DNA of 50,861 bases from an uncultured Bacteroidota bacterium. Its GTDB lineage: Bacteria > Bacteroidota > Bacteroidia > Chitinophagales > LD1. Shown in pieces: positions 1 to 50,861 of the stretch. Where the stretch lies: contig CAIXGR010000089.1 of NCBI GenBank assembly GCA_903919075.1, positions 1 through 50,861 on the forward strand, in the 5' to 3' direction. Numbering within the stretch: the stretch's first letter is position 1; every line of letters starts with the position of its first letter. Both the position numbers and the translations under genes were made by a program. The notes under the pieces were generated by a model. That model had not been told where the DNA came from. It did no database searches and was given only the letters and a program-made list of their open reading frames with translations.

Positions 1-1049
1 ACGTTTTAACAATAACAATTATTCTGCTTTTGCTTTGCCAGTTTAGTAATATAAGTGCACAGGGCATTAGCATTGGTACAGCAGGTAATTTACCCGATGC
101 TTCGGCGGCCCTGGATATACAGGACACAGCTAAAGGCTTATTAGTGCCTCGTATGACAAGGGCAGCTAGGGCAGCTATTGCCAATCCGGCAACTGGTTTA
201 ATTGTATATCAAACCGACAGTACCACAGGCTTTTGGTACAATGCAGGAACGCCCTGGGCAATTAATTGGGTACAATTGGTGCCTAATCCGGCAAATAGTG
301 TATTGAATATGACTAGCAATATCATTACTAACCTGCCTCCACCAATTGCCGGGTCTGATGCTGTAAATAAAAATTACGTTGATAATGCCGTTTCAGCAGC
401 CGGTGCGCCCAGTTGGACCAACTTTCAGGAGTTTATATTAAGCAGTGGTTCATTTACATTTACAGTACCTGCCAACATTGCACTTGTTAAAGTGCAGGTA
501 TGTGGTGGCGGCGGCGGCGGTGGCGGCAATAGCGGCGGCGGCGGCGGCGGTGGTGGGTATGCCGAAGGTATTTACCCGGTAACTCCTAATGCAGTTTACA
601 ATATAACAATTGGCGCAGGTGGCACAGCGGGTCCGGCATCAGGTGGCCCGGGTGGCAATGGAGGAACAAGCAGCTTTGACGCACTTATTTCTGCAACCGG
701 TGGAACGGGTGGAGGGAATAATACTATTGGTGGACAGGGAGGTTGGGGTGTTGGAGGCTCAACAAATACTACATTGGGAAGCGGTGGGAACCCAGGCCTT
801 AGTTATTATAGTTACGGGTTTAATCCTGGTCAACCAGGAACTAACGGTGGGGGAAGTGGCGGTACATCAATAGGTGGCGGGAATCAAAGTGCCGGCGGTG
901 GTGGAGGGGGTATAGGTGGTGGTAATGGTGGAAACGGAAACACTGTTGGAAACGACGCTATCGCCAATTCAGGTGCTGGCGGCGGCGGCGGCGGACTAAA
1001 CTATGTTGGAGGTAATGGTGCTTCGGGACGAGTAGTTGTTTACTGGTAA
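1..1049 (+). CDS. Glycine-rich secreted protein, tail-fibre-like (5' truncated)
   Basis: The reading frame is open to the left edge of the window, and the first visible residues (VLTITIILLLLCQ) are the hydrophobic core of a signal peptide, so the true start lies outside. After the signal comes an N-terminal domain (SAALDI, KGLLVPRMT, GLIVYQTD) common in secreted Bacteroidota proteins. A phage-tail-fibre-like stretch follows (SDAVNKNYVDNAV, about 115-125 residues in). The last ~190 residues are a glycine-rich domain with long Gly runs, starting at FTFTVPANIALVKVQVCGG. It ends in RVVVYW, resembling the end of the paralog at 1746-3446 (MVVVTY). I infer an extracellular, probably structural protein. 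No catalytic motif is seen and the exact function is unknown. Confidence 0.75.
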   Translation, partial: VLTITIILLLLCQFSNISAQGISIGTAGNLPDASAALDIQDTAKGLLVPRMTRAARAAIANPATGLIVYQTDSTTGFWYNAGTPWAINWVQLVPNPANSVLNMTSNIITNLPPPIAGSDAVNKNYVDNAVSAAGAPSWTNFQEFILSSGSFTFTVPANIALVKVQVCGGGGGGGGNSGGGGGGGGYAEGIYPVTPNAVYNITIGAGGTAGPASGGPGGNGGTSSFDALISATGGTGGGNNTIGGQGGWGVGGSTNTTLGSGGNPGLSYYSYGFNPGQPGTNGGGSGGTSIGGGNQSAGGGGGGIGGGNGGNGNTVGNDAIANSGAGGGGGGLNYVGGNGASGRVVVYW

Positions 1050-1085
1050 TACTTGGCAATTTTAATGGATAGGCAGCTATAAATA

Positions 1086-1646
1086 ATGAATTTAGTTACC
1101 AGAAAATACATGTTCTATAAGTTACTGTTTTTTATATACATTTTTTTCTGTTGCAAAAGCATAACAGCACAAACGGCAATTGATTCTTCGTGCATTACTA
1201 GCACTGAAATAAAGCAAGTACGAGGTACTTCGCTAACGGGTATTGTTAGTGATGGAAGTAGTATAATTCTAGCTTACGGATTTTACAATTGCAATCCTGT
1301 CTTATTGAATGATATTGTGGCTTACAAGTACGGGGGCTCAAAAATTCCTTTAATTAAAATAGTGAAGGCATTACCGGGTGATACGTTTCACGTTTTACTG
1401 AAAGATAATTATTATTATATAGAAGTAAATAAAAAAACGGTAACTTATAGCGATGGCGCTATATACAAGCTGCCACAAAAGGAATATGCCATGTTAAAAA
1501 TGTATGAAGATTCGTACCACAGTGTTATTCCCCCAAGCGCGTATCTTATACTTGGCAACCGTACCGGTACTACCGATAGCGGAAGGTTTGGACTGATAAG
1601 CAAGAACGATATTTTGGGCAAAGCGTTAAAGGTTATATCTAGGTAG
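1086..1646 (+). CDS. S26 signal-peptidase-like serine/lysine protease
   Basis: 186 residues with an N-terminal hydrophobic segment (residues 10-27) ending in TAQ. The rest matches the ordered boxes of type I signal peptidases and TraF-like S26 peptidases. RGTSLTG aligns with the GxSMxP box, with Ser49 as candidate nucleophile. PLIKIVKALPGD aligns with IKRVVGLPGD, with Lys91 as candidate general base. LGNRTGTTDSGRFG aligns with the GDNRxxSxDSR box. The protein has no second membrane segment and is shorter than typical housekeeping LepB, so I read it as an accessory periplasm-facing S26 enzyme. It lies 36 nt after one glycine-rich secreted protein gene and 99 nt before its paralog, which suggests but does not prove that it processes them. 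The family call is by motif reading only. Confidence 0.62.
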   Translation: MNLVTRKYMFYKLLFFIYIFFCCKSITAQTAIDSSCITSTEIKQVRGTSLTGIVSDGSSIILAYGFYNCNPVLLNDIVAYKYGGSKIPLIKIVKALPGDTFHVLLKDNYYYIEVNKKTVTYSDGAIYKLPQKEYAMLKMYEDSYHSVIPPSAYLILGNRTGTTDSGRFGLISKNDILGKALKVISR

Positions 1647-1711
1647 TTGGGATGGAGTTATAGCATCATTTCTTAACGGTGCCAAAGTGCACTGTTTCTG
1701 AACAAATTTTA

Positions 1712-1719
1712 TATATTTG
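1712..1719 (+). promoter_or_regulatory. Bacteroidota -7 promoter box TATATTTG
   Basis: Exact match to the TAnnTTTG consensus of Bacteroidota housekeeping promoters, 26 nt before the ATG at 1746. No good -33 TTTG is visible at the usual spacing. It suggests that the downstream glycine-rich gene can be transcribed on its own. Confidence 0.45.
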
Positions 1720-1745
1720 AATACCACACACTAACTTATCAGGCA

Positions 1746-3446
1746 ATGAAAAAATTATACTTCTTATCAGTTGTATTTATTCTATTTTTTGTTTCTGAAA
1801 ACCCGAAGCTAAGTGCACAAGGTATTGCCATTAATACTAGTGGACTGTCGCCTGATAGCTCAGCCGCACTGGATATAAACTTTACCAATAAGGGATTTTT
1901 GCTTCCAAGAATGACACAAACGCAACGTAACAATATTGCTAACCCCGCGGTGGGGTTGCAAATTTATAATACCACAACCGGTTGCCTTAACATATGGACC
2001 GGCAGCTTTTGGAAAAAATCGTGTTTTGATTGCGATTTCACGGTTGCTGCAACTAATAATAGCCCGGTATGTGCAGGCAGCACGCTTAATTTAATGGCAT
2101 CAAGCGTGCAAGGTGCAAGTTATAGTTGGGCAGGGCCAAATGGCTTTTCTTCTACTGTACAAAATCCTGTTCTCCCCAGCGTTTCCACAGCTGCCAATGG
2201 TGTGTACGCGCTTACTGTTAGTGCCGGTGGTTGTATTTCGAATCCGGTGCTTACTTTTACTACGGTTTCGGTAGTTCCGGTAATACCTTCTAACAATAGT
2301 ATTAGCGGGAAAACAACGGCTTGTTCATCAACCGGTGGTTTTGTATACTCTGTTGCGCCGGTAGCCGATGCTACGAGCTATAACTGGACGGTTCCCAGCG
2401 GGGCTACCATTACCGCAGGGCAGGGTACTGATAGTATTACAGTTACTTTTGGAAGTTCATCGGGTACAATCAGTGTCAATGCGTCTAACAATTGCGGATC
2501 CAGTCCGACAATAAGCATTAGTGTTAATTTAGTTTTACCACCGGCAGCAAGTTTTACCTCCTCACCGTCGGAAGCTTTTACTAATAGCAATATTTATTTT
2601 ACCCCACTGCCAATCAGCGCAGGCGATACTTTTAGCTGGTCGTTTCAAAATGGTAACCCATCCAGCGATACGGGTCAATACCCCTTTGCAAGTTGGAGTT
2701 CGCCAGGTACTTATAATGTAACAGTAGTTGGCACAAGCTCGGTTTGTACAACTACAGCTACCGGTAGTATTACGATAACTAATGCACTACCGGCACACGG
2801 TACTGATACTTTTAATTTTTATAATGGCCCGCAAACCTTTACAGTGCCTAATGGCATTAGCACAGTAACACTCCAATGCTGGGGCTCGCAGGGCGCTACG
2901 GCTACCGGCGGGTTAGGTGGATATGCGACCGGAAACCTGAGTGTTGGTTCTGGACAGCAACTTTACGTTTATGTAGGCGGGCAGGATGGCACCAATGGCG
3001 GCGGTATTGGAAACAGTGGCAATGGCGGTGGGGCTTCTGATGTTCGCGTTGGAGGAACGGGTTATGCCAACAGAATTATTGTGGGGGGCGGAGGTGGAGG
3101 CGGCTATGGCGGATTTTCCGGAGGCTATGGGGGTGGAACAGTCGGCGGTCCCTCTGGTTATTCAAATAACAATAATGCTGCACAAGGCGGCACACAAATT
3201 GGAGGCGGCAATTGGGGCGGCGGTTTTGGTACCGGTGGCTTGTCGGATTATAATGGTGGCGGCGGATACGCGGGTAGCGGTGGCGGTGGCGGATGGTATG
3301 GCGGTGGCTCTAACAATACAGCGCAGGGTGCACCGGTTACTAATTCGGCCGGTGGTGGTGGTTCGGGGTATATAGGAGGGGTAACCGGTGCATCTATGCA
3401 ATCGGGTGTTCAAACCGGTAACGGAATGGTGGTGGTTACATATTAA
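1746..3446 (+). CDS. Secreted PKD-like/glycine-rich domain protein
   Basis: 566 residues with a signal peptide ending at about residue 25 (LSAQ). Residues ~26-95 repeat the N-terminal domain of the gene at 1-1049 (SAALDI, KGFLLPRMT, IANPAVGLQIYNT). Residues ~97-345 look like successive Ig/PKD-like modules (PVCAGSTLNLMAS, NSPV, then FSWSFQNGNPSSDTGQYPF and SSPGTYNVTV). The C-terminal ~210 residues form a glycine-rich domain. It opens with FTVPNGISTVTLQCWGSQGA and contains GGASDVRVGG and IIVGGGGGGG, reminiscent of the glycine-rich domain family that includes ALK/LTK receptors. No T9SS tail is visible. I infer a surface or matrix protein, paralogous to the first gene in the window. Confidence 0.78.
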   Translation: MKKLYFLSVVFILFFVSENPKLSAQGIAINTSGLSPDSSAALDINFTNKGFLLPRMTQTQRNNIANPAVGLQIYNTTTGCLNIWTGSFWKKSCFDCDFTVAATNNSPVCAGSTLNLMASSVQGASYSWAGPNGFSSTVQNPVLPSVSTAANGVYALTVSAGGCISNPVLTFTTVSVVPVIPSNNSISGKTTACSSTGGFVYSVAPVADATSYNWTVPSGATITAGQGTDSITVTFGSSSGTISVNASNNCGSSPTISISVNLVLPPAASFTSSPSEAFTNSNIYFTPLPISAGDTFSWSFQNGNPSSDTGQYPFASWSSPGTYNVTVVGTSSVCTTTATGSITITNALPAHGTDTFNFYNGPQTFTVPNGISTVTLQCWGSQGATATGGLGGYATGNLSVGSGQQLYVYVGGQDGTNGGGIGNSGNGGGASDVRVGGTGYANRIIVGGGGGGGYGGFSGGYGGGTVGGPSGYSNNNNAAQGGTQIGGGNWGGGFGTGGLSDYNGGGGYAGSGGGGGWYGGGSNNTAQGAPVTNSAGGGGSGYIGGVTGASMQSGVQTGNGMVVVTY

Positions 3447-3530
3447 TACCCTGCCTGAACTAAGTTTCCATACTTGCCTGGGTATTGATTTTCGAGCAAA
3501 ATATTGATAAGAAAAAAATCTCCTGTAAAT

Positions 3531-4178
3531 TTATTTTTTGCCGGAGGATATTTCCTTCAAAATATCCATTCTTAATTCGTGTTTTCCGTCAAATTCTATT
3601 TCGGTAAAACGTAGTGATTTATAAATTTCTTTAGCTTTAGCAACAAAATCAGGTGTAAAAAATTCATCTTTTGTTCCGCAAACAAAATAATTCTTAGTTC
3701 GATTTAGTCCCGAATGAGCTTGCAGTGGAATGATTTCAGGCGCTACTTCACCCGCAAAAACAATGACTTTATCTATTCTGTAATTGGTGCTATCAGCCCA
3801 ACGCGTTAGAGTTGATGCGCCCTGAGAAAAGCCAAGCGCCGTGATGGTTCCGGTAAATTTCTCTAATTCAAAATATTCATACAAGTCATTCAGATAATTG
3901 ATGTAGTCTTTAATTTCATTCAGCCTGTCTTCTTTGGTCATCCAACTGGCGCCCACTTTACCGGCGTGGCCATCTAAATAAAAACGGTTTAGGCCCTCAG
4001 GTGCAATGAAAAAAATATCGGGACTTGCTAACGGTTCAAATTCAGCAATAAAACTTTGGGCATTTTGCCTGAAACCGTGTAACACCAGCCAAACCTGTTT
4101 GGTGTTTGCTGTGAGTACACCTAAGGTGTAAAACCGTGCGGTTTTATTTACTATGATATGATTTTCTTTTATTTCCAT
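3531..4178 (-). CDS. Alpha/beta hydrolase, phospholipase/carboxylesterase type
   Basis: 215 residues with the layout of the carboxylesterase/phospholipase family (Pfam Abhydrolase_2, YpfH-like). LVLHGFRQNAQSF (residues 31-43) supplies the oxyanion region. The nucleophile elbow is LGFSQGAS with Ser118. Asp171 in CGTKDEFFTPD and His200 in FDGKHEL complete a full catalytic triad. There is no signal peptide, so it is probably a cytoplasmic esterase of small acyl esters; the substrate cannot be read. It is transcribed alone. Its start ATG at 4178 is followed upstream by a dispersed repeat, so no operon partner is evident. Confidence 0.85.
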   Translation of the reverse strand: MEIKENHIIVNKTARFYTLGVLTANTKQVWLVLHGFRQNAQSFIAEFEPLASPDIFFIAPEGLNRFYLDGHAGKVGASWMTKEDRLNEIKDYINYLNDLYEYFELEKFTGTITALGFSQGASTLTRWADSTNYRIDKVIVFAGEVAPEIIPLQAHSGLNRTKNYFVCGTKDEFFTPDFVAKAKEIYKSLRFTEIEFDGKHELRMDILKEISSGKK

Positions 4179-4237
4179 TTTCTTTTTTTAATCCCTGTTT
4201 AGAGGACGGATGCGTATTTTAAGCAAGGTGTCACGAT

Positions 4238-4297
4238 GCCTCACCCCGTCTCGCTTTGCTCGCCACCCCTCTCCACGCCGCGCGTAGAGAAGGGAAT
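4238..4297. repeat. Dispersed intergenic repeat, family 1, copy A
   Basis: A ~60-nt stretch beginning GCCTCACCCCGTCTCGCT and ending AGAAGGGAAT. It is nearly identical to 23106-23161 apart from the central loop (ACGCCGCGCGT here, TTTCAT there). It is more GC-rich than its surroundings and contains CTCT...AGAG complementary arms around the variable centre, so it can fold as a hairpin. It does not appear to be coding. Confidence 0.75.
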
Positions 4298-4394
4298 ACA
4301 AGATGCTTCGCTGCGCTACGCTGTAGTTGTTTGGTTTTATTCAATTGGCTAAAACGTAATGCATGCAATTATTTCAGTCGTTCAAATATCATCG

Positions 4395-5579
4395 TCATGA
4401 GTTTACTCCAACTGTTCTGAAAATGCTGAACGACCTTACCGCTAATAAAATGATAATTGGTGCAAAGGCAAAGTTCAGCGGTTGTGGGTTCCATCTCCAA
4501 CCTATAAGCAAAATGAGCATTAAAACACAATTAGCTAGAAAATAATACCGCAGCCAATCAGGCTTTTTCTTTTTTAGTAAAAGAAAGGCTACAAAAAAAT
4601 GAATAGGCGATAACCAAAGCATATTCAAGTTTTCGGGCACAGAATAATGTGTAGTAAATAGCCACAACGAAACGAATAACAAGCCCAATAGCCCGGCTAT
4701 TAGAAATAGTATAAAGTCGAAAAAGTAATAATGTGTTTTTCTCAAGCTTTCGAAAAACATGAGTAGAAATCCGGTCAGCATTAAAAATATAGTAACATGG
4801 ATGGGGCGGATGGGCGTTTTAATTTCTGCCGATGGAAAATCTAATAGTGTTTGATTTTTTGAAACAAAAGGCTGCCCATCAACAGTAGCGCAGGCAAACA
4901 TTTTTGCGAGGTAATCTGGCAGAAATGTTTGGTCGCGCGGTTTTGCAGGTACTTCGCAGGGCAGGCCTAATGCCAGGTCGAACCCAAAATCGACCCATGG
5001 ACGGTTATGCACATATAGCCTAAGCATATCATGCATGGTTTTATGTTGTTCAAACCCACAGCTATCGGTTCGGTATTTAATTCTACCACCAAGTGCTTTT
5101 TCAAAAATATCGCGTGGGCGTGTTGCGCAGTTATCCCAAAAAAAATCGTATTGATAGTCTCTGTTTTCGGGTAATGTATTGATGTAAAGCGCGGCAAATA
5201 TTTTCTTTTTGTCTTCAACACTTAAGTTTAGTTGTTGCTCTGTTACACTTCTTTTTTCGTAAATGTATTCACTCATAAAGTCATTGAAGGTTTCGGAAGT
5301 AACGCTATATATCATTCTGCCCTTTACAAAATTGTAGTAAAACCCCGGTTGTGAATCATCGAATGTTCCGTAATTAAAAACCACATCCCAGCCTTCTTTA
5401 TAATCGGTAACTCTTATACCGTTATGCCCAAATGCTGAATATAATTCCTCGCCGGGTGAACAGGTAAGCAAGGAAATACGCGCCGAGTCGGAAAGCTGAA
5501 TAGAGTAAACTGATTGAAAGAGTATAAAACAAAAAAGGAAGGATAAAAATTTGTGAAAGAACCTGTTTGATTTTATCAT
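4395..5579 (-). CDS. DUF4105 (Lnb N-terminal periplasmic) membrane protein
   Basis: 394 residues: a signal peptide (1-26, SVYS), a periplasmic DUF4105 domain (~30-250), then about five membrane helices from residue ~258 to the C-terminus. Family landmarks are LLTCSPGEELYSAFGHNGIRV (residues 37-57), YDFFWDNCATRPRD (144-157) and the GTFD region between them. His52 and Cys151 sit in contexts that resemble NlpC/P60-like cysteine peptidase sites; that is my inference, and the biochemical role of the family is not settled. It lies 14 nt downstream of the YqgE/AlgH gene on the same strand, so the two are probably co-transcribed. Confidence 0.8.
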   Translation of the reverse strand: MIKSNRFFHKFLSFLFCFILFQSVYSIQLSDSARISLLTCSPGEELYSAFGHNGIRVTDYKEGWDVVFNYGTFDDSQPGFYYNFVKGRMIYSVTSETFNDFMSEYIYEKRSVTEQQLNLSVEDKKKIFAALYINTLPENRDYQYDFFWDNCATRPRDIFEKALGGRIKYRTDSCGFEQHKTMHDMLRLYVHNRPWVDFGFDLALGLPCEVPAKPRDQTFLPDYLAKMFACATVDGQPFVSKNQTLLDFPSAEIKTPIRPIHVTIFLMLTGFLLMFFESLRKTHYYFFDFILFLIAGLLGLLFVSLWLFTTHYSVPENLNMLWLSPIHFFVAFLLLKKKKPDWLRYYFLANCVLMLILLIGWRWNPQPLNFAFAPIIILLAVRSFSIFRTVGVNS

Positions 5580-5593
5580 CCTGTTCGGGTAGT

Positions 5594-6190
5594 TTAATTA
5601 AGTATTGGATTTTCGGGATAGCCGGACATAGTATCGTAAAGACCACCTAATTCTTTCATTACATCTTTCCAAAGTGTATCAGCTGGAATTTCGAAAATAT
5701 GTTTGTAGTTCGCCTGTGCAATAATCCACGAGTTATCTTTTAATTCCTGCCCCAACTGTTCGGCAGACCAACCGGAATAGCCCAAATAAAAGCGAATATC
5801 ATGCGGCGTTATTTTGCCATTTTTTATCATTGCTTTTACCTGATCAAAGTCGCCGCCCCAATAAAGGCCATCGGCTAATTTTATACTTCCATCAATTAGA
5901 TCGCCCAGTGAGTGCAAAAATTGCAGTGTATCGGTACCCACAGGCCCCCCCAGGAAAACCCTTCCTTTAAAAGAGGGGAAATCTTCTATTACATCCGTTA
6001 ATCTTAAATTAACGGGTTTATTAAGCATTAGGCCAATAGTGCCGTTTGCTATGCTGTGTTCGCAGACCAAAACAACTGTACGCCTAAAGTTTTCATCTTC
6101 CATAAAAGGTTCTGAAAGAAGTAGCTGGCCGGCTTTAACCACCTTATCTTTTTCGAACTCGTAACTCCAAATTTTATCGTCATCAACCAT
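5594..6190 (-). CDS. yqgE: YqgE/AlgH family protein
   Basis: 198 residues, close to the usual size of the family. The signatures are GQLLLSEPFMEDENFRRTVV (residues ~21-40), GTIGLMLNKPVN, VFLGGPVGTDTLQFLH and YLGYSGWSAEQLGQEL, all characteristic of the YqgE/AlgH fold (Pfam DUF179). These proteins are cytoplasmic and widely conserved, and their molecular function is not established; AlgH was first linked to alginate regulation in Pseudomonas. It is the first gene of a probable two-gene unit with the DUF4105 protein. Confidence 0.92.
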   Translation of the reverse strand: MVDDDKIWSYEFEKDKVVKAGQLLLSEPFMEDENFRRTVVLVCEHSIANGTIGLMLNKPVNLRLTDVIEDFPSFKGRVFLGGPVGTDTLQFLHSLGDLIDGSIKLADGLYWGGDFDQVKAMIKNGKITPHDIRFYLGYSGWSAEQLGQELKDNSWIIAQANYKHIFEIPADTLWKDVMKELGGLYDTMSGYPENPILN

Positions 6191-6404
6191 AATCCTAAAC
6201 TCAATTATAAGCGATATTAAGCAAAATCTTTACACTCGAACACAGCTTTAACCTGATTTTATAAACGCTTTTTCCTGACAAAAAATTTCAATCAACCATC
6301 ATTTGAGCCATATCCTGAGCATTTTAAACCATTTCTAACATTTACGAAGCAGGGCTATGATTGGTTTACGCTTAATTTTTACGAAATTTACCAGCGCTAA
6401 ATTA

Positions 6405-7442
6405 ATGTACATGCCTTTAAAGCGATTTGTTTTATTTTTTGTTTGCATTGCTGCATTTGCGATTTCGTATGCTCAGTCATCTACTGACAGCATCTATTTC
6501 AAATTTACAAGATTGAGTGATACTGTGGACCAGATGGCAGGAATTATTCCGGTAGTAGCAGAAATTTATAACCCAACAGCCGATTCATTTACATTTATAA
6601 TTTATGCCAATCAAAGTGCGTCAACTGCGATTCAGGGAAACGGGAATGATTATATATATGTAAACAAGGAGTTTAAAAACGGGCCAGGTATAACCCGCGA
6701 TACCGTTTATATAAACGTATTGCAAAACCAGCTTATTTCTGCAACTAAAAAGGTGGTTATGGGATTTATTAATCTTCCAGCTAATGCGGAAATAATACCC
6801 GATTCGACGTACACATTATATATTACTAATAATAATGTTTTAATGGTTTCTTTTTTGGGAGCGGCTTACAGCTTTTCTAAGGATACTCCATTAGTTGAGG
6901 TAAAAGTTGTGCTATCAACATACTGGCCGCAACTGGTAACTGCCAATGTAACATTGGCACCGGGGAGTGCTGTTTATGGAACAGATTATCTTTTTAATGA
7001 TACCACAGTGGTTTTCCCGCCTTATAGCAGCGATACGCAGGGGGTATGGGTTACAATAATTAATAATAATATTTACGAGTCCAATAAGCAGATTAACTTT
7101 AACCTTACTAATCCAACTGGCGGCGCAATTCTCGGTACTTCAGGCTTTACACTAACTATTATTAATAACGATTCTATTGGAACTGCAGTTCCGTTGATTG
7201 ATTTTGAGAATGGCCTAAAGGTTTTCCCTAACCCAGCTTCAAATCAATTGAATGTTCAATCAGAAAAAATATTGAATAGGGTTGAAATACGAGATATGCT
7301 TGGAAATGTAGCAGTAAGCACCGGTAACCTTATGGCCGGAAAAAATAACGTAAATATTTCGATGCTGCCTTCAGGAATGTATTTTATCAGCATCCTTTCG
7401 GAAGATAAAATTTACAGTAGGCCATTTATAAAAAGTGAATAG
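6405..7442 (+). CDS. Secreted Calx-beta protein with T9SS sorting domain
   Basis: The reading frame extends upstream to 6357, but the ATG at 6405 (or 6411) directly precedes a good signal peptide, MPLKRFVLFFVCIAAFAISYAQ, so I place the start there (345 residues). The middle contains Calx-beta-like sequence (VYGTDYLFNDTTVVFPP ... NLTNPTGGAILGTSGFTLTIINND), a beta-sandwich seen in adhesins. The last ~75 residues form a type A T9SS C-terminal domain (LKVFPNPASNQLNVQS, EIRDMLGNVA, LPSGMYFISI, PFIKSE). The product is presumably exported through PorU-type machinery and anchored or released outside. Dispersed repeat family 2 begins 8 nt after its stop codon. Confidence 0.82.
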   Translation: MYMPLKRFVLFFVCIAAFAISYAQSSTDSIYFKFTRLSDTVDQMAGIIPVVAEIYNPTADSFTFIIYANQSASTAIQGNGNDYIYVNKEFKNGPGITRDTVYINVLQNQLISATKKVVMGFINLPANAEIIPDSTYTLYITNNNVLMVSFLGAAYSFSKDTPLVEVKVVLSTYWPQLVTANVTLAPGSAVYGTDYLFNDTTVVFPPYSSDTQGVWVTIINNNIYESNKQINFNLTNPTGGAILGTSGFTLTIINNDSIGTAVPLIDFENGLKVFPNPASNQLNVQSEKILNRVEIRDMLGNVAVSTGNLMAGKNNVNISMLPSGMYFISILSEDKIYSRPFIKSE

Positions 7443-7450
7443 ACCGCCCT

Positions 7451-7498
7451 GCACGCCCTCTAACTCGCTAAAGGGAGAACCGGCTCACCTGGAAAAAA
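7451..7498. repeat. Dispersed intergenic repeat, family 2, copy A
   Basis: GCACGCCCTCTAACTCGCTA followed by AAGGGAGAACCGGCTCACCTGG and an A-run. It matches 9531-9578 over its whole length with only a few substitutions. Both copies lie just after the stop codon of a plus-strand gene and in the same orientation. Confidence 0.75.
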
Positions 7499-7521
7499 GA
7501 ATTTCGAATAGGTCTAATAAA

Positions 7522-7546
7522 AAAGCCGTTCATGACAAACGGCTTT
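7522..7546. terminator. Bidirectional hairpin terminator
   Basis: AAAGCCGTT (7522-7530) pairs perfectly with AACGGCTTT (7538-7546) across a 7-nt loop, with A-rich sequence before and T-rich after. It sits between the convergent T9SS gene (ends 7442) and coiled-coil gene (ends 7572) and could serve both. Confidence 0.8.
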
Positions 7547-7571
7547 ATAAAATTTTGCATAAAACTTTCAA

Positions 7572-8696
7572 TTACTCTCCTTGCGCGGGATTAGGTTTGT
7601 CGGGCGTTAAAGCCTCTTTAGCTTCAACAGTAGTTTCCTCCTTTTTAGTTTCGTCTGTTTCTTTCGGGTCAACATGCTTCTGCGTTCTGTCAGACTGTTT
7701 TAATAGCTTTTCAAGCGTTGCTCTAATATCCTTTAGCTTTTCTTCTTTCGAAAGAATAGTTTCATTAAGCATATTAGTTTTTACCTTAATCAACTGCAAC
7801 TCCAACGATTTAATATGGGTGCTATCGGCTTTGCGTGCCATGTAGTCAAGGTCTTTCTTATCGCGCGCCAGCGACGATTCCATTTTTTCAATTACCTCGG
7901 TAAGGCCTTTAACCCTTGTTTCGGTTTTATCATTAAAAAAGTGGTTGCGCTGTTCGTTTACGTGCTGAAAAGATGAATCGAAAGCTTTGCGCAATTGTTG
8001 CTCATCGGCTTTTGTATAACGGTTTTTACGGCTTTCGTTTTGCGCAATTTTCAACTCTTCAACCAAAGCTTTGAAATTTGCCTTACCATCGGCGCGTTTT
8101 TTAATATCCTCTAATTTTGCAACTATTTCATCGCGTCCTTTTGCCGAAGTTGTTTCAAACTCTGCGCTTTCGCTTTTGCGGTAATTTTTAAGCTTTTCAA
8201 ATATGGTATTTACCTCATCTTTAATCTTATCTAAACGCTCCTGGCTGATGTCGCGCTCTTTGCGATGTTCCAGTACTCGCTCCCAAAACGATTTCGCATC
8301 ATCAAATAATTGACGGTCGTATTGAGCAAGTTCGTTCGCTTTCTTTTTCAGTTCTTCCAATTCATTCAAATATGATTCCCACAACTTAGCTGTAAGCAAT
8401 TGGTAAGCCCATTCGTTTTGCTGGTTGCGTATTTTGCCGGCTTCTTCCGAACGGATATCTTCGGGCAGAATAGATTCAGCATTTAAATTGGGGGTTACAA
8501 CCTGTGCGGTTTTAGGAAACTCGAAAGCTTCGCCACTCACCCAGGCTTTTTCCAATTGCTCTACCTGTTCTCCCTTCAAAGCTTTTTGAGGAATGATATA
8601 CAGGTTCACTTTAAATTCTTCTTCCTTTAACTCGTACGCAAGAATTACATTCTTATCGTCGGCAGTTACACCCTTTACAGTGAATCGCGGTTGCAT
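7572..8696 (-). CDS. Coiled-coil protein of unknown function
   Basis: 374 residues without signal peptide or membrane segment. Residues 1-60 look like a small beta-rich domain (FTVKGVTADDKNVILAYEL). Residues ~85-345 are rich in Lys, Glu, Asp and Ala with heptad-like spacing, predicted to be long coiled-coil helices. The C-terminal ~25 residues are a charged low-complexity tail (TDETKKEETTVEAKEA). I looked for DUF349 signatures, which give similar helical proteins in this phylum, and could not convincingly place one. The start ATG at 8696 follows a poor -7 candidate (TATCTTTA on the minus strand). No function can be assigned. Confidence 0.7.
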   Translation of the reverse strand: MQPRFTVKGVTADDKNVILAYELKEEEFKVNLYIIPQKALKGEQVEQLEKAWVSGEAFEFPKTAQVVTPNLNAESILPEDIRSEEAGKIRNQQNEWAYQLLTAKLWESYLNELEELKKKANELAQYDRQLFDDAKSFWERVLEHRKERDISQERLDKIKDEVNTIFEKLKNYRKSESAEFETTSAKGRDEIVAKLEDIKKRADGKANFKALVEELKIAQNESRKNRYTKADEQQLRKAFDSSFQHVNEQRNHFFNDKTETRVKGLTEVIEKMESSLARDKKDLDYMARKADSTHIKSLELQLIKVKTNMLNETILSKEEKLKDIRATLEKLLKQSDRTQKHVDPKETDETKKEETTVEAKEALTPDKPNPAQGE

Positions 8697-8870
8697 GTTT
8701 TACTAAAATTTTGTTGTGTCCTTTTTTGAACGAATGGTAAAGATAATAGTTCTAATGGAATAATTTAATCATACCGCTTACTAATAATTAGGGGGCAAAT
8801 AGTTTGACCGCTTTGACGAATGATTTTCTTTATTTCTAATCTCGTTATTTCCCTTTATTTTTCAGCCGCA

Positions 8871-9509
8871 ATGAAATTTAGCGCGCAACTAATTGATGGA
8901 CTTAAAGAGGCATTAAATAAACCTTTACCCGGCGAGGATGCGCAATATATTATGGCGCCTTCATACCGCCCACAGCTAACGCCAGCGCAGATTGCAGCAA
9001 ATAGACCGAAAATAGGCGGAGTGTTGTTGTTGTTGTATGAAAAGGATGGTTTTTTAAACATTGTTTTTACACAGCGCAAAGAATATCAGGGTGTTCACAG
9101 TGCACAAATGAGTTTTCCGGGAGGTAAGAAAGATGCTGCTGATGAAAACATTATTCAAACTGCGTTACGCGAAACAAAAGAGGAAATAGGAGTGGAGCCT
9201 GAAAGAATAGAAATAATAGGGCAACTAACTGAACTGTATATTCCGCCAAGTAATTTTTTAATTTATCCTGTAGTTGGGTTTTCGAAAGATATTGGACAGT
9301 TTGAACCACAGAAAAGAGAGGTTGAAAAAATAGTGGAAATACCGCTTAGTTTTTTTCTGGATAAGAAAAACATCAATGAGCAAACAGAAATAAAATTATT
9401 CAACAATAATGTAGTGCGCGTGCCAGCTTATATATATAACCAGCATATTATTTGGGGTGCAACAGCCATTATACTTGGCGAGTTTACCTATATTGTTGAA
9501 AGGCTATAA
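8871..9509 (+). CDS. Nudix hydrolase, CoA pyrophosphatase (NudL/YeaB) type
   Basis: I chose the ATG at 8871, which gives 212 residues. An in-frame ATG at 8820 would add a hydrophobic extension not expected in this cytoplasmic family. VFTQRKEYQGVHSAQMSFPG (residues 65-84) is the CoA-pyrophosphatase (UPF0035) signature upstream of the Nudix box. The box itself runs from GGKKDAADE to ALRETKEEIGV (84-108), with the metal-binding Glu residues 101, 104 and 105. LTELYIPPSNFLIYPVVGF follows as in NudL relatives. The expected reaction is hydrolysis of CoA or acyl-CoA to a 4'-phosphopantetheine and 3',5'-ADP. It appears monocistronic. Confidence 0.86.
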   Translation: MKFSAQLIDGLKEALNKPLPGEDAQYIMAPSYRPQLTPAQIAANRPKIGGVLLLLYEKDGFLNIVFTQRKEYQGVHSAQMSFPGGKKDAADENIIQTALRETKEEIGVEPERIEIIGQLTELYIPPSNFLIYPVVGFSKDIGQFEPQKREVEKIVEIPLSFFLDKKNINEQTEIKLFNNNVVRVPAYIYNQHIIWGATAIILGEFTYIVERL

Positions 9510-9530
9510 AGAATTTTTTTGCTACTCTGA

Positions 9531-9578
9531 GCACCCTCTGACTCCCTAAAGGGAGAACCGGCTCCCCTGTAAAAAAAA
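9531..9578. repeat. Dispersed intergenic repeat, family 2, copy B
   Basis: GCACCCTCTGACTCCCTAAA followed by GGGAGAACCGGCTCCCCTGT and an A-run, the partner of 7451-7498. In this copy CTCCC-TAAA-GGGAG forms a perfect short hairpin. It starts 21 nt after the Nudix stop codon. Confidence 0.75.
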
Positions 9579-9599
9579 TGGATTATGTGAACCCTGAAA

Positions 9600-10748
9600 C
9601 TATTTCAAAATAGTTCTTGCAATTAACTCTTTCATAATTTCGTTAGTGCCGGCGTAAATGCGCTGTACGCGTGCATCGGCCCATGAGCGGGCTACTTGGT
9701 ACTCCCACATATATCCGTAGCCTCCGTGTAGTTGTAGGCACTCGTCGGCTACTTTATTTTGTAAATCGGTAAGCCAGCTTTTAGCCATTGATGCGGTGCT
9801 TTGATCTAATTTTTTTTCGGCGTGTAGTTCAAGGCATTTATCGGCAAAAACTCTTCCAATAGTTACCTCGGTTGCCATTTCGGCCAATTTAAATCTTGTA
9901 TTTTGAAGTTCGGCAATTGGTTTGCCAAAGGCAATTCTTTCTTTGGTGTATTGTATGGTTTTTTCTAAAGTATTTTCAGCAGCGCCGATTGCAGAAATAG
10001 CAACTAACAATCTTTCCTGCGAAAGTTCGGTCATCATATATTTAAATCCATCACCTTCTTTTCCCAGCAAATTTTCTTTGGGTACTTTTACGTTTTCAAA
10101 AAATAGTTCGCAGGTATCCTGCGCGTGTAAACCTATTTTTTCAAACGGTTTGCCTTTCGAAAAGCCCTTCATATCGGAAGTTATAATTACCAGTGAAGTA
10201 CCTTTGGCGCCTTTAGAAGGATCGGTTTTTACAGCAACTACTACAATGTTGCTGAGGTAGCCATTGGTAATAAATGTTTTTGAACCGTTTACTATATAAT
10301 GGTCGCCCTTATCAATGGCACTTGTTTTAATGTTCTGTAAATCGCTGCCGGCGCCGGGTTCGGTCATGGCAATAGCGCCAATCATTTCGCCACTTACCAT
10401 TTTGGGTAAATATTTTTTCTTGGCTTCCTCGGTAGCGTAATGTTCGATATACGGGCAAACAATATCTGAATGAAGAGAATAGCCCACCGCTGGTCCTGCA
10501 CAACCACTGCGCGAAAGCTCTTCGGTTATTACAGCATTGTATTTAAAATCTTTTATGCCCAGGCCGCCGTATTGTTCATCAACCTGCATGCACAAGTAAC
10601 CGGCTTCGCCAAATTTTAACCAGCTATCCAACGATACCATTTGTTGTTTTTCCCATTTAGCATTGTTGGGTGTTACTTCTTTGGCAACAAAATCTTTAAA
10701 TCCTTGTGCAAAAAGTTTTTGTTCGTCGTTGTATATTGTTCTTTCCAT
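9600..10748 (-). CDS. Acyl-CoA dehydrogenase, long-chain type
   Basis: 382 residues from the ATG at 10748. A longer frame to 10787 would run into the terminator of the preceding gene, so it is rejected. The FAD/substrate signature AMTEPGAGSD is at 127-136, and LHGGYGYMWEY and YAGTNEI are near the C-terminus. The position that holds the catalytic Glu in short- and medium-chain enzymes (YEGT) is Ala366. Instead, ELSQERLL (241-248) offers Glu245, as in the long-chain and isovaleryl-CoA dehydrogenases, where the base lies on another helix. It should catalyse alpha-beta desaturation of an acyl-CoA, passing electrons to ETF. Chain length is inferred only from this motif. Confidence 0.93.
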   Translation of the reverse strand: MERTIYNDEQKLFAQGFKDFVAKEVTPNNAKWEKQQMVSLDSWLKFGEAGYLCMQVDEQYGGLGIKDFKYNAVITEELSRSGCAGPAVGYSLHSDIVCPYIEHYATEEAKKKYLPKMVSGEMIGAIAMTEPGAGSDLQNIKTSAIDKGDHYIVNGSKTFITNGYLSNIVVVAVKTDPSKGAKGTSLVIITSDMKGFSKGKPFEKIGLHAQDTCELFFENVKVPKENLLGKEGDGFKYMMTELSQERLLVAISAIGAAENTLEKTIQYTKERIAFGKPIAELQNTRFKLAEMATEVTIGRVFADKCLELHAEKKLDQSTASMAKSWLTDLQNKVADECLQLHGGYGYMWEYQVARSWADARVQRIYAGTNEIMKELIARTILK

Positions 10749-10780
10749 AAATTGAAATTGATAGGGCAAGTATAAAACAA

Positions 10781-10812
10781 AAGCCACTAATTAAATCATT
10801 AATTAGTGGCTT
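10781..10812 (-). terminator. Rho-independent terminator of the glutamate dehydrogenase gene
   Basis: AAGCCACTAATTAA (10781-10794) and TTAATTAGTGGCTT (10799-10812) form a perfect 14-bp stem with a 4-nt loop. On the minus strand it is followed by a T-rich run. It lies 25 nt past the stop codon of the minus-strand dehydrogenase. Confidence 0.88.
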
Positions 10813-10837
10813 CGTGTTTGTTATTAATCTTAAAGGC

Positions 10838-12277
10838 CTATGGAAATATTCCCATAGCGTAATAGCTGTCGCGTATCTTGTTGATAGATACACCGAAAGC
10901 GGCAGTTCTAAGGTCTTTTACATCGGGATGCGCCCTTTTGAAATTGCGTATTGATTGATAAGCTTTTATCATCGTGTCTTCCAAACCTGAATTAACTAAG
11001 TCAATTTCATCGGCACCATGAATCATTTGTTTTACATGCTCAGGTGAAAGAGTTTGACCGGTTAATGTTTCAACCATTTTAATTTGGTTGCGTTGGTTTT
11101 GCTCGTCGAATCTTTTTTCCATTCTCCCAAAACGAACGTGTGATAAGTTTTTCAACCATTCGAAGTACGATACTGTAACACCACCTGCATTAATATAAAT
11201 ATCAGGAATAATCATTACGCCTTTCTTGTTCAGAATTTCTTCTGCCGCTGGTGTTACCGGGCCGTTGGCAGCCTCGGCAATAATTTTAGCTTTTATGCGT
11301 GGTGCGTTTTCGTGTGTTATTTGTTTTTCAAGCGCTGCCGGAACCAAAATATCGCAATCTAATTCCAATGCATCGGCGCTGGAGTTTAATGTTTTAGAGC
11401 CCGGAAAACCAACCACACCCTTTTTCTCTTCTTTGTATTTATGAACTTCCACAGGGTCAAGTCCTTTTTCATTGTATATAGCTCCATCGCTTTCGGCAAT
11501 GGCAATAACAATGGCGCCGTATTCGCGGATAATCCTGGCTGTGTGGTAGCCCACATTGCCAAGCCCCTGTACAACAACTCTTTTGCCTGCAAGCCCTGTT
11601 GTAAGGCCTAAGTCTTTCATATCATCAGCATGGCTGCAAACTTCATTTAGTGCATATACCACGCCGCGTCCAGTAGCTTCGGTTCTGCCCTGCACGCCAC
11701 CCTGCGAAACAGGTTTGCCGGTAACACAAGCATAACCATCTACTTCGCCTGGCCTTAAAGTCATGTAGGTATCTAATATCCACGCCATTTCCCTTTCGCC
11801 GGTGCCGTAATCAGGTGCTGGTACATCAATACCGGGGCCTATAAAATTTTTCTTTACCAACTCGGCAGTATAGCGGCGGGTAACCGATTCAAGAATATCA
11901 ACCGGTGTGTTCCTTGGTGCTATATTGATACCACCTTTAGCTCCACCAAAGGGAACATCTACAATGGCGCATTTGTACGTCATTAGGGCAGCAAGTGCCA
12001 TTACCTCGTCTTGGTCAACCGCTGTTGAGTAACGGATACCGCCTTTGGTAGGCATGCGGTGGTGCGAATGCTGAACGCGGTAGGCTTCAATTACTCTTAC
12101 CTCATCGCCCCATTTTACCGGAAAATTCATTTTGTAAATACTGTTGCAGGCTTTTATTTGGCCGAGTAGCCCCTGCGAAGCCCCAGTGAAAGGAGCTGCT
12201 TTGTCGAAATAATACGAAACACTGTCTGAGAAGCTTAAATTTTTAAGGTCAACGACCTTGTCACTGTTATCTGCCAT
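10838..12277 (-). CDS. gdhA: Glu/Leu/Phe/Val dehydrogenase family, glutamate dehydrogenase
   Basis: 479 residues. The three lysines of the glutamate dehydrogenase active site are present: [10 protein letters not shown] (Lys78), LMTYKCAI (Lys102) and PFGGAKGG (Lys114). Asp156 in PAPDYGTG is the catalytic acid. [14 protein letters not shown] (~234-247) is the Rossmann dinucleotide site. The enzyme interconverts glutamate with 2-oxoglutarate and ammonia. Coenzyme preference cannot be read securely. It has its own strong promoter (12320-12350) and terminator (10781-10812), so it is probably a single-gene unit between ccmD and the acyl-CoA dehydrogenase. The gene symbol is by family resemblance. 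Confidence 0.93.
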
Positions 12278-12319
12278 AATTTTTATTTAAATAAACAATA
12301 CTTCACTTTAATTGGGGGG

Positions 12320-12350
12320 CAAACCTAAAGGAAAAACCCATTTTGACAAA
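12320..12350 (-). promoter_or_regulatory. Full Bacteroidota promoter for glutamate dehydrogenase
   Basis: Read on the minus strand: TTTG (complement of 12347-12350), then a 19-nt spacer, then TAGGTTTG (complement of 12320-12327). This is an exact match to the TTTG-N19-TAnnTTTG consensus. The start codon at 12277 lies about 42 nt downstream of the -7 box. Confidence 0.65.
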
Positions 12351-12385
12351 CTGATTTATATTTTCTTTGGTTTTGAGGGATAATA

Positions 12386-12607
12386 TTAACGATTGGCAGA
12401 TGGGCTGTTTTCAAGTTTTTTAAGCCGTCTTTCTATTGAAAACAGGAAGATAAAGATTGCGGTAAGGATAATTGCAAGTACAGCAGCTACCACATATATT
12501 TTGTGGTTGCTCCTCATCATATCATTATTATCAGCCGATATATCGCCCTGTGCACATAAAATAAGGTTGGCCAGAATAGGTATAATTAGTAAAAAATATT
12601 TTTTCAT
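12386..12607 (-). CDS. ccmD: CcmD family protein
   Basis: 73 residues: an N-terminal hydrophobic segment or signal (1-19), a membrane helix (~36-56) and a charged cytoplasmic tail with ERRLKKLE, the pattern of CcmD-like proteins. In other bacteria CcmD joins CcmC and the CcmAB ATPase in releasing haem-loaded CcmE. The start overlaps the ccmC stop by 4 nt (ATGA), so the two are translationally coupled. The sequence alone is too short for a firm family call; the position beside ccmC supports it. Confidence 0.72.
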   Translation of the reverse strand: MKKYFLLIIPILANLILCAQGDISADNNDMMRSNHKIYVVAAVLAIILTAIFIFLFSIERRLKKLENSPSANR

Positions 12608-13770
12608 AACTCGTGTTTTTGTTCAATGAGTTTCATACGAATAAGAATTGAAAGAATCCAAAAGCCCAATAATATCCAACCAATTACTGCAGGATAGAAA
12701 AATATGCGTAGTGAATTGTCTAAATCATATTTACTGAAAGCCGGATTGCCGCCGTTGCCGGGGTGTAATGAATCAGTAAGCCGCGGGATAATAAAAATGA
12801 ATAGCAGGAATACCACCAGCGCAAAAATATTATACACGGCAGCAATCCGTGCCCTTTTAATATCGTCGGTAATAGAGCCGCGTAATATGATGTAGGCGAA
12901 GTAAATAATTACACCCACCGCTGCGCCGTTTAATTTAGGGTCGTTAACCCAGTATTGCCCCCAGGTATTTTTTGCCCAAACCGCACCGGTACATAAACCG
13001 CAAATGCCAAATAAAATTGCTGCAACAATTGCCTGATGCGCATAAACATCATACCGCATATTTCCCTTGGCAAGAAACATAATGCTATATACAATTGAAA
13101 AGAAAACCAGGGCAGTCATTACAAACCACATGGGAACGTGGAAGAATGTGTTGCGTATAGTTTCGTACAAAATTTCGCGGTAAGGGAATGCAGTGAATTG
13201 ATGTTTGTTGTGTTTTACTTCAACTGCGCATTTAAAAAGTTTTCCGCTGCCGTTTGTGTAAAGCACACTTGCATCGGTAATTCTTTCTTTGCTTTCGTTC
13301 TTTAAAGCTGAGCCGATTGAATCATCGAGGTGCGCAATGGTTTTAGCTGCTAGCGAATCTTTTGTTCCGGTATAAGTTTTTATAAAGGTAGTTCCTTCCC
13401 GCAATGCAAAAGTTCCATCTAAATCATTATTAGCTACAATATCGAAGTTGGGTTGTTTGATGCTATCCTGGTATAATGAGCTGATGATGAATTTTACTTC
13501 GGCTTTATTATCGTTAATTATACGAACGGAATCAGGGCAGTAATAATCGTTGCCCGATTTCATCCAAAACTGAACTTTACCTGCTTCAGGATTTTTAAAG
13601 TGTGCGTTGTACGCAGTTATCTGGAAAGTATAAAGAGAATCCGGCGAAAAAGTAATAGGGCTTACTTTCGAAATACCCGGACTAAGCGGAACAAAAAAGC
13701 TGCCAACAATTACGTAAAATAAAAGTGCCACGCATAAGCATTTCCACCACTTTTTATATAGCCAATTCAT
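12604..13770 (-). CDS. ccmC: Cytochrome c maturation protein CcmC/CcsA-like, with inserted periplasmic domain
   Basis: 388 residues, about 150 more than standard CcmC. After the first helix (~11-28) comes a ~170-residue non-membrane region (30-200). Then the normal haem-handling core follows: FHVPMW (His211, matching the first haem-ligand His of E. coli CcmC), the periplasmic Trp-rich loop NTWGQYWVNDPKLNGA (268-283), and DSLHPG (His336, matching the second ligand His in its WWNTLHQ). Five membrane helices flank these. The role is haem transfer for covalent c-type cytochrome assembly. The insertion sits where E. coli has a ~20-residue loop. It is downstream of ccmB by 87 nt and coupled to ccmD. 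Confidence 0.85.
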   Translation of the reverse strand: MNWLYKKWWKCLCVALLFYVIVGSFFVPLSPGISKVSPITFSPDSLYTFQITAYNAHFKNPEAGKVQFWMKSGNDYYCPDSVRIINDNKAEVKFIISSLYQDSIKQPNFDIVANNDLDGTFALREGTTFIKTYTGTKDSLAAKTIAHLDDSIGSALKNESKERITDASVLYTNGSGKLFKCAVEVKHNKHQFTAFPYREILYETIRNTFFHVPMWFVMTALVFFSIVYSIMFLAKGNMRYDVYAHQAIVAAILFGICGLCTGAVWAKNTWGQYWVNDPKLNGAAVGVIIYFAYIILRGSITDDIKRARIAAVYNIFALVVFLLFIFIIPRLTDSLHPGNGGNPAFSKYDLDNSLRIFFYPAVIGWILLGFWILSILIRMKLIEQKHEL

Positions 13771-13857
13771 GAGTTAAGCAAAATATTATTATTCAAAAAT
13801 GCCATTTATTTTTCCAAACTGTTTATGATAATTATCAGTGCCCTTTTTAGGCTAATT

Positions 13858-14538
13858 TCAATCGCGCCAAATATATGGAAATAATACTAACGATAACGCG
13901 GGCTGCACTATGTTGAAGGCCAGCAACAGTAATAAGTTTTTTGTTGTTTCATCAGTAAAATCATTACCCGAAATAGAAGCTGCAGAAAGCCGGGTTAAAA
14001 AAATGATAAGTGGAATAACTAATGGGAAACCCAAAACTGCAATTAGTGTAGCGTTATTACCAGCCCGCGAAGCAATGGCACTCATAGTAGTAAATAAAAA
14101 CGAATAGCCGGTACCACCCAAAATAATAGTAAGCGCAAAAACCGGATAGTTAATTACCGGGTTATTTACCATTAAAGCAAAAACCGCAAAAGTTATTAGT
14201 GTAAGAACTATTGTGAAAATGAAATTATAAATAAGCTTGGCCATTATTAAAGCCTGCGGACTTAGTACCCAGTAGTAATAAAAGAAACGGCCTTCGGGTT
14301 CGCGGAAAAATGAATTGGCGATGGCGTTTACAGAACTAAACAAAATAACGAGCCAAAAAAGCATGCTCCATACCACAGGCTTAACATCGGCAATAGAGTT
14401 GTTGTATTGAAGAGTGAAGTAAATAACTAAAACCGAGGAAAAAACATAAAGCAAAATGCCGCCCAAAACATACCTGCTCCGGAACTCAATAATGAGGTCT
14501 TTAATTAAAATTGCTTTTACCGATTTTGCGAAACTCAC
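13858..14538 (-). CDS. ccmB: CcmB-like haem exporter permease
   Basis: 226 residues with six predicted membrane helices and the family pattern near the start (KAILIKDLIIEFRSRYVLGG), then FFREPEGRFFYYYWVLSPQALIMAKLIYN. CcmB is the membrane subunit of the CcmAB ABC transporter of cytochrome c maturation. No ATPase gene (ccmA) is found in this window; it must lie elsewhere if present. It heads the ccmB-ccmC-ccmD run on the minus strand, 42 nt after the end of the kelch/T9SS gene. Confidence 0.87.
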   Translation of the reverse strand: MSFAKSVKAILIKDLIIEFRSRYVLGGILLYVFSSVLVIYFTLQYNNSIADVKPVVWSMLFWLVILFSSVNAIANSFFREPEGRFFYYYWVLSPQALIMAKLIYNFIFTIVLTLITFAVFALMVNNPVINYPVFALTIILGGTGYSFLFTTMSAIASRAGNNATLIAVLGFPLVIPLIIFLTRLSAASISGNDFTDETTKNLLLLLAFNIVQPALSLVLFPYIWRD

Positions 14539-14580
14539 AGGGTAAATATAGAAGAATTAAAATTTGCTTCTACCTACACT

Positions 14581-16347
14581 TTATAACTTCACCAACTTTC
14601 TTGATACCATACTTTTGCCGGAGGTAATACGCAGCAAATAAATGCCACCGGGTAACAGTGATGAGATTTCGGAATGGGGGCTTTTATTTTCAGTTTTATA
14701 AACTATTCTGCCGTTGTCATCCAGTATGTCTAATTGCCCACCAATTAAATTATTGCCAACTATTAATTGCCAACTGCCAACTGCAAGTGGGTTGGGGTAG
14801 ATGGAAATATTTTCATCCTCATTTATATTTCCTATACCGGTGTATGCAACGGGGCTTGAAAATGATGTGCAGCCATTGGTATCGGTAACTGCAACCGTGT
14901 AGCTGCCGGAAGTATTGGCAATATAAATATTGGAAATAGCATTTGGGATTGGGTTGTTATTAAGAAACCACTGCACATTAGGCGCATTATAAACACGAAG
15001 GGTGTCGCCATTTCTTGAAATAGTTACCGGTGGAGATTGTAGAACTGTAATGGTGATATGGTTGGATTCGGCGGTGCAGCCGGAGTTGTCGGTTACAGTT
15101 ATGTAGTAATTGCCGGCATTTTTGGCTTCAATGCATTTGGAAGTAGAATTTATGTTCCAGGAATATGAAACGAAACCAGTTGGCGCACATATATGTGCGC
15201 TGTCATCGGGGCAGATAACATCAGTATTTGCTAGAATGGTTACCGGTTGTAATTGAGACATTGTAATATTTATAGAGCTTGATTTAATAGAACAGCCAGC
15301 AGTATCTGTTACCACTACATAATAGTTGCCAGTATCTATGGCTATAATGCAATTAGTTGTATCCGTATTATTCCAGTAGTATGAAGTAAAACCAGAAGTG
15401 GCACAAATGTGTGCGCTATCAGTAGCACAAATAAACATTGTATCCGCAGTTATTGCTACCAATGGTGGTTTAAGCATCACCACGTTTATGTCATTCGAAC
15501 GCGCTGAGCAACCCGCGCTATCAGTTACTATTACATAATAGTTTCCTGTGTCTCTGGCTTGTATGCAACGTCCTGTCTCTCCGTTTTTCCAAATATAAGA
15601 AACAAAACCTGATGGGCTGCATATTTGTGCACTGTCGGAAGGACAAATAGCCGTAGAATTGGAAGCAATAAAAGGGGCATATAAATTGCAGCTTTGATTG
15701 CAATACAAACTACCAAGGCAAGCTGAATCCAAAACATATTTCCACATGTCATTATAAAATCCGCTTCCATCTGACCCTCCAAACATGAACAGATTATTAT
15801 TTTTATCTTTAAATCCAACTGATGAACTTCTTAAAGGAGGAAAATTAAGGGCGCCTGGTATCCCTTTATCTCCATAATAATATGGTATGGAACCATAACC
15901 ACCAGCACTCCAGCCCCCAAGGTTTTCCCACTTATTTTGTGAAGGTGAATATGCCCATAAATCATTTAGGTCGCCAGCTGCATAGGTATTAGCGCCCCCA
16001 TAGTTAATAATTAAGTCATCGCAAACTTTCCACACTGCCCTGTTTTCATATCGTGTTCCTTCGGTCGCTGTATCGCTGGCTTCACAAACAGCCCCCTTTG
16101 CAGGAAGAATAACAGGATACCCAGGGCCGTTTACCCAAGTCCATTCCAAAGAATAAGGATTAAATTTCCATACGTCTTCATAAAACTGACCATAATGACC
16201 AATTTGAATACCACCACTTAACCAGAAATTGCCAGCATTATCTTTCCAAAAAACGTTGGTCGTTCTGGCAGCAGGATAATTATTTACAGAGGGCACACCC
16301 TGCACACCATATATTCCGGGATCTTCTTGGTTACTTGAACCACTCAT
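14581..16347 (-). CDS. Kelch/PKD-like T9SS cargo protein, C-terminal part of an amber-split gene
   Basis: 588 residues from the first ATG after an in-frame TAG. The frame is the same as that of 16354-17061, so this is the continuation of that gene and not a separate one. It begins with kelch-type units (FWKDNAGNFWLSGG, WKFNPYSLEWTWVNG, GFKDKNNNLFMFGGSDG). Three ~75-residue repeats follow, each with SAQIC/SAHIC, SYxWN/K, GNYYV and VTDxxGC, resembling Ig/PKD-like modules of gliding-bacterium adhesins. A type A T9SS sorting domain closes it (ISIYPNPLAV, LDILDDNGRIVYKTE, PGGIYLLRI, RKLVKL). Without the upstream half it would lack a signal peptide and could not be exported. Confidence 0.75.
   Translation of the reverse strand: MSGSSNQEDPGIYGVQGVPSVNNYPAARTTNVFWKDNAGNFWLSGGIQIGHYGQFYEDVWKFNPYSLEWTWVNGPGYPVILPAKGAVCEASDTATEGTRYENRAVWKVCDDLIINYGGANTYAAGDLNDLWAYSPSQNKWENLGGWSAGGYGSIPYYYGDKGIPGALNFPPLRSSSVGFKDKNNNLFMFGGSDGSGFYNDMWKYVLDSACLGSLYCNQSCNLYAPFIASNSTAICPSDSAQICSPSGFVSYIWKNGETGRCIQARDTGNYYVIVTDSAGCSARSNDINVVMLKPPLVAITADTMFICATDSAHICATSGFTSYYWNNTDTTNCIIAIDTGNYYVVVTDTAGCSIKSSSINITMSQLQPVTILANTDVICPDDSAHICAPTGFVSYSWNINSTSKCIEAKNAGNYYITVTDNSGCTAESNHITITVLQSPPVTISRNGDTLRVYNAPNVQWFLNNNPIPNAISNIYIANTSGSYTVAVTDTNGCTSFSSPVAYTGIGNINEDENISIYPNPLAVGSWQLIVGNNLIGGQLDILDDNGRIVYKTENKSPHSEISSLLPGGIYLLRITSGKSMVSRKLVKL
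14748..14784. repeat. Heptanucleotide repeat inside the T9SS domain coding region
   Basis: GCCAACT occurs at 14755, 14769 and 14776, with AATTATT/ATTAATT heptads at 14748 and 14762, so the whole keeps a 7-nt period. It encodes LAVGSWQLIVGNN, an unusual insert in a sorting domain. The layout resembles 17094-17121. Confidence 0.5.
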
Positions 16348-16353
16348 CCAAGT

Positions 16354-16356
16354 CTA
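16354..16356 (-). other. In-frame amber codon splitting the kelch/T9SS gene
   Basis: TAG replaces the codon of a Trp present in the equivalent place of the other kelch units (MMWTWM, NQWAWM, LEWTWV). One G-to-A change from TGG explains it. It could be a real nonsense mutation, a sequence error or a readthrough site. Confidence 0.85.
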
Positions 16357-17061
16357 AATGCCAGTATGAACATCATATTTCCACATATCGTTGTGGTTAT
16401 GATAGTAGTCCACAGTTGTCTCTCCACCAAAAAACCATAAGTTCCCAATGCTATCTGTCCATGTGGCATTGCATTCTTCTCTGCCACCGGGCATAGTAGT
16501 TGAATCGCCAATTCCTTTTATACCATAATGTGTTGGTCCGAAAACCCCCATCCAGGCCCACTGATTAATCGTAGGGTCATATTGCCATAAACAATTGTTA
16601 ACATCATAAAATATAGATTTATAATTGCCACCAAAAAGCCACAAATGGTTATCGGGTGTCACCCAAGTAAAAAAACCATATCCTAGCCATCCCGGAGAAT
16701 TTGAAGCGGAATATACACCTTTAGGAGCAGCAATAACTGAGTCAGTTATGGACATGGAAGAATCCCCACTCATCCACGTCCACATCATTGACTGTGAGTT
16801 AAACATCCACATATCAGCTGGTGCTGAAACGCCACCATAAATCCATAAATTCCCAGCTGTGTCATTCCAATAACCACAGGAATAACGTGCAGGTGGCTCA
16901 TTGGTAGGTGAAGGGATTTGTAATGTACCATAATCGGCATGAGAATAATGACCATATTGATGGAATAAGCTATCTCCTTTCATCCAAGTCCATTCACCGG
17001 CTTGTGCATGTGCAAGCGATTGAATTAGAAACAGAAAAATAAAACAGAAGGATATTTTCAC
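16354..17061 (-). CDS. Kelch-like secreted protein, N-terminal part of an amber-split gene
   Basis: 235 residues: a signal peptide (1-19, AHAQA) followed by kelch-like units. Each contains a WNDTAGNLWIYGG-type strand and an MWMFNSQSMMWTWMSG-type strand, as in galactose-oxidase/kelch beta-propellers. It stops at TAG (16354-16356) in the middle of such a unit, and the continuation TWMSGSSNQ follows in the same frame. Aligning the units shows a Trp just before TW at this point in the other copies, so TGG has become TAG. With the downstream half the intact product would be about 826 residues, a secreted T9SS-sorted kelch protein. Confidence 0.75.
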   Translation of the reverse strand: MKISFCFIFLFLIQSLAHAQAGEWTWMKGDSLFHQYGHYSHADYGTLQIPSPTNEPPARYSCGYWNDTAGNLWIYGGVSAPADMWMFNSQSMMWTWMSGDSSMSITDSVIAAPKGVYSASNSPGWLGYGFFTWVTPDNHLWLFGGNYKSIFYDVNNCLWQYDPTINQWAWMGVFGPTHYGIKGIGDSTTMPGGREECNATWTDSIGNLWFFGGETTVDYYHNHNDMWKYDVHTGI

Positions 17062-17093
17062 TTAATAAATATACGTTTTTTATTATTCCAATT

Positions 17094-17121
17094 CATTATT
17101 CCGCACTCCGCACTCTACATT
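17094..17121. repeat. Short heptanucleotide repeat
   Basis: CATTATT, CCGCACT, CCGCACT, CTACATT in exact 7-nt register, between the start of the kelch gene and the end of the DUF4199-YciI gene. The pattern of one AT heptad plus two GC-richer heptads ending in ACT is like that at 14748-14784. Confidence 0.4.
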
Positions 17122-17989
17122 ATTTCAAGCAAGTTCCCTTCTCCGTCATCCAGGGGTGTATTTCGTAAATAAGCCTGCCGGCTATTATAGCGGGGTCGCT
17201 GTTCATCATGGCTTTTACTTCGTCTTCGCTGTCGGAATCGAAAATGTAAATGCCTTTTAGGTCGCCGTCGTCTAAAAGTGGGCCGGCAATATTTAGCTTA
17301 CCGGAACTGGCCATTTGGTTAATATTTTCAAGATGCCCCTTTTGTATTTTGGCAATGGTGATTGAATCTTGATTGCGGTGGGGACCTGCTTTAAGCAATA
17401 CAAAAAAGTAGGCTTTAAGGTTTTCGCCCGTATTTTTATTGCCTTGTGCTGAAATGTTTTCGTAACCAATGAATAATATTAATACCAAAACTACGGCCCG
17501 CTTTTTTATAATAAACCTTTTGCGGGTGCGCATACCCATAGCTAAAATTATTGATATGATAATGCCTTCGAAAAAAGTAATAAGAACCGACTCGGCTACA
17601 TAAAAAGGAAAGTTGAAATACTTTGCAGCTTCTTCGGGTTTTTGGTTTCCGGTTTGTGAGGCATATTGAATCATGGTATCGAAAAATGCGGGATTGACTA
17701 GTTTATGAAATATAAATTGCACCGGTAAAACCAGTACGCAGGATATAAGTGTAATGATAAGTCCGCTTATAAATGCTTTGCGTACTGAAATGCCACCCCG
17801 AAGGCTTTCGGTTTTTTCTTTAATGGCCATGCGGTAGCAGAAGATAGGAATAACAACACTTAATATGCTTACATAAGGGTGCCATGCAATAAAGTTATCC
17901 TGCAAGCCAATTAAAAACTCGACTGAAAGCCATAGTAACATAAGAATGCTGTTAAGCATGGCATAGCGCAACTCAATTTTAATGTTCAT
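17120..17989 (-). CDS. DUF4199-YciI fusion membrane protein
   Basis: 289 residues. Residues 1-155 carry four hydrophobic helices with the pattern of DUF4199 membrane proteins. Residues 164-183 form a further hydrophobic stretch ending in ISAQG, which looks like a signal peptide. Residues 192-285 are a YciI-like domain: AYFFVLLKAGPHRNQDS, KGHLENINQMASSGKL (His219), AGPLLDDGDLKGIYIF (Asp240) and YEIHPWM. YciI-like proteins are small dimeric ferredoxin-like enzymes or binding proteins, mostly of unknown substrate. MGMRTRK (151-157) could be an internal start that would yield a separately secreted YciI. Both halves are recognisable; their joint function is unknown. Confidence 0.75.
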   Translation of the reverse strand: MNIKIELRYAMLNSILMLLWLSVEFLIGLQDNFIAWHPYVSILSVVIPIFCYRMAIKEKTESLRGGISVRKAFISGLIITLISCVLVLPVQFIFHKLVNPAFFDTMIQYASQTGNQKPEEAAKYFNFPFYVAESVLITFFEGIIISIILAMGMRTRKRFIIKKRAVVLVLILFIGYENISAQGNKNTGENLKAYFFVLLKAGPHRNQDSITIAKIQKGHLENINQMASSGKLNIAGPLLDDGDLKGIYIFDSDSEDEVKAMMNSDPAIIAGRLIYEIHPWMTEKGTCLK

Positions 17990-18064
17990 AGAAATATTAA
18001 TTCTGTATTGTAGGGCGAATGTAAAGATTAATTGAAGGGATTGTAAAGTGAGGTTGAGGGAAAT

Positions 18065-18096
18065 AAAAATCCCCGCCTTTTACCGCAGGGATTTTT
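18065..18096. terminator. Terminator-like hairpin without an obvious gene
   Basis: AAAAATCCC (18065-18073) and GGGATTTTT (18088-18096) pair perfectly and have A- and T-runs typical of intrinsic terminators. Both flanking genes start, and do not end, near here, so it may terminate a small RNA or act as a leader attenuator. Confidence 0.5.
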
Positions 18097-18343
18097 TAGT
18101 TTGGGGAAACTATCAAAAAAAAACTTTAGTCTATCTTGTCAGCTAGTACTTATAATACATAGACCTTCGAAGTAAGGTTAAAGTTGCATGGGGTAAATGT
18201 TAAAAAACGTATTTAATAAGTTTATGCTTTAACATAATCTATGGCGCTTGCTTTTTTGAAGCAAACGGATAGGAAATAGCCTTAATTTATGCCAATTATG
18301 CCCTAATGCCGCTCTTTATATAAAGCACCAATAGTTTTTGGCT

Positions 18344-18351
18344 TATTTTTG
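18344..18351 (+). promoter_or_regulatory. Bacteroidota -7 promoter box TATTTTTG
   Basis: Matches TAnnTTTG and lies 31 nt before the ATG at 18383. It falls within the longer reading frame that could start at 18338, supporting the later start. Confidence 0.4.
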
Positions 18352-18382
18352 GGCAATACCCCTGGGGTTTAACAAATTACTG

Positions 18383-19462
18383 ATGCGAAGAATATTATTG
18401 CTTATTACATGCTGCAACTTGTGCTTGCTTTCTAATAGCCAATGTTTGGCCACTTTTCAGGATATGAATAATAATGTTTATGTGTTTGATGCGGGTGAGG
18501 AGATATTTCTGGAATCATTACCTCTTCTTTCATACAAAATTGGCAGGGCTGGTATTATGGCTTATGTACCTAATAATGGCCGAGTAAAAGTTTACTATAA
18601 AGGGAAGGTTTATCCGGTAACTGATAATACAGCCAATTATTATATGACTGATAATTGGTTTCTATATCAAAACTATAACGTTATTAAAGTATTGGAAAAT
18701 AACGAGTTTAAAACGCTCGAAAATCAGTACGAATCGGGGCAGTTTTATTACTCGGACAGTGTTATTGTTTGGGGCAACGTGTTGGGCGAGTTTAATTTAT
18801 ACTACCGCGGACAAACCCAGCTATTGGAGCGAACGGATATTCATGGTGCTAAAGTTGCACCCAATATGTTTGCATACATGGATATTAGCAACAACTTTAA
18901 GGTGTTTTACCGTGGCCAGGTGCAAACGCTGGAAGTGTACCAACCGGTTAATTATGTAGTAGGCCAAGACATGCTAATGTATGTTGACCAGTATAGTAAC
19001 ATGAAATTTTTTCATGACGGGATATTGGATGAAACATCGATACCCGCACCGAGTGACTACAAAATGGGTAAAGATTTTTTGGCGTATATCTCTAACTTAA
19101 ATCAATTAACCGTTTATTATAAAGGCGAAGAAACAGTTTTGATGGAAGATAGGCCGTTGCGGTGGTCGGTAAGAAAAAATATGATGGTTTATACTGATAA
19201 AGGAAATAATTTCTGGTGCTGGTATAATGGTAAAAAATATTGGTTGGAGCGTTATATTCCATCCAGCTATAAAATAGATAATGATATAGTAGTATATCAG
19301 GATTTAGATGGGCGCCTGAAAGCATTTTATTATGGCGAACAGGTTGAAGTGAGTGATCAGATTGTTTCTACCTATACTCTTTTTAATGAAGCTGTAACGT
19401 ATTCTCTGCAACCGTATGAAACAACGGTTTGGTGCAATAAAAAAAGTTATCTGTTTAAGTAA
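18383..19462 (+). CDS. Secreted protein of ten 35-residue repeats, unrecognised family
   Basis: 359 residues. The ATG at 18383 is chosen because it directly precedes a signal peptide (MRRILLLITCCNLCLLSNSQ) and a -7 box lies just upstream. The rest is tandem repeats that begin at residues ~22, 59, 93, 128, 163, 198, 233, 268, 303 and 338. Those from 93 on are exactly 35 residues apart, and the last is partial. A typical unit is FAYMDISNNFKVFYRG then QVQTLEVYQPVNYVVGQDM: a (V/A)Y-D strand, an N-x-K-V-F/Y-Y-x-G strand, an L-E strand and a Y-x-V-G-x-D/N turn. The regular aromatic, beta-rich pattern suggests a beta-propeller or beta-solenoid. I do not recognise the family; it is not a clear kelch, WG or NHL repeat. 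It has no T9SS tail and stands alone. Confidence 0.75.
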   Translation: MRRILLLITCCNLCLLSNSQCLATFQDMNNNVYVFDAGEEIFLESLPLLSYKIGRAGIMAYVPNNGRVKVYYKGKVYPVTDNTANYYMTDNWFLYQNYNVIKVLENNEFKTLENQYESGQFYYSDSVIVWGNVLGEFNLYYRGQTQLLERTDIHGAKVAPNMFAYMDISNNFKVFYRGQVQTLEVYQPVNYVVGQDMLMYVDQYSNMKFFHDGILDETSIPAPSDYKMGKDFLAYISNLNQLTVYYKGEETVLMEDRPLRWSVRKNMMVYTDKGNNFWCWYNGKKYWLERYIPSSYKIDNDIVVYQDLDGRLKAFYYGEQVEVSDQIVSTYTLFNEAVTYSLQPYETTVWCNKKSYLFK

Positions 19463-19500
19463 TTCGTTATCTTACATTTCGAAATATTGAAATTATTTTA

Positions 19501-19953
19501 ATGAAAGAATATAAATTTAAAGCAAAGCTTTTGCCTGCTGGTGGAGGCGGTGCATTTGTTGAATTTCCCTACGATGTGGAAAAGGAATTTGGGAAAGGGC
19601 GAGTGCCCATTCAGTGTAATATTGATGGCGAGCCTTATAGGGGAACTATGATAAAATACGGTAGCCCTCGGCATATGATTCCGGTTTTGAAATCCATTCG
19701 CGAGAAAATAAGAAAGGGGATTGGCGAGGAAGTAAAGATACGGCTGATTGAAGATAAGCTGGAAAGAATAATTGAAGTGCCCGCCGATTTGAATAGGCTT
19801 TTAAAGAAGAATAGGCTTGCAGGGCTGTTTGATAAATTAAGCTATAGCCACAAAAAGGAATATGTTCAATGGATAGTTGGTGCTAAAAAAGAGGAAACGA
19901 GAATGAACAGGCTCGAAAAAACGATTGAGAAATTGAAAGGGAAAATTAAATAA
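19501..19953 (+). CDS. DUF1905 / YdeI (OmdA-type) protein
   Basis: 150 residues. Residues 1-90 match DUF1905: YKFKAKLLPAGGGGAFVEFP, FGKGRVPIQCNIDGEPYRGT and the middle IREKIRKGIGEEVKIRL. Residues ~94-145 match the YdeI/OmpD-associated (OmdA) helical domain: VPADLNRLLKKNRLAGLFDKLSYSHKKEYVQWIVGAKKEETR. The combination is common in Bacteroidota and the molecular function is unknown; the OmdA name comes from a bacteriocin-resistance phenotype. A weak -7 candidate TACATTTC lies at 19473-19480. Its stop codon is 2 nt from that of the convergent membrane protein. Confidence 0.83.
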   Translation: MKEYKFKAKLLPAGGGGAFVEFPYDVEKEFGKGRVPIQCNIDGEPYRGTMIKYGSPRHMIPVLKSIREKIRKGIGEEVKIRLIEDKLERIIEVPADLNRLLKKNRLAGLFDKLSYSHKKEYVQWIVGAKKEETRMNRLEKTIEKLKGKIK

Positions 19954-19955
19954 CT

Positions 19956-20684
19956 TTAGTTAGCCGGGCTTTGGTTGAGTAGTCTTTTTATTGAAACCAG
20001 GTGCAGTAACAAAGCAAAAGGCACTACAAACGTAGGGAGCCAAATAAAAGGGAAATAAAACACGATTGTGTTGGCTGGCTCAGTCATAAAAACACGGTAA
20101 GGGTAGGGGGTTGAAAGAATAGCGGTGGCAACGGCATTGCCAAGTAATATTAATCCCGCGAAATTCCATATTAAAGCAACTTTAGGAGACCATATTTTTT
20201 TGGTAAAGCAATAGTAAACTATAATAGGGGCGGTTAAACCTACCAGGATATCGAAATTCCTTCCTTCGAAAGTCATTTGCACCGGTAGAACTTTGTAACG
20301 GTACAAAGACCAGAATATAAATTCCATTATTATTCGAAATGCTTGTGGATATATGAACCAAAAATTATCAAGGTGTTTGGCTAATTCATTGAATTTTTTC
20401 CAAAAAACAATTGCTATTACAAGCATAAAAGCGGGCAGTGCCAACCATAAAAGTTTTGGTGGCCTGGTTATAAAATCTGCCAGCATGCCCGAAACACCTA
20501 CAATAAGCGTAAAGGTAAGCCAGCCTAAAATGATAAATATGGTAAGTAAAAGTCTTCGGTTTTTTTCGGCCTGGCTTAGGTTAGCTCTGTTACAACATAC
20601 ATACACCGCAATAATTATAACAAATGCAATGGCAAATACCATTGCGATAAAAAAAGCGGAAATATGGAGTGGAATGCCTAGCAT
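19956..20684 (-). CDS. Multi-pass membrane protein, unknown function
   Basis: 242 residues with about seven predicted membrane helices, starting around residues 8-28, 44-66, 75-93, 109-128, 150-166, 177-196 and 210-232. Conserved-looking loops are RPPKLLWLALPAF, FRIIMEFIFWSLYRYKVLP and QMTFEGRNFDILVGLTAPI. I do not recognise the family beyond a resemblance to unnamed Bacteroidota membrane proteins. The stop codon lies 2 nt from the convergent DUF1905 gene, with no terminator between them. Confidence 0.72.
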   Translation of the reverse strand: MLGIPLHISAFFIAMVFAIAFVIIIAVYVCCNRANLSQAEKNRRLLLTIFIILGWLTFTLIVGVSGMLADFITRPPKLLWLALPAFMLVIAIVFWKKFNELAKHLDNFWFIYPQAFRIIMEFIFWSLYRYKVLPVQMTFEGRNFDILVGLTAPIIVYYCFTKKIWSPKVALIWNFAGLILLGNAVATAILSTPYPYRVFMTEPANTIVFYFPFIWLPTFVVPFALLLHLVSIKRLLNQSPAN

Positions 20685-20882
20685 TTATATTTTCACCAAT
20701 TTTAGAAAATTATACGGCATAATCAAAAAGTATCTGTATTATAATCACCAATTTAGTGCAATTCAACCGAATATCAGTAATTATTTAGGCTTCAAATTTC
20801 CCTTTTCAATTAAAACTTGTGATTTTGCTAAACAAGCAGCAACTTAGCCGCTGTAAAAGTGTTACCTTAACCAAAATTAGAA

Positions 20883-21989
20883 ATGAGCTACACACCCGAA
20901 AATATTCTAAACGCCCTTCGCCATGTTGATGACCCGGATATCCATAAGGATTTGGTTACATTAAATATGATAAGCGATATTGAATTGACTGATAATAAAG
21001 TCAAATTTCGTTTAACACTTACCACGCCCGCATGTCCGCTTAAGGAAAAAATAAAGAACGATTGTATTAATGCCATTCATGAATACGTAAGCAAAGAGTT
21101 GGAAGTTGAAGTGGTTGTTGATGCAAACGTTACCACCTTGCGGGATATTGGGGTTAATATACTACCGAGTGTGAAAAATATTATTTGTGTGGCATCGGGC
21201 AAAGGGGGTGTGGGTAAATCTACCGTTGCAGTTAACCTGGCTGTAAGCCTGGCAAAGCAAGGCGCAAGTGTTGGTTTAATTGATGCTGATATATTGGGGC
21301 CTTCGATACCCACTATGCTGGGGGTAAAAGGAAAAAGGCCAGATACGCGCCTTATAAAAGATAAGCACTACATAGTGCCTATTGAAGTAGAAGGTATAAA
21401 GGTGCTTTCAATAGGATTTTTGGTTGATGAGCGGCAGGCCATTGTATGGCGCGGGCCTATGGTTTCTTCGGCTTTAAGGCAGTTTGTTACCGATTGTATT
21501 TGGGGCAAGTTAGATTACATGATTGTAGATATGCCTCCGGGTACCGGCGATGTGCACTTAACAGTAGCACAGACGGTAAATGTAACTGGTGCGGTTATAG
21601 TTACCACACCACAGGATGTTGCCTTGGCAGATGCACGCAAGGCCATGGCTATGTTTAGGCTAGAATCTATAAACGTGCCCATACTTGGCGTAATAGAAAA
21701 CATGGCATACTTTACACCAGCCGAATTGCCTGAAAATAAATACTACATTTTTGGAAAAGATGGCGGAAAGAAAATGGCCGAAGAATATGAAGTTCCGTTT
21801 CTTGGGCAAATTCCTATAGTGCAAAGCATACGTGAAGGGGGAGATGAAGGCAAACCCGCAAGTATTTATGGCAGAGATAACCAAATTGTAGCCAATGCGT
21901 TTGATGAAATAGCAACAAACATTGCAAGACAGGTTGCCATTAAAAACGCTAACTTAGAGGCGCAAAAGGCGGACACCGTTTTATCATGA
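20883..21989 (+). CDS. mrp: Mrp/NBP35-family Fe-S cluster carrier ATPase
   Basis: 368 residues. Residues 1-85 are a DUF59/MIP18-like domain (DDPDIHKDLVTLNMI, TTPACPLKEKI). The rest is a P-loop ATPase with deviant Walker A GKGGVGKST (106-114), DADILGPSIPTMLG and the MVDMPPGTGDVHLT-type Walker B region (here YMIVDMPPGTGD). Family members carry and deliver iron-sulphur clusters. The CxxC cluster-binding pair of many Mrp proteins is not visible at the expected place (ENMAYFTPAELPENKYYIFG), so how it binds a cluster is unclear. The end overlaps the NifU-like gene by 4 nt (ATGA), indicating coupling. Confidence 0.93.
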   Translation: MSYTPENILNALRHVDDPDIHKDLVTLNMISDIELTDNKVKFRLTLTTPACPLKEKIKNDCINAIHEYVSKELEVEVVVDANVTTLRDIGVNILPSVKNIICVASGKGGVGKSTVAVNLAVSLAKQGASVGLIDADILGPSIPTMLGVKGKRPDTRLIKDKHYIVPIEVEGIKVLSIGFLVDERQAIVWRGPMVSSALRQFVTDCIWGKLDYMIVDMPPGTGDVHLTVAQTVNVTGAVIVTTPQDVALADARKAMAMFRLESINVPILGVIENMAYFTPAELPENKYYIFGKDGGKKMAEEYEVPFLGQIPIVQSIREGGDEGKPASIYGRDNQIVANAFDEIATNIARQVAIKNANLEAQKADTVLS

Positions 21990-22255
21990 TAGTTACAGAT
22001 ACCAAAGAATTGTTGGAAAGAGTTGAGGTTTCGCTTAACACTATGCGCCCGTACCTGAATGATGATGGGGGTAATGTAGAGATAGTAGAGATAACCGACG
22101 ATATGATAGTAAATGTAAAACTGGTAGGTGCTTGCAGCACTTGCCCACAAAGTTTTATGACCATGAAAGCCGGAATTGAAGAAGCTGTGAAACGCGCAGT
22201 GCCAGAAATAAAAGGAGTGGTAGCTATTAACCTTACCAAACCTGTTGATGACTAA
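21986..22255 (+). CDS. NifU C-terminal-domain Fe-S scaffold protein
   Basis: 89 residues, a stand-alone NifU-like domain (NfuA type without extra domains). Key sequence: LNTMRPYLNDDGGNVEIVEI (17-36), then LVGACSTCPQSFMTMKAGIE with the cluster-binding Cys50 and Cys53. The role is assembly or delivery of Fe-S clusters. The start overlaps the mrp stop, and the end overlaps pyrF, so these three are one translationally coupled operon. The Mrp neighbour supports a joint Fe-S carrier role. Confidence 0.92.
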   Translation: MIVTDTKELLERVEVSLNTMRPYLNDDGGNVEIVEITDDMIVNVKLVGACSTCPQSFMTMKAGIEEAVKRAVPEIKGVVAINLTKPVDD

Positions 22256-23069
22256 AAAAGAATTAATTCAACTCATTATCCGAAAGCAATCATTTCTGTG
22301 CATCGGGCTTGATACTGATATTAATTTAATCCCCAAACACCTTCTCAAATACCCCGACCCTGTTTTCGAATTTAATAAAGCAATTATTGATGCTACGCGG
22401 CATATAGCTATTGCCTATAAGCCCAATATTGCATTTTACGAAAGCATGGGTATAAAGGGCTGGCAAAGCTTAGAGAAAACCATGATTTACCTGCATGGTT
22501 TTAAAGATGAAATTTTCACTATTGCCGATGCTAAACGTGGCGATATTGGCAATACATCAAAAATGTACGCCAAAGCATTTTTTGAATGGCTGAATTTTGA
22601 TGCTGTTACGGTTGCTCCCTATATGGGCAAAGATTCGGTAAAGCCATTTTTAGAATACAAAAACAAGTGGACGATATTGCTGGCACTTACCAGCAACAAA
22701 GGCACCGAAGATTTTCAGTTTTTAAGCACCGGTGACGAAAAACTGTACGAACAGGTAATAAGAAAAGCACAACAATGGGCTACACCAGAGCAATTGATAT
22801 TTGTTGTTGGCGCTACGCACCCTGAAGAACTTAAAAGTATTCGCAAAATTGCACCGGACAATTTTTATTTAGTGCCAGGTGTTGGTGTGCAGGGTGGGGT
22901 GGTAGAAAAGATTTGTGAGAGCGGAATGAATAAAGATGGTGGGCTTATTATTAATTCATCGCGCAGTATTTTGTATGCATCGGGTGGGGAGGATTATGCT
23001 GAGAGGGCTACGATAGTTGCGGCTGAAATGCAGGATAAAATGTTGCCTTTTATTAGTGAGCTGGTATAG
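22248..23069 (+). CDS. pyrF: Orotidine 5'-phosphate decarboxylase (type 2)
   Basis: 273 residues from the ATG at 22248; a TTG at 22245 immediately before it is less likely. LCIGLDTDINLIP (17-29) and IADAKRGDIGNTSKMYAKAF hold the catalytic Asp94/Lys96/Asp99 set. VPGVGVQGG and INSSRSILYA form the phosphate-binding end. It decarboxylates OMP to UMP, the last step of de novo pyrimidine synthesis. Length and motifs are of the longer, PyrF type 2 subfamily common in actinobacteria and Bacteroidota. The 5' end overlaps the NifU-like gene by 8 nt. Confidence 0.94.
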   Translation: MTKKELIQLIIRKQSFLCIGLDTDINLIPKHLLKYPDPVFEFNKAIIDATRHIAIAYKPNIAFYESMGIKGWQSLEKTMIYLHGFKDEIFTIADAKRGDIGNTSKMYAKAFFEWLNFDAVTVAPYMGKDSVKPFLEYKNKWTILLALTSNKGTEDFQFLSTGDEKLYEQVIRKAQQWATPEQLIFVVGATHPEELKSIRKIAPDNFYLVPGVGVQGGVVEKICESGMNKDGGLIINSSRSILYASGGEDYAERATIVAAEMQDKMLPFISELV

Positions 23070-23105
23070 GACTCTCGGGAATCCATTGGATAATAATTTC
23101 TCGTC

Positions 23106-23161
23106 GCCTCACCCCGTCTCGCTGCGCTTGCCACCCCTCTCCATTTCATGGAGAAGGGAAT
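23106..23161. repeat. Dispersed intergenic repeat, family 1, copy B
   Basis: GCCTCACCCCGTCTCGCT through AGAAGGGAAT, the partner of 4238-4297 with a 4-nt shorter centre. CTCC-ATTTCAT-GGAG forms the hairpin centre here. It starts 36 nt after the pyrF stop codon. Confidence 0.75.
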
Positions 23162-23250
23162 GCAGAATTGTAAAATCAAAACAATAAAATATAGCTAATT
23201 TTGTTATTTTTGTGAAATGGTGTTGAGTTTGCTTAATAATGATAGAACAT

Positions 23251-23395
23251 GGTTGACAATGGTTGACACTTTGGCAATGTAAAGCATTGATTATAAAGGA
23301 CTTGGCTTTTAGAGTGTCAACTGTCAACCGTATTTTTTTTATAAAGTATTGATAGTGAAATTATTGGGGAAAATATTTTTGAAAGTGGGTTGACA
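23251..23395. repeat. Cluster of GGTTGACA motifs, direct and inverted
   Basis: GGTTGACA occurs at 23251 and 23261 on the plus strand and again at 23388. Its complement TGTCAACC is at 23322-23329, preceded by AGTGTCAAC (23313-23321). The 23261-23270 and 23313-23321 pair is an inverted repeat across ~42 nt. It could be operator sites or a fold-back element. Confidence 0.5.
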
Positions 23396-23520
23396 GTTGG
23401 TTTGATAACAAAGCCGATGGCAATTTAGAGGAAGGTAATTCGGAACAGTGACTTGTCATAAAGTCTTCGTATTCGGGGGAACGTAGGTACGATGTGTATT
23501 CCCTAACTCATAAAAATATA

Positions 23521-23528
23521 TACATTTG
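23521..23528 (+). promoter_or_regulatory. Bacteroidota -7 promoter box TACATTTG
   Basis: Exact TAnnTTTG match 19 nt before the ATG at 23548. Its position rules in favour of that start over any upstream in-frame codon. Confidence 0.5.
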
Positions 23529-23547
23529 CGGCTCTAAAATATCGGAT

Positions 23548-24330
23548 ATGAATAAAATAATATTTGCTTCTATTTTCAGTTTCATTTTTGCGTTTCAAAC
23601 TTTGTCGGCTCAAAATACTGCTGTCGATCCGTTTGATATTCAAACTACTGTTTACAAAACAGCTTTGAAGAATTACGATTTGCAGGCTGCTACTTATGCG
23701 CTTTATAATATGTTGGCGCTAAAACCTGCCCGTACGGATTTAAACGACTCGTTAGCATTAATATACTTTGCGGGCGAGAGATTTGCGCAGGCATATATTA
23801 CAGGCGAGCAAATCTTAAAAAACGATCCCAAAAGAAAGGATATGCTTGAGCTGGTAGCTATTTCAAAGCAAAACTTAGGTCTTATCAAGGAGTCGTTAGC
23901 TGATTATGAAAAATTATATGGTATAGATAAATCGCTTTTCTATTTGTATCAAATGGCAACGCTTCAATACCAATTAAAACGTTACGGTGAGTGTGTGGCA
24001 TCGTTAGATCAGATTATTGCAAACCCTGAAGCTGAGAAGCAAAAAGTAAATATACGTGTGCAAGGTGGCCAGCAGGAAGTACCTATGAAAGCTGCGGCAT
24101 ACAATGTAAAAGGCATTTGCGCTGTTGATTTGAGCCAGCCCGATGCTGCACGAGATAATTTCAACAAAGCTTTGAAAATATATCCTGATTTTGTTTTGGC
24201 AAAAGGCAATTTGGAATCGATGGATAAAAAAGCCAAAGAAAAACAAGTTGGCGTAGTTGCTAAAACCCCACCAGCAGGTGCTCCTGCCCCTGGTGTAAAA
24301 CCTGTTCAACCTAAACCGGTAGGGCATTAA
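23548..24330 (+). CDS. Secreted or periplasmic TPR protein
   Basis: 260 residues from the ATG at 23548, chosen for the signal peptide (MNKIIFASIFSFIFAFQTLSAQ) and the -7 box just upstream. Residues ~35-215 hold several TPR-type helical hairpins, for example LNDSLALIYFAGERFAQAYI, ESLADYEKLYGIDKSLFYLY and AAYNVKGICAVDLSQPDAARDNFNKALKIYP. The C-terminus is a Pro/Ala/Val-rich tail. TPRs mediate protein contacts, and the partner is unknown. A strong terminator follows directly, so the gene forms its own transcript. Confidence 0.82.
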   Translation: MNKIIFASIFSFIFAFQTLSAQNTAVDPFDIQTTVYKTALKNYDLQAATYALYNMLALKPARTDLNDSLALIYFAGERFAQAYITGEQILKNDPKRKDMLELVAISKQNLGLIKESLADYEKLYGIDKSLFYLYQMATLQYQLKRYGECVASLDQIIANPEAEKQKVNIRVQGGQQEVPMKAAAYNVKGICAVDLSQPDAARDNFNKALKIYPDFVLAKGNLESMDKKAKEKQVGVVAKTPPAGAPAPGVKPVQPKPVGH

Positions 24331-24350
24331 TAGCTAAAGATTTTTTACAA

Positions 24351-24381
24351 AGAGGGGTTGCCGAAAGCAGCCCCTCTTTTT
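24351..24381 (+). terminator. Rho-independent terminator after the TPR gene
   Basis: AGAGGGG (24351-24357) pairs with CCCCTCT (24371-24377), extended by TGC/GCA around a CGAAA loop, and is followed by a T-run to 24383. It lies 20 nt after the stop codon and before the PLP enzyme, whose start is therefore placed at 24409. Confidence 0.93.
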
Positions 24382-24408
24382 TTGTTCGTCTTTATTCTAT
24401 TTTTGGGT

Positions 24409-25569
24409 ATGGACATATCGTACATTATTAACCACCTTGGCGAAGAACGGGAGCAATATTTTAATGCTGTTGCTCCACCCGTTATTCAAACCAGTAACTT
24501 TTTTTTTAAGGATGTTGATAGCCTGCGAAGTGGATTTGCTAATGAGCAGGATGCACATATATATACTCGGGGTAATAACCCCACCGTTGAAATTTTGCGC
24601 AAAAAAATAGCGGCCCTTGCCGGGGCTGAAGATGCTCTTGTTTTTTCGAGCGGCGTGGCGGCTATTGCTGCAGCCGTAATGGCTAACGTGCAGCAGGGCG
24701 ACCATGTAGTATGTGTAAACCGGCCCTATAGCTGGACCAATAAATTGCTTAATAATTACCTGCCGCGCTTTGGTGTTACCGCAACTATGATTGATGGAAC
24801 AGATACTGCAAATTTTGTAAATGCTATAAAGCCCAACACCAAAATTTTATTTCTTGAAAGCCCTAACTCATTTACGTTTGAGTTGCAGGATATTGCTGCG
24901 GTTGTAAAGATTGCGAAAGAGAAAAACATAGTAACTATTATTGACAACAGCTATTGCACATCGCTAGGCCAGCGCTGTATTGAGATGGGAATAGATATTG
25001 AAGTACATTCGGCTACCAAATATTACGGCGGCCATAGCGATGTGGTGGCCGGTTACCTGATGAGCAGTAAGGCGATGGTGAAGAAAATTTTTGCCACTGA
25101 GTTGCTTAACATGGGGGCTATTATTTCGCCCAACGATGCATGGTTGATGTTAAGAAGTCTACGCACCCTGCCAATCCGTTTAGAAAAAATAAAGGATACC
25201 ACAGAAAAAATGGTTGGCTTTATGGAGTTGCACCCACAGGTTGAAAAGGTGCTGTATCCTTTTTCGAAATCCTTTCCGCAGTATGCGTTGGCACAAAAAC
25301 AAATGCAATGGTGCGGAGGGTTATTTACTGCTTTTATTAAGGCGAAAAATATTGCGGAGGTTGAGCTTTTTTGCAATAGCCTAAAAAGATTCCTGATGGC
25401 AGTATCATGGGGTGGGCATGAATCGCTGATTATGCCAGCAGCAGCTTTTATGGCAAAAAATAATGATGCGCCAGCATATGGTTATAATGCAATTCGTTTT
25501 TATATTGGTCTCGAAAACGCGGAAGATTTAACAAGCGACCTGCAAAATGCTTTTCGGAAAATTGAATAA
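24409..25569 (+). CDS. Cys/Met metabolism PLP-dependent enzyme (gamma-synthase/lyase family)
   Basis: 386 residues from the ATG at 24409; the upstream in-frame start at 24358 lies inside the terminator. The family pattern is AVAPPVIQTSNFFF, IYTRGNNPTV (51-60), FSSGVAAIAAAV, TIIDNSYCTS (Asp179, pyridine-N contact) and HSATKYYGGHSD (Lys204, the Schiff-base lysine). Members are cystathionine gamma-synthase, cystathionine beta-lyase and methionine gamma-lyase; the sequence does not let me pick one. It heads a tightly spaced run (6, 26, 34 and 14 nt gaps) with the LRR, DUF2851, PspC-like and GNAT genes. Confidence 0.9.
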   Translation: MDISYIINHLGEEREQYFNAVAPPVIQTSNFFFKDVDSLRSGFANEQDAHIYTRGNNPTVEILRKKIAALAGAEDALVFSSGVAAIAAAVMANVQQGDHVVCVNRPYSWTNKLLNNYLPRFGVTATMIDGTDTANFVNAIKPNTKILFLESPNSFTFELQDIAAVVKIAKEKNIVTIIDNSYCTSLGQRCIEMGIDIEVHSATKYYGGHSDVVAGYLMSSKAMVKKIFATELLNMGAIISPNDAWLMLRSLRTLPIRLEKIKDTTEKMVGFMELHPQVEKVLYPFSKSFPQYALAQKQMQWCGGLFTAFIKAKNIAEVELFCNSLKRFLMAVSWGGHESLIMPAAAFMAKNNDAPAYGYNAIRFYIGLENAEDLTSDLQNAFRKIE

Positions 25570-25575
25570 AGAAAA

Positions 25576-26271
25576 ATGAAACTAGGTTTTGTTTTATTGT
25601 TTTTGCTTACGGCAACTACAACGCAACTTGTTGCACAATCTGATAATACTTCTTTTACATCGCTTGAAGAGGCCTTGAAAAACCCAGCGAAAGCAAAATC
25701 GCTTAATTTGAAAGGGCTGGGCCTTACCACGTTGCCCGAAAGCATTGGCACACTGGTAAATCTGGAACGTTTAAATCTTTCAGGCAATAAGCTTACTACA
25801 TTGCCCGATGGAATTTTTTTATTAAAGAAGTTGAAATATTTAAACCTGAATGGTAATAAGCTTACCACCATTCCACCTGCTATTGCCAATCTTAAAAATC
25901 TTACCGAGCTTGAAATAGCTTTTAACGGTATTTCGGTGTTGCCTAAGGAAGTGGCGCAGCTAAGCAATTTAAGCCGACTGGCCGCAGCTAAAAACAACCT
26001 TAAAACCCTGCCACTAGAAATGCTGAAAATGACCTCGATGAAAATTGCTGACTTTTCGTACAATCTATTTGTTGCAATACCACAGGCTATAACCGGTATG
26101 AAAAATTTGAAAGCGCTGGATATTAGTTTTAATAAATCGCTGGCTAAATTTCCTCCCGAAATAAAAAATCTTCAGGCATTAAAGATTCTAAACCTGAAAA
26201 ACACAAAAATTACAGCCGAGCAGGTAAAAACTTTAAACTGGAGTTTATTCAGTTGCACCATTATGCTGTAA
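25576..26271 (+). CDS. Secreted leucine-rich repeat protein
   Basis: 231 residues with a signal peptide (1-21, LVAQ). About seven leucine-rich repeats of 23 residues follow, for example LERLNLSGNKLTTLPDGIFL, LKYLNLNGNKLTTIPPAIAN and LKALDISFNKSLAKFPPEI. The curved LRR array should bind another protein; the partner is unknown. It starts 6 nt after the PLP enzyme gene and is 26 nt from DUF2851. No membrane anchor or T9SS tail is visible, so it is probably periplasmic or released. Confidence 0.87.
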   Translation: MKLGFVLLFLLTATTTQLVAQSDNTSFTSLEEALKNPAKAKSLNLKGLGLTTLPESIGTLVNLERLNLSGNKLTTLPDGIFLLKKLKYLNLNGNKLTTIPPAIANLKNLTELEIAFNGISVLPKEVAQLSNLSRLAAAKNNLKTLPLEMLKMTSMKIADFSYNLFVAIPQAITGMKNLKALDISFNKSLAKFPPEIKNLQALKILNLKNTKITAEQVKTLNWSLFSCTIML

Positions 26272-26295
26272 ACAGACTTTTCATATATTTATTTG

Positions 26296-27567
26296 ATGAA
26301 TGAAAAGCTGCTTCATTTTATTTGGAAATACCAACTGTTTAATCAGGATAAACTTACCACTGCTGATGGCGAAAAGCTGGAAATTGTAAACAAGGGCACT
26401 CACAATACCGATTCGGGTGCCGACTTTCAGAACGTAAAAATCAGGATAGGTAATACCCTTTGGGCCGGCAATGTCGAAATTCACGTAAACTCGAACGACT
26501 GGATAGCGCATAAACATACTAACGACAGTGCCTATAATAATGTAGTGCTTCATGTAGTTTATCAGAAGAATGGCAAGAATGTTTCCAGAAAAGCAGGTGG
26601 TGAAATTCCTACACTTGAACTTAGCAACCGGATAAAAGAATCAACTCTTTTTCGCTTCGAAGAGTTATCAAAAAGAAAAGCCTGGATACCGTGCAATAAA
26701 TTTTTTAATGATGCCAATGGCCCAGCCGTAAAGAATTTTTTGGAAAGGCTATTGATTGAGCGGCTTGAAGGCAAGGTGCAGCAAATACATCAATTGCTTG
26801 TCGATTCGGGGAATGATTGGGAAAATGTAATGTTTCAAACCATAGCCCGGTATTTTGGAGCAGGTATTAATAAAGAGCCATTCTTTTTATTGGCAAAATC
26901 GCTACCGGTAAAGGTTTGGGCCAAGCATCAGGATGACCGTCTGCAAACCGAAGCCCTGGTATTTGGGCAAGCAGGTTTTTTGAATGATAAATTTGATGAT
27001 GACTACCCCAATCAGTTGCGGAAAGAATATAACTATCTGAAACGGCTGCATCATTTAGAGCCACTGGAAAAGCACATCTGGAAGTTTTTAAGGTTAAGGC
27101 CTTCTAATTTTCCAACCATTCGTTTGGCGCAATTAGCCGCGCTGATGAGTAAAGAAGTAAAACTTTTCTCTCAAATACTTGAAGCGAAAAATGTAAAGGC
27201 TATACACAAATTTTTAGATGCGGAGGTACCGGACTATTGGAAAAGCCATTATCAATTCGATAAGCCTTCGAAAAAAGTAAACTCGCATTTAGGGGCATCA
27301 ATGAAAGATGTTTTGCTGATAAATGCTGTAGCACCTGTATTGTTCGCTTACGGAAAGTATAAAGACGAAGAGACATACTGCGATAGAGCGTTTAAAATAT
27401 TAGAAACTTGTAAGCCCGAAAGCAATGCCATTATAAGCGGTTGGAAGAAAATGAACATGGAAGCACTTAATGCCTGCGACAGCCAATCGCTATTGCAACT
27501 GAAAAATGAATACTGCGATAAATTCAGGTGCCTTGAATGCGTGGTGGGGCACCGTATTTTAAAGTGA
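26296..27567 (+). CDS. DUF2851 family protein
   Basis: 423 residues from the ATG at 26296; a TTG precedes it in frame. The N-terminal signatures are LLHFIWKYQLFNQDKLTTADGE, IVNKGTHNTDSGADFQNVKI, WAGNVEIHVNSNDWIAHKH and NVVLHVVY, the pattern of DUF2851. The C-terminus has CxxxxCLEC-like cysteines (DKFRCLECVVGHRILK). The Asp/Glu/Lys/His spacing of the N-terminal part resembles PD-(D/E)xK-like folds, but I only infer that. The family is nearly restricted to Bacteroidota and has no established function. There is no signal peptide. Confidence 0.83.
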   Translation: MNEKLLHFIWKYQLFNQDKLTTADGEKLEIVNKGTHNTDSGADFQNVKIRIGNTLWAGNVEIHVNSNDWIAHKHTNDSAYNNVVLHVVYQKNGKNVSRKAGGEIPTLELSNRIKESTLFRFEELSKRKAWIPCNKFFNDANGPAVKNFLERLLIERLEGKVQQIHQLLVDSGNDWENVMFQTIARYFGAGINKEPFFLLAKSLPVKVWAKHQDDRLQTEALVFGQAGFLNDKFDDDYPNQLRKEYNYLKRLHHLEPLEKHIWKFLRLRPSNFPTIRLAQLAALMSKEVKLFSQILEAKNVKAIHKFLDAEVPDYWKSHYQFDKPSKKVNSHLGASMKDVLLINAVAPVLFAYGKYKDEETYCDRAFKILETCKPESNAIISGWKKMNMEALNACDSQSLLQLKNEYCDKFRCLECVVGHRILK

Positions 27568-27601
27568 GTTTGTTTTAATAAAAATTATTTAACTTCGGGT
27601 A

Positions 27602-27829
27602 ATGTTCAAAATAGAGACCTTCAAATTTCTGGTTGAATCGCATGTGTTTGGTGTTTGCGAAAGAATAGGAGAGCGGCTGAAAATGCCTGCTAAAGAAATT
27701 CGCATGTTCTTTATATATGCCAGCTTTTTAACCATCGGCTCGCCGGTAATTATTTATATGATTCTTACCTTTTGGATACAGATGAAAGATTACGTTAGAG
27801 GGAAAAGAACTGCCATTTGGGATTTTTGA
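27602..27829 (+). CDS. PspC-domain membrane protein
   Basis: 75 residues: HVFGVCERIGERLKMPAKEIR followed by a membrane helix (~37-58, MFFIYASFLTIGSPVIIYMILTFWI), the PspC layout. In enterobacteria PspC helps sense membrane stress; the role here is unknown. It lies between DUF2851 and the acetyltransferase with short gaps, so it is probably co-transcribed. Confidence 0.78.
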   Translation: MFKIETFKFLVESHVFGVCERIGERLKMPAKEIRMFFIYASFLTIGSPVIIYMILTFWIQMKDYVRGKRTAIWDF

Positions 27830-27843
27830 TGCGATAAGCTTTT

Positions 27844-28644
27844 ATGAAAATCCTTCCCTTTGAAAGTAGCGACCTTCCTTTTTTAGATGCTTTTCGGCCA
27901 CCCGGGTGGAGCGACCTTAAACCACATTATCAGTATTATCTTAACTCTTTGTATTGTCACCCTATTAAAGTGGTGCTGGAAAATACAATGGCGGGCATTG
28001 GCGCCACACTGCTGCATGCCGATACTGCATGGCTGGCGCATATCATTGTTCATCCTGATTTTAGAAACAGGGGGCTTGGAACAATTATAACCGGGGCTTT
28101 AGTAAAAAATGTTGATGCCAATAAATACAAAACAATTTTTTTGGCCGCCACCCCCATGGGTGAGCCGATATATAAAAAGGCGGGTTTTGAAAGCGAGGCG
28201 GAATATTGGTTTTTTAAAGATGGTAAAATAGAAGATGCCATTACCTTGCCACAAAACATTGTGCCCTTTGAAGCAAAATATGCCGATGAAATATTAGCAT
28301 TAGACAAAGAAGTTTCGGGCGAAGACCGCAGTTGGCGGATTAAAGAAAATCTGCAAGGCGGCTTGCTTTATATTTTAGGTAATAAAATTGAAGGCTATTT
28401 TTTGCCAACTTTGGTGGAAGGATTAATAGTGGCTAAAAATCCGGTAGCTGGTTTAGAATTATTGAGGTTAAAACATGCAATGGATTGCATTACGGTTATA
28501 CCTACCGATAACAAGATTGCCATAGATTTTATGGAAAAAAATAATTTTAAAGTTTACCGTAAGGCCCAGCGAATGCGATTAGGTTTAAATAGAAACTGGC
28601 GGCCTGATTATATTTATAGCAGGGTTAGTGGGCAGATAGGGTAA
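27844..28644 (+). CDS. GNAT-family N-acetyltransferase, two-domain
   Basis: 266 residues. The first half is a GNAT fold with the acetyl-CoA loop HIIVHPDFRNRGLGTIITGAL (residues ~61-81; motif A R-x-x-G-L-G). ATPMGEPIYKKAGFESEAEYWFFK follows as motif B. The second half (~130-260) resembles the degenerate C-terminal GNAT-like domain found in some two-domain acetyltransferases. The substrate is unknown. It is the last gene of the unit that begins with the PLP enzyme at 24409. Confidence 0.85.
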   Translation: MKILPFESSDLPFLDAFRPPGWSDLKPHYQYYLNSLYCHPIKVVLENTMAGIGATLLHADTAWLAHIIVHPDFRNRGLGTIITGALVKNVDANKYKTIFLAATPMGEPIYKKAGFESEAEYWFFKDGKIEDAITLPQNIVPFEAKYADEILALDKEVSGEDRSWRIKENLQGGLLYILGNKIEGYFLPTLVEGLIVAKNPVAGLELLRLKHAMDCITVIPTDNKIAIDFMEKNNFKVYRKAQRMRLGLNRNWRPDYIYSRVSGQIG

Positions 28645-28707
28645 TTATAATGTGATAAAATGACAAAATGATAATGCAATTATGAATAGGAAATTGAATA
28701 AATTAAA

Positions 28708-28735
28708 AACCCTTGCATATTGAAATACAAGGGTT
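28708..28735. terminator. Hairpin terminator between GNAT gene and tRNA
   Basis: AACCCTTGCAT (28708-28718) pairs with ATACAAGGGTT (28725-28735) with one C-A mismatch. On the minus strand it is followed by TTTTTAATTT, fitting the 3' end of the tRNA transcript. On the plus strand T-rich sequence also follows. Confidence 0.75.
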
Positions 28736-28759
28736 CGTTTTTGCAGTTATGAGAGCCAG

Positions 28760-28843
28760 TGCCCGAAGAGAGATTCGAACTCTCACACCCTTTCGGGCGC
28801 TACCACCTCAAGGTAGTGCGTCTACCAGTTTCGCCATCCGGGC
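28760..28843 (-). tRNA. tRNA-Leu(GAG)
   Basis: 84 nt on the minus strand. The 7-bp acceptor stem pairs GCCCGGA with the 3' TCTTCGGGC end, including one G-T. The anticodon arm reads CTACC-TTGAGGT-GGTAG with anticodon GAG. A long variable arm (GCGCCCGAAAGGGTGT) marks a class II tRNA, and the T-arm contains GTTCGAATC. The discriminator is A. CCA is not encoded and would be added by the nucleotidyltransferase. It reads CUC and CUU. Confidence 0.93.
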
Positions 28844-28898
28844 AGGATGGGTGCAAATATATTGAAAGAAATGAATTTTGCTTAGCCCTTTAATTGCT

Positions 28899-29264
28899 TT
28901 AAATCTCGCCTAATTGCAATTGCCCCGTATCGGCAATCAGTTGAAAAGTTCTGGGTTTGTCTTCTCGTTGTTCGAAGGTAATGATGCAGTTTTTGTCGTC
29001 TTGCCAGTTAAACTTTACGTTTTGGTCGGTTATATCGTTAGCATATATTTCAAATTCAAGCTTGCCTTCTTTAAAAGTATAGGCTTTAACCTTTAGCACC
29101 ACCTTCCAGGGGTCAACCGAAGTAGAGCGGCTGGCCGAAACGTTAGTAATTACTTTTTGATTGGGGGAAGTATTAACAACATTAGCAGTTGTTTTTCCAT
29201 TACACGAGGACAGAAGAAGGACAATAAATAGAAAAATGGCAGATACAGGTTTTGTTGGTTTCAT
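28899..29264 (-). CDS. Small putative lipoprotein, unknown function
   Basis: 121 residues. The signal peptide ends in LLLSSC with the candidate lipidated Cys at residue 21. A Ser/Thr/Asn-rich linker and a beta-rich domain follow (WKVVLKVKAYTFKEGKLEFEIYANDIT, CIITFEQRE). I recognise no family. It lies 62 nt downstream of queG on the same strand and may share its transcript. Confidence 0.72.
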   Translation of the reverse strand: MKPTKPVSAIFLFIVLLLSSCNGKTTANVVNTSPNQKVITNVSASRSTSVDPWKVVLKVKAYTFKEGKLEFEIYANDITDQNVKFNWQDDKNCIITFEQREDKPRTFQLIADTGQLQLGEI

Positions 29265-29326
29265 AAGCGGGTATAAGGATTAAGCTTTATAACGGGCTTT
29301 TAAATAAAAAAATTGCGCCCCTAAGG

Positions 29327-30250
29327 CTATTTCAAAAAATCAATATTCCGCTTTAGCCCGTTAAAATTAGTGCGCTTTACTGCCGAATGCTTGAATAAGC
29401 TTTTAAAGGCTTCCTCCTTTAATTCATTCCAATCCTCTTTTGTCATATCCAATAATTCCTTCACAGGCTCAAACTCAGGTTCATTGTGTTTTACAGCCTG
29501 AGAATTGATGGGGCATACCTGCTGGCATATATCGCAGCCAAACATCCAGTTTTCGAACTTTCCTTTGTAATCGCCGGGCAGCATTTCATCTTTCAGCTCA
29601 ATAGTAAAATACGAAATGCACTTGCTGGCATCAAGTTTATACGGCTCGTAAATGGCATCTGTAGGGCAGGCATCAACGCATTTGGTGCAAGTGCCACAGT
29701 AGTCTTTTACCGGCGAATCGTAATCCAATTCAATATCAACAATTATCTCTGCCAGAAAAAAGTATGAACCCCGGCGCTTGGTTAGTATATTGGTGTTCTT
29801 GCCTACCCAGCCAATGCCGCTGCGTTGTGCCCAGGCACGTTCTAAAACCGGTGCCGAGTCTACAAAGCAGCGCCCGCCTACTTCACCTACATGTTCTTTA
29901 ATGGCGGCGAAAAGCAGTTGCAGCTTATCTTTTACAACCGTATGGTAGTCTTTGCCTAATGCATACATGGCTATTTTAGGTGCATTAGCATCTGTTTGTT
30001 TTACGTTGTTAAAATAATTATACGAAAGCGATATAACGCTCTTGGCACCGTCCACCAGTTTCCGCGGGTCAACCCGTTTTTCGAAATGGTTCCCCATGTA
30101 AGCCATCTTACCATTTAAGTTCTGGTTAAGCCATGCATCTAAAAGCCTTGCTTCCTCATCTAACTGTTGGGCTTTAGATATACCGCAAGAGTCGAAACCT
30201 ATTTGGCTTGCCAGACGTTTTATATACAAGGACAGCTGCTGGGTATTCAT
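29327..30250 (-). CDS. queG: Epoxyqueuosine reductase
   Basis: 307 residues from the ATG at 30250; the frame extends to 30289, but MNTQQLSLYIKRLASQIGFD is the natural N-terminus. Catalytic Asp131 lies in FVDSAPVLERAWAQRSG. The two 4Fe-4S motifs are Cys185/188/191 (CGTCTKCVDACP) with Cys246, and Cys239/242 (CDICQQVCP) with Cys195. QueG reduces epoxyqueuosine to queuosine in tRNA, using cobalamin and the clusters. This is the short form without C-terminal HEAT repeats, usual in Bacteroidota. The lipoprotein gene follows 62 nt later. Confidence 0.95.
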   Translation of the reverse strand: MNTQQLSLYIKRLASQIGFDSCGISKAQQLDEEARLLDAWLNQNLNGKMAYMGNHFEKRVDPRKLVDGAKSVISLSYNYFNNVKQTDANAPKIAMYALGKDYHTVVKDKLQLLFAAIKEHVGEVGGRCFVDSAPVLERAWAQRSGIGWVGKNTNILTKRRGSYFFLAEIIVDIELDYDSPVKDYCGTCTKCVDACPTDAIYEPYKLDASKCISYFTIELKDEMLPGDYKGKFENWMFGCDICQQVCPINSQAVKHNEPEFEPVKELLDMTKEDWNELKEEAFKSLFKHSAVKRTNFNGLKRNIDFLK

Positions 30251-30332
30251 AGCGCAATTGTTAGCAATTATATAACAGAAATAAAACAATTACACAACAT
30301 AAGATAAGTAGCTTAGCAACGTTAGTACAAAT

Positions 30333-30845
30333 ATGAAAGTCTCAATTGTCATATTATTTATTTTTTTATTCTTTTTGCTTTCGGTAATTCCAAGCGAAAG
30401 TATAGCAGTTCCTGCATTCCATCCGGGAAATAATGAAGTAAGCGAGGATAATAATCTTAAAGTACTTTCGTGGAATATATACATGCTGCCTAAAATGGTT
30501 GCCCGCAAAGGTAAGCTAAGCAGGGCAGAAGCTATTGTTGAGGACCTGAAAAAAACTGATTTCGATATTATCGTATTTCAGGAGGCATTTCTTCCCGGTG
30601 CACGAAAAATAATTTCTAAAGGATTAGACTCTCTTTATCCATATCAATACGGGCCAGCTAATAATACTCCAAACATAAAAGGCAGCAGCGGGGTTTGGAT
30701 AATCAGCAAAACAAAAATGACAATTTTAAAAACAATCCAATTTAAAGAGTGCGCAACATGGGATTGTTTAGTTCGGAAAGGGGCCATGCTTTTACAAGGA
30801 AACTGGAACGGCAAAACTTTTCAATTGCTCGGCACTCACCTATAG
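30333..30845 (+). CDS. Endonuclease/exonuclease/phosphatase family protein, N-terminal part of an amber-split gene
   Basis: 170 residues ending at an in-frame TAG (30843-30845). A hydrophobic N-terminus (1-25) indicates export. The metal-dependent phosphoesterase fold shows LSWNIYMLP (Asn48), VFQEAF (Glu84), GVWIIS and LLGTHL (His169), as in sphingomyelinase- or DNase I-like enzymes. The remaining motifs (GDMNT, YDYILV, LSDHYG) lie in the same frame after the stop, so this is half of a ~299-residue protein. It is unlikely to be active alone, because the GDxN and SDH catalytic residues are missing. Confidence 0.75.
   Translation: MKVSIVILFIFLFFLLSVIPSESIAVPAFHPGNNEVSEDNNLKVLSWNIYMLPKMVARKGKLSRAEAIVEDLKKTDFDIIVFQEAFLPGARKIISKGLDSLYPYQYGPANNTPNIKGSSGVWIISKTKMTILKTIQFKECATWDCLVRKGAMLLQGNWNGKTFQLLGTHL
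30843..30845 (+). other. In-frame amber codon splitting the phosphoesterase gene
   Basis: The sequence reads GTHL-TAG-ADE. Relatives typically have Gln after THL, so CAG changed to TAG by one C-to-T transition is the simplest explanation. No frameshift is needed to join the halves. Confidence 0.85.
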
Positions 30846-30878
30846 GCCGACGAACACCAGCAAATACGCTATGCCCAA

Positions 30879-31232
30879 ATGGATGAAATATATAACGAGT
30901 TACTTTCGCAATATAAAGTTGAGGGCATACCTCAGTTTATTTGCGGCGATATGAACACCGAAGAAGAAATTAACGAAAGATATTGCAAAATGCTGAATTG
31001 TTTTGGTGCCGAGAACGGTGAAATTAGCGGCGTGGAAAAATATACTTATGATGTTGACAATAATGAGATAGCAAAATATTGTGGCCCCAAAAACAAAACC
31101 ACCTACGATTATATTTTAGTACGTGATAACGGTGTAAAAATAAAATCGGTAAAACGCTTTGTAGATATTTTTAAAAAGGGCAAAAAAAATCTCTCCGACC
31201 ATTACGGTATTGTTTGCGAGCTTAGTTTCTAA
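30879..31232 (+). CDS. Endonuclease/exonuclease/phosphatase family protein, C-terminal part of an amber-split gene
   Basis: 117 residues from the first ATG after the amber codon; the true frame continues back to 30846 (ADEHQQIRYAQ). It carries the second half of the catalytic set: FICGDMNTEEE (Asp/Asn pair), TTYDYILVRD and LSDHYGIVCE, where the Asp-His pair is the general acid/base site. It has no signal peptide or full active site, so as a separate product it would probably be inert. Intact motifs show that the disruption is recent, erroneous or bypassed. Confidence 0.72.
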   Translation: MDEIYNELLSQYKVEGIPQFICGDMNTEEEINERYCKMLNCFGAENGEISGVEKYTYDVDNNEIAKYCGPKNKTTYDYILVRDNGVKIKSVKRFVDIFKKGKKNLSDHYGIVCELSF

Positions 31233-31342
31233 GCTTTTCTTCTTACTTCTTTTATAGCCTGTAAACCTTCTTAAATAATCTTATAAATTATTTCTAATTG
31301 GTTGTATATTGGTTTTAATAAAACCCACGTTAAAGATTTATT

Positions 31343-31981
31343 ATGAAAGGAATATTTCTTGTTATCCTGCTTTTGCCTCTGTGTGCTTTTAATTCGGGCG
31401 AGAAATTTCTTAGTAAAATTGATTTGTACCAAAAAGATTCCTATTTCAAGGACAAGGTATTTGCCGAGCACGACTGGAAAAGCTTTTATAAGTTGAAAGA
31501 AGTGACTACAGTTATTGATATTGACCGGTACGATTTGCATTTAATGAATGCAGCTATTTTTTTCGCCACAAATCAATTGCGGGAAACTAAAGGGTTTAAA
31601 GTGCTGAAATTTTCAAGTGGTTTGCGCGATGCCGCCATGATACACAGTTGGCAAATGGTTGAGAAAAATTTCTTTAATCATTTTAACAGCTATAATGCTG
31701 CCTTACGCTCACCCGATAAGCGAATAAAAATTTGTGGCATTGAGCCTAACGCATGTGCTGAGAATATTGATATGAATTTTATTGGTGTGGACAGCAACTC
31801 CACTTATTTAAGTATTGCCCAAAAAATTGTTGAAGACCTTTATGAATCGCCACCTCACCGCAAAAACATGCTTAGTAAAGGTTATGCGTATTTAGGGTGT
31901 GGTGCCATGCTTGAACCGAAAGATAAAAACGGTGTGCACTACATAAAAGCCACTCAGGATTTTTCGGCGGTTTCTAATTAA
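31343..31981 (+). CDS. CAP/SCP-like domain secreted protein
   Basis: 212 residues with a signal peptide (1-15). Residues ~67-208 form a CAP domain: RDAAMIHSWQMVEKNFFNHF (His101, His113), CAENIDM (Glu140), IVEDLYESPPHRKNML (His182) and YLGCGAM, ending in ATQDFS. The His/Glu tetrad of the CAP cavity appears complete. Bacterial CAP proteins are secreted and of largely unknown function. The gene stands 110 nt after the phosphoesterase gene. Its TAA overlaps the stop of the convergent membrane protein in a shared TTAA. Confidence 0.88.
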   Translation: MKGIFLVILLLPLCAFNSGEKFLSKIDLYQKDSYFKDKVFAEHDWKSFYKLKEVTTVIDIDRYDLHLMNAAIFFATNQLRETKGFKVLKFSSGLRDAAMIHSWQMVEKNFFNHFNSYNAALRSPDKRIKICGIEPNACAENIDMNFIGVDSNSTYLSIAQKIVEDLYESPPHRKNMLSKGYAYLGCGAMLEPKDKNGVHYIKATQDFSAVSN

Positions 31982-32331
31982 TTGCTATTAAGGGTTGCCG
32001 CTAACCTACCTGTTAAAGTTGCTGTGCCGCTTACCAAACCACCTATTATACCGGTTACGAGAAACAGAAGTGAAACGTGACCCTTTAAAGGTAACAGCAT
32101 TGCCACTTTCTTCGCCAGAAGGTCGTCGTTGCCATGCGAAAGCATATAGGCATATACTATCCATAATAAAAATATTGCAGCAAACCCCGAGGCAAAAGCT
32201 TGTAGGGTTGGCTGTTTAATAGTGTAGCCGGCAATAAAGCCGGACAAGGCTATAATCCACCAAGGTAAAAACTGCTGCAGTATTGCTGATATAACGGCAA
32301 CAAACACTAAACAGATGAAGAAATTTTTCAT
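31978..32331 (-). CDS. Small membrane protein, unknown function
   Basis: 117 residues with about four hydrophobic helices (~4-20, 24-40, 48-66, 86-105), Gly- and Ala-rich. Possible short loops are TIKQPTLQAF and HGNDDLLAKKVAMLLPLKGH. I recognise no family. It starts 17 nt after the stop of the penicillin acylase gene on the same strand, so it is probably co-transcribed with it. The 3' end overlaps the convergent CAP gene by 4 nt. Confidence 0.72.
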   Translation of the reverse strand: MKNFFICLVFVAVISAILQQFLPWWIIALSGFIAGYTIKQPTLQAFASGFAAIFLLWIVYAYMLSHGNDDLLAKKVAMLLPLKGHVSLLFLVTGIIGGLVSGTATLTGRLAATLNSN

Positions 32332-32348
32332 GGGTTTATTTTTATGGG

Positions 32349-34829
32349 TTATGGTTTACAAGTTATTGAAAATAATTTTTGTTCGCCAAGTTCATCGCCT
32401 GTTTTCACAAAATTGGCCTCGTAGTAACCGCCATCTGCCCATGTTTTTATCATGTTATCATAATATGCGCTGCCGGGGTTTCCCGATTGCCCACCGGGGT
32501 ATACCACATAGGCTTTCATGCTACCCTCATCAACAATCATTCGCCATGAAGGCCCGTTAGAAGTGTTTGTAGCATTAATAATACCCAGGTTGCCGCCGTT
32601 GTATACATTCATATAACTAAAGGGCTCGATGTTTGCCAAATGCGAAATTTTTGTGGCCTTATAAGTGCCCCAGTCGTGTGGATTAACATTGTTTTTATTA
32701 TAGCTTTTATCGTTTGCGTAAGGTTCTTGTACTTCGGTGAACTCTTTTTCTTTTAGTATTTCTTCAATTTTTTTGAACGATTGAAGCACGATATCACTTC
32801 GTGTTTCTTTTTGTGGTGTTGAAATATTATCATAAAACTGCGAGGTGCTGTCATTCTTCAAAAACTGCACGGTAACATAAAACGAAGGTTGTTTCATTGG
32901 TACGGCTTTGTCTGTCATTTCATCCCATAATAATTTTCTTAATTCATTCCACCATATTTCGAAATATACCGGCGCTATTTCTTGCGGGTTGTTGTAATGG
33001 CCCCATTTCAAAAGCGTGGAAATAATTTTCTTTTCGCTTTCGCTTAACCCGGATTGATTGAGCAGAGAGAGTAATACCGGTAAAGCCTCGGCAGCATTAA
33101 GATTAAAATTATCTGTCTGCATTTTTTTCATAAAGTCAACACCAATATCTTTTCCTTCGGTAAGCAAATGGTTAATTCTCCGGTTTCGGTAGTTTTCGAA
33201 AACCCCAAGGCCAGGGTAGTAATATGGATAGGTTGAGTCGGTAGGATGTTGGTTTGCCGAACTTACAAAGCCACGTTCCGGATTTTTAATGGTAGGGTTA
33301 TTTTCGGTGGGTATAAATGTATTCCATTCGTTATTATCGGTAGAGCCATCACTCACGTATTTGCCCTGTTCGGTTGCTTTATTGCGAATGGGGAACCGGC
33401 CCTGTTGTTTAATTGCAATATCGCCGCTGCGCGATGCGAAAACAAAATTTTGTGAGGGACAGGTGTAATTTTTTAGCGCATTGATGTAGTCATCATAGTT
33501 TTTACCACTATTTAATTGATAAAAAGTTTTGAATTCGTTGGATGGAAGATGAGCAGTCCATGCTAATGCAAGATTTTTTTTGCTATCAACTGTGCCAAAG
33601 TTTTTATCAAAAACTACCGGACCGAATTTTGTGTAAATAACAGTATCTATAACTTCACCTTTGCCACGCACTTTATAACGTTCAATTTTCTTTTCAGCTT
33701 TCAGCCACTGCCTTTTGTATTCATATTCATTCCGCGAATCATCTTTAAATTTTATTTGATACCAGTCGCGCACATCGCGGCCGCCATTGGTTACACCCCA
33801 TGATATGGAATCGTTAAAACCAATAATTACAGCCGGCGAGCCGGGCAGGGTTACTCCGTAAACATTCATATTTGGAGAAACTAAATGCATTTCGTACCAT
33901 ATTGATGGAAGTGATAATCTAAGATGTGGGTCGTTGCAAAGAATGGGTTTGCCACTTTTTGTTTTTGTGCCACCGGCGGCCCAATTGTTTGAGCCCGTAA
34001 TCTCGTCGGGCTTCTGTATTATGTTTGCAAAAAAATCTGGACTTTCGGTTCTTTTTGCTGAGTTATTTGTTTGCAGTTTGTTGCCGGTAGCATCAAACTT
34101 CCATTCAGTTCCCTTAGGTATAATAGGGTCTTCGTCGGCAATAAAATCAGGATAGAGCTTGTTAAATTCATCCTTGCCGTATTTAGCTACAAAGTTGGTG
34201 TTCTCAATATCGTATTCAAATATCGAAAGCATGTTGGCCATATTTTTTAGTAACAGCGCTACTTTTACCGGTGTCCATTCTTCGGGTGCATAATCCAACA
34301 ATTTATATTCAATTGGATAATTTTTTGCTTTTAATGATTGGATGTAAGCATTAACCCCCTTACAATAAGCATCAATCATTTTTTTGCTCTCCGGGTCTTT
34401 CGATATATACTCTTGTGCTGCTTCGGCGCCATAACCAAGGCCAATTCTTCGTTGCATTCTGTCGTTATCTAAAGCTTTTTCTCCCACTACTTCGCTAACC
34501 CGGCCTGCTGCGTTATGCGTTTGTATTTCCATTTGCCACAACCTGAATTTTGCAGTAATGTAGCCCTGCATAAAATATAAATCCTCGTCATTTTTTGCAA
34601 AAATATGAGGCACTAGGCGTTTGTCGAAATATACTTTGGTCTCATCTTTAAGTCCTGTAAGCTTACATTCATTATCACTCCATCCTTTTGTTTGTTCAGC
34701 ATTTTGCCAAAATCCGTTAAAGGGATCTAGAAATTTGCCAAACGGTGGGGCCATGCCCAGTTTAACATTTAACAAAATAATCAAAGCAATAGTAATTGAA
34801 AGTGCTGCAAAAAATTTCATGTGTTTCAC
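32349..34829 (-). CDS. Penicillin acylase family protein (Ntn-hydrolase)
   Basis: 826 residues with an N-terminal membrane or signal segment (5-26). ITGSNNWAAGG carries Ser280, the residue that becomes the N-terminal nucleophile after autocleavage between Gly279 and Ser280. GKPILCNDPHLRLSLPSIWYEMH, GVTLPGSPAVIIGFNDSISWG and SANQHPTDSTYPYYYPG are characteristic of the family. The precursor should split into a ~250-residue alpha chain and a ~547-residue beta chain in the periplasm. Family members hydrolyse penicillins or acyl-homoserine lactones; the substrate here cannot be told. The following 117-residue membrane protein is in the same transcript. Confidence 0.92.
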   Translation of the reverse strand: MKHMKFFAALSITIALIILLNVKLGMAPPFGKFLDPFNGFWQNAEQTKGWSDNECKLTGLKDETKVYFDKRLVPHIFAKNDEDLYFMQGYITAKFRLWQMEIQTHNAAGRVSEVVGEKALDNDRMQRRIGLGYGAEAAQEYISKDPESKKMIDAYCKGVNAYIQSLKAKNYPIEYKLLDYAPEEWTPVKVALLLKNMANMLSIFEYDIENTNFVAKYGKDEFNKLYPDFIADEDPIIPKGTEWKFDATGNKLQTNNSAKRTESPDFFANIIQKPDEITGSNNWAAGGTKTKSGKPILCNDPHLRLSLPSIWYEMHLVSPNMNVYGVTLPGSPAVIIGFNDSISWGVTNGGRDVRDWYQIKFKDDSRNEYEYKRQWLKAEKKIERYKVRGKGEVIDTVIYTKFGPVVFDKNFGTVDSKKNLALAWTAHLPSNEFKTFYQLNSGKNYDDYINALKNYTCPSQNFVFASRSGDIAIKQQGRFPIRNKATEQGKYVSDGSTDNNEWNTFIPTENNPTIKNPERGFVSSANQHPTDSTYPYYYPGLGVFENYRNRRINHLLTEGKDIGVDFMKKMQTDNFNLNAAEALPVLLSLLNQSGLSESEKKIISTLLKWGHYNNPQEIAPVYFEIWWNELRKLLWDEMTDKAVPMKQPSFYVTVQFLKNDSTSQFYDNISTPQKETRSDIVLQSFKKIEEILKEKEFTEVQEPYANDKSYNKNNVNPHDWGTYKATKISHLANIEPFSYMNVYNGGNLGIINATNTSNGPSWRMIVDEGSMKAYVVYPGGQSGNPGSAYYDNMIKTWADGGYYEANFVKTGDELGEQKLFSITCKP

Positions 34830-34997
34830 GTAGTTTAGATTTATTAAGCGAATTTAAAAATTAACACATCTAAATCAGTCATTAAAAATAAATGTTATAA
34901 GAAATATTGTGTTATTGTTAACGTTAAAAATTTTGTTGGGGTTAAACCTATTCAACTTGCATAGGTCATAAAGCGCATAACCAAAAAATACGAAATC

Positions 34998-35924
34998 ATG
35001 AAAACTACATTTTTTAAATTACCCTTGCTATTAGCCGCAGTATTATTACTAATGCTTGGCTCTTGCAAAAAAGATAACGGTGCCAGCAACGATACTACAT
35101 CGGCTGCAGATGGAACTAATGTTTCTGCTGCGCTTTCTTCAACAGCAGATGACGTTACTAACGCGGTTGGCAATGATCATTCAATATCGGGTAAAACAGA
35201 TGGGTTCGGGTCGCTTTGTGGGGCAACGGTAACCGTTGATTCCACCAACGGAATCGTAACTATTACATATAGTGGCGATGATTGCTCAGGTAAAGTTTCA
35301 AGAACCGGTACCCTTACCATAACGCTTGAAGATTTTCCGACCATGCATTGGAAAGATGCCGGTGCTACACTATCTGTAAATTATAATGTTATAGTTACTG
35401 TAAATGCCACTAACGCTCAATACGCTTTTAACGGCACGCATTATTTTACGAATATAACAGGTGGCCTTGGCTGGAAAATTATGGATAACCAATCAACAGG
35501 AATAGATTCTATTAAGCATACTGCAACTAATTTCAATATTACTTTCCCCAATGGCTCGCAGCGCACTTGGAGTGTAAGCCGATCAAGAACTTACCGAAAC
35601 ATAAATGGGGTAAAAAGCATTTCAATTTCAGGCGATACTACTATTGGTAACACAGTTAATGTTGATGCGTGGGGAACTAACAGGTTTGGAGAGGCATTTG
35701 TATCGGCCCTATCATCTGAAATTGTTTCAAATAATACTTGCGGATATTTTAGGCCGGTTTCAGGAGAATATATGCACCACGTTGCTAACCGGACTATAGA
35801 TATTTTGTATGGTGTAGACCACTTGGGAAATCCCGAAACAGGGGGCGCTTGTGCTTATGGGTATAAGATTACTTATACTAAAAATAACCACACCTTTACT
35901 CAGATAGATTCCTATGTGTTTTAA
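34998..35924 (+). CDS. Putative lipoprotein, unknown function
   Basis: 308 residues. A signal peptide ends in LMLGSC, Cys22 being the candidate lipidated residue, followed by KKDNGAS and a Ser/Thr/Ala-rich linker. The rest is a beta-rich domain with repeated T-V-T and G-N patterns (TVTVDSTNGIVTITYSGDDC, TLTITLEDFPTMHWKDAG). Conserved Cys pairs occur near residues 73, 95 and late in the chain. No family is recognised. It probably faces the outside or the periplasm. A perfect terminator follows at 35947-35976. Confidence 0.74.
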   Translation: MKTTFFKLPLLLAAVLLLMLGSCKKDNGASNDTTSAADGTNVSAALSSTADDVTNAVGNDHSISGKTDGFGSLCGATVTVDSTNGIVTITYSGDDCSGKVSRTGTLTITLEDFPTMHWKDAGATLSVNYNVIVTVNATNAQYAFNGTHYFTNITGGLGWKIMDNQSTGIDSIKHTATNFNITFPNGSQRTWSVSRSRTYRNINGVKSISISGDTTIGNTVNVDAWGTNRFGEAFVSALSSEIVSNNTCGYFRPVSGEYMHHVANRTIDILYGVDHLGNPETGGACAYGYKITYTKNNHTFTQIDSYVF

Positions 35925-35946
35925 TCTTTTCTGTTAATCAAATTGG

Positions 35947-35976
35947 AAATCCTGCTTCATATATGAAGCAGGATTT
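35947..35976 (+). terminator. Rho-independent terminator
   Basis: AAATCCTGCTTCAT (35947-35960) is followed, after AT, by its exact complement ATGAAGCAGGATTT (35963-35976) and a T-run. It ends the lipoprotein transcript 22 nt after the stop codon. Confidence 0.93.
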
Positions 35977-36017
35977 TTTTTGTAACAAAAACCATAAATT
36001 GTTGTTTATTTAGTCAT

Positions 36018-36656
36018 ATGGCCGATGAAAAAATGAGCTTTGGTAAAAGTGTAATAATAGTGTTCGCTTTAGTTTCTGTGCTTTGGTTAGTGCAATTAGT
36101 ACAATATGTGGGATTATATGATTTCACTAACTACGCCAACCATCCGCGGCATTTAGATGGTTTGAAGGGTATTATCTTTTCTCCGTTTATACATGATGCC
36201 AATAATTTCGATCACATTATTTCAAATACGCTTCCAATTCTTGTTTTGCTTACAGTTTTAATTAATGCCTACCCCCGCATTGCTTTATTTGTGCTGGTAT
36301 TTATTCACCTTACAAGCGGTATTTTGGTTTGGCTTTTGGCGCCCGAATCTACTTACCATATCGGCATTAGCGGAATTATATATGGCATCGCTTCGTTTTT
36401 AATTGCCTCGGGTATTTTTAGAAAAGACCGCACCTCTATTACCATTGCTATATTGGTGGGCTTGGTATATGGTGGAATGATTATAGGCTTTATTCCAAAA
36501 GAAGGCCTTTCATGGCAATCGCACTTATTTGGTGCAATAAGCGGCATATTTATTGCTTTTGTTTTAAGAAACAGAGATTTGCCCGAACCACACGAGTTTG
36601 AATTAGAGAAACAGGAACCCGATAAGCATTTTTTTGACAGAAGCGGAACGGATTAA
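36018..36656 (+). CDS. Rhomboid-family intramembrane serine protease
   Basis: 212 residues with six membrane helices. The GxSG motif HIGISGIIYG gives Ser118, and His169 in SWQSHLFGAISG completes the Ser-His dyad. NNFDHIISNTLPILVLL is the usual N-H-L-type helix 2 region, here with a rather variable sequence. It should cleave single-pass membrane substrates within the bilayer. It is followed after 37 nt by the NADH dehydrogenase gene, possibly on the same transcript. Confidence 0.88.
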   Translation: MADEKMSFGKSVIIVFALVSVLWLVQLVQYVGLYDFTNYANHPRHLDGLKGIIFSPFIHDANNFDHIISNTLPILVLLTVLINAYPRIALFVLVFIHLTSGILVWLLAPESTYHIGISGIIYGIASFLIASGIFRKDRTSITIAILVGLVYGGMIIGFIPKEGLSWQSHLFGAISGIFIAFVLRNRDLPEPHEFELEKQEPDKHFFDRSGTD

Positions 36657-36693
36657 GATTTATTAATCAAATACTTTGCACCTTTGTTGTGTT

Positions 36694-37983
36694 ATGGAAA
36701 TAAACGTTCCCGAGGTAAAAATTCCACGTATAGTAATTATTGGTTGCGGCTTTGGTGGCCTTGAATTGGTGAAGGCTTTACGCAATGTAGATGTGCAAAT
36801 AGTATTAATTGATAAAAACAACTACCATACTTTTCAGCCCCTATTGTATCAGGTTGCTACTGCGGGGCTCGAGGCAGATTCCATAGCCTACCCCATCCGG
36901 CAAATTTTTAAGCAGCGAAATAATTTTCATTTCAGGTGGGGAACAGTTGAAAAAGTAATTCCGGAGCAAAATAAAATTGTCACCTCAATAGGCGAATTGA
37001 AATACGATCATTTAGTAATTGCTACAGGTTCAACCACCAATTTTTTCGGCAATAAAGATTTTGAACAGTTGGGCATGCCCATGAAGAATTTGGTTGAAGC
37101 ATTAAATCTTCGCAGCCTTATTCTTCAAAACTTCGAAAAGGCACTCCTTACTACTGATACCCGCGAGTTGGAAGCATTGATGACTGTTGTTGTGGTAGGT
37201 GCCGGGCCTACCGGTGTTGAGCTTGCTGGTGCAATTTGCGAATTAAAAAAGCACGTTCTGCCACATGACTATCCCGAGCTTGATTTCAGAAAAATGCGAG
37301 TTATATTAGTTGAAAACGGCGATTGTGTTTTGCAACCTATGAGTGAAACAAGCAGGGTAAAAGCCAGAAATTATCTTGAGCAGCTTGGCTGCGAAGTATG
37401 GTTGAACACCGGTGTAACAAAATATGATGGTATGGTAGTTGAAACAAAAAATGGTAAACAATTACTTACCTCTAATTTTATTTGGACCGCCGGTGTAAAA
37501 GGTGTAATTGTGGATGGGCTGAAAACAGAGGTAATTAATAGCAAACAAAGGTTTTTGATTGATGAATACTGTTTAATAAAGGGTTGTGAGAATATTTATG
37601 CAATTGGCGATGTGGCATGCATGGTAACAGAAAAGTATCCTAACGGCCATCCGCAGGTTGCACCGGTAGCCATGCAACAGGCACAATTGGTTGGCAAAAA
37701 TATCAGGAACAGTTTCAGTAAAAAAGCTTTAAGTAAATTTGAATATTTTGATAAAGGCACAATGGCTACAATAGGACGGAACAGGGCGGTAGTTGAAGCG
37801 GGTAAAATAAAATTCGGAGGTTTTACCGGTTGGTTCTCATGGATGGCACTACACCTAATGTTGCTGGTGGGCTTTCGAAACAAGATTATAGTATTCATCA
37901 ACTGGCTTTGGAATTACCTTAATTACGATAGAACTATCAGGCTTATAGTAAGGCCATTTATCAGAAAAGGAAAAACCGAATAA
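36694..37983 (+). CDS. ndh: Type II NADH dehydrogenase (NDH-2)-like flavoprotein
   Basis: 429 residues from the ATG at 36694; an upstream TTG at 36676 is rejected because a -7-like box (CACCTTTG, 36679-36686) lies there. The FAD site is IVIIGCGFGGLELVKAL (14-30). The NAD site is TVVVVGAGPTGVELAGAI. YHTFQPLLYQVATAGLEADSI and IYAIGDVACM are NDH-2 signatures. It has a C-terminal amphipathic or hydrophobic region (GWFSWMALHLMLLVGFRNKI) for membrane binding. It oxidises NADH and reduces quinone without pumping protons. Confidence 0.92.
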   Translation: MEINVPEVKIPRIVIIGCGFGGLELVKALRNVDVQIVLIDKNNYHTFQPLLYQVATAGLEADSIAYPIRQIFKQRNNFHFRWGTVEKVIPEQNKIVTSIGELKYDHLVIATGSTTNFFGNKDFEQLGMPMKNLVEALNLRSLILQNFEKALLTTDTRELEALMTVVVVGAGPTGVELAGAICELKKHVLPHDYPELDFRKMRVILVENGDCVLQPMSETSRVKARNYLEQLGCEVWLNTGVTKYDGMVVETKNGKQLLTSNFIWTAGVKGVIVDGLKTEVINSKQRFLIDEYCLIKGCENIYAIGDVACMVTEKYPNGHPQVAPVAMQQAQLVGKNIRNSFSKKALSKFEYFDKGTMATIGRNRAVVEAGKIKFGGFTGWFSWMALHLMLLVGFRNKIIVFINWLWNYLNYDRTIRLIVRPFIRKGKTE

Positions 37984-38005
37984 CACAGAGCCTGTATGTT
38001 GATGA

Positions 38006-38416
38006 TTAATTATCCTCTTCGGCTATTTCATATATAAAGCGCACTCCCCTTACTAGTAAGCTTACAATTAAATAAAACATGGTTACCGAAACAACCATCA
38101 TCCGGTATTCTTCCAGGTTCCAAATGCTAATGCCCGAAATAAGCTTTGCCGATAATAAAAGAAGAACCACCAGAATAATATATATATAGTAGGATGGAAT
38201 GGTGTATCTTAAAAAGCTTTTGTGTGCAATAGATACTACAGTATTAATGAGGGTATAAAAAATTATGGCTACCATAGCCGCAAAATATTCAGTGCCTTTT
38301 GCAGTATGGCCTAGCTTGCAAATCAACATGCCTACCCAGCCAGTAGCCAAAGAAACTGCCAATTGAAGAAATGGACCGGCACGTTTTTTTATAAATGTAA
38401 AGGTAACTTCAATCAT
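38006..38416 (-). CDS. Four-helix membrane protein, unknown function
   Basis: 136 residues with four predicted membrane helices (~15-32, 43-62, 73-92, 105-124) and short loops. The C-terminus is acidic (IYEIAEEDN). I recognise no family and no catalytic pattern. It is convergent with the NADH dehydrogenase gene (22 nt between stop codons) and has no close same-strand neighbour. Confidence 0.7.
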   Translation of the reverse strand: MIEVTFTFIKKRAGPFLQLAVSLATGWVGMLICKLGHTAKGTEYFAAMVAIIFYTLINTVVSIAHKSFLRYTIPSYYIYIILVVLLLLSAKLISGISIWNLEEYRMMVVSVTMFYLIVSLLVRGVRFIYEIAEEDN

Positions 38417-38640
38417 TATTTACGAAAGTAAACAAACAAAGTGTTGTTTAATAGCTGTTTAATATCAGCAAAGTATATAAAACAAGGTAAAATGTATTAA
38501 ATCCATTTCGGTTGCAATTGTTAAATATTTACCTAATTTAGTAACTCAATTTTTTGTCGGACACACACAGTTTCTATTCTAAAAATCATTCGACAACAAA
38601 AAATGTAATTATATCACACACTTTCCTAAAAAATGAGATT

Positions 38641-41193
38641 ATGAAAAAAACGTTATTCGCCTTATTGATTTTTTTAATACAATACTGCCAGAGCAACGCA
38701 CAAGCACCTCAGCGTTTAAACTACCAGTCTGTAGTGCGAAATTCTAATGGCGACCCTTTGGTAAATCAGAACGTAGCCTTTCGTTTTTATATTCATAATG
38801 GCACTGCCAGCGGTAGTAGTGTTTATAACGAAACTATCAATACAACCACCAATCAATTTGGTTTGGCAACAGTTGAGATAGGTACCAATGCAAGTTTAAA
38901 TACTGTAAACTGGGGAAACGGAGCTAAATATTTACAGGTAGATGTTGATCCTGCAGGTGGAACTAATTTTATAACAATGGACACTGCACAATTAATGAGT
39001 GTTCCATACGCCCTATATGCTGCAAACAGCACCACAGGCCCACAAGGACCCACAGGGGCTAAGGGAGCCACAGGTGCAGATGGAGTTACAGGTGCTACCG
39101 GGGCAGCAGGAGCAGCAGGTAATAATGGAGCCACCGGAGCTAATGGTAATGACGGCTTACAAGGTCCAACAGGTCCGGTTGGTGCTACTGGCGCGCAAGG
39201 TGCTACTGGCAGCAACGGTGCAACAGGTGCATATGGTAACGACGGGGCACCCGGTGCAACAGGCCCTACCGGAGCAAATGGTAATAATGGCCAAACCGGG
39301 GCTACAGGCGCGCAGGGTATTACAGGCCCTCAGGGACCTATAGGTGCTACCGGAGCAAATGGTAACGATGGCCCTACAGGACCCGCAGGCGCTACAGGCC
39401 CAATAGGTGCAACAGGTGCAAATGGTAATGATGGTGCCACCGGGCCAACCGGATTAAAGGGTGCTACGGGCGCTACCGGTTCATCAGGGGTGAAAGGTGC
39501 TACCGGTGCTACGGGCGCAGATGGTGTTACAGGTTCCCAAGGTATAACCGGCCCAACCGGTGCAAATGGTAATGATGGCGCAACCGGCGCAACGGGTGCC
39601 ACAGGGTTACAGGGTGTTACAGGCCCCACAGGCCCGCTTGGCAGTGCAGGTGGCGATTTAGGTGGTATTTACCCTAATCCAACAGTTACTCATATTCAAG
39701 GCGATTCAGTTTCATCTGCAATTCCTTCTCTTGGTCAAATATTAATGTGGAATGGCACTGCTTACCTACCGGTAAGTATTGATACTACTACCGCTAACAA
39801 CTGGCGCATTACAGGCAACGCAGGTACTAACCCAGCCAATAACTTTTTAGGAACTACCGATAATGTTGACCTTATATTTAAAACCAATAATGTTGAAAAT
39901 GCCCGTATTACTGCCGCTGGCAGAGTGGGTATTGGTGGAGTTACTGCACCTACCGGTTCAGTTGAGGCTGTAAATGCCAACTCTGTAACCAACCAAATAT
40001 TTGTTTCAACCAATTATGGTAACCCGAATGAATTTTGGTTTAGAAGAGCTCAGGGAACAATATCAGCTCCAACAATTGTTGGCTCAGGCGGAAACTTAGC
40101 ACGTATTATAGGTAAAGGTTACGATGGTTCAGCTTTCCAAACTGCGGCGCAAATTGATATGGCGGCCGATTCAAGTACCGGTGCGGGGAATGTATCTGGC
40201 AGAATTGCCTTTTCTACCGCTCCTTCATTTTCAAATTCACCGGTTGAAAGAATGAGAATAAATCATAATGGTTATGTAGGTATTAACAGTGTTACCCCTG
40301 CTACAAGATTAGAGGTAGGCGGTGATATAGCGCTTAATTATGATACTGCACTAACATTGGTGAATGGAAGTAATGATAACGTTGACTTGAAAACACAAAA
40401 GTATACTTCATTCCGCATTACTGGCCCTACTACATCATTTACAATAACCGGTATGTCGGGTGGCTCGGACGGACGGATTGTGATTTTATACAACTCTACC
40501 GATTCAAGTATGACTATTGTTAATGCAAGTACTTCTTCTAATCCTAATAATAAAATCACTACTCCTTACTCTGTAAGTTATGTTGTTGGAAGCAGAGGAA
40601 CCGCAACTTTTTCTTACAGCTCAGCCGACAACCGTTGGGTATTAATAAGCACAACAGGCCAGCCTGCTTCTGCCGGATTTTTAGTTAACGGTTCCGCCAT
40701 TGGCAACACGCTTTATTGGAGTGGAACACAGTGGGTAAACAGTGCTAACATATATAACGCTGGTGGTAACGTAGGCATTAATACAGCAATCCCCGGTTCT
40801 ACTTTAGAAGTAAATGGTACTGCAGCTAAGCCAGGCGGTGGTAGCTGGACAGCATCTTCAGATGCACGCTTAAAACAAGATGTAAAGCCATATACCGATG
40901 GTTTAGCAAAACTGATGCAAATTATGCCGGTTACTTATCATTACAATCAAGTTTCGGGTTTTGATACCAAGCCGGAATATGTAGGTGTTATTGCACAGCA
41001 ATTAAAAGCAGTTGCTCCTTACATGGTAGGAACAGATAAGAGAGGCGATGCCAGCTACTACAACGTAAACAATTCAGCTATGACTTACATGCTAATTAAC
41101 AGCGTTAAAGAACAGCAAGAACAAATTGAAGAATTGAAAAAGCAAAACGAGCTTTTAATGAAACGATTAGAGCAATTGGAAATAAGAAAATAA
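38641..41193 (+). CDS. Collagen-like protein with C-terminal S74 intramolecular chaperone domain
   Basis: 850 residues from the ATG at 38641, chosen because it is followed by a signal peptide ([21 protein letters not shown]). Residues ~24-130 form an N-terminal beta domain ([21 protein letters not shown]). Residues ~133-337 are Gly-X-Y collagen repeats, Thr- and Ala-rich ([13 protein letters not shown] units). [14 protein letters not shown] follows, then beta-structured, tail-fibre-like sequence. Residues ~735-800 match the peptidase S74 autocleaving chaperone ([29 protein letters not shown]). A Glu/Lys/Leu coiled coil ends the protein ([20 protein letters not shown]). The product is probably a trimeric fibre at the cell surface, cleaved near the start of the S74 domain. 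Confidence 0.85.
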
Positions 41194-41215
41194 TCTAACT
41201 TGTTTTTCTGCTTAA

Positions 41216-41248
41216 AAAATGGCCCGAAGAATTTTTTCGGGCCATTTT
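41216..41248. terminator. Bidirectional hairpin terminator
   Basis: AAAATGGCCCGAA (41216-41228) and TTCGGGCCATTTT (41236-41248) pair perfectly over 13 bp. It lies between the convergent collagen-like and desaturase genes and has A/T-runs on both sides. Confidence 0.93.
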
Positions 41249-41288
41249 ATTTTGGGTATAGAATGAGTTTGGGGAAAAGAATTTTTGC

Positions 41289-42398
41289 CTATCCCATATC
41301 AGCAGCCATACGTATAGTTTCATTCAGGCTTAGTTTTTTAAGCAGCCTTAGGTGTGATGCAAATGCCGAGCCGAAAGTATTATTACTTAAATAAGGAATA
41401 CCGTACTCAGCGGCGGTTTTTTGAACGATAGGTGCTATTGCGGGATAGTGCACATGGCAGATGCGTTGAAAAAGATGATGCTCAACCTGATAGTTAAGCC
41501 CACCCACATAAAAAGTTACGAATTTATTTTTCGGAGCAAAATTAACTGTTGTGCGCATTTGGTGTATGGCCCATTCTTCATCAACATTACCACCGGCGTC
41601 CGGTTCCGGAAACCAGGTGTCTTCTACCACATGTGCTAATTGAAAAACAGTAGTAAGTATTAGCCCCGCAACAACATGCATGGTCATAAAACCAATTGCT
41701 AATTGCCACCAGGTAAGGTGTAGTATTATTACCGGCAACACAATCATGTAACCAATATAAGCTGCTTTAAAAAAAATCATGGTAGCTAATTGAATAGCTC
41801 TAGATTTTCTATCCAACTTATCAATGCCTTGTTCGGCATATTGGTAGAAGTTGACGAAATCTTTAATAAGCACCCAAAAAAAAGTTTGCAAACCATAAAG
41901 AACAAAAGCATAAAATAATTGAAACCGGTGAACCTTCCGGTATTGCACAGCGGGCGTAAAGCGCAAATTCATCCGCTCGCGTATATCATAATCATATTCA
42001 TGAATATTGGTGAAAGTATGGTGCTGCTGGTTGTGTTGTATTTTCCAGTTTCCTGAATTGCCGCCTACAATTTCGAGCGAGTAGCCCATTAACCGGTTTA
42101 CCCATCTTTTTTCTGAATAAGCTCCATGGTTGGCATCATGCATTACAGCCATGCCAATGCCTGCTAAGCCCAAACCCATTACTGCACAACCAAGCCACAT
42201 AGCATATAGCGGTAGGATGCCAGAAAGAATCAAAAAATAGGGAACAAAATATAGCGAGAACATACAAGCCGTTTTAACTACCATTCTGTTGTCGGCGTGG
42301 GTAGAGATGCCTTTTTCTTTAAAATATTGCTCAACCCGTTTGGTAACAGTTTTATGAAAATCCGTTTTTCGCGGGTTAGTGAATTTTATGGGATTCAT
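41289..42398 (-). CDS. Fatty acid desaturase, front-end (acyl-lipid/acyl-CoA) type
   Basis: 369 residues with the three histidine boxes of membrane di-iron desaturases: HDANH (87-91), HNQQHH (122-127) and QVEHH (304-308). The last, with Q in place of H, is typical of front-end (Delta-6-like) desaturases. About four membrane helices lie between them. No cytochrome b5 domain is fused. It introduces a double bond into acyl chains of lipids or acyl-CoA; the position is not predictable. A -7 box lies 17-24 nt upstream. Confidence 0.91.
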   Translation of the reverse strand: MNPIKFTNPRKTDFHKTVTKRVEQYFKEKGISTHADNRMVVKTACMFSLYFVPYFLILSGILPLYAMWLGCAVMGLGLAGIGMAVMHDANHGAYSEKRWVNRLMGYSLEIVGGNSGNWKIQHNQQHHTFTNIHEYDYDIRERMNLRFTPAVQYRKVHRFQLFYAFVLYGLQTFFWVLIKDFVNFYQYAEQGIDKLDRKSRAIQLATMIFFKAAYIGYMIVLPVIILHLTWWQLAIGFMTMHVVAGLILTTVFQLAHVVEDTWFPEPDAGGNVDEEWAIHQMRTTVNFAPKNKFVTFYVGGLNYQVEHHLFQRICHVHYPAIAPIVQKTAAEYGIPYLSNNTFGSAFASHLRLLKKLSLNETIRMAADMG

Positions 42399-42414
42399 AG
42401 AATAAAATGCTGTG

Positions 42415-42422
42415 CAAATTTA
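42415..42422 (-). promoter_or_regulatory. Bacteroidota -7 promoter box TAAATTTG (minus strand)
   Basis: The minus-strand sequence TAAATTTG matches TAnnTTTG and lies 16 nt before the desaturase start at 42398. No clear -33 TTTG is at standard spacing. Confidence 0.4.
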
Positions 42423-42557
42423 ATAATAACCCTTGAAAGGAGTTTTCGGACGGTTAATGCCCCATCAAAACGCAGCACGGAACGAAAAGTTTGAAACCTT
42501 TATTCCCAAAACACATCTTTTCTACAATTAATTCAAGGTTTGGCATACTTTCGCATC

Positions 42558-43058
42558 GTGAAATCTAAATGGTATATAGAGTTTTCTGTGGTTGTATTAA
42601 CGATTGGCATGGCAATTGTTTTTGCATTGAACATCGATTTATCTTCCTGCAATAAAAAGGCAGGTAAAAGTAAAGCTGATACGACTTCAAATGACGGTGC
42701 ATCAAAAAAATCGCCGGAAGAAGCAAAATGGCGCGAGGGCAAAGATTTATTTAAAGCTAATTGTGTTGCCTGCCATAACCCGAAAACAAATGGAGCCGGC
42801 CCTGCATTAAAAGGTGCAGCCGCCCGGTGGAAAGCGGCGGGCAGTTATCAAAATAGAACAGGAGAGGAGTGGATGAAAATTTGGATTCGCAATTGGAATG
42901 ATGTGGTAAAGGCTGATTATAAATACGGTGTTGATATGGCTAATTCACGGCCTGCTCAAATGAATATTTTTCCTTACCTCACCGATGAACAAATAGATGA
43001 AATTATGTTTTTTGTTGAATCTTCCGATGGCGTGAAGCCCGTAGAGGCTTCTAAATAA
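42558..43058 (+). CDS. Membrane-anchored mono-haem cytochrome c
   Basis: 166 residues if translation starts at the GTG at 42558; a TTG at 42540 is the only other in-frame option before the hydrophobic segment, and there is no ATG there. An N-terminal hydrophobic stretch ends in DLSSC (Cys30, possible lipidation). After a Ser/Lys/Asp-rich linker comes CVACH (68-72), the haem-binding motif. Met133 in AQMNIFPYL is the likely axial ligand. Class I cytochrome c shape, with FPYLTDEQIDEIMFF as the C-terminal helix. It carries electrons at the outer face of the membrane. Its stop codon abuts that of the convergent gene at 43059. Confidence 0.86.
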   Translation: MKSKWYIEFSVVVLTIGMAIVFALNIDLSSCNKKAGKSKADTTSNDGASKKSPEEAKWREGKDLFKANCVACHNPKTNGAGPALKGAAARWKAAGSYQNRTGEEWMKIWIRNWNDVVKADYKYGVDMANSRPAQMNIFPYLTDEQIDEIMFFVESSDGVKPVEASK

Positions 43059-44318
43059 TTACGTCTTCTGTTTTTTCTTTCTCGCCGCAGGAAACAAAAC
43101 GTTATTTAATATCAACCGGTAGCCCGGTGAGTTGGGGTGTAGGTCAAGATTAGTTGGCGGGTCGCCTACGTGGTGTTCAAAATCTTCGGGGTCGTGGCCG
43201 CCGTACCAGGTCCATAATCCTTTTCCGTATTCGCCATGTATATAACGTGCTTCGTTGGCAGATTTATTTTGCCCCATTATTAATACGCTTGATTTAATAT
43301 ACTTTTTATTAAAAGCAGTAGTTTGTCCCATAAAGCCTTTAATTGTTTTGGTATGGTCCTGGCAAAGCATGGTAGGCACGGGGTCCCACTTGGCGCTAAA
43401 ATCAAATAAGCTGAAATAATCTAAATCCTTAGGTACCGTTCTTCCAAAAGTAACATCAATATCACTCTTGGCATAAAACATGGGGTTAGTGTTGATGTGA
43501 AAATTCTCAAATGCAAAACATTGCGAATAGTCTAATTTTGATTGTGCCGCTGGGTCTTGCGGGTCGTGGTCGAACATTACATCACATATATCCGTGTTTT
43601 CGGCAGCAAGCGCAATATCGTACGAATCAGGAGCGCTACACATAGCAAACATAAACCCTCCGTTAAAAACAAAATCGCGTATCATATGGCATACGGCCAG
43701 CTTCATTCTCGAAACTTTTGCGTAGCCTCTCCTTTTAGCTCTTGATTCCTGATCCGCAACATCGTTTTGATACCACGCCGCTGTTGAATACGCCGCATAA
43801 AATTTTCCGTACTGGCCGGTAAAATCTTCATGGTGTAAGTGCAGCCAGTCATATTCGTTTAGTTTTCCGTCCAACACTTCATCATCAAAAATTTTATCGT
43901 ATGGTATTTCAGCATAGGTAAGCACTAGTGTTACTGCGTCATCCCAAGGTTGCTTTGAAGTAGGGGTATAAACCGCAATTTTTGGGGCCTTCTCTAATTT
44001 CATTAAATCCATGTTCTTTTCGGGGTCGGCAATTTCGGCAAGTATTGCACCATATTGCCCATCGGCAATTACTTCATAACTAACGCCTCGAATTTTGCAT
44101 TCGTTTTCAAGAGCGCTGGCGTATGGTACGGCAAAGCTTCCGCCGCGGTAATTTAGCAGCCAGTCAACTTTTGCATTTTGTTTTAAAACCCAGTAAGCAA
44201 TGCCGTATGCTTTAAGGTGGTTGGTTTGCGAAAGGTCCATTGGTATTAATAACTCACTGGCACCGGCAGAAAAAACTGAGGCAATTAATAAAATAACAAT
44301 GAAAGATTTTTTAAACAT
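43059..44318 (-). CDS. Secreted Bacteroidota protein usually named asparagine synthetase B (likely misnomer)
   Basis: 419 residues with a signal peptide (1-20, SAGAS). Characteristic sequence includes LLIPMDLSQTNHLKAYGIAYWVL, VDWLLNYRGGSFAVPY, YDWLHLHHEDFTGQYG, FNGGFMFAMCSAPDSYDIALA and HGEYGKGLWTWYGGHDPEDF. From memory, homologs of this kind are widely labelled asparagine synthetase B. I see neither the N-terminal Cys glutaminase domain nor the synthetase ATP-binding signature, and the protein is exported, so that label looks wrong. The fold looks like a glutamine-amidotransferase-like or sugar-binding exported domain, which is inference. The stop abuts that of cytochrome c. Confidence 0.7.
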   Translation of the reverse strand: MFKKSFIVILLIASVFSAGASELLIPMDLSQTNHLKAYGIAYWVLKQNAKVDWLLNYRGGSFAVPYASALENECKIRGVSYEVIADGQYGAILAEIADPEKNMDLMKLEKAPKIAVYTPTSKQPWDDAVTLVLTYAEIPYDKIFDDEVLDGKLNEYDWLHLHHEDFTGQYGKFYAAYSTAAWYQNDVADQESRAKRRGYAKVSRMKLAVCHMIRDFVFNGGFMFAMCSAPDSYDIALAAENTDICDVMFDHDPQDPAAQSKLDYSQCFAFENFHINTNPMFYAKSDIDVTFGRTVPKDLDYFSLFDFSAKWDPVPTMLCQDHTKTIKGFMGQTTAFNKKYIKSSVLIMGQNKSANEARYIHGEYGKGLWTWYGGHDPEDFEHHVGDPPTNLDLHPNSPGYRLILNNVLFPAARKKKQKT

Positions 44319-44455
44319 GCAAGGCTTTATTTAATGCAATTTTACAACCAAATATTTTCGGTTTTTGCAGTATGAATATACTTGATAACTATTAAAAACA
44401 CCGGGAATATTGTTATGGTTTTACAAGCATAACATTTTTTAGAAAAAACATGGCG

Positions 44456-45151
44456 TTAAGCCCGCTTTAACTGTTTCTTTTGCGAGGCCTTAATCTGATA
44501 GTTAGGAGCAAGTTCCTTCTTAATTATTTTGCTTATTTCTTTAGCGCGATTGGCTACCATAAAATGCGTGCCTCCACGCACCCAAACAGCATCTTTTATA
44601 TAGAAATCAGGAAAAATCTTGTCCTGCGTTCCGTGTATATGCGTTAAATTATCAATCACCTCGTCATTTTTCCAATGTATTACTTGGTCAACTGCCCATT
44701 CGTTAAACTCGATATTGGTTTCTTTTATCATTAGCTCTATCAGTTCCATGTCCTTTTTGCTCGAACTTCCTATCAACCAGTTTAACCAAAACCTAAACTG
44801 CAACACTAGTTTTGCCGGTAAAAGCCTATGGAATTTTACCGAGTTTAAAAACATAATTTTAAGCGGGCGCTCATGATAAGTTTTAATGCTTGAAATGATA
44901 ATTGTTTTATGCGGGTCAATCAGTTTGGCTAGTTCAATAGCTACTATACCGCCGAAGGAAAGCCCTATTAAAACAGGCTGGGTATCTTTTTTTATTTGCG
45001 GAAGCAGCTTTTTTACATACGATTGCAACGACTCGTTTTTTCGGTGTTTAGGCCATTTAATATGCACTATTTCATAGGCGCTTAAATCAAGATTTTGAAA
45101 AACCTTGTCGTTAGCACCTACTCCCGGTATTAGGTAAATGGTTTTAGCCAT
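44456..45151 (-). CDS. Alpha/beta hydrolase
   Basis: 231 residues. IYLIPGVGAND (5-15) is the oxyanion region, and LIGLSFGGIVAIELAKLI (61-78) is the nucleophile elbow with Ser65. HGTQDKIFPDF supplies the acid (Asp, ~178) and GGTHFMV the His (~196). There is no signal peptide. A helical lid of about 100 residues lies between the elbow and the Asp motif. Substrate is unknown. It is transcribed divergently from the acyltransferase gene at 45220. Confidence 0.83.
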   Translation of the reverse strand: MAKTIYLIPGVGANDKVFQNLDLSAYEIVHIKWPKHRKNESLQSYVKKLLPQIKKDTQPVLIGLSFGGIVAIELAKLIDPHKTIIISSIKTYHERPLKIMFLNSVKFHRLLPAKLVLQFRFWLNWLIGSSSKKDMELIELMIKETNIEFNEWAVDQVIHWKNDEVIDNLTHIHGTQDKIFPDFYIKDAVWVRGGTHFMVANRAKEISKIIKKELAPNYQIKASQKKQLKRA

Positions 45152-45188
45152 ACGCCACTTTTATTTACAGTATAACTAAATTAGAAAT

Positions 45189-45196
45189 TACATTTG
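45189..45196 (+). promoter_or_regulatory. Bacteroidota -7 promoter box TACATTTG
   Basis: Exact TAnnTTTG match 23 nt before the acyltransferase ATG at 45220. A TTTA sequence 21 nt upstream is a fair -33 candidate. Confidence 0.5.
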
Positions 45197-45219
45197 CATT
45201 ATAAAATCTATTATTAACA

Positions 45220-46092
45220 ATGCCTAGCAAGCGTGCAACAAAAACAGCACACTCCAAGTTTAGCTTTAAGCCGCCATCAAAGCAATTTGTAAGCAATTTT
45301 ATGGTTCCGTTTAATTTCTACTTCGCACCCCAGTTTTACGGCTTAGATGAATTAGATGTTTCCCGGCCGGCTATGTATGTTTCCAACCACACTGTGTTGG
45401 GCGTTTTAGATGGCTTTCCGTTTGGCGCGGAACTTTATTTGAAAAAGGGACTTTTTTTGCGCGCACTTGCCGCCTCCAATCATTTTAAAATACCGGTGTG
45501 GAAAGAGGTTATAAGCGAGCGTTTAGGCGCCGTAGAGGCATCGCCCGAAAATTGCCGGGGCTTAATGAAAGCTGGAGAAAGCCTGGTGGTATACCCTGGC
45601 GGCGTGCGTGAAATATGCAAGAAGAAAGGAGAGGACTATGTTTTGAAATGGAGCGACCGCCGTGGTTTTGTGCGCATGGCTATGGAATACGGTTACGATA
45701 TTATACCGGTAGCTGCTGTAGGGGCCGAGGAAGCATTTACTATTGTGAAAGATTCGGATGATATATTGAATTCGGCCTTTGGTACCTTTTTAAAGTTTAT
45801 TGGTGTAGCGGAAAAGTATTTTAAAAATGGTGAGTTAATGCCACCGGTGGTAAAAGGTATAGGCGATACCATTATTCCCAGACCAGCGAAATTATATTTT
45901 AGTTTTGGCAAAAGAATTTCAACGGCAGTTTACCGGACAAAATACGAGGACAAAAAGGCCCAGAATGTAATTAAGAAAAAGGTAGAGAATTCGCTATACA
46001 AACAATTTGGCGAGCTGTTTGAAATACGTGCCAACGACCGCGACAGAAGCAAATGGAGAAGATTTTTGAATATGAGGAAGCCGAAGGTTTAA
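45220..46092 (+). CDS. Lysophospholipid/diacylglycerol acyltransferase family protein
   Basis: 290 residues. YVSNHTVLGVLDG (53-65) carries the acyltransferase His57, with a variant spacing to the Asp (Asp64) compared with the PlsC H-x4-D motif. ESLVVYPGGVREICKKKGE (120-138) is the P-G-G-x-x-E acyl-acceptor region. RRGFVRMAMEYGYDIIPVAAVGAEEAF follows. The pattern fits the diacylglycerol/lysophospholipid acyltransferase relatives of TMEM68 type. The role is probably in membrane or storage lipid synthesis; the exact acceptor is unknown. It sits divergently to an alpha/beta hydrolase. Confidence 0.85.
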   Translation: MPSKRATKTAHSKFSFKPPSKQFVSNFMVPFNFYFAPQFYGLDELDVSRPAMYVSNHTVLGVLDGFPFGAELYLKKGLFLRALAASNHFKIPVWKEVISERLGAVEASPENCRGLMKAGESLVVYPGGVREICKKKGEDYVLKWSDRRGFVRMAMEYGYDIIPVAAVGAEEAFTIVKDSDDILNSAFGTFLKFIGVAEKYFKNGELMPPVVKGIGDTIIPRPAKLYFSFGKRISTAVYRTKYEDKKAQNVIKKKVENSLYKQFGELFEIRANDRDRSKWRRFLNMRKPKV

Positions 46093-46142
46093 AATAATTA
46101 CCTTAAATTGATACCTGTTGAATTAATATTTAACCCCGTAAA

Positions 46143-46901
46143 ATGAATAGCATTATAAAATGGAAGAACCGGTTAGTAGCGGTTTTATTTTTTTCGATAG
46201 CCGGGCTACCATGCTGTAATGCGCAGCAGCCGGTATGCGATTCGTCGTTATGGAACCATGTTTACAATAGTTATAGATTAACTGTTCTTAGCCAATGTGC
46301 GTACGCCAATGGTAACGTGCAGTATATATATGCAACCGATGATGGCGATTATCATATTGAATTAAAACTTGACTCGGCTTTTAGCTACATGCTGGATACC
46401 GGGAATATAAACAACACGAATGGTAATTTAATTTGTGAAACTATTTGTGCCAATCAAATTTTTTATTCGGATGTGGTGCCGTTTTGCCAAAATTTTACCA
46501 GTACCGTTTATGTTCCGAATGTGAACGAGCACGTTAAAATAACCGGCTCTTTTGTATCTGACTATGTGCATGGCACCTGGAATGAAATACATCCGATTAC
46601 TGAAATTGAAATTATTTCGCCAACAACGGGCTGGCAAAAAACAGAGGCCGATAATGTTTCAATGGAAGTGTTTCCTAATCCGGCTTCGGCGTACGTAAAT
46701 TTCAAATTAGCAACGAAACCATCAAGGCCTGTTTTTATAACTGTTACCGATGGCTTGGGGCGTTTAGCCGGGCAGTTTCAAATGAAGGATAACCCGAAAT
46801 TTGCTGTGAACACCGCCTATTTTCCTGATGGCACCTATTACTACAGCGCGGTTACCGATGATAAGTTAATAAAGGCAGGTAAATTTATTGTAGCGCACTA
46901 G
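46143..46901 (+). CDS. Secreted T9SS-sorted protein, unknown function
   Basis: 252 residues with a signal peptide (1-27, CNAQQ). Residues ~30-165 form a compact beta-rich domain (NVQYIYATDDGDYHIELKLD, VPNVNEHVKITGSFVSDYVHGTW) that I do not recognise. Two Cys pairs are likely. The last ~75 residues are a T9SS C-terminal domain: EVFPNPASAYVNFKL, VTDGLGRLAGQF, FPDGTYYYSAV and KAGKFIVAH. It is probably exported through the outer membrane by the type IX system. The stop codon is 3 nt from that of the convergent YciI gene. Confidence 0.78.
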   Translation: MNSIIKWKNRLVAVLFFSIAGLPCCNAQQPVCDSSLWNHVYNSYRLTVLSQCAYANGNVQYIYATDDGDYHIELKLDSAFSYMLDTGNINNTNGNLICETICANQIFYSDVVPFCQNFTSTVYVPNVNEHVKITGSFVSDYVHGTWNEIHPITEIEIISPTTGWQKTEADNVSMEVFPNPASAYVNFKLATKPSRPVFITVTDGLGRLAGQFQMKDNPKFAVNTAYFPDGTYYYSAVTDDKLIKAGKFIVAH

Positions 46902-46904
46902 AAC

Positions 46905-47234
46905 TTATTGTTTATTACCGGCATCTGTAGGCTCGCCATAAAGCGAAAGCCTGAAAGGATGAACCTTTGCAGTCATTACTCCTTTCTTTACACAGGGGTC
47001 GTTAAGCATAATTTCGTTGGCTTTTTCTGCCGTCTCAGCTTCAAAAACGGCTATGCCCATAATATCAGGGTTTTCTACTTCATAATCTGTACGGCCTACC
47101 AGTTTCATTACTCCTTTTTCATGTAGGGCTACCAGGTAATTCCAGTGCTCGCCCATTATTTTCGCGGTTTCTTCGTTCCAGTTGGTTTTTACTTTATACT
47201 GCGGTCCTAAATCTAAAATATAAATGAAATGCAT
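46905..47234 (-). CDS. YciI-like protein
   Basis: 109 residues from the ATG at 47234; a longer frame to 47327 would overlap the start of the GSCFA gene and lacks a family-like N-terminus. MHFIYILDLGPQYKVKTNW, IMGEHWNYLVALHEKGVMKLVG (His30) and AVFEAETAEKANEIMLNDPCVKKGV follow the YciI fold, a dimeric ferredoxin-like domain. There is no signal peptide and no fused partner, unlike the YciI domain at 17120-17989. Function unknown. Confidence 0.83.
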   Translation of the reverse strand: MHFIYILDLGPQYKVKTNWNEETAKIMGEHWNYLVALHEKGVMKLVGRTDYEVENPDIMGIAVFEAETAEKANEIMLNDPCVKKGVMTAKVHPFRLSLYGEPTDAGNKQ

Positions 47235-47277
47235 GGCATGATAATTTTTAATGAAGATAGGTTTTCTTTGCAAGGTT

Positions 47278-48276
47278 ATGAAAACATACAGAACAGTTGT
47301 TACGCCATCAAAGCCGGAGTTTGCCATCTCTCATCAGGATAAATTAATCAGCATAGGTTCGTGCTTTTCGGAAAATACCGGTAAAAAATTCCGCGAGTAT
47401 AAATTTAATATCAATATCAATCCTTTCGGGCAGCAGTATAACCCGCACTCTATTGCGCAGGCCATTGAACGCTTGCTAAATCCGGTGGCGTATACCGAGG
47501 CTGATTTGGTGCGGCATAATGAACTATATCATTCTTTCGACCAACATGGCGATTTCTCGCATACTACAGCAGCCGAAACACTAAAGCATATTAACGATAA
47601 CTTAACCGTAGCTGCCGAAGATATTAAAAGGGCAACTGTGTTGTTTCTCACTTTCGGAACTTCTCATGTTTTTGTTTTGAAAGAAAAGAATAAAGTAGTT
47701 TCTAACTGCCACAAATTTCCGGGCAATATGTTTGGAACAACTATGATGAACCCTTTGGAGATTGTTGAAGTTTTAGAAGCTACGCTTAAAAAGCTATTGA
47801 CTGTTAACCCTGGTATAAAAATAGTTTTAACGGTAAGCCCGGTACGCTACTTTGCTTTTGGGCATTACGAAAACTCGGTAAGCAAGGCCAATATATTTTC
47901 GGCTATTTACGAATTACAAAACCGCCATCCCAACATATATTATTTCCCGGCTTACGAATTGGTGATTGATGATTTACGCGACTACCGGTTTTACGCCGAA
48001 GACATGCTGCACCCCAACCACCAGGCCACTGAATATGTTTGGGAGAATTTATGCAATACCATGTTTAGCGAACAAACACTTAAATTGCTGAGAGAGATAG
48101 ATGAAGTATTACAAGCTACTAAACACCGGCCACGCAATCCTACCGGTGAAGCGCATAAAAAGTTTGTGGCTGCTACTTTGAATAAAATTGAGGAGTTGGA
48201 AAAATTGCACCGGTTGGATTTGTCAGAAGAAAAAGAGAGGCTCATGGTTGATAGTAGCCGGCAAGCCAGCGTTTAA
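47278..48276 (+). CDS. GSCFA-domain protein
   Basis: 332 residues from the ATG at 47278; an earlier ATG at 47251 is also possible. SIGSCFSEN (25-33) is the signature that names the family, with Ser28 a candidate nucleophile. TFGTSHVF (125-132), VLTVSPVRY and EDMLHPNHQA (Asp242, His245) recall the blocks of SGNH/GDSL hydrolases. Most GSCFA proteins are from Bacteroidota, with no characterised function. The stop shares a TTAA with the convergent T9SS gene. Confidence 0.87.
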   Translation: MKTYRTVVTPSKPEFAISHQDKLISIGSCFSENTGKKFREYKFNININPFGQQYNPHSIAQAIERLLNPVAYTEADLVRHNELYHSFDQHGDFSHTTAAETLKHINDNLTVAAEDIKRATVLFLTFGTSHVFVLKEKNKVVSNCHKFPGNMFGTTMMNPLEIVEVLEATLKKLLTVNPGIKIVLTVSPVRYFAFGHYENSVSKANIFSAIYELQNRHPNIYYFPAYELVIDDLRDYRFYAEDMLHPNHQATEYVWENLCNTMFSEQTLKLLREIDEVLQATKHRPRNPTGEAHKKFVAATLNKIEELEKLHRLDLSEEKERLMVDSSRQASV

Positions 48277-49121
48277 TGCACTACCATTTTCCCCGTTTCA
48301 ATTGATTGTACTTTTGATACTGCTTTCCACAAGCACATACCCAAACTACACGGTTTAATATTTACAATGTTATTCAGATTATTTAAAGTAAGTTGCTTTG
48401 CTTCTCTTCCTAACACATCGTAAACCGTCAATGTAGCAGGCAACAAATTCTCATCACTAATTTTCACATTAAATGTACCATCATTCACGGTGGGAAATAA
48501 GCTAATGCGTCCATCTTCTGGGCTCAATTGCTGTAACCCTGTTGTAAAATCCGAATAAGGTGTGCCCCATGTTTCTGAGCCCTTGGCATAGTATATTATT
48601 ACACTTGAATCCGAATAATATTCTCCCCCATAGTCAGTACCACCCCATTTATATTCAAGGGTAATTCCAAGGCCATCTGCAAATACGAATTCGACATGAT
48701 TGGACCCAGCACAATTGTCACCAATGATTATAATATTTACCACCCTATTGTGATATTGAGAATCAGTAATTATTGACATGCTGGAAACGCATCCTGAGGT
48801 AAACGTCTCTAAATCATAAATTGATACATGTGTAATCGCTAAAGTGTCATAAACTACTGGAAGTGGATATAATCGCGCTCGTGCAATATATTTTGTTATT
48901 GAATCTAACGAATAGTAAATATTTGTTATTACATACCTGCTATAAGATATTGTGGTAATGTTCGTAGGGTGAGGGTTGTTAAATGTGATTGTGTGATTAT
49001 AATGACGATAATCAAAAGTATCCCCTACACTAAAATCAAATGTCCGATCCCTTGTAAGCGTATCATTTGCAAATACAGGATGTACGATAATGAGTAAAAA
49101 GGCGAATAATAATTTTCGCAT
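48273..49121 (-). CDS. Secreted T9SS-sorted protein, unknown function
   Basis: 282 residues with a signal peptide (1-18, PVFA). Residues ~20-200 form a beta-rich domain (TFDFSVGDTFDYRHYNHTITF, YVITNIYYSLDSITKY, FVFADGLGITLEYKWGGTDYGG). The C-terminal ~75 residues are a T9SS domain: LFPTVNDGTFNVKISD, TVYDVLGREAKQL and MCLWKAVSKVQSIETGKMVV. It resembles exported proteins of unknown role found in this phylum. The stop codon overlaps that of the convergent GSCFA gene. Confidence 0.75.
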   Translation of the reverse strand: MRKLLFAFLLIIVHPVFANDTLTRDRTFDFSVGDTFDYRHYNHTITFNNPHPTNITTISYSRYVITNIYYSLDSITKYIARARLYPLPVVYDTLAITHVSIYDLETFTSGCVSSMSIITDSQYHNRVVNIIIIGDNCAGSNHVEFVFADGLGITLEYKWGGTDYGGEYYSDSSVIIYYAKGSETWGTPYSDFTTGLQQLSPEDGRISLFPTVNDGTFNVKISDENLLPATLTVYDVLGREAKQLTLNNLNNIVNIKPCSLGMCLWKAVSKVQSIETGKMVVH

Positions 49122-49201
49122 ATACTAAAATACGAAATAATTAATGCAAAATGAAGGAAAAATAAATTCCATCCTCGGTAATAACTAACCTATATTAATC
49201 T

Positions 49202-50101
49202 TTATTTCACCACCACAATTTTACGTGAACTCGAAAGATTTTCACCGTTTAAATTCAAAAGATATATACCACTGGTAATTGCTTCACCATTTATATCCCA
49301 ATTTATCTGGTGCTCACCAGCGTTTAAATGGCCATCAAAAAGGATTTTTATTAAACGACCGGCTATGTCGTAAATAGTTAAATGAATATTTTCGGATTGA
49401 AGAAGCGAAAATGTAATTACCGCAGATTGTGAAACAGGATTGGGAATAATTAAGCTTTCAACAATTGGTTTAGGTTGTGATATAGAAGTAGTATAAGCAG
49501 TAACCCACATGTTGTCAGCCATAAAAATAACACCATAATCCTGACAAGTAGGCGGGCGGTGGTCGTAATGAACCACCACACTATCGAAGCCCTGTGCAAA
49601 GCTGCAACTTAAAGTGTCTGATGGCCAGGTGCCGGGGTGGCTTGTCATCTTTGTGTTCGTGCCTACGTAGTTGCCATTCAAATAGGCTGTTACGCGCATT
49701 GTTGCGGCATCATCGCAGGCCAGTTCCTGGCAGGCATACATGATAGAAAAATCGGTAAGTTTTTGATTGAAGCTAATAAGCAGATCTGCAAGGTTAATAC
49801 TGCTCGGATCAATTACATTGCCCGAAAACCCCGTTGGCGTAAAGCCATGCACATTGGCCGCTTGTATGGAATAGCCTTGCCCGGTACCTGATAAATGTGC
49901 GGTAATGCTACCTACTGTTACAGTAATAGGGAAAGGCGTATAAGCCGCAACATTGTCGAAATCGAACAACACAACCTGCGCAGATGCCGGTGTAACTGCT
50001 GACAATGCATTCAAAAAAAGCAGGGCGATGAAAACTTTAAAAAATAATTTGCTTTTTTGAATTGCTGATTTTGCGGGTAGCGGTAAGTATAAATTTTCCA
50101 T
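49202..50101 (-). CDS. Secreted T9SS-sorted protein with beta-sandwich domain
   Basis: 299 residues. The signal peptide extends to about residue 41 (PASAQ), with a longer-than-usual N-region. A beta domain (VVLFDFDNVAAYTPFPITVTVGS, LADLLISFNQKLTDFSIMYACQEL, SVVVHYDHRPPTCQD) precedes the T9SS C-terminal domain. The tail has the FlgD-Ig-like form: IPNPVSQSAVITFSL, LTIYDIAGRLIKILFDG, NAGEHQINWDING and TSGIYLLNL. An 18-bp perfect palindrome lies 55 nt upstream. Function unknown. Confidence 0.77.
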   Translation of the reverse strand: MENLYLPLPAKSAIQKSKLFFKVFIALLFLNALSAVTPASAQVVLFDFDNVAAYTPFPITVTVGSITAHLSGTGQGYSIQAANVHGFTPTGFSGNVIDPSSINLADLLISFNQKLTDFSIMYACQELACDDAATMRVTAYLNGNYVGTNTKMTSHPGTWPSDTLSCSFAQGFDSVVVHYDHRPPTCQDYGVIFMADNMWVTAYTTSISQPKPIVESLIIPNPVSQSAVITFSLLQSENIHLTIYDIAGRLIKILFDGHLNAGEHQINWDINGEAITSGIYLLNLNGENLSSSRKIVVVK

Positions 50102-50155
50102 AGCATTGTATTTTATGTTACTTAATACAAAGCTCTTTACATGCCAATAGAAAAA

Positions 50156-50173
50156 ACATGACGGGCGTCATGT
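50156..50173. promoter_or_regulatory. Perfect palindrome, candidate operator
   Basis: ACATGACG-GG-CGTCATGT is an 8-bp inverted repeat with a 2-nt centre, unusual in this AT-rich DNA. It sits upstream of the T9SS gene at 50101 and downstream of the clpB terminator, where an operator would be expected. The cognate regulator is unknown. Confidence 0.45.
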
Positions 50174-50226
50174 ATGATTATGATTTTTTGGTATGTCAGC
50201 TATTAGGGATACAGATATAAATGAAA

Positions 50227-50266
50227 AAATCCGTAGTGATGATGTTTGAATTATCACTACGGATTT
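50227..50266 (-). terminator. Rho-independent terminator of clpB
   Basis: AAATCCGTAGTGAT (50227-50240) and ATCACTACGGATTT (50253-50266) form a perfect 14-bp stem with a 12-nt loop. On the minus strand it is followed by a T-run. It lies 22 nt past the clpB stop codon. Confidence 0.9.
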
Positions 50267-50288
50267 ATATTATTGATGGAATGGTTAT

Positions 50289-50861
50289 TTAGGCATGCAC
50301 CGGCTCATGGTCTACATTTACAAACACCAATCCGTCTTCAAACGCATCAATTTTAATGGTGCCGTGCTTTTGTATTTCACCACTAAGTATTTTCTTCGAA
50401 AGCTCGTTGATGATTTCTTTTTGTATCAGGCGTTTTAAAGGCCTTGCACCATATTGAGGTTCAAAACCGGCTTCGCCTAAATAATCTAAAGCATCGTCGG
50501 TTATTTCCAATTCAACATCTTTCTTTTTCAATAACTCGCGCAACTGGGCTAATTGTAAATCTACAATCTGTCGTATCTGTTTTTTCATTAGCGGGCGGAA
50601 CATCACAATCTCATCTATCCGGTTTAAAAATTCGGGGCGTATAGTTTCGCGCAGCCTGTTCATTACTTCTATTTTGGTAGCATCAGTTACGGCTTCAACA
50701 TTCTTTCCGGTTACCTTTTCAAAATTAATCTGTATAAGATCGCTGCCAATATTAGAGGTCATGATAATAATAGTGTTCTTAAAATTCACTGTTCTTCCCT
50801 TATTATCAGTTAAGCGTCCATCATCCAACACTTGTAAAAGCACATTGAAAATATCCGGATG
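50289..50861 (-). CDS. clpB: ATP-dependent chaperone ClpB, C-terminal part (truncated by window)
   Basis: The frame is open to the right edge, so only the last 190 residues are visible, beginning HPDIFNVLLQVLDDGRLTD. NFKNTIIIMTSNIGSD is the second Walker-type ATPase region. RLRETIRPEFLNRIDEIVMF contains the sensor-2/arginine-finger part of AAA-2. The C-terminal D2-small domain is FEPQYGARPLKRLIQKEI, followed by a beta-rich end. ClpB works with DnaK to dissolve aggregated proteins. ClpA/C-type proteases share this region, but the end lacks ClpP-recognition loops visible here, so ClpB is preferred. Confidence 0.9.
   Translation of the reverse strand, partial: HPDIFNVLLQVLDDGRLTDNKGRTVNFKNTIIIMTSNIGSDLIQINFEKVTGKNVEAVTDATKIEVMNRLRETIRPEFLNRIDEIVMFRPLMKKQIRQIVDLQLAQLRELLKKKDVELEITDDALDYLGEAGFEPQYGARPLKRLIQKEIINELSKKILSGEIQKHGTIKIDAFEDGLVFVNVDHEPVHA

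What the first reader, a model, noticed from the sequence alone, without database searches (positions are those of the whole stretch)
1..3446. S26 protease between two glycine-rich secreted paralogs: a possible dedicated processing cassette
The flanking genes share their N-terminal domain and end in glycine-rich, beta-type domains. The protein between them has all three S26 boxes: Ser49 in RGTSLTG, Lys91 in PLIKIVKALPGD and GNRTGTTDSGRFG. It is smaller than a housekeeping signal peptidase and has a single N-terminal hydrophobic segment. A dedicated S26 enzyme acting on matrix-type proteins would be new; this is inference from order and motifs.
Basis: partly seen in the sequence, partly recalled or inferred. 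Interest (0 to 1): 0.62.

Follow-up and report, generated by a model that had tools for sequence, protein, structure and literature searches.

The report
Signal-peptidase-like enzyme paired with fibre-like proteins
A small exported relative of the enzyme that clips signal peptides sits beside the gene for a secreted protein with a phage-tail-fibre-like stalk; the pairing recurs in distant relatives, so it is probably a dedicated trimming enzyme for that protein, though no cleavage has been shown.

Summary
The 186-residue protein (1086-1646) is a real S26 peptidase (Pfam 44.6 bits, cut-off 22.9). Ser49 and Lys91 are invariant in all 8 sequences compared.

The interpretation needs correcting. 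The partner is not the glycine-rich domain and not the downstream gene, which carries one of 48 copies of a common N-terminal domain in this genome. The partner is the upstream gene (1-1049), through a segment that resembles phage tail fibres (ITNL..DA.NK.YVD).

In a genome of another family (G040) the S26 gene again directly follows the only N-domain protein with this segment, there ending in a lectin-like Lcl_C-type domain. In two genomes of a third family it lies about 1 kb from arrays of such proteins. In a 16-genome comparison, all 8 S26 carriers and none of 8 hand-picked non-carriers have full-length segment proteins. In four carriers the two are unlinked.

A small-residue motif, V[SA][AG][AS]G, follows the segment in 52 of 53 partner ORFs and in 0 of 60 phage sequences. 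It is a plausible cleavage site. Dedicated S26 enzymes for matrix proteins are already known (SipW/TasA). No cleavage is shown.

The parts
1..1049 (+). Gene 1, 5' end cut by the contig end: secreted protein with N-terminal domain, tail-fibre-like segment and Gly_rich_2 C-terminus; proposed substrate
   Evidence: ORF; Gly_rich_2 65.9 bits, cut-off 24.3; phrog_863 'tail fiber assembly' E 2.8e-35 over residues 88-348
60..239 (+). N-terminal domain ('SAALD..KGLLVPRMT') of gene 1, with 48 matches in this genome
324..383 (+). Tail-fibre-like segment ITNL..DAVNKNYVD of gene 1
   Evidence: present in 2 of 69 N-domain ORFs of G000 and G040, both next to S26; common in phage tail-fibre genes
390..404 (+). 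Candidate cleavage site VSAAG (inferred)
   Evidence: V[SA][AG][AS]G in 52 of 53 module ORFs, 0 of 60 phage followers; motif formulated after the fact
1086..1646 (+). S26 peptidase, 186 aa, Ser49 (1230-1232), Lys91 (1356-1358), Cys36 and Cys69
1086..1172 (+). N-terminal hydrophobic segment (residues 11-23) followed by SITAQ, read as a cleavable signal peptide (inferred)
   Evidence: hydropathy; similar ..AQ ends in the paralogs; no signal-peptide predictor was available
1746..3446 (+). Gene 3: ordinary member of the N-domain family (PKD domains, ALK_LTK_GRD), without the segment
   Evidence: promoter-like TATATTTG at 1712, a motif not enriched in the window (48 found, 75 expected)

Best explanation
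The 1086-1646 gene encodes an active, exported Ser/Lys S26 peptidase dedicated to the class of surface protein made by the gene just upstream. Shown: S26 membership, conserved dyad, close same-strand arrangement in two families, and recurrence next to or in the same genome as proteins with the N-domain plus ITNL/NKxYVD module. Inferred: the enzyme is released by ordinary signal peptidase and folds in the periplasm or outside (the Cys36/Cys69 pair of four members would form a disulfide). It then cuts the partner after the NKxYVD helix at V[SA][AG]|[AS]G, separating the stalk module from the head, which is glycine-rich here and lectin-like (Lcl_C) elsewhere.
For: S26 profiles and PDB matches. 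Ser49, Lys91, Asp99, Asp164 and Ser165 invariant in 8 of 8 sequences that are 25-40% identical to the window protein. 36-bp gap in the window, 93 bp in G040. In G000 and G040 the only N-domain ORF with the segment, of 48 and 21, is the one directly upstream of S26. In G985 and G1005 S26 lies about 1 kb from arrays of module proteins. Full-length module in 8 of 8 carriers and 0 of 8 chosen non-carriers; in 318 order genomes the only full-length matches listed are G000 and G040. Motif after the segment in 52 of 53 ORFs, 0 of 60 phage followers, 0 in 13,201 other residues of the same proteins. A helix ends at the motif in the model (confidence 60-68 there).
Against: No cleavage shown. 4 of 8 carriers have S26 unlinked to the module genes, beside an S41 peptidase, and without the Cys pair. 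The carriers are three lineages at most, six of the eight being one genus. The module profile was built from carriers, the non-carriers were chosen by hand, and at most 14 candidates per genome were scored. The motif was defined after looking, and Gly/Ser-rich linkers are common. One array member of G796 lacks it. The looser small-residue rule fits 52 of 60 phage sequences. In G985 and G1005 the genes converge, so they are not one operon.
Confidence: 0.45

Rival explanations
1. The S26 enzyme serves the whole N-terminal-domain family (dozens of secreted proteins per genome), cutting near their common N-terminus, not only the tail-fibre-module proteins.
For: Matches to a module profile per genome: carriers 47, 19, 50, 54, 46, 25, 45, 28; non-carriers 17, 5, 6, 6, 6, 10, 15, 2. 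with another profile: 48 and 21 in G000 and G040, 0-14 in 14 others.
Against: Both profiles were built from carriers and the genomes were chosen. First-look counts put non-carriers G016 (37) and G243 (36) above G040 (25). Congeners have N-domain proteins without this S26. S26 sits beside the one module gene, not beside the others, in G000 and G040.
Confidence: 0.2
2. Linked by descent only: the two genes were inherited or transferred together in a few lineages and have no working relation.
For: Patchy distribution: 2 of 396 order genomes, and 7 strong hits (window genome and 6 of genus g343) among 395 class genomes. In 4 of 6 g343 genomes S26 is unlinked. Few independent lineages.
Against: S26 of G000 and G040 is only 41% identical, yet the order of the pair is kept while the other neighbours differ. 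The two still occur in the same genome where unlinked.
Confidence: 0.2
3. An extra general signal peptidase of housekeeping type, beside a family member by chance.
For: TIGR02227 (signal peptidase I) above its cut-off. With 48 N-domain matches in the genome, one such neighbour is not rare.
Against: A separate, longer PF10502 protein (552-aa frame on C77, 91 bits, taken to be LepB) is present. The two-row S26 profile found 2 of 198 genomes at E 1e-5 although 188 of 198 have PF10502. Its N-terminus looks cleavable rather than an anchor (inferred). The recurrence with the module is unexplained.
Confidence: 0.12

Closest known systems
Signal peptidase I, LepB/SpsB type (PF10502, TIGR02227; solved 4nv4, 4wvh)
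   Same: Family, Ser/Lys dyad, TIGR02227 cut-off passed by G000, G040 and G985 members
   Different: Small, short N-terminal segment read as cleavable, GDNR box degenerate, Gly in place of the Pro of SMxP (recalled consensus), a longer LepB-like protein present besides
SipW of Bacillus (ER-type signal peptidase for TasA)
   Same: Works like it: an S26 enzyme dedicated to one extracellular matrix-type protein (PMC10269814, passages)
   Different: SipW is ER-type (Ser-His by that paper); here Lys is kept in 8 of 8, so it is not a SipW
TraF, conjugative pilin peptidase (TIGR02771)
   Same: Second-best NCBIfam match (20.9 bits; 39.5 and 35.2 in G040 and G985); dedicated appendage enzyme (recalled)
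   Different: Far below the cut-off of 100.25; no conjugation genes among the neighbours examined with Pfam
Phage tail-fibre proteins with ITNL/NKxYVD segments
   Same: Same segment and, in gene 1, a related glycine-rich tip (phrog_863; IMG/VR; weak viral fold matches)
   Different: Signal peptide, Bacteroidota N-domain in front, chromosomal setting, V[SA][AG][AS]G after the segment (0 of 60 phage followers)

Membership tests
Peptidase family S26 | PF10502 over its curated cut-off | tested here: met
   44.6 bits against 22.9
Peptidase family S26 | Catalytic Ser and Lys | tested here: met
   Ser49 and Lys91 invariant in 8 of 8 and opposite those of 4nv4
Peptidase family S26 | Complete GDNR box | tested here: not met
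   Asp missing; the DS..FG part is kept in 8 of 8. The family is defined by the profile and dyad, so this does not exclude it
Housekeeping signal peptidase I (TIGR02227) | NCBIfam cut-off | tested here: met
   53.2 against 47; group B member of G862 39.3, below
Housekeeping signal peptidase I (TIGR02227) | Membrane anchor and general substrate range | not testable with these tools
   Only one short hydrophobic stretch, residues 11-23
SipW / ER-type S26 | His in place of Lys | tested here: not met
   Lys in 8 of 8
TraF (TIGR02771) | NCBIfam cut-off | tested here: not met
   20.9 against 100.25
Type IX secretion cargo (gene 1, gene 3) | T9SS C-terminal sorting domain (PF18962, TIGR04183) | tested here: not met
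   No match up to E 1 in genes 1 or 3, while the neighbour at 6357-7442 matches both
Dedicated S26 processing enzyme | Cleaves the partner protein | not testable with these tools
   Only genomic association and a candidate site

The most novel reading that the evidence does not exclude
A soluble exported S26 peptidase is the dedicated maturation enzyme of a chromosomal, tail-fibre-derived surface-display system in Bacteroidota. It cuts a conserved V[SA][AG]|[AS]G junction between a constant stalk module and a variable head. In some genomes tandem arrays of ten or more genes share one stalk and differ in their lectin-like heads, so one protease would mature a whole repertoire.
Probability: 0.3. 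Interest if true: 0.72.

Novelty: new variant of a known kind. Interest (0 to 1): 0.5.

Why it matters
Signal peptidases are normally general housekeeping enzymes. A small exported S26 enzyme tied to one architecture of surface protein, with a predicted internal cut, would extend the short list of dedicated S26 processing enzymes (SipW, TraF) to Bacteroidota surface proteins. It would also give a handle on a common but unexplained secreted domain (48 matches in this genome) and on stalk-plus-variable-head arrays. The predicted site makes it directly testable with two genes in a laboratory strain.

Tried and rejected
Glycine-rich domain as the link: rejected, since the partners in G040, G985 and the G796 array end in Lcl_C-type domains, and the G1005 array members end alike by sequence. 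Chance flanking only: one N-domain neighbour is unremarkable with 48 matches, but it does not explain the recurrence in G040 and G985/G1005.

Expansion of the N-domain family as a marker of S26: one search suggested it. First-look counts (G000 57, G016 37, G243 36, G040 25) seemed to weaken it. Full scoring of 16 chosen genomes brought it back. Kept as a rival because the model and the choice of genomes are biased.

Mobile element: no S26 relative in IMG/VR or phages; two weak Leptolyngbya plasmid hits for the window protein and 11 plasmid hits under 36% identity for the G985 one. Two scans of genome contigs found nothing. The family of G040 holds no other genome.

Structure: S26 with a two-row alignment failed (pLDDT 40.5). 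The stalk module gave pLDDT 77 with no PDB fold match at E 0.001 or better, no PDB sequence match up to E 1, and one viral fold match at E 7.7e-4.

A plain [VAISTL]x[AG] rule for the cleavage site was dropped as uninformative (52 of 60 phage sequences fit). Weak S26 hits in G990, G956, G968, G793 and G422 (E 6e-5 to 5e-4) were set aside as partial matches in longer frames (282-429 aa). One near-full-length match, G052:C5 (model positions 4-112), was read directly and lacks the segment in the 135 residues read; the scripts had not picked it up in the fetched stretch.

Full report
WHAT IS THERE. The window is the whole of a contig (G000:C89), so gene 1 loses its 5' end at base 1. Three co-directional ORFs lie at 3-1049, 1086-1646 and 1746-3446. 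The middle one is S26: Pfam PF10502 44.6 bits (cut-off 22.9), NCBIfam TIGR02227 53.2 (cut-off 47), and a match to solved signal peptidase 4nv4 that places Ser49 and Lys91 opposite its Ser and Lys. A profile of eight relatives matches 4nv4 at E 3.5e-14. Gene 1 ends in Gly_rich_2, gene 3 in PKD domains and ALK_LTK_GRD. Their N-termini are 51% identical over 72 aa.

BASE RATE. A profile of the shared N-terminal domain, built from three sequences of carriers, finds 48 matches in this genome, 21 in G040, and 0 to 14 in 14 other genomes. In this genome 40 of the 48 ORFs have a glycine-rich stretch; in G040 2 of 21. So gene 3 is an ordinary family member. Five congeners tested have 5 to 7 such matches, and none of 17 congeners has a match to this S26 at E 0.001.

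THE PAIR RECURS. The S26 subfamily is rare: 2 of 60 genomes of the first relatives sample, counting the window's own, and the same two of 396 genomes of the order. The other is G040, of another family, 41% identical. In G040 the S26 gene follows, on the same strand and after 93 bp (60 bp if a TTG start is used), a protein that is 39% identical to gene 1 over 128 aa. That protein ends in an Lcl_C-like domain (26.9 bits, below the Pfam cut-off of 34.9), not in a glycine-rich one. What the two partners share is the N-domain plus a segment, ITNL..P....DA.NK.YVD, known from phage tail fibres. I fetched the loci of the N-domain proteins of both genomes, giving 48 and 21 ORFs with the domain, as many as one search counted. 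Of these 69 ORFs, two have the segment: the two next to S26.

A THIRD LINEAGE. In 395 genomes of the class, a two-row S26 profile found, besides the window genome, six strong relatives (E 6.5e-22 to 4.1e-12), all in genus g343, and five weak partial ones. One search found one such S26 in each of the six held g343 genomes. In G985 and G1005 it lies about 1 kb from tandem arrays of proteins with the same module, facing them convergently. In the other four genomes it lies beside an S41 peptidase (Pfam checked in G862; the same neighbour by sequence in the others), without the Cys pair, and on other contigs than the module genes found. A phylum sample of 395 at a stricter limit (E 1e-12) found only the window genome. 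Samples overlap, so these counts should not be added.

CO-OCCURRENCE. A module profile from carrier genes, run on 16 chosen genomes, gave full-length matches in 8 of 8 carriers and 0 of 8 non-carriers. Among 318 order genomes, only G000 and G040 gave full-length matches in the listed rows, although at most 14 candidates per genome were scored there and the list was cut. The longest partial matches that I fetched or read lack the motif. Limits: the carriers are three lineages at most, the profile was built on carriers, the eight non-carriers were chosen by hand, and the class outside the order and g343 was not searched for the module.

CANDIDATE CUT. In 52 of 53 module ORFs (48 places, since two loci overlap) the motif V[SA][AG][AS]G lies in the ten residues after the NKxYVD segment. 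It is absent from the other 13,201 residues of those proteins. The exception is one array member in G796. In IMG/VR sequences with the same segment it follows in 0 of 60 distinct cases, while the looser rule [VAISTL]x[AG] fits 52 of 60. The motif was formulated after looking at the sequences, and many of the 53 are close copies. It fits the small-residue rule of signal peptidases at -3 and -1 (recalled). The model of the module puts a helix at its residues 105-114, which ends inside the motif; confidence is 60-68 in that part and 90-97 over residues 31-70.

MECHANISM. Shown: an S26 enzyme with an invariant Ser/Lys dyad; a close same-strand pair in two families; the module association. Inferred: export by a cleavable signal peptide (hydrophobic residues 11-23), a disulfide Cys36-Cys69 in the four group A members, and cleavage between stalk and head. 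Confidence in the full mechanism is 0.45; that the two genes are functionally linked at all, about 0.7.

RELATION TO KNOWN SYSTEMS. It is an S26 family member and passes the signal peptidase I cut-off, but a longer LepB-like protein is also present on C77. It is neither TraF by cut-off nor ER-type like SipW (Lys kept). Dedicated S26 enzymes for matrix proteins are known: the abstract and introduction passages of PMC10269814 describe SipW and TasA. Searches for print on this pairing listed nothing on it by title and abstract; they cover open-licence PMC papers only, and I read none of those listed.

Noticed in passing
L252:4357-15919, L253:2-8063, L257:4973-12509: Tandem arrays (15, 10 and 8 members compared) with a near-constant stalk and a variable Lcl_C-type head: mean DNA identity 0.84-0.89 in the module against 0.72-0.74 in the C-terminal part. 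This looks like diversification of heads on one stalk.
   Followed up: partly
window 6357-7442: Calx-beta protein with a T9SS sorting domain, so the genome encodes T9SS cargo, while genes 1 and 3 lack such a domain.
   Followed up: no
G000, 48 places: Large paralogous family of secreted proteins with the N-domain; 40 of 48 ORFs have a glycine-rich stretch. The domain has no Pfam match of its own in genes 1 and 3.
   Followed up: partly
L213:4000-6379, L214:2-1219, L215:6424-8802, L216:4328-6706: Group B S26 gene divergent from an S41 (CtpA-like) peptidase gene in four g343 genomes.
   Followed up: no
L211:7093-7668, L212:5563-6096: ORF between S26 and the module array, alike in both genomes, no Pfam match; may not be a gene.
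   Followed up: partly
window 4395-5579 and 5594-6190: Lnb-type protein and AlgH-like protein next to the cassette, on the other strand; ordinary neighbours.
   Followed up: no
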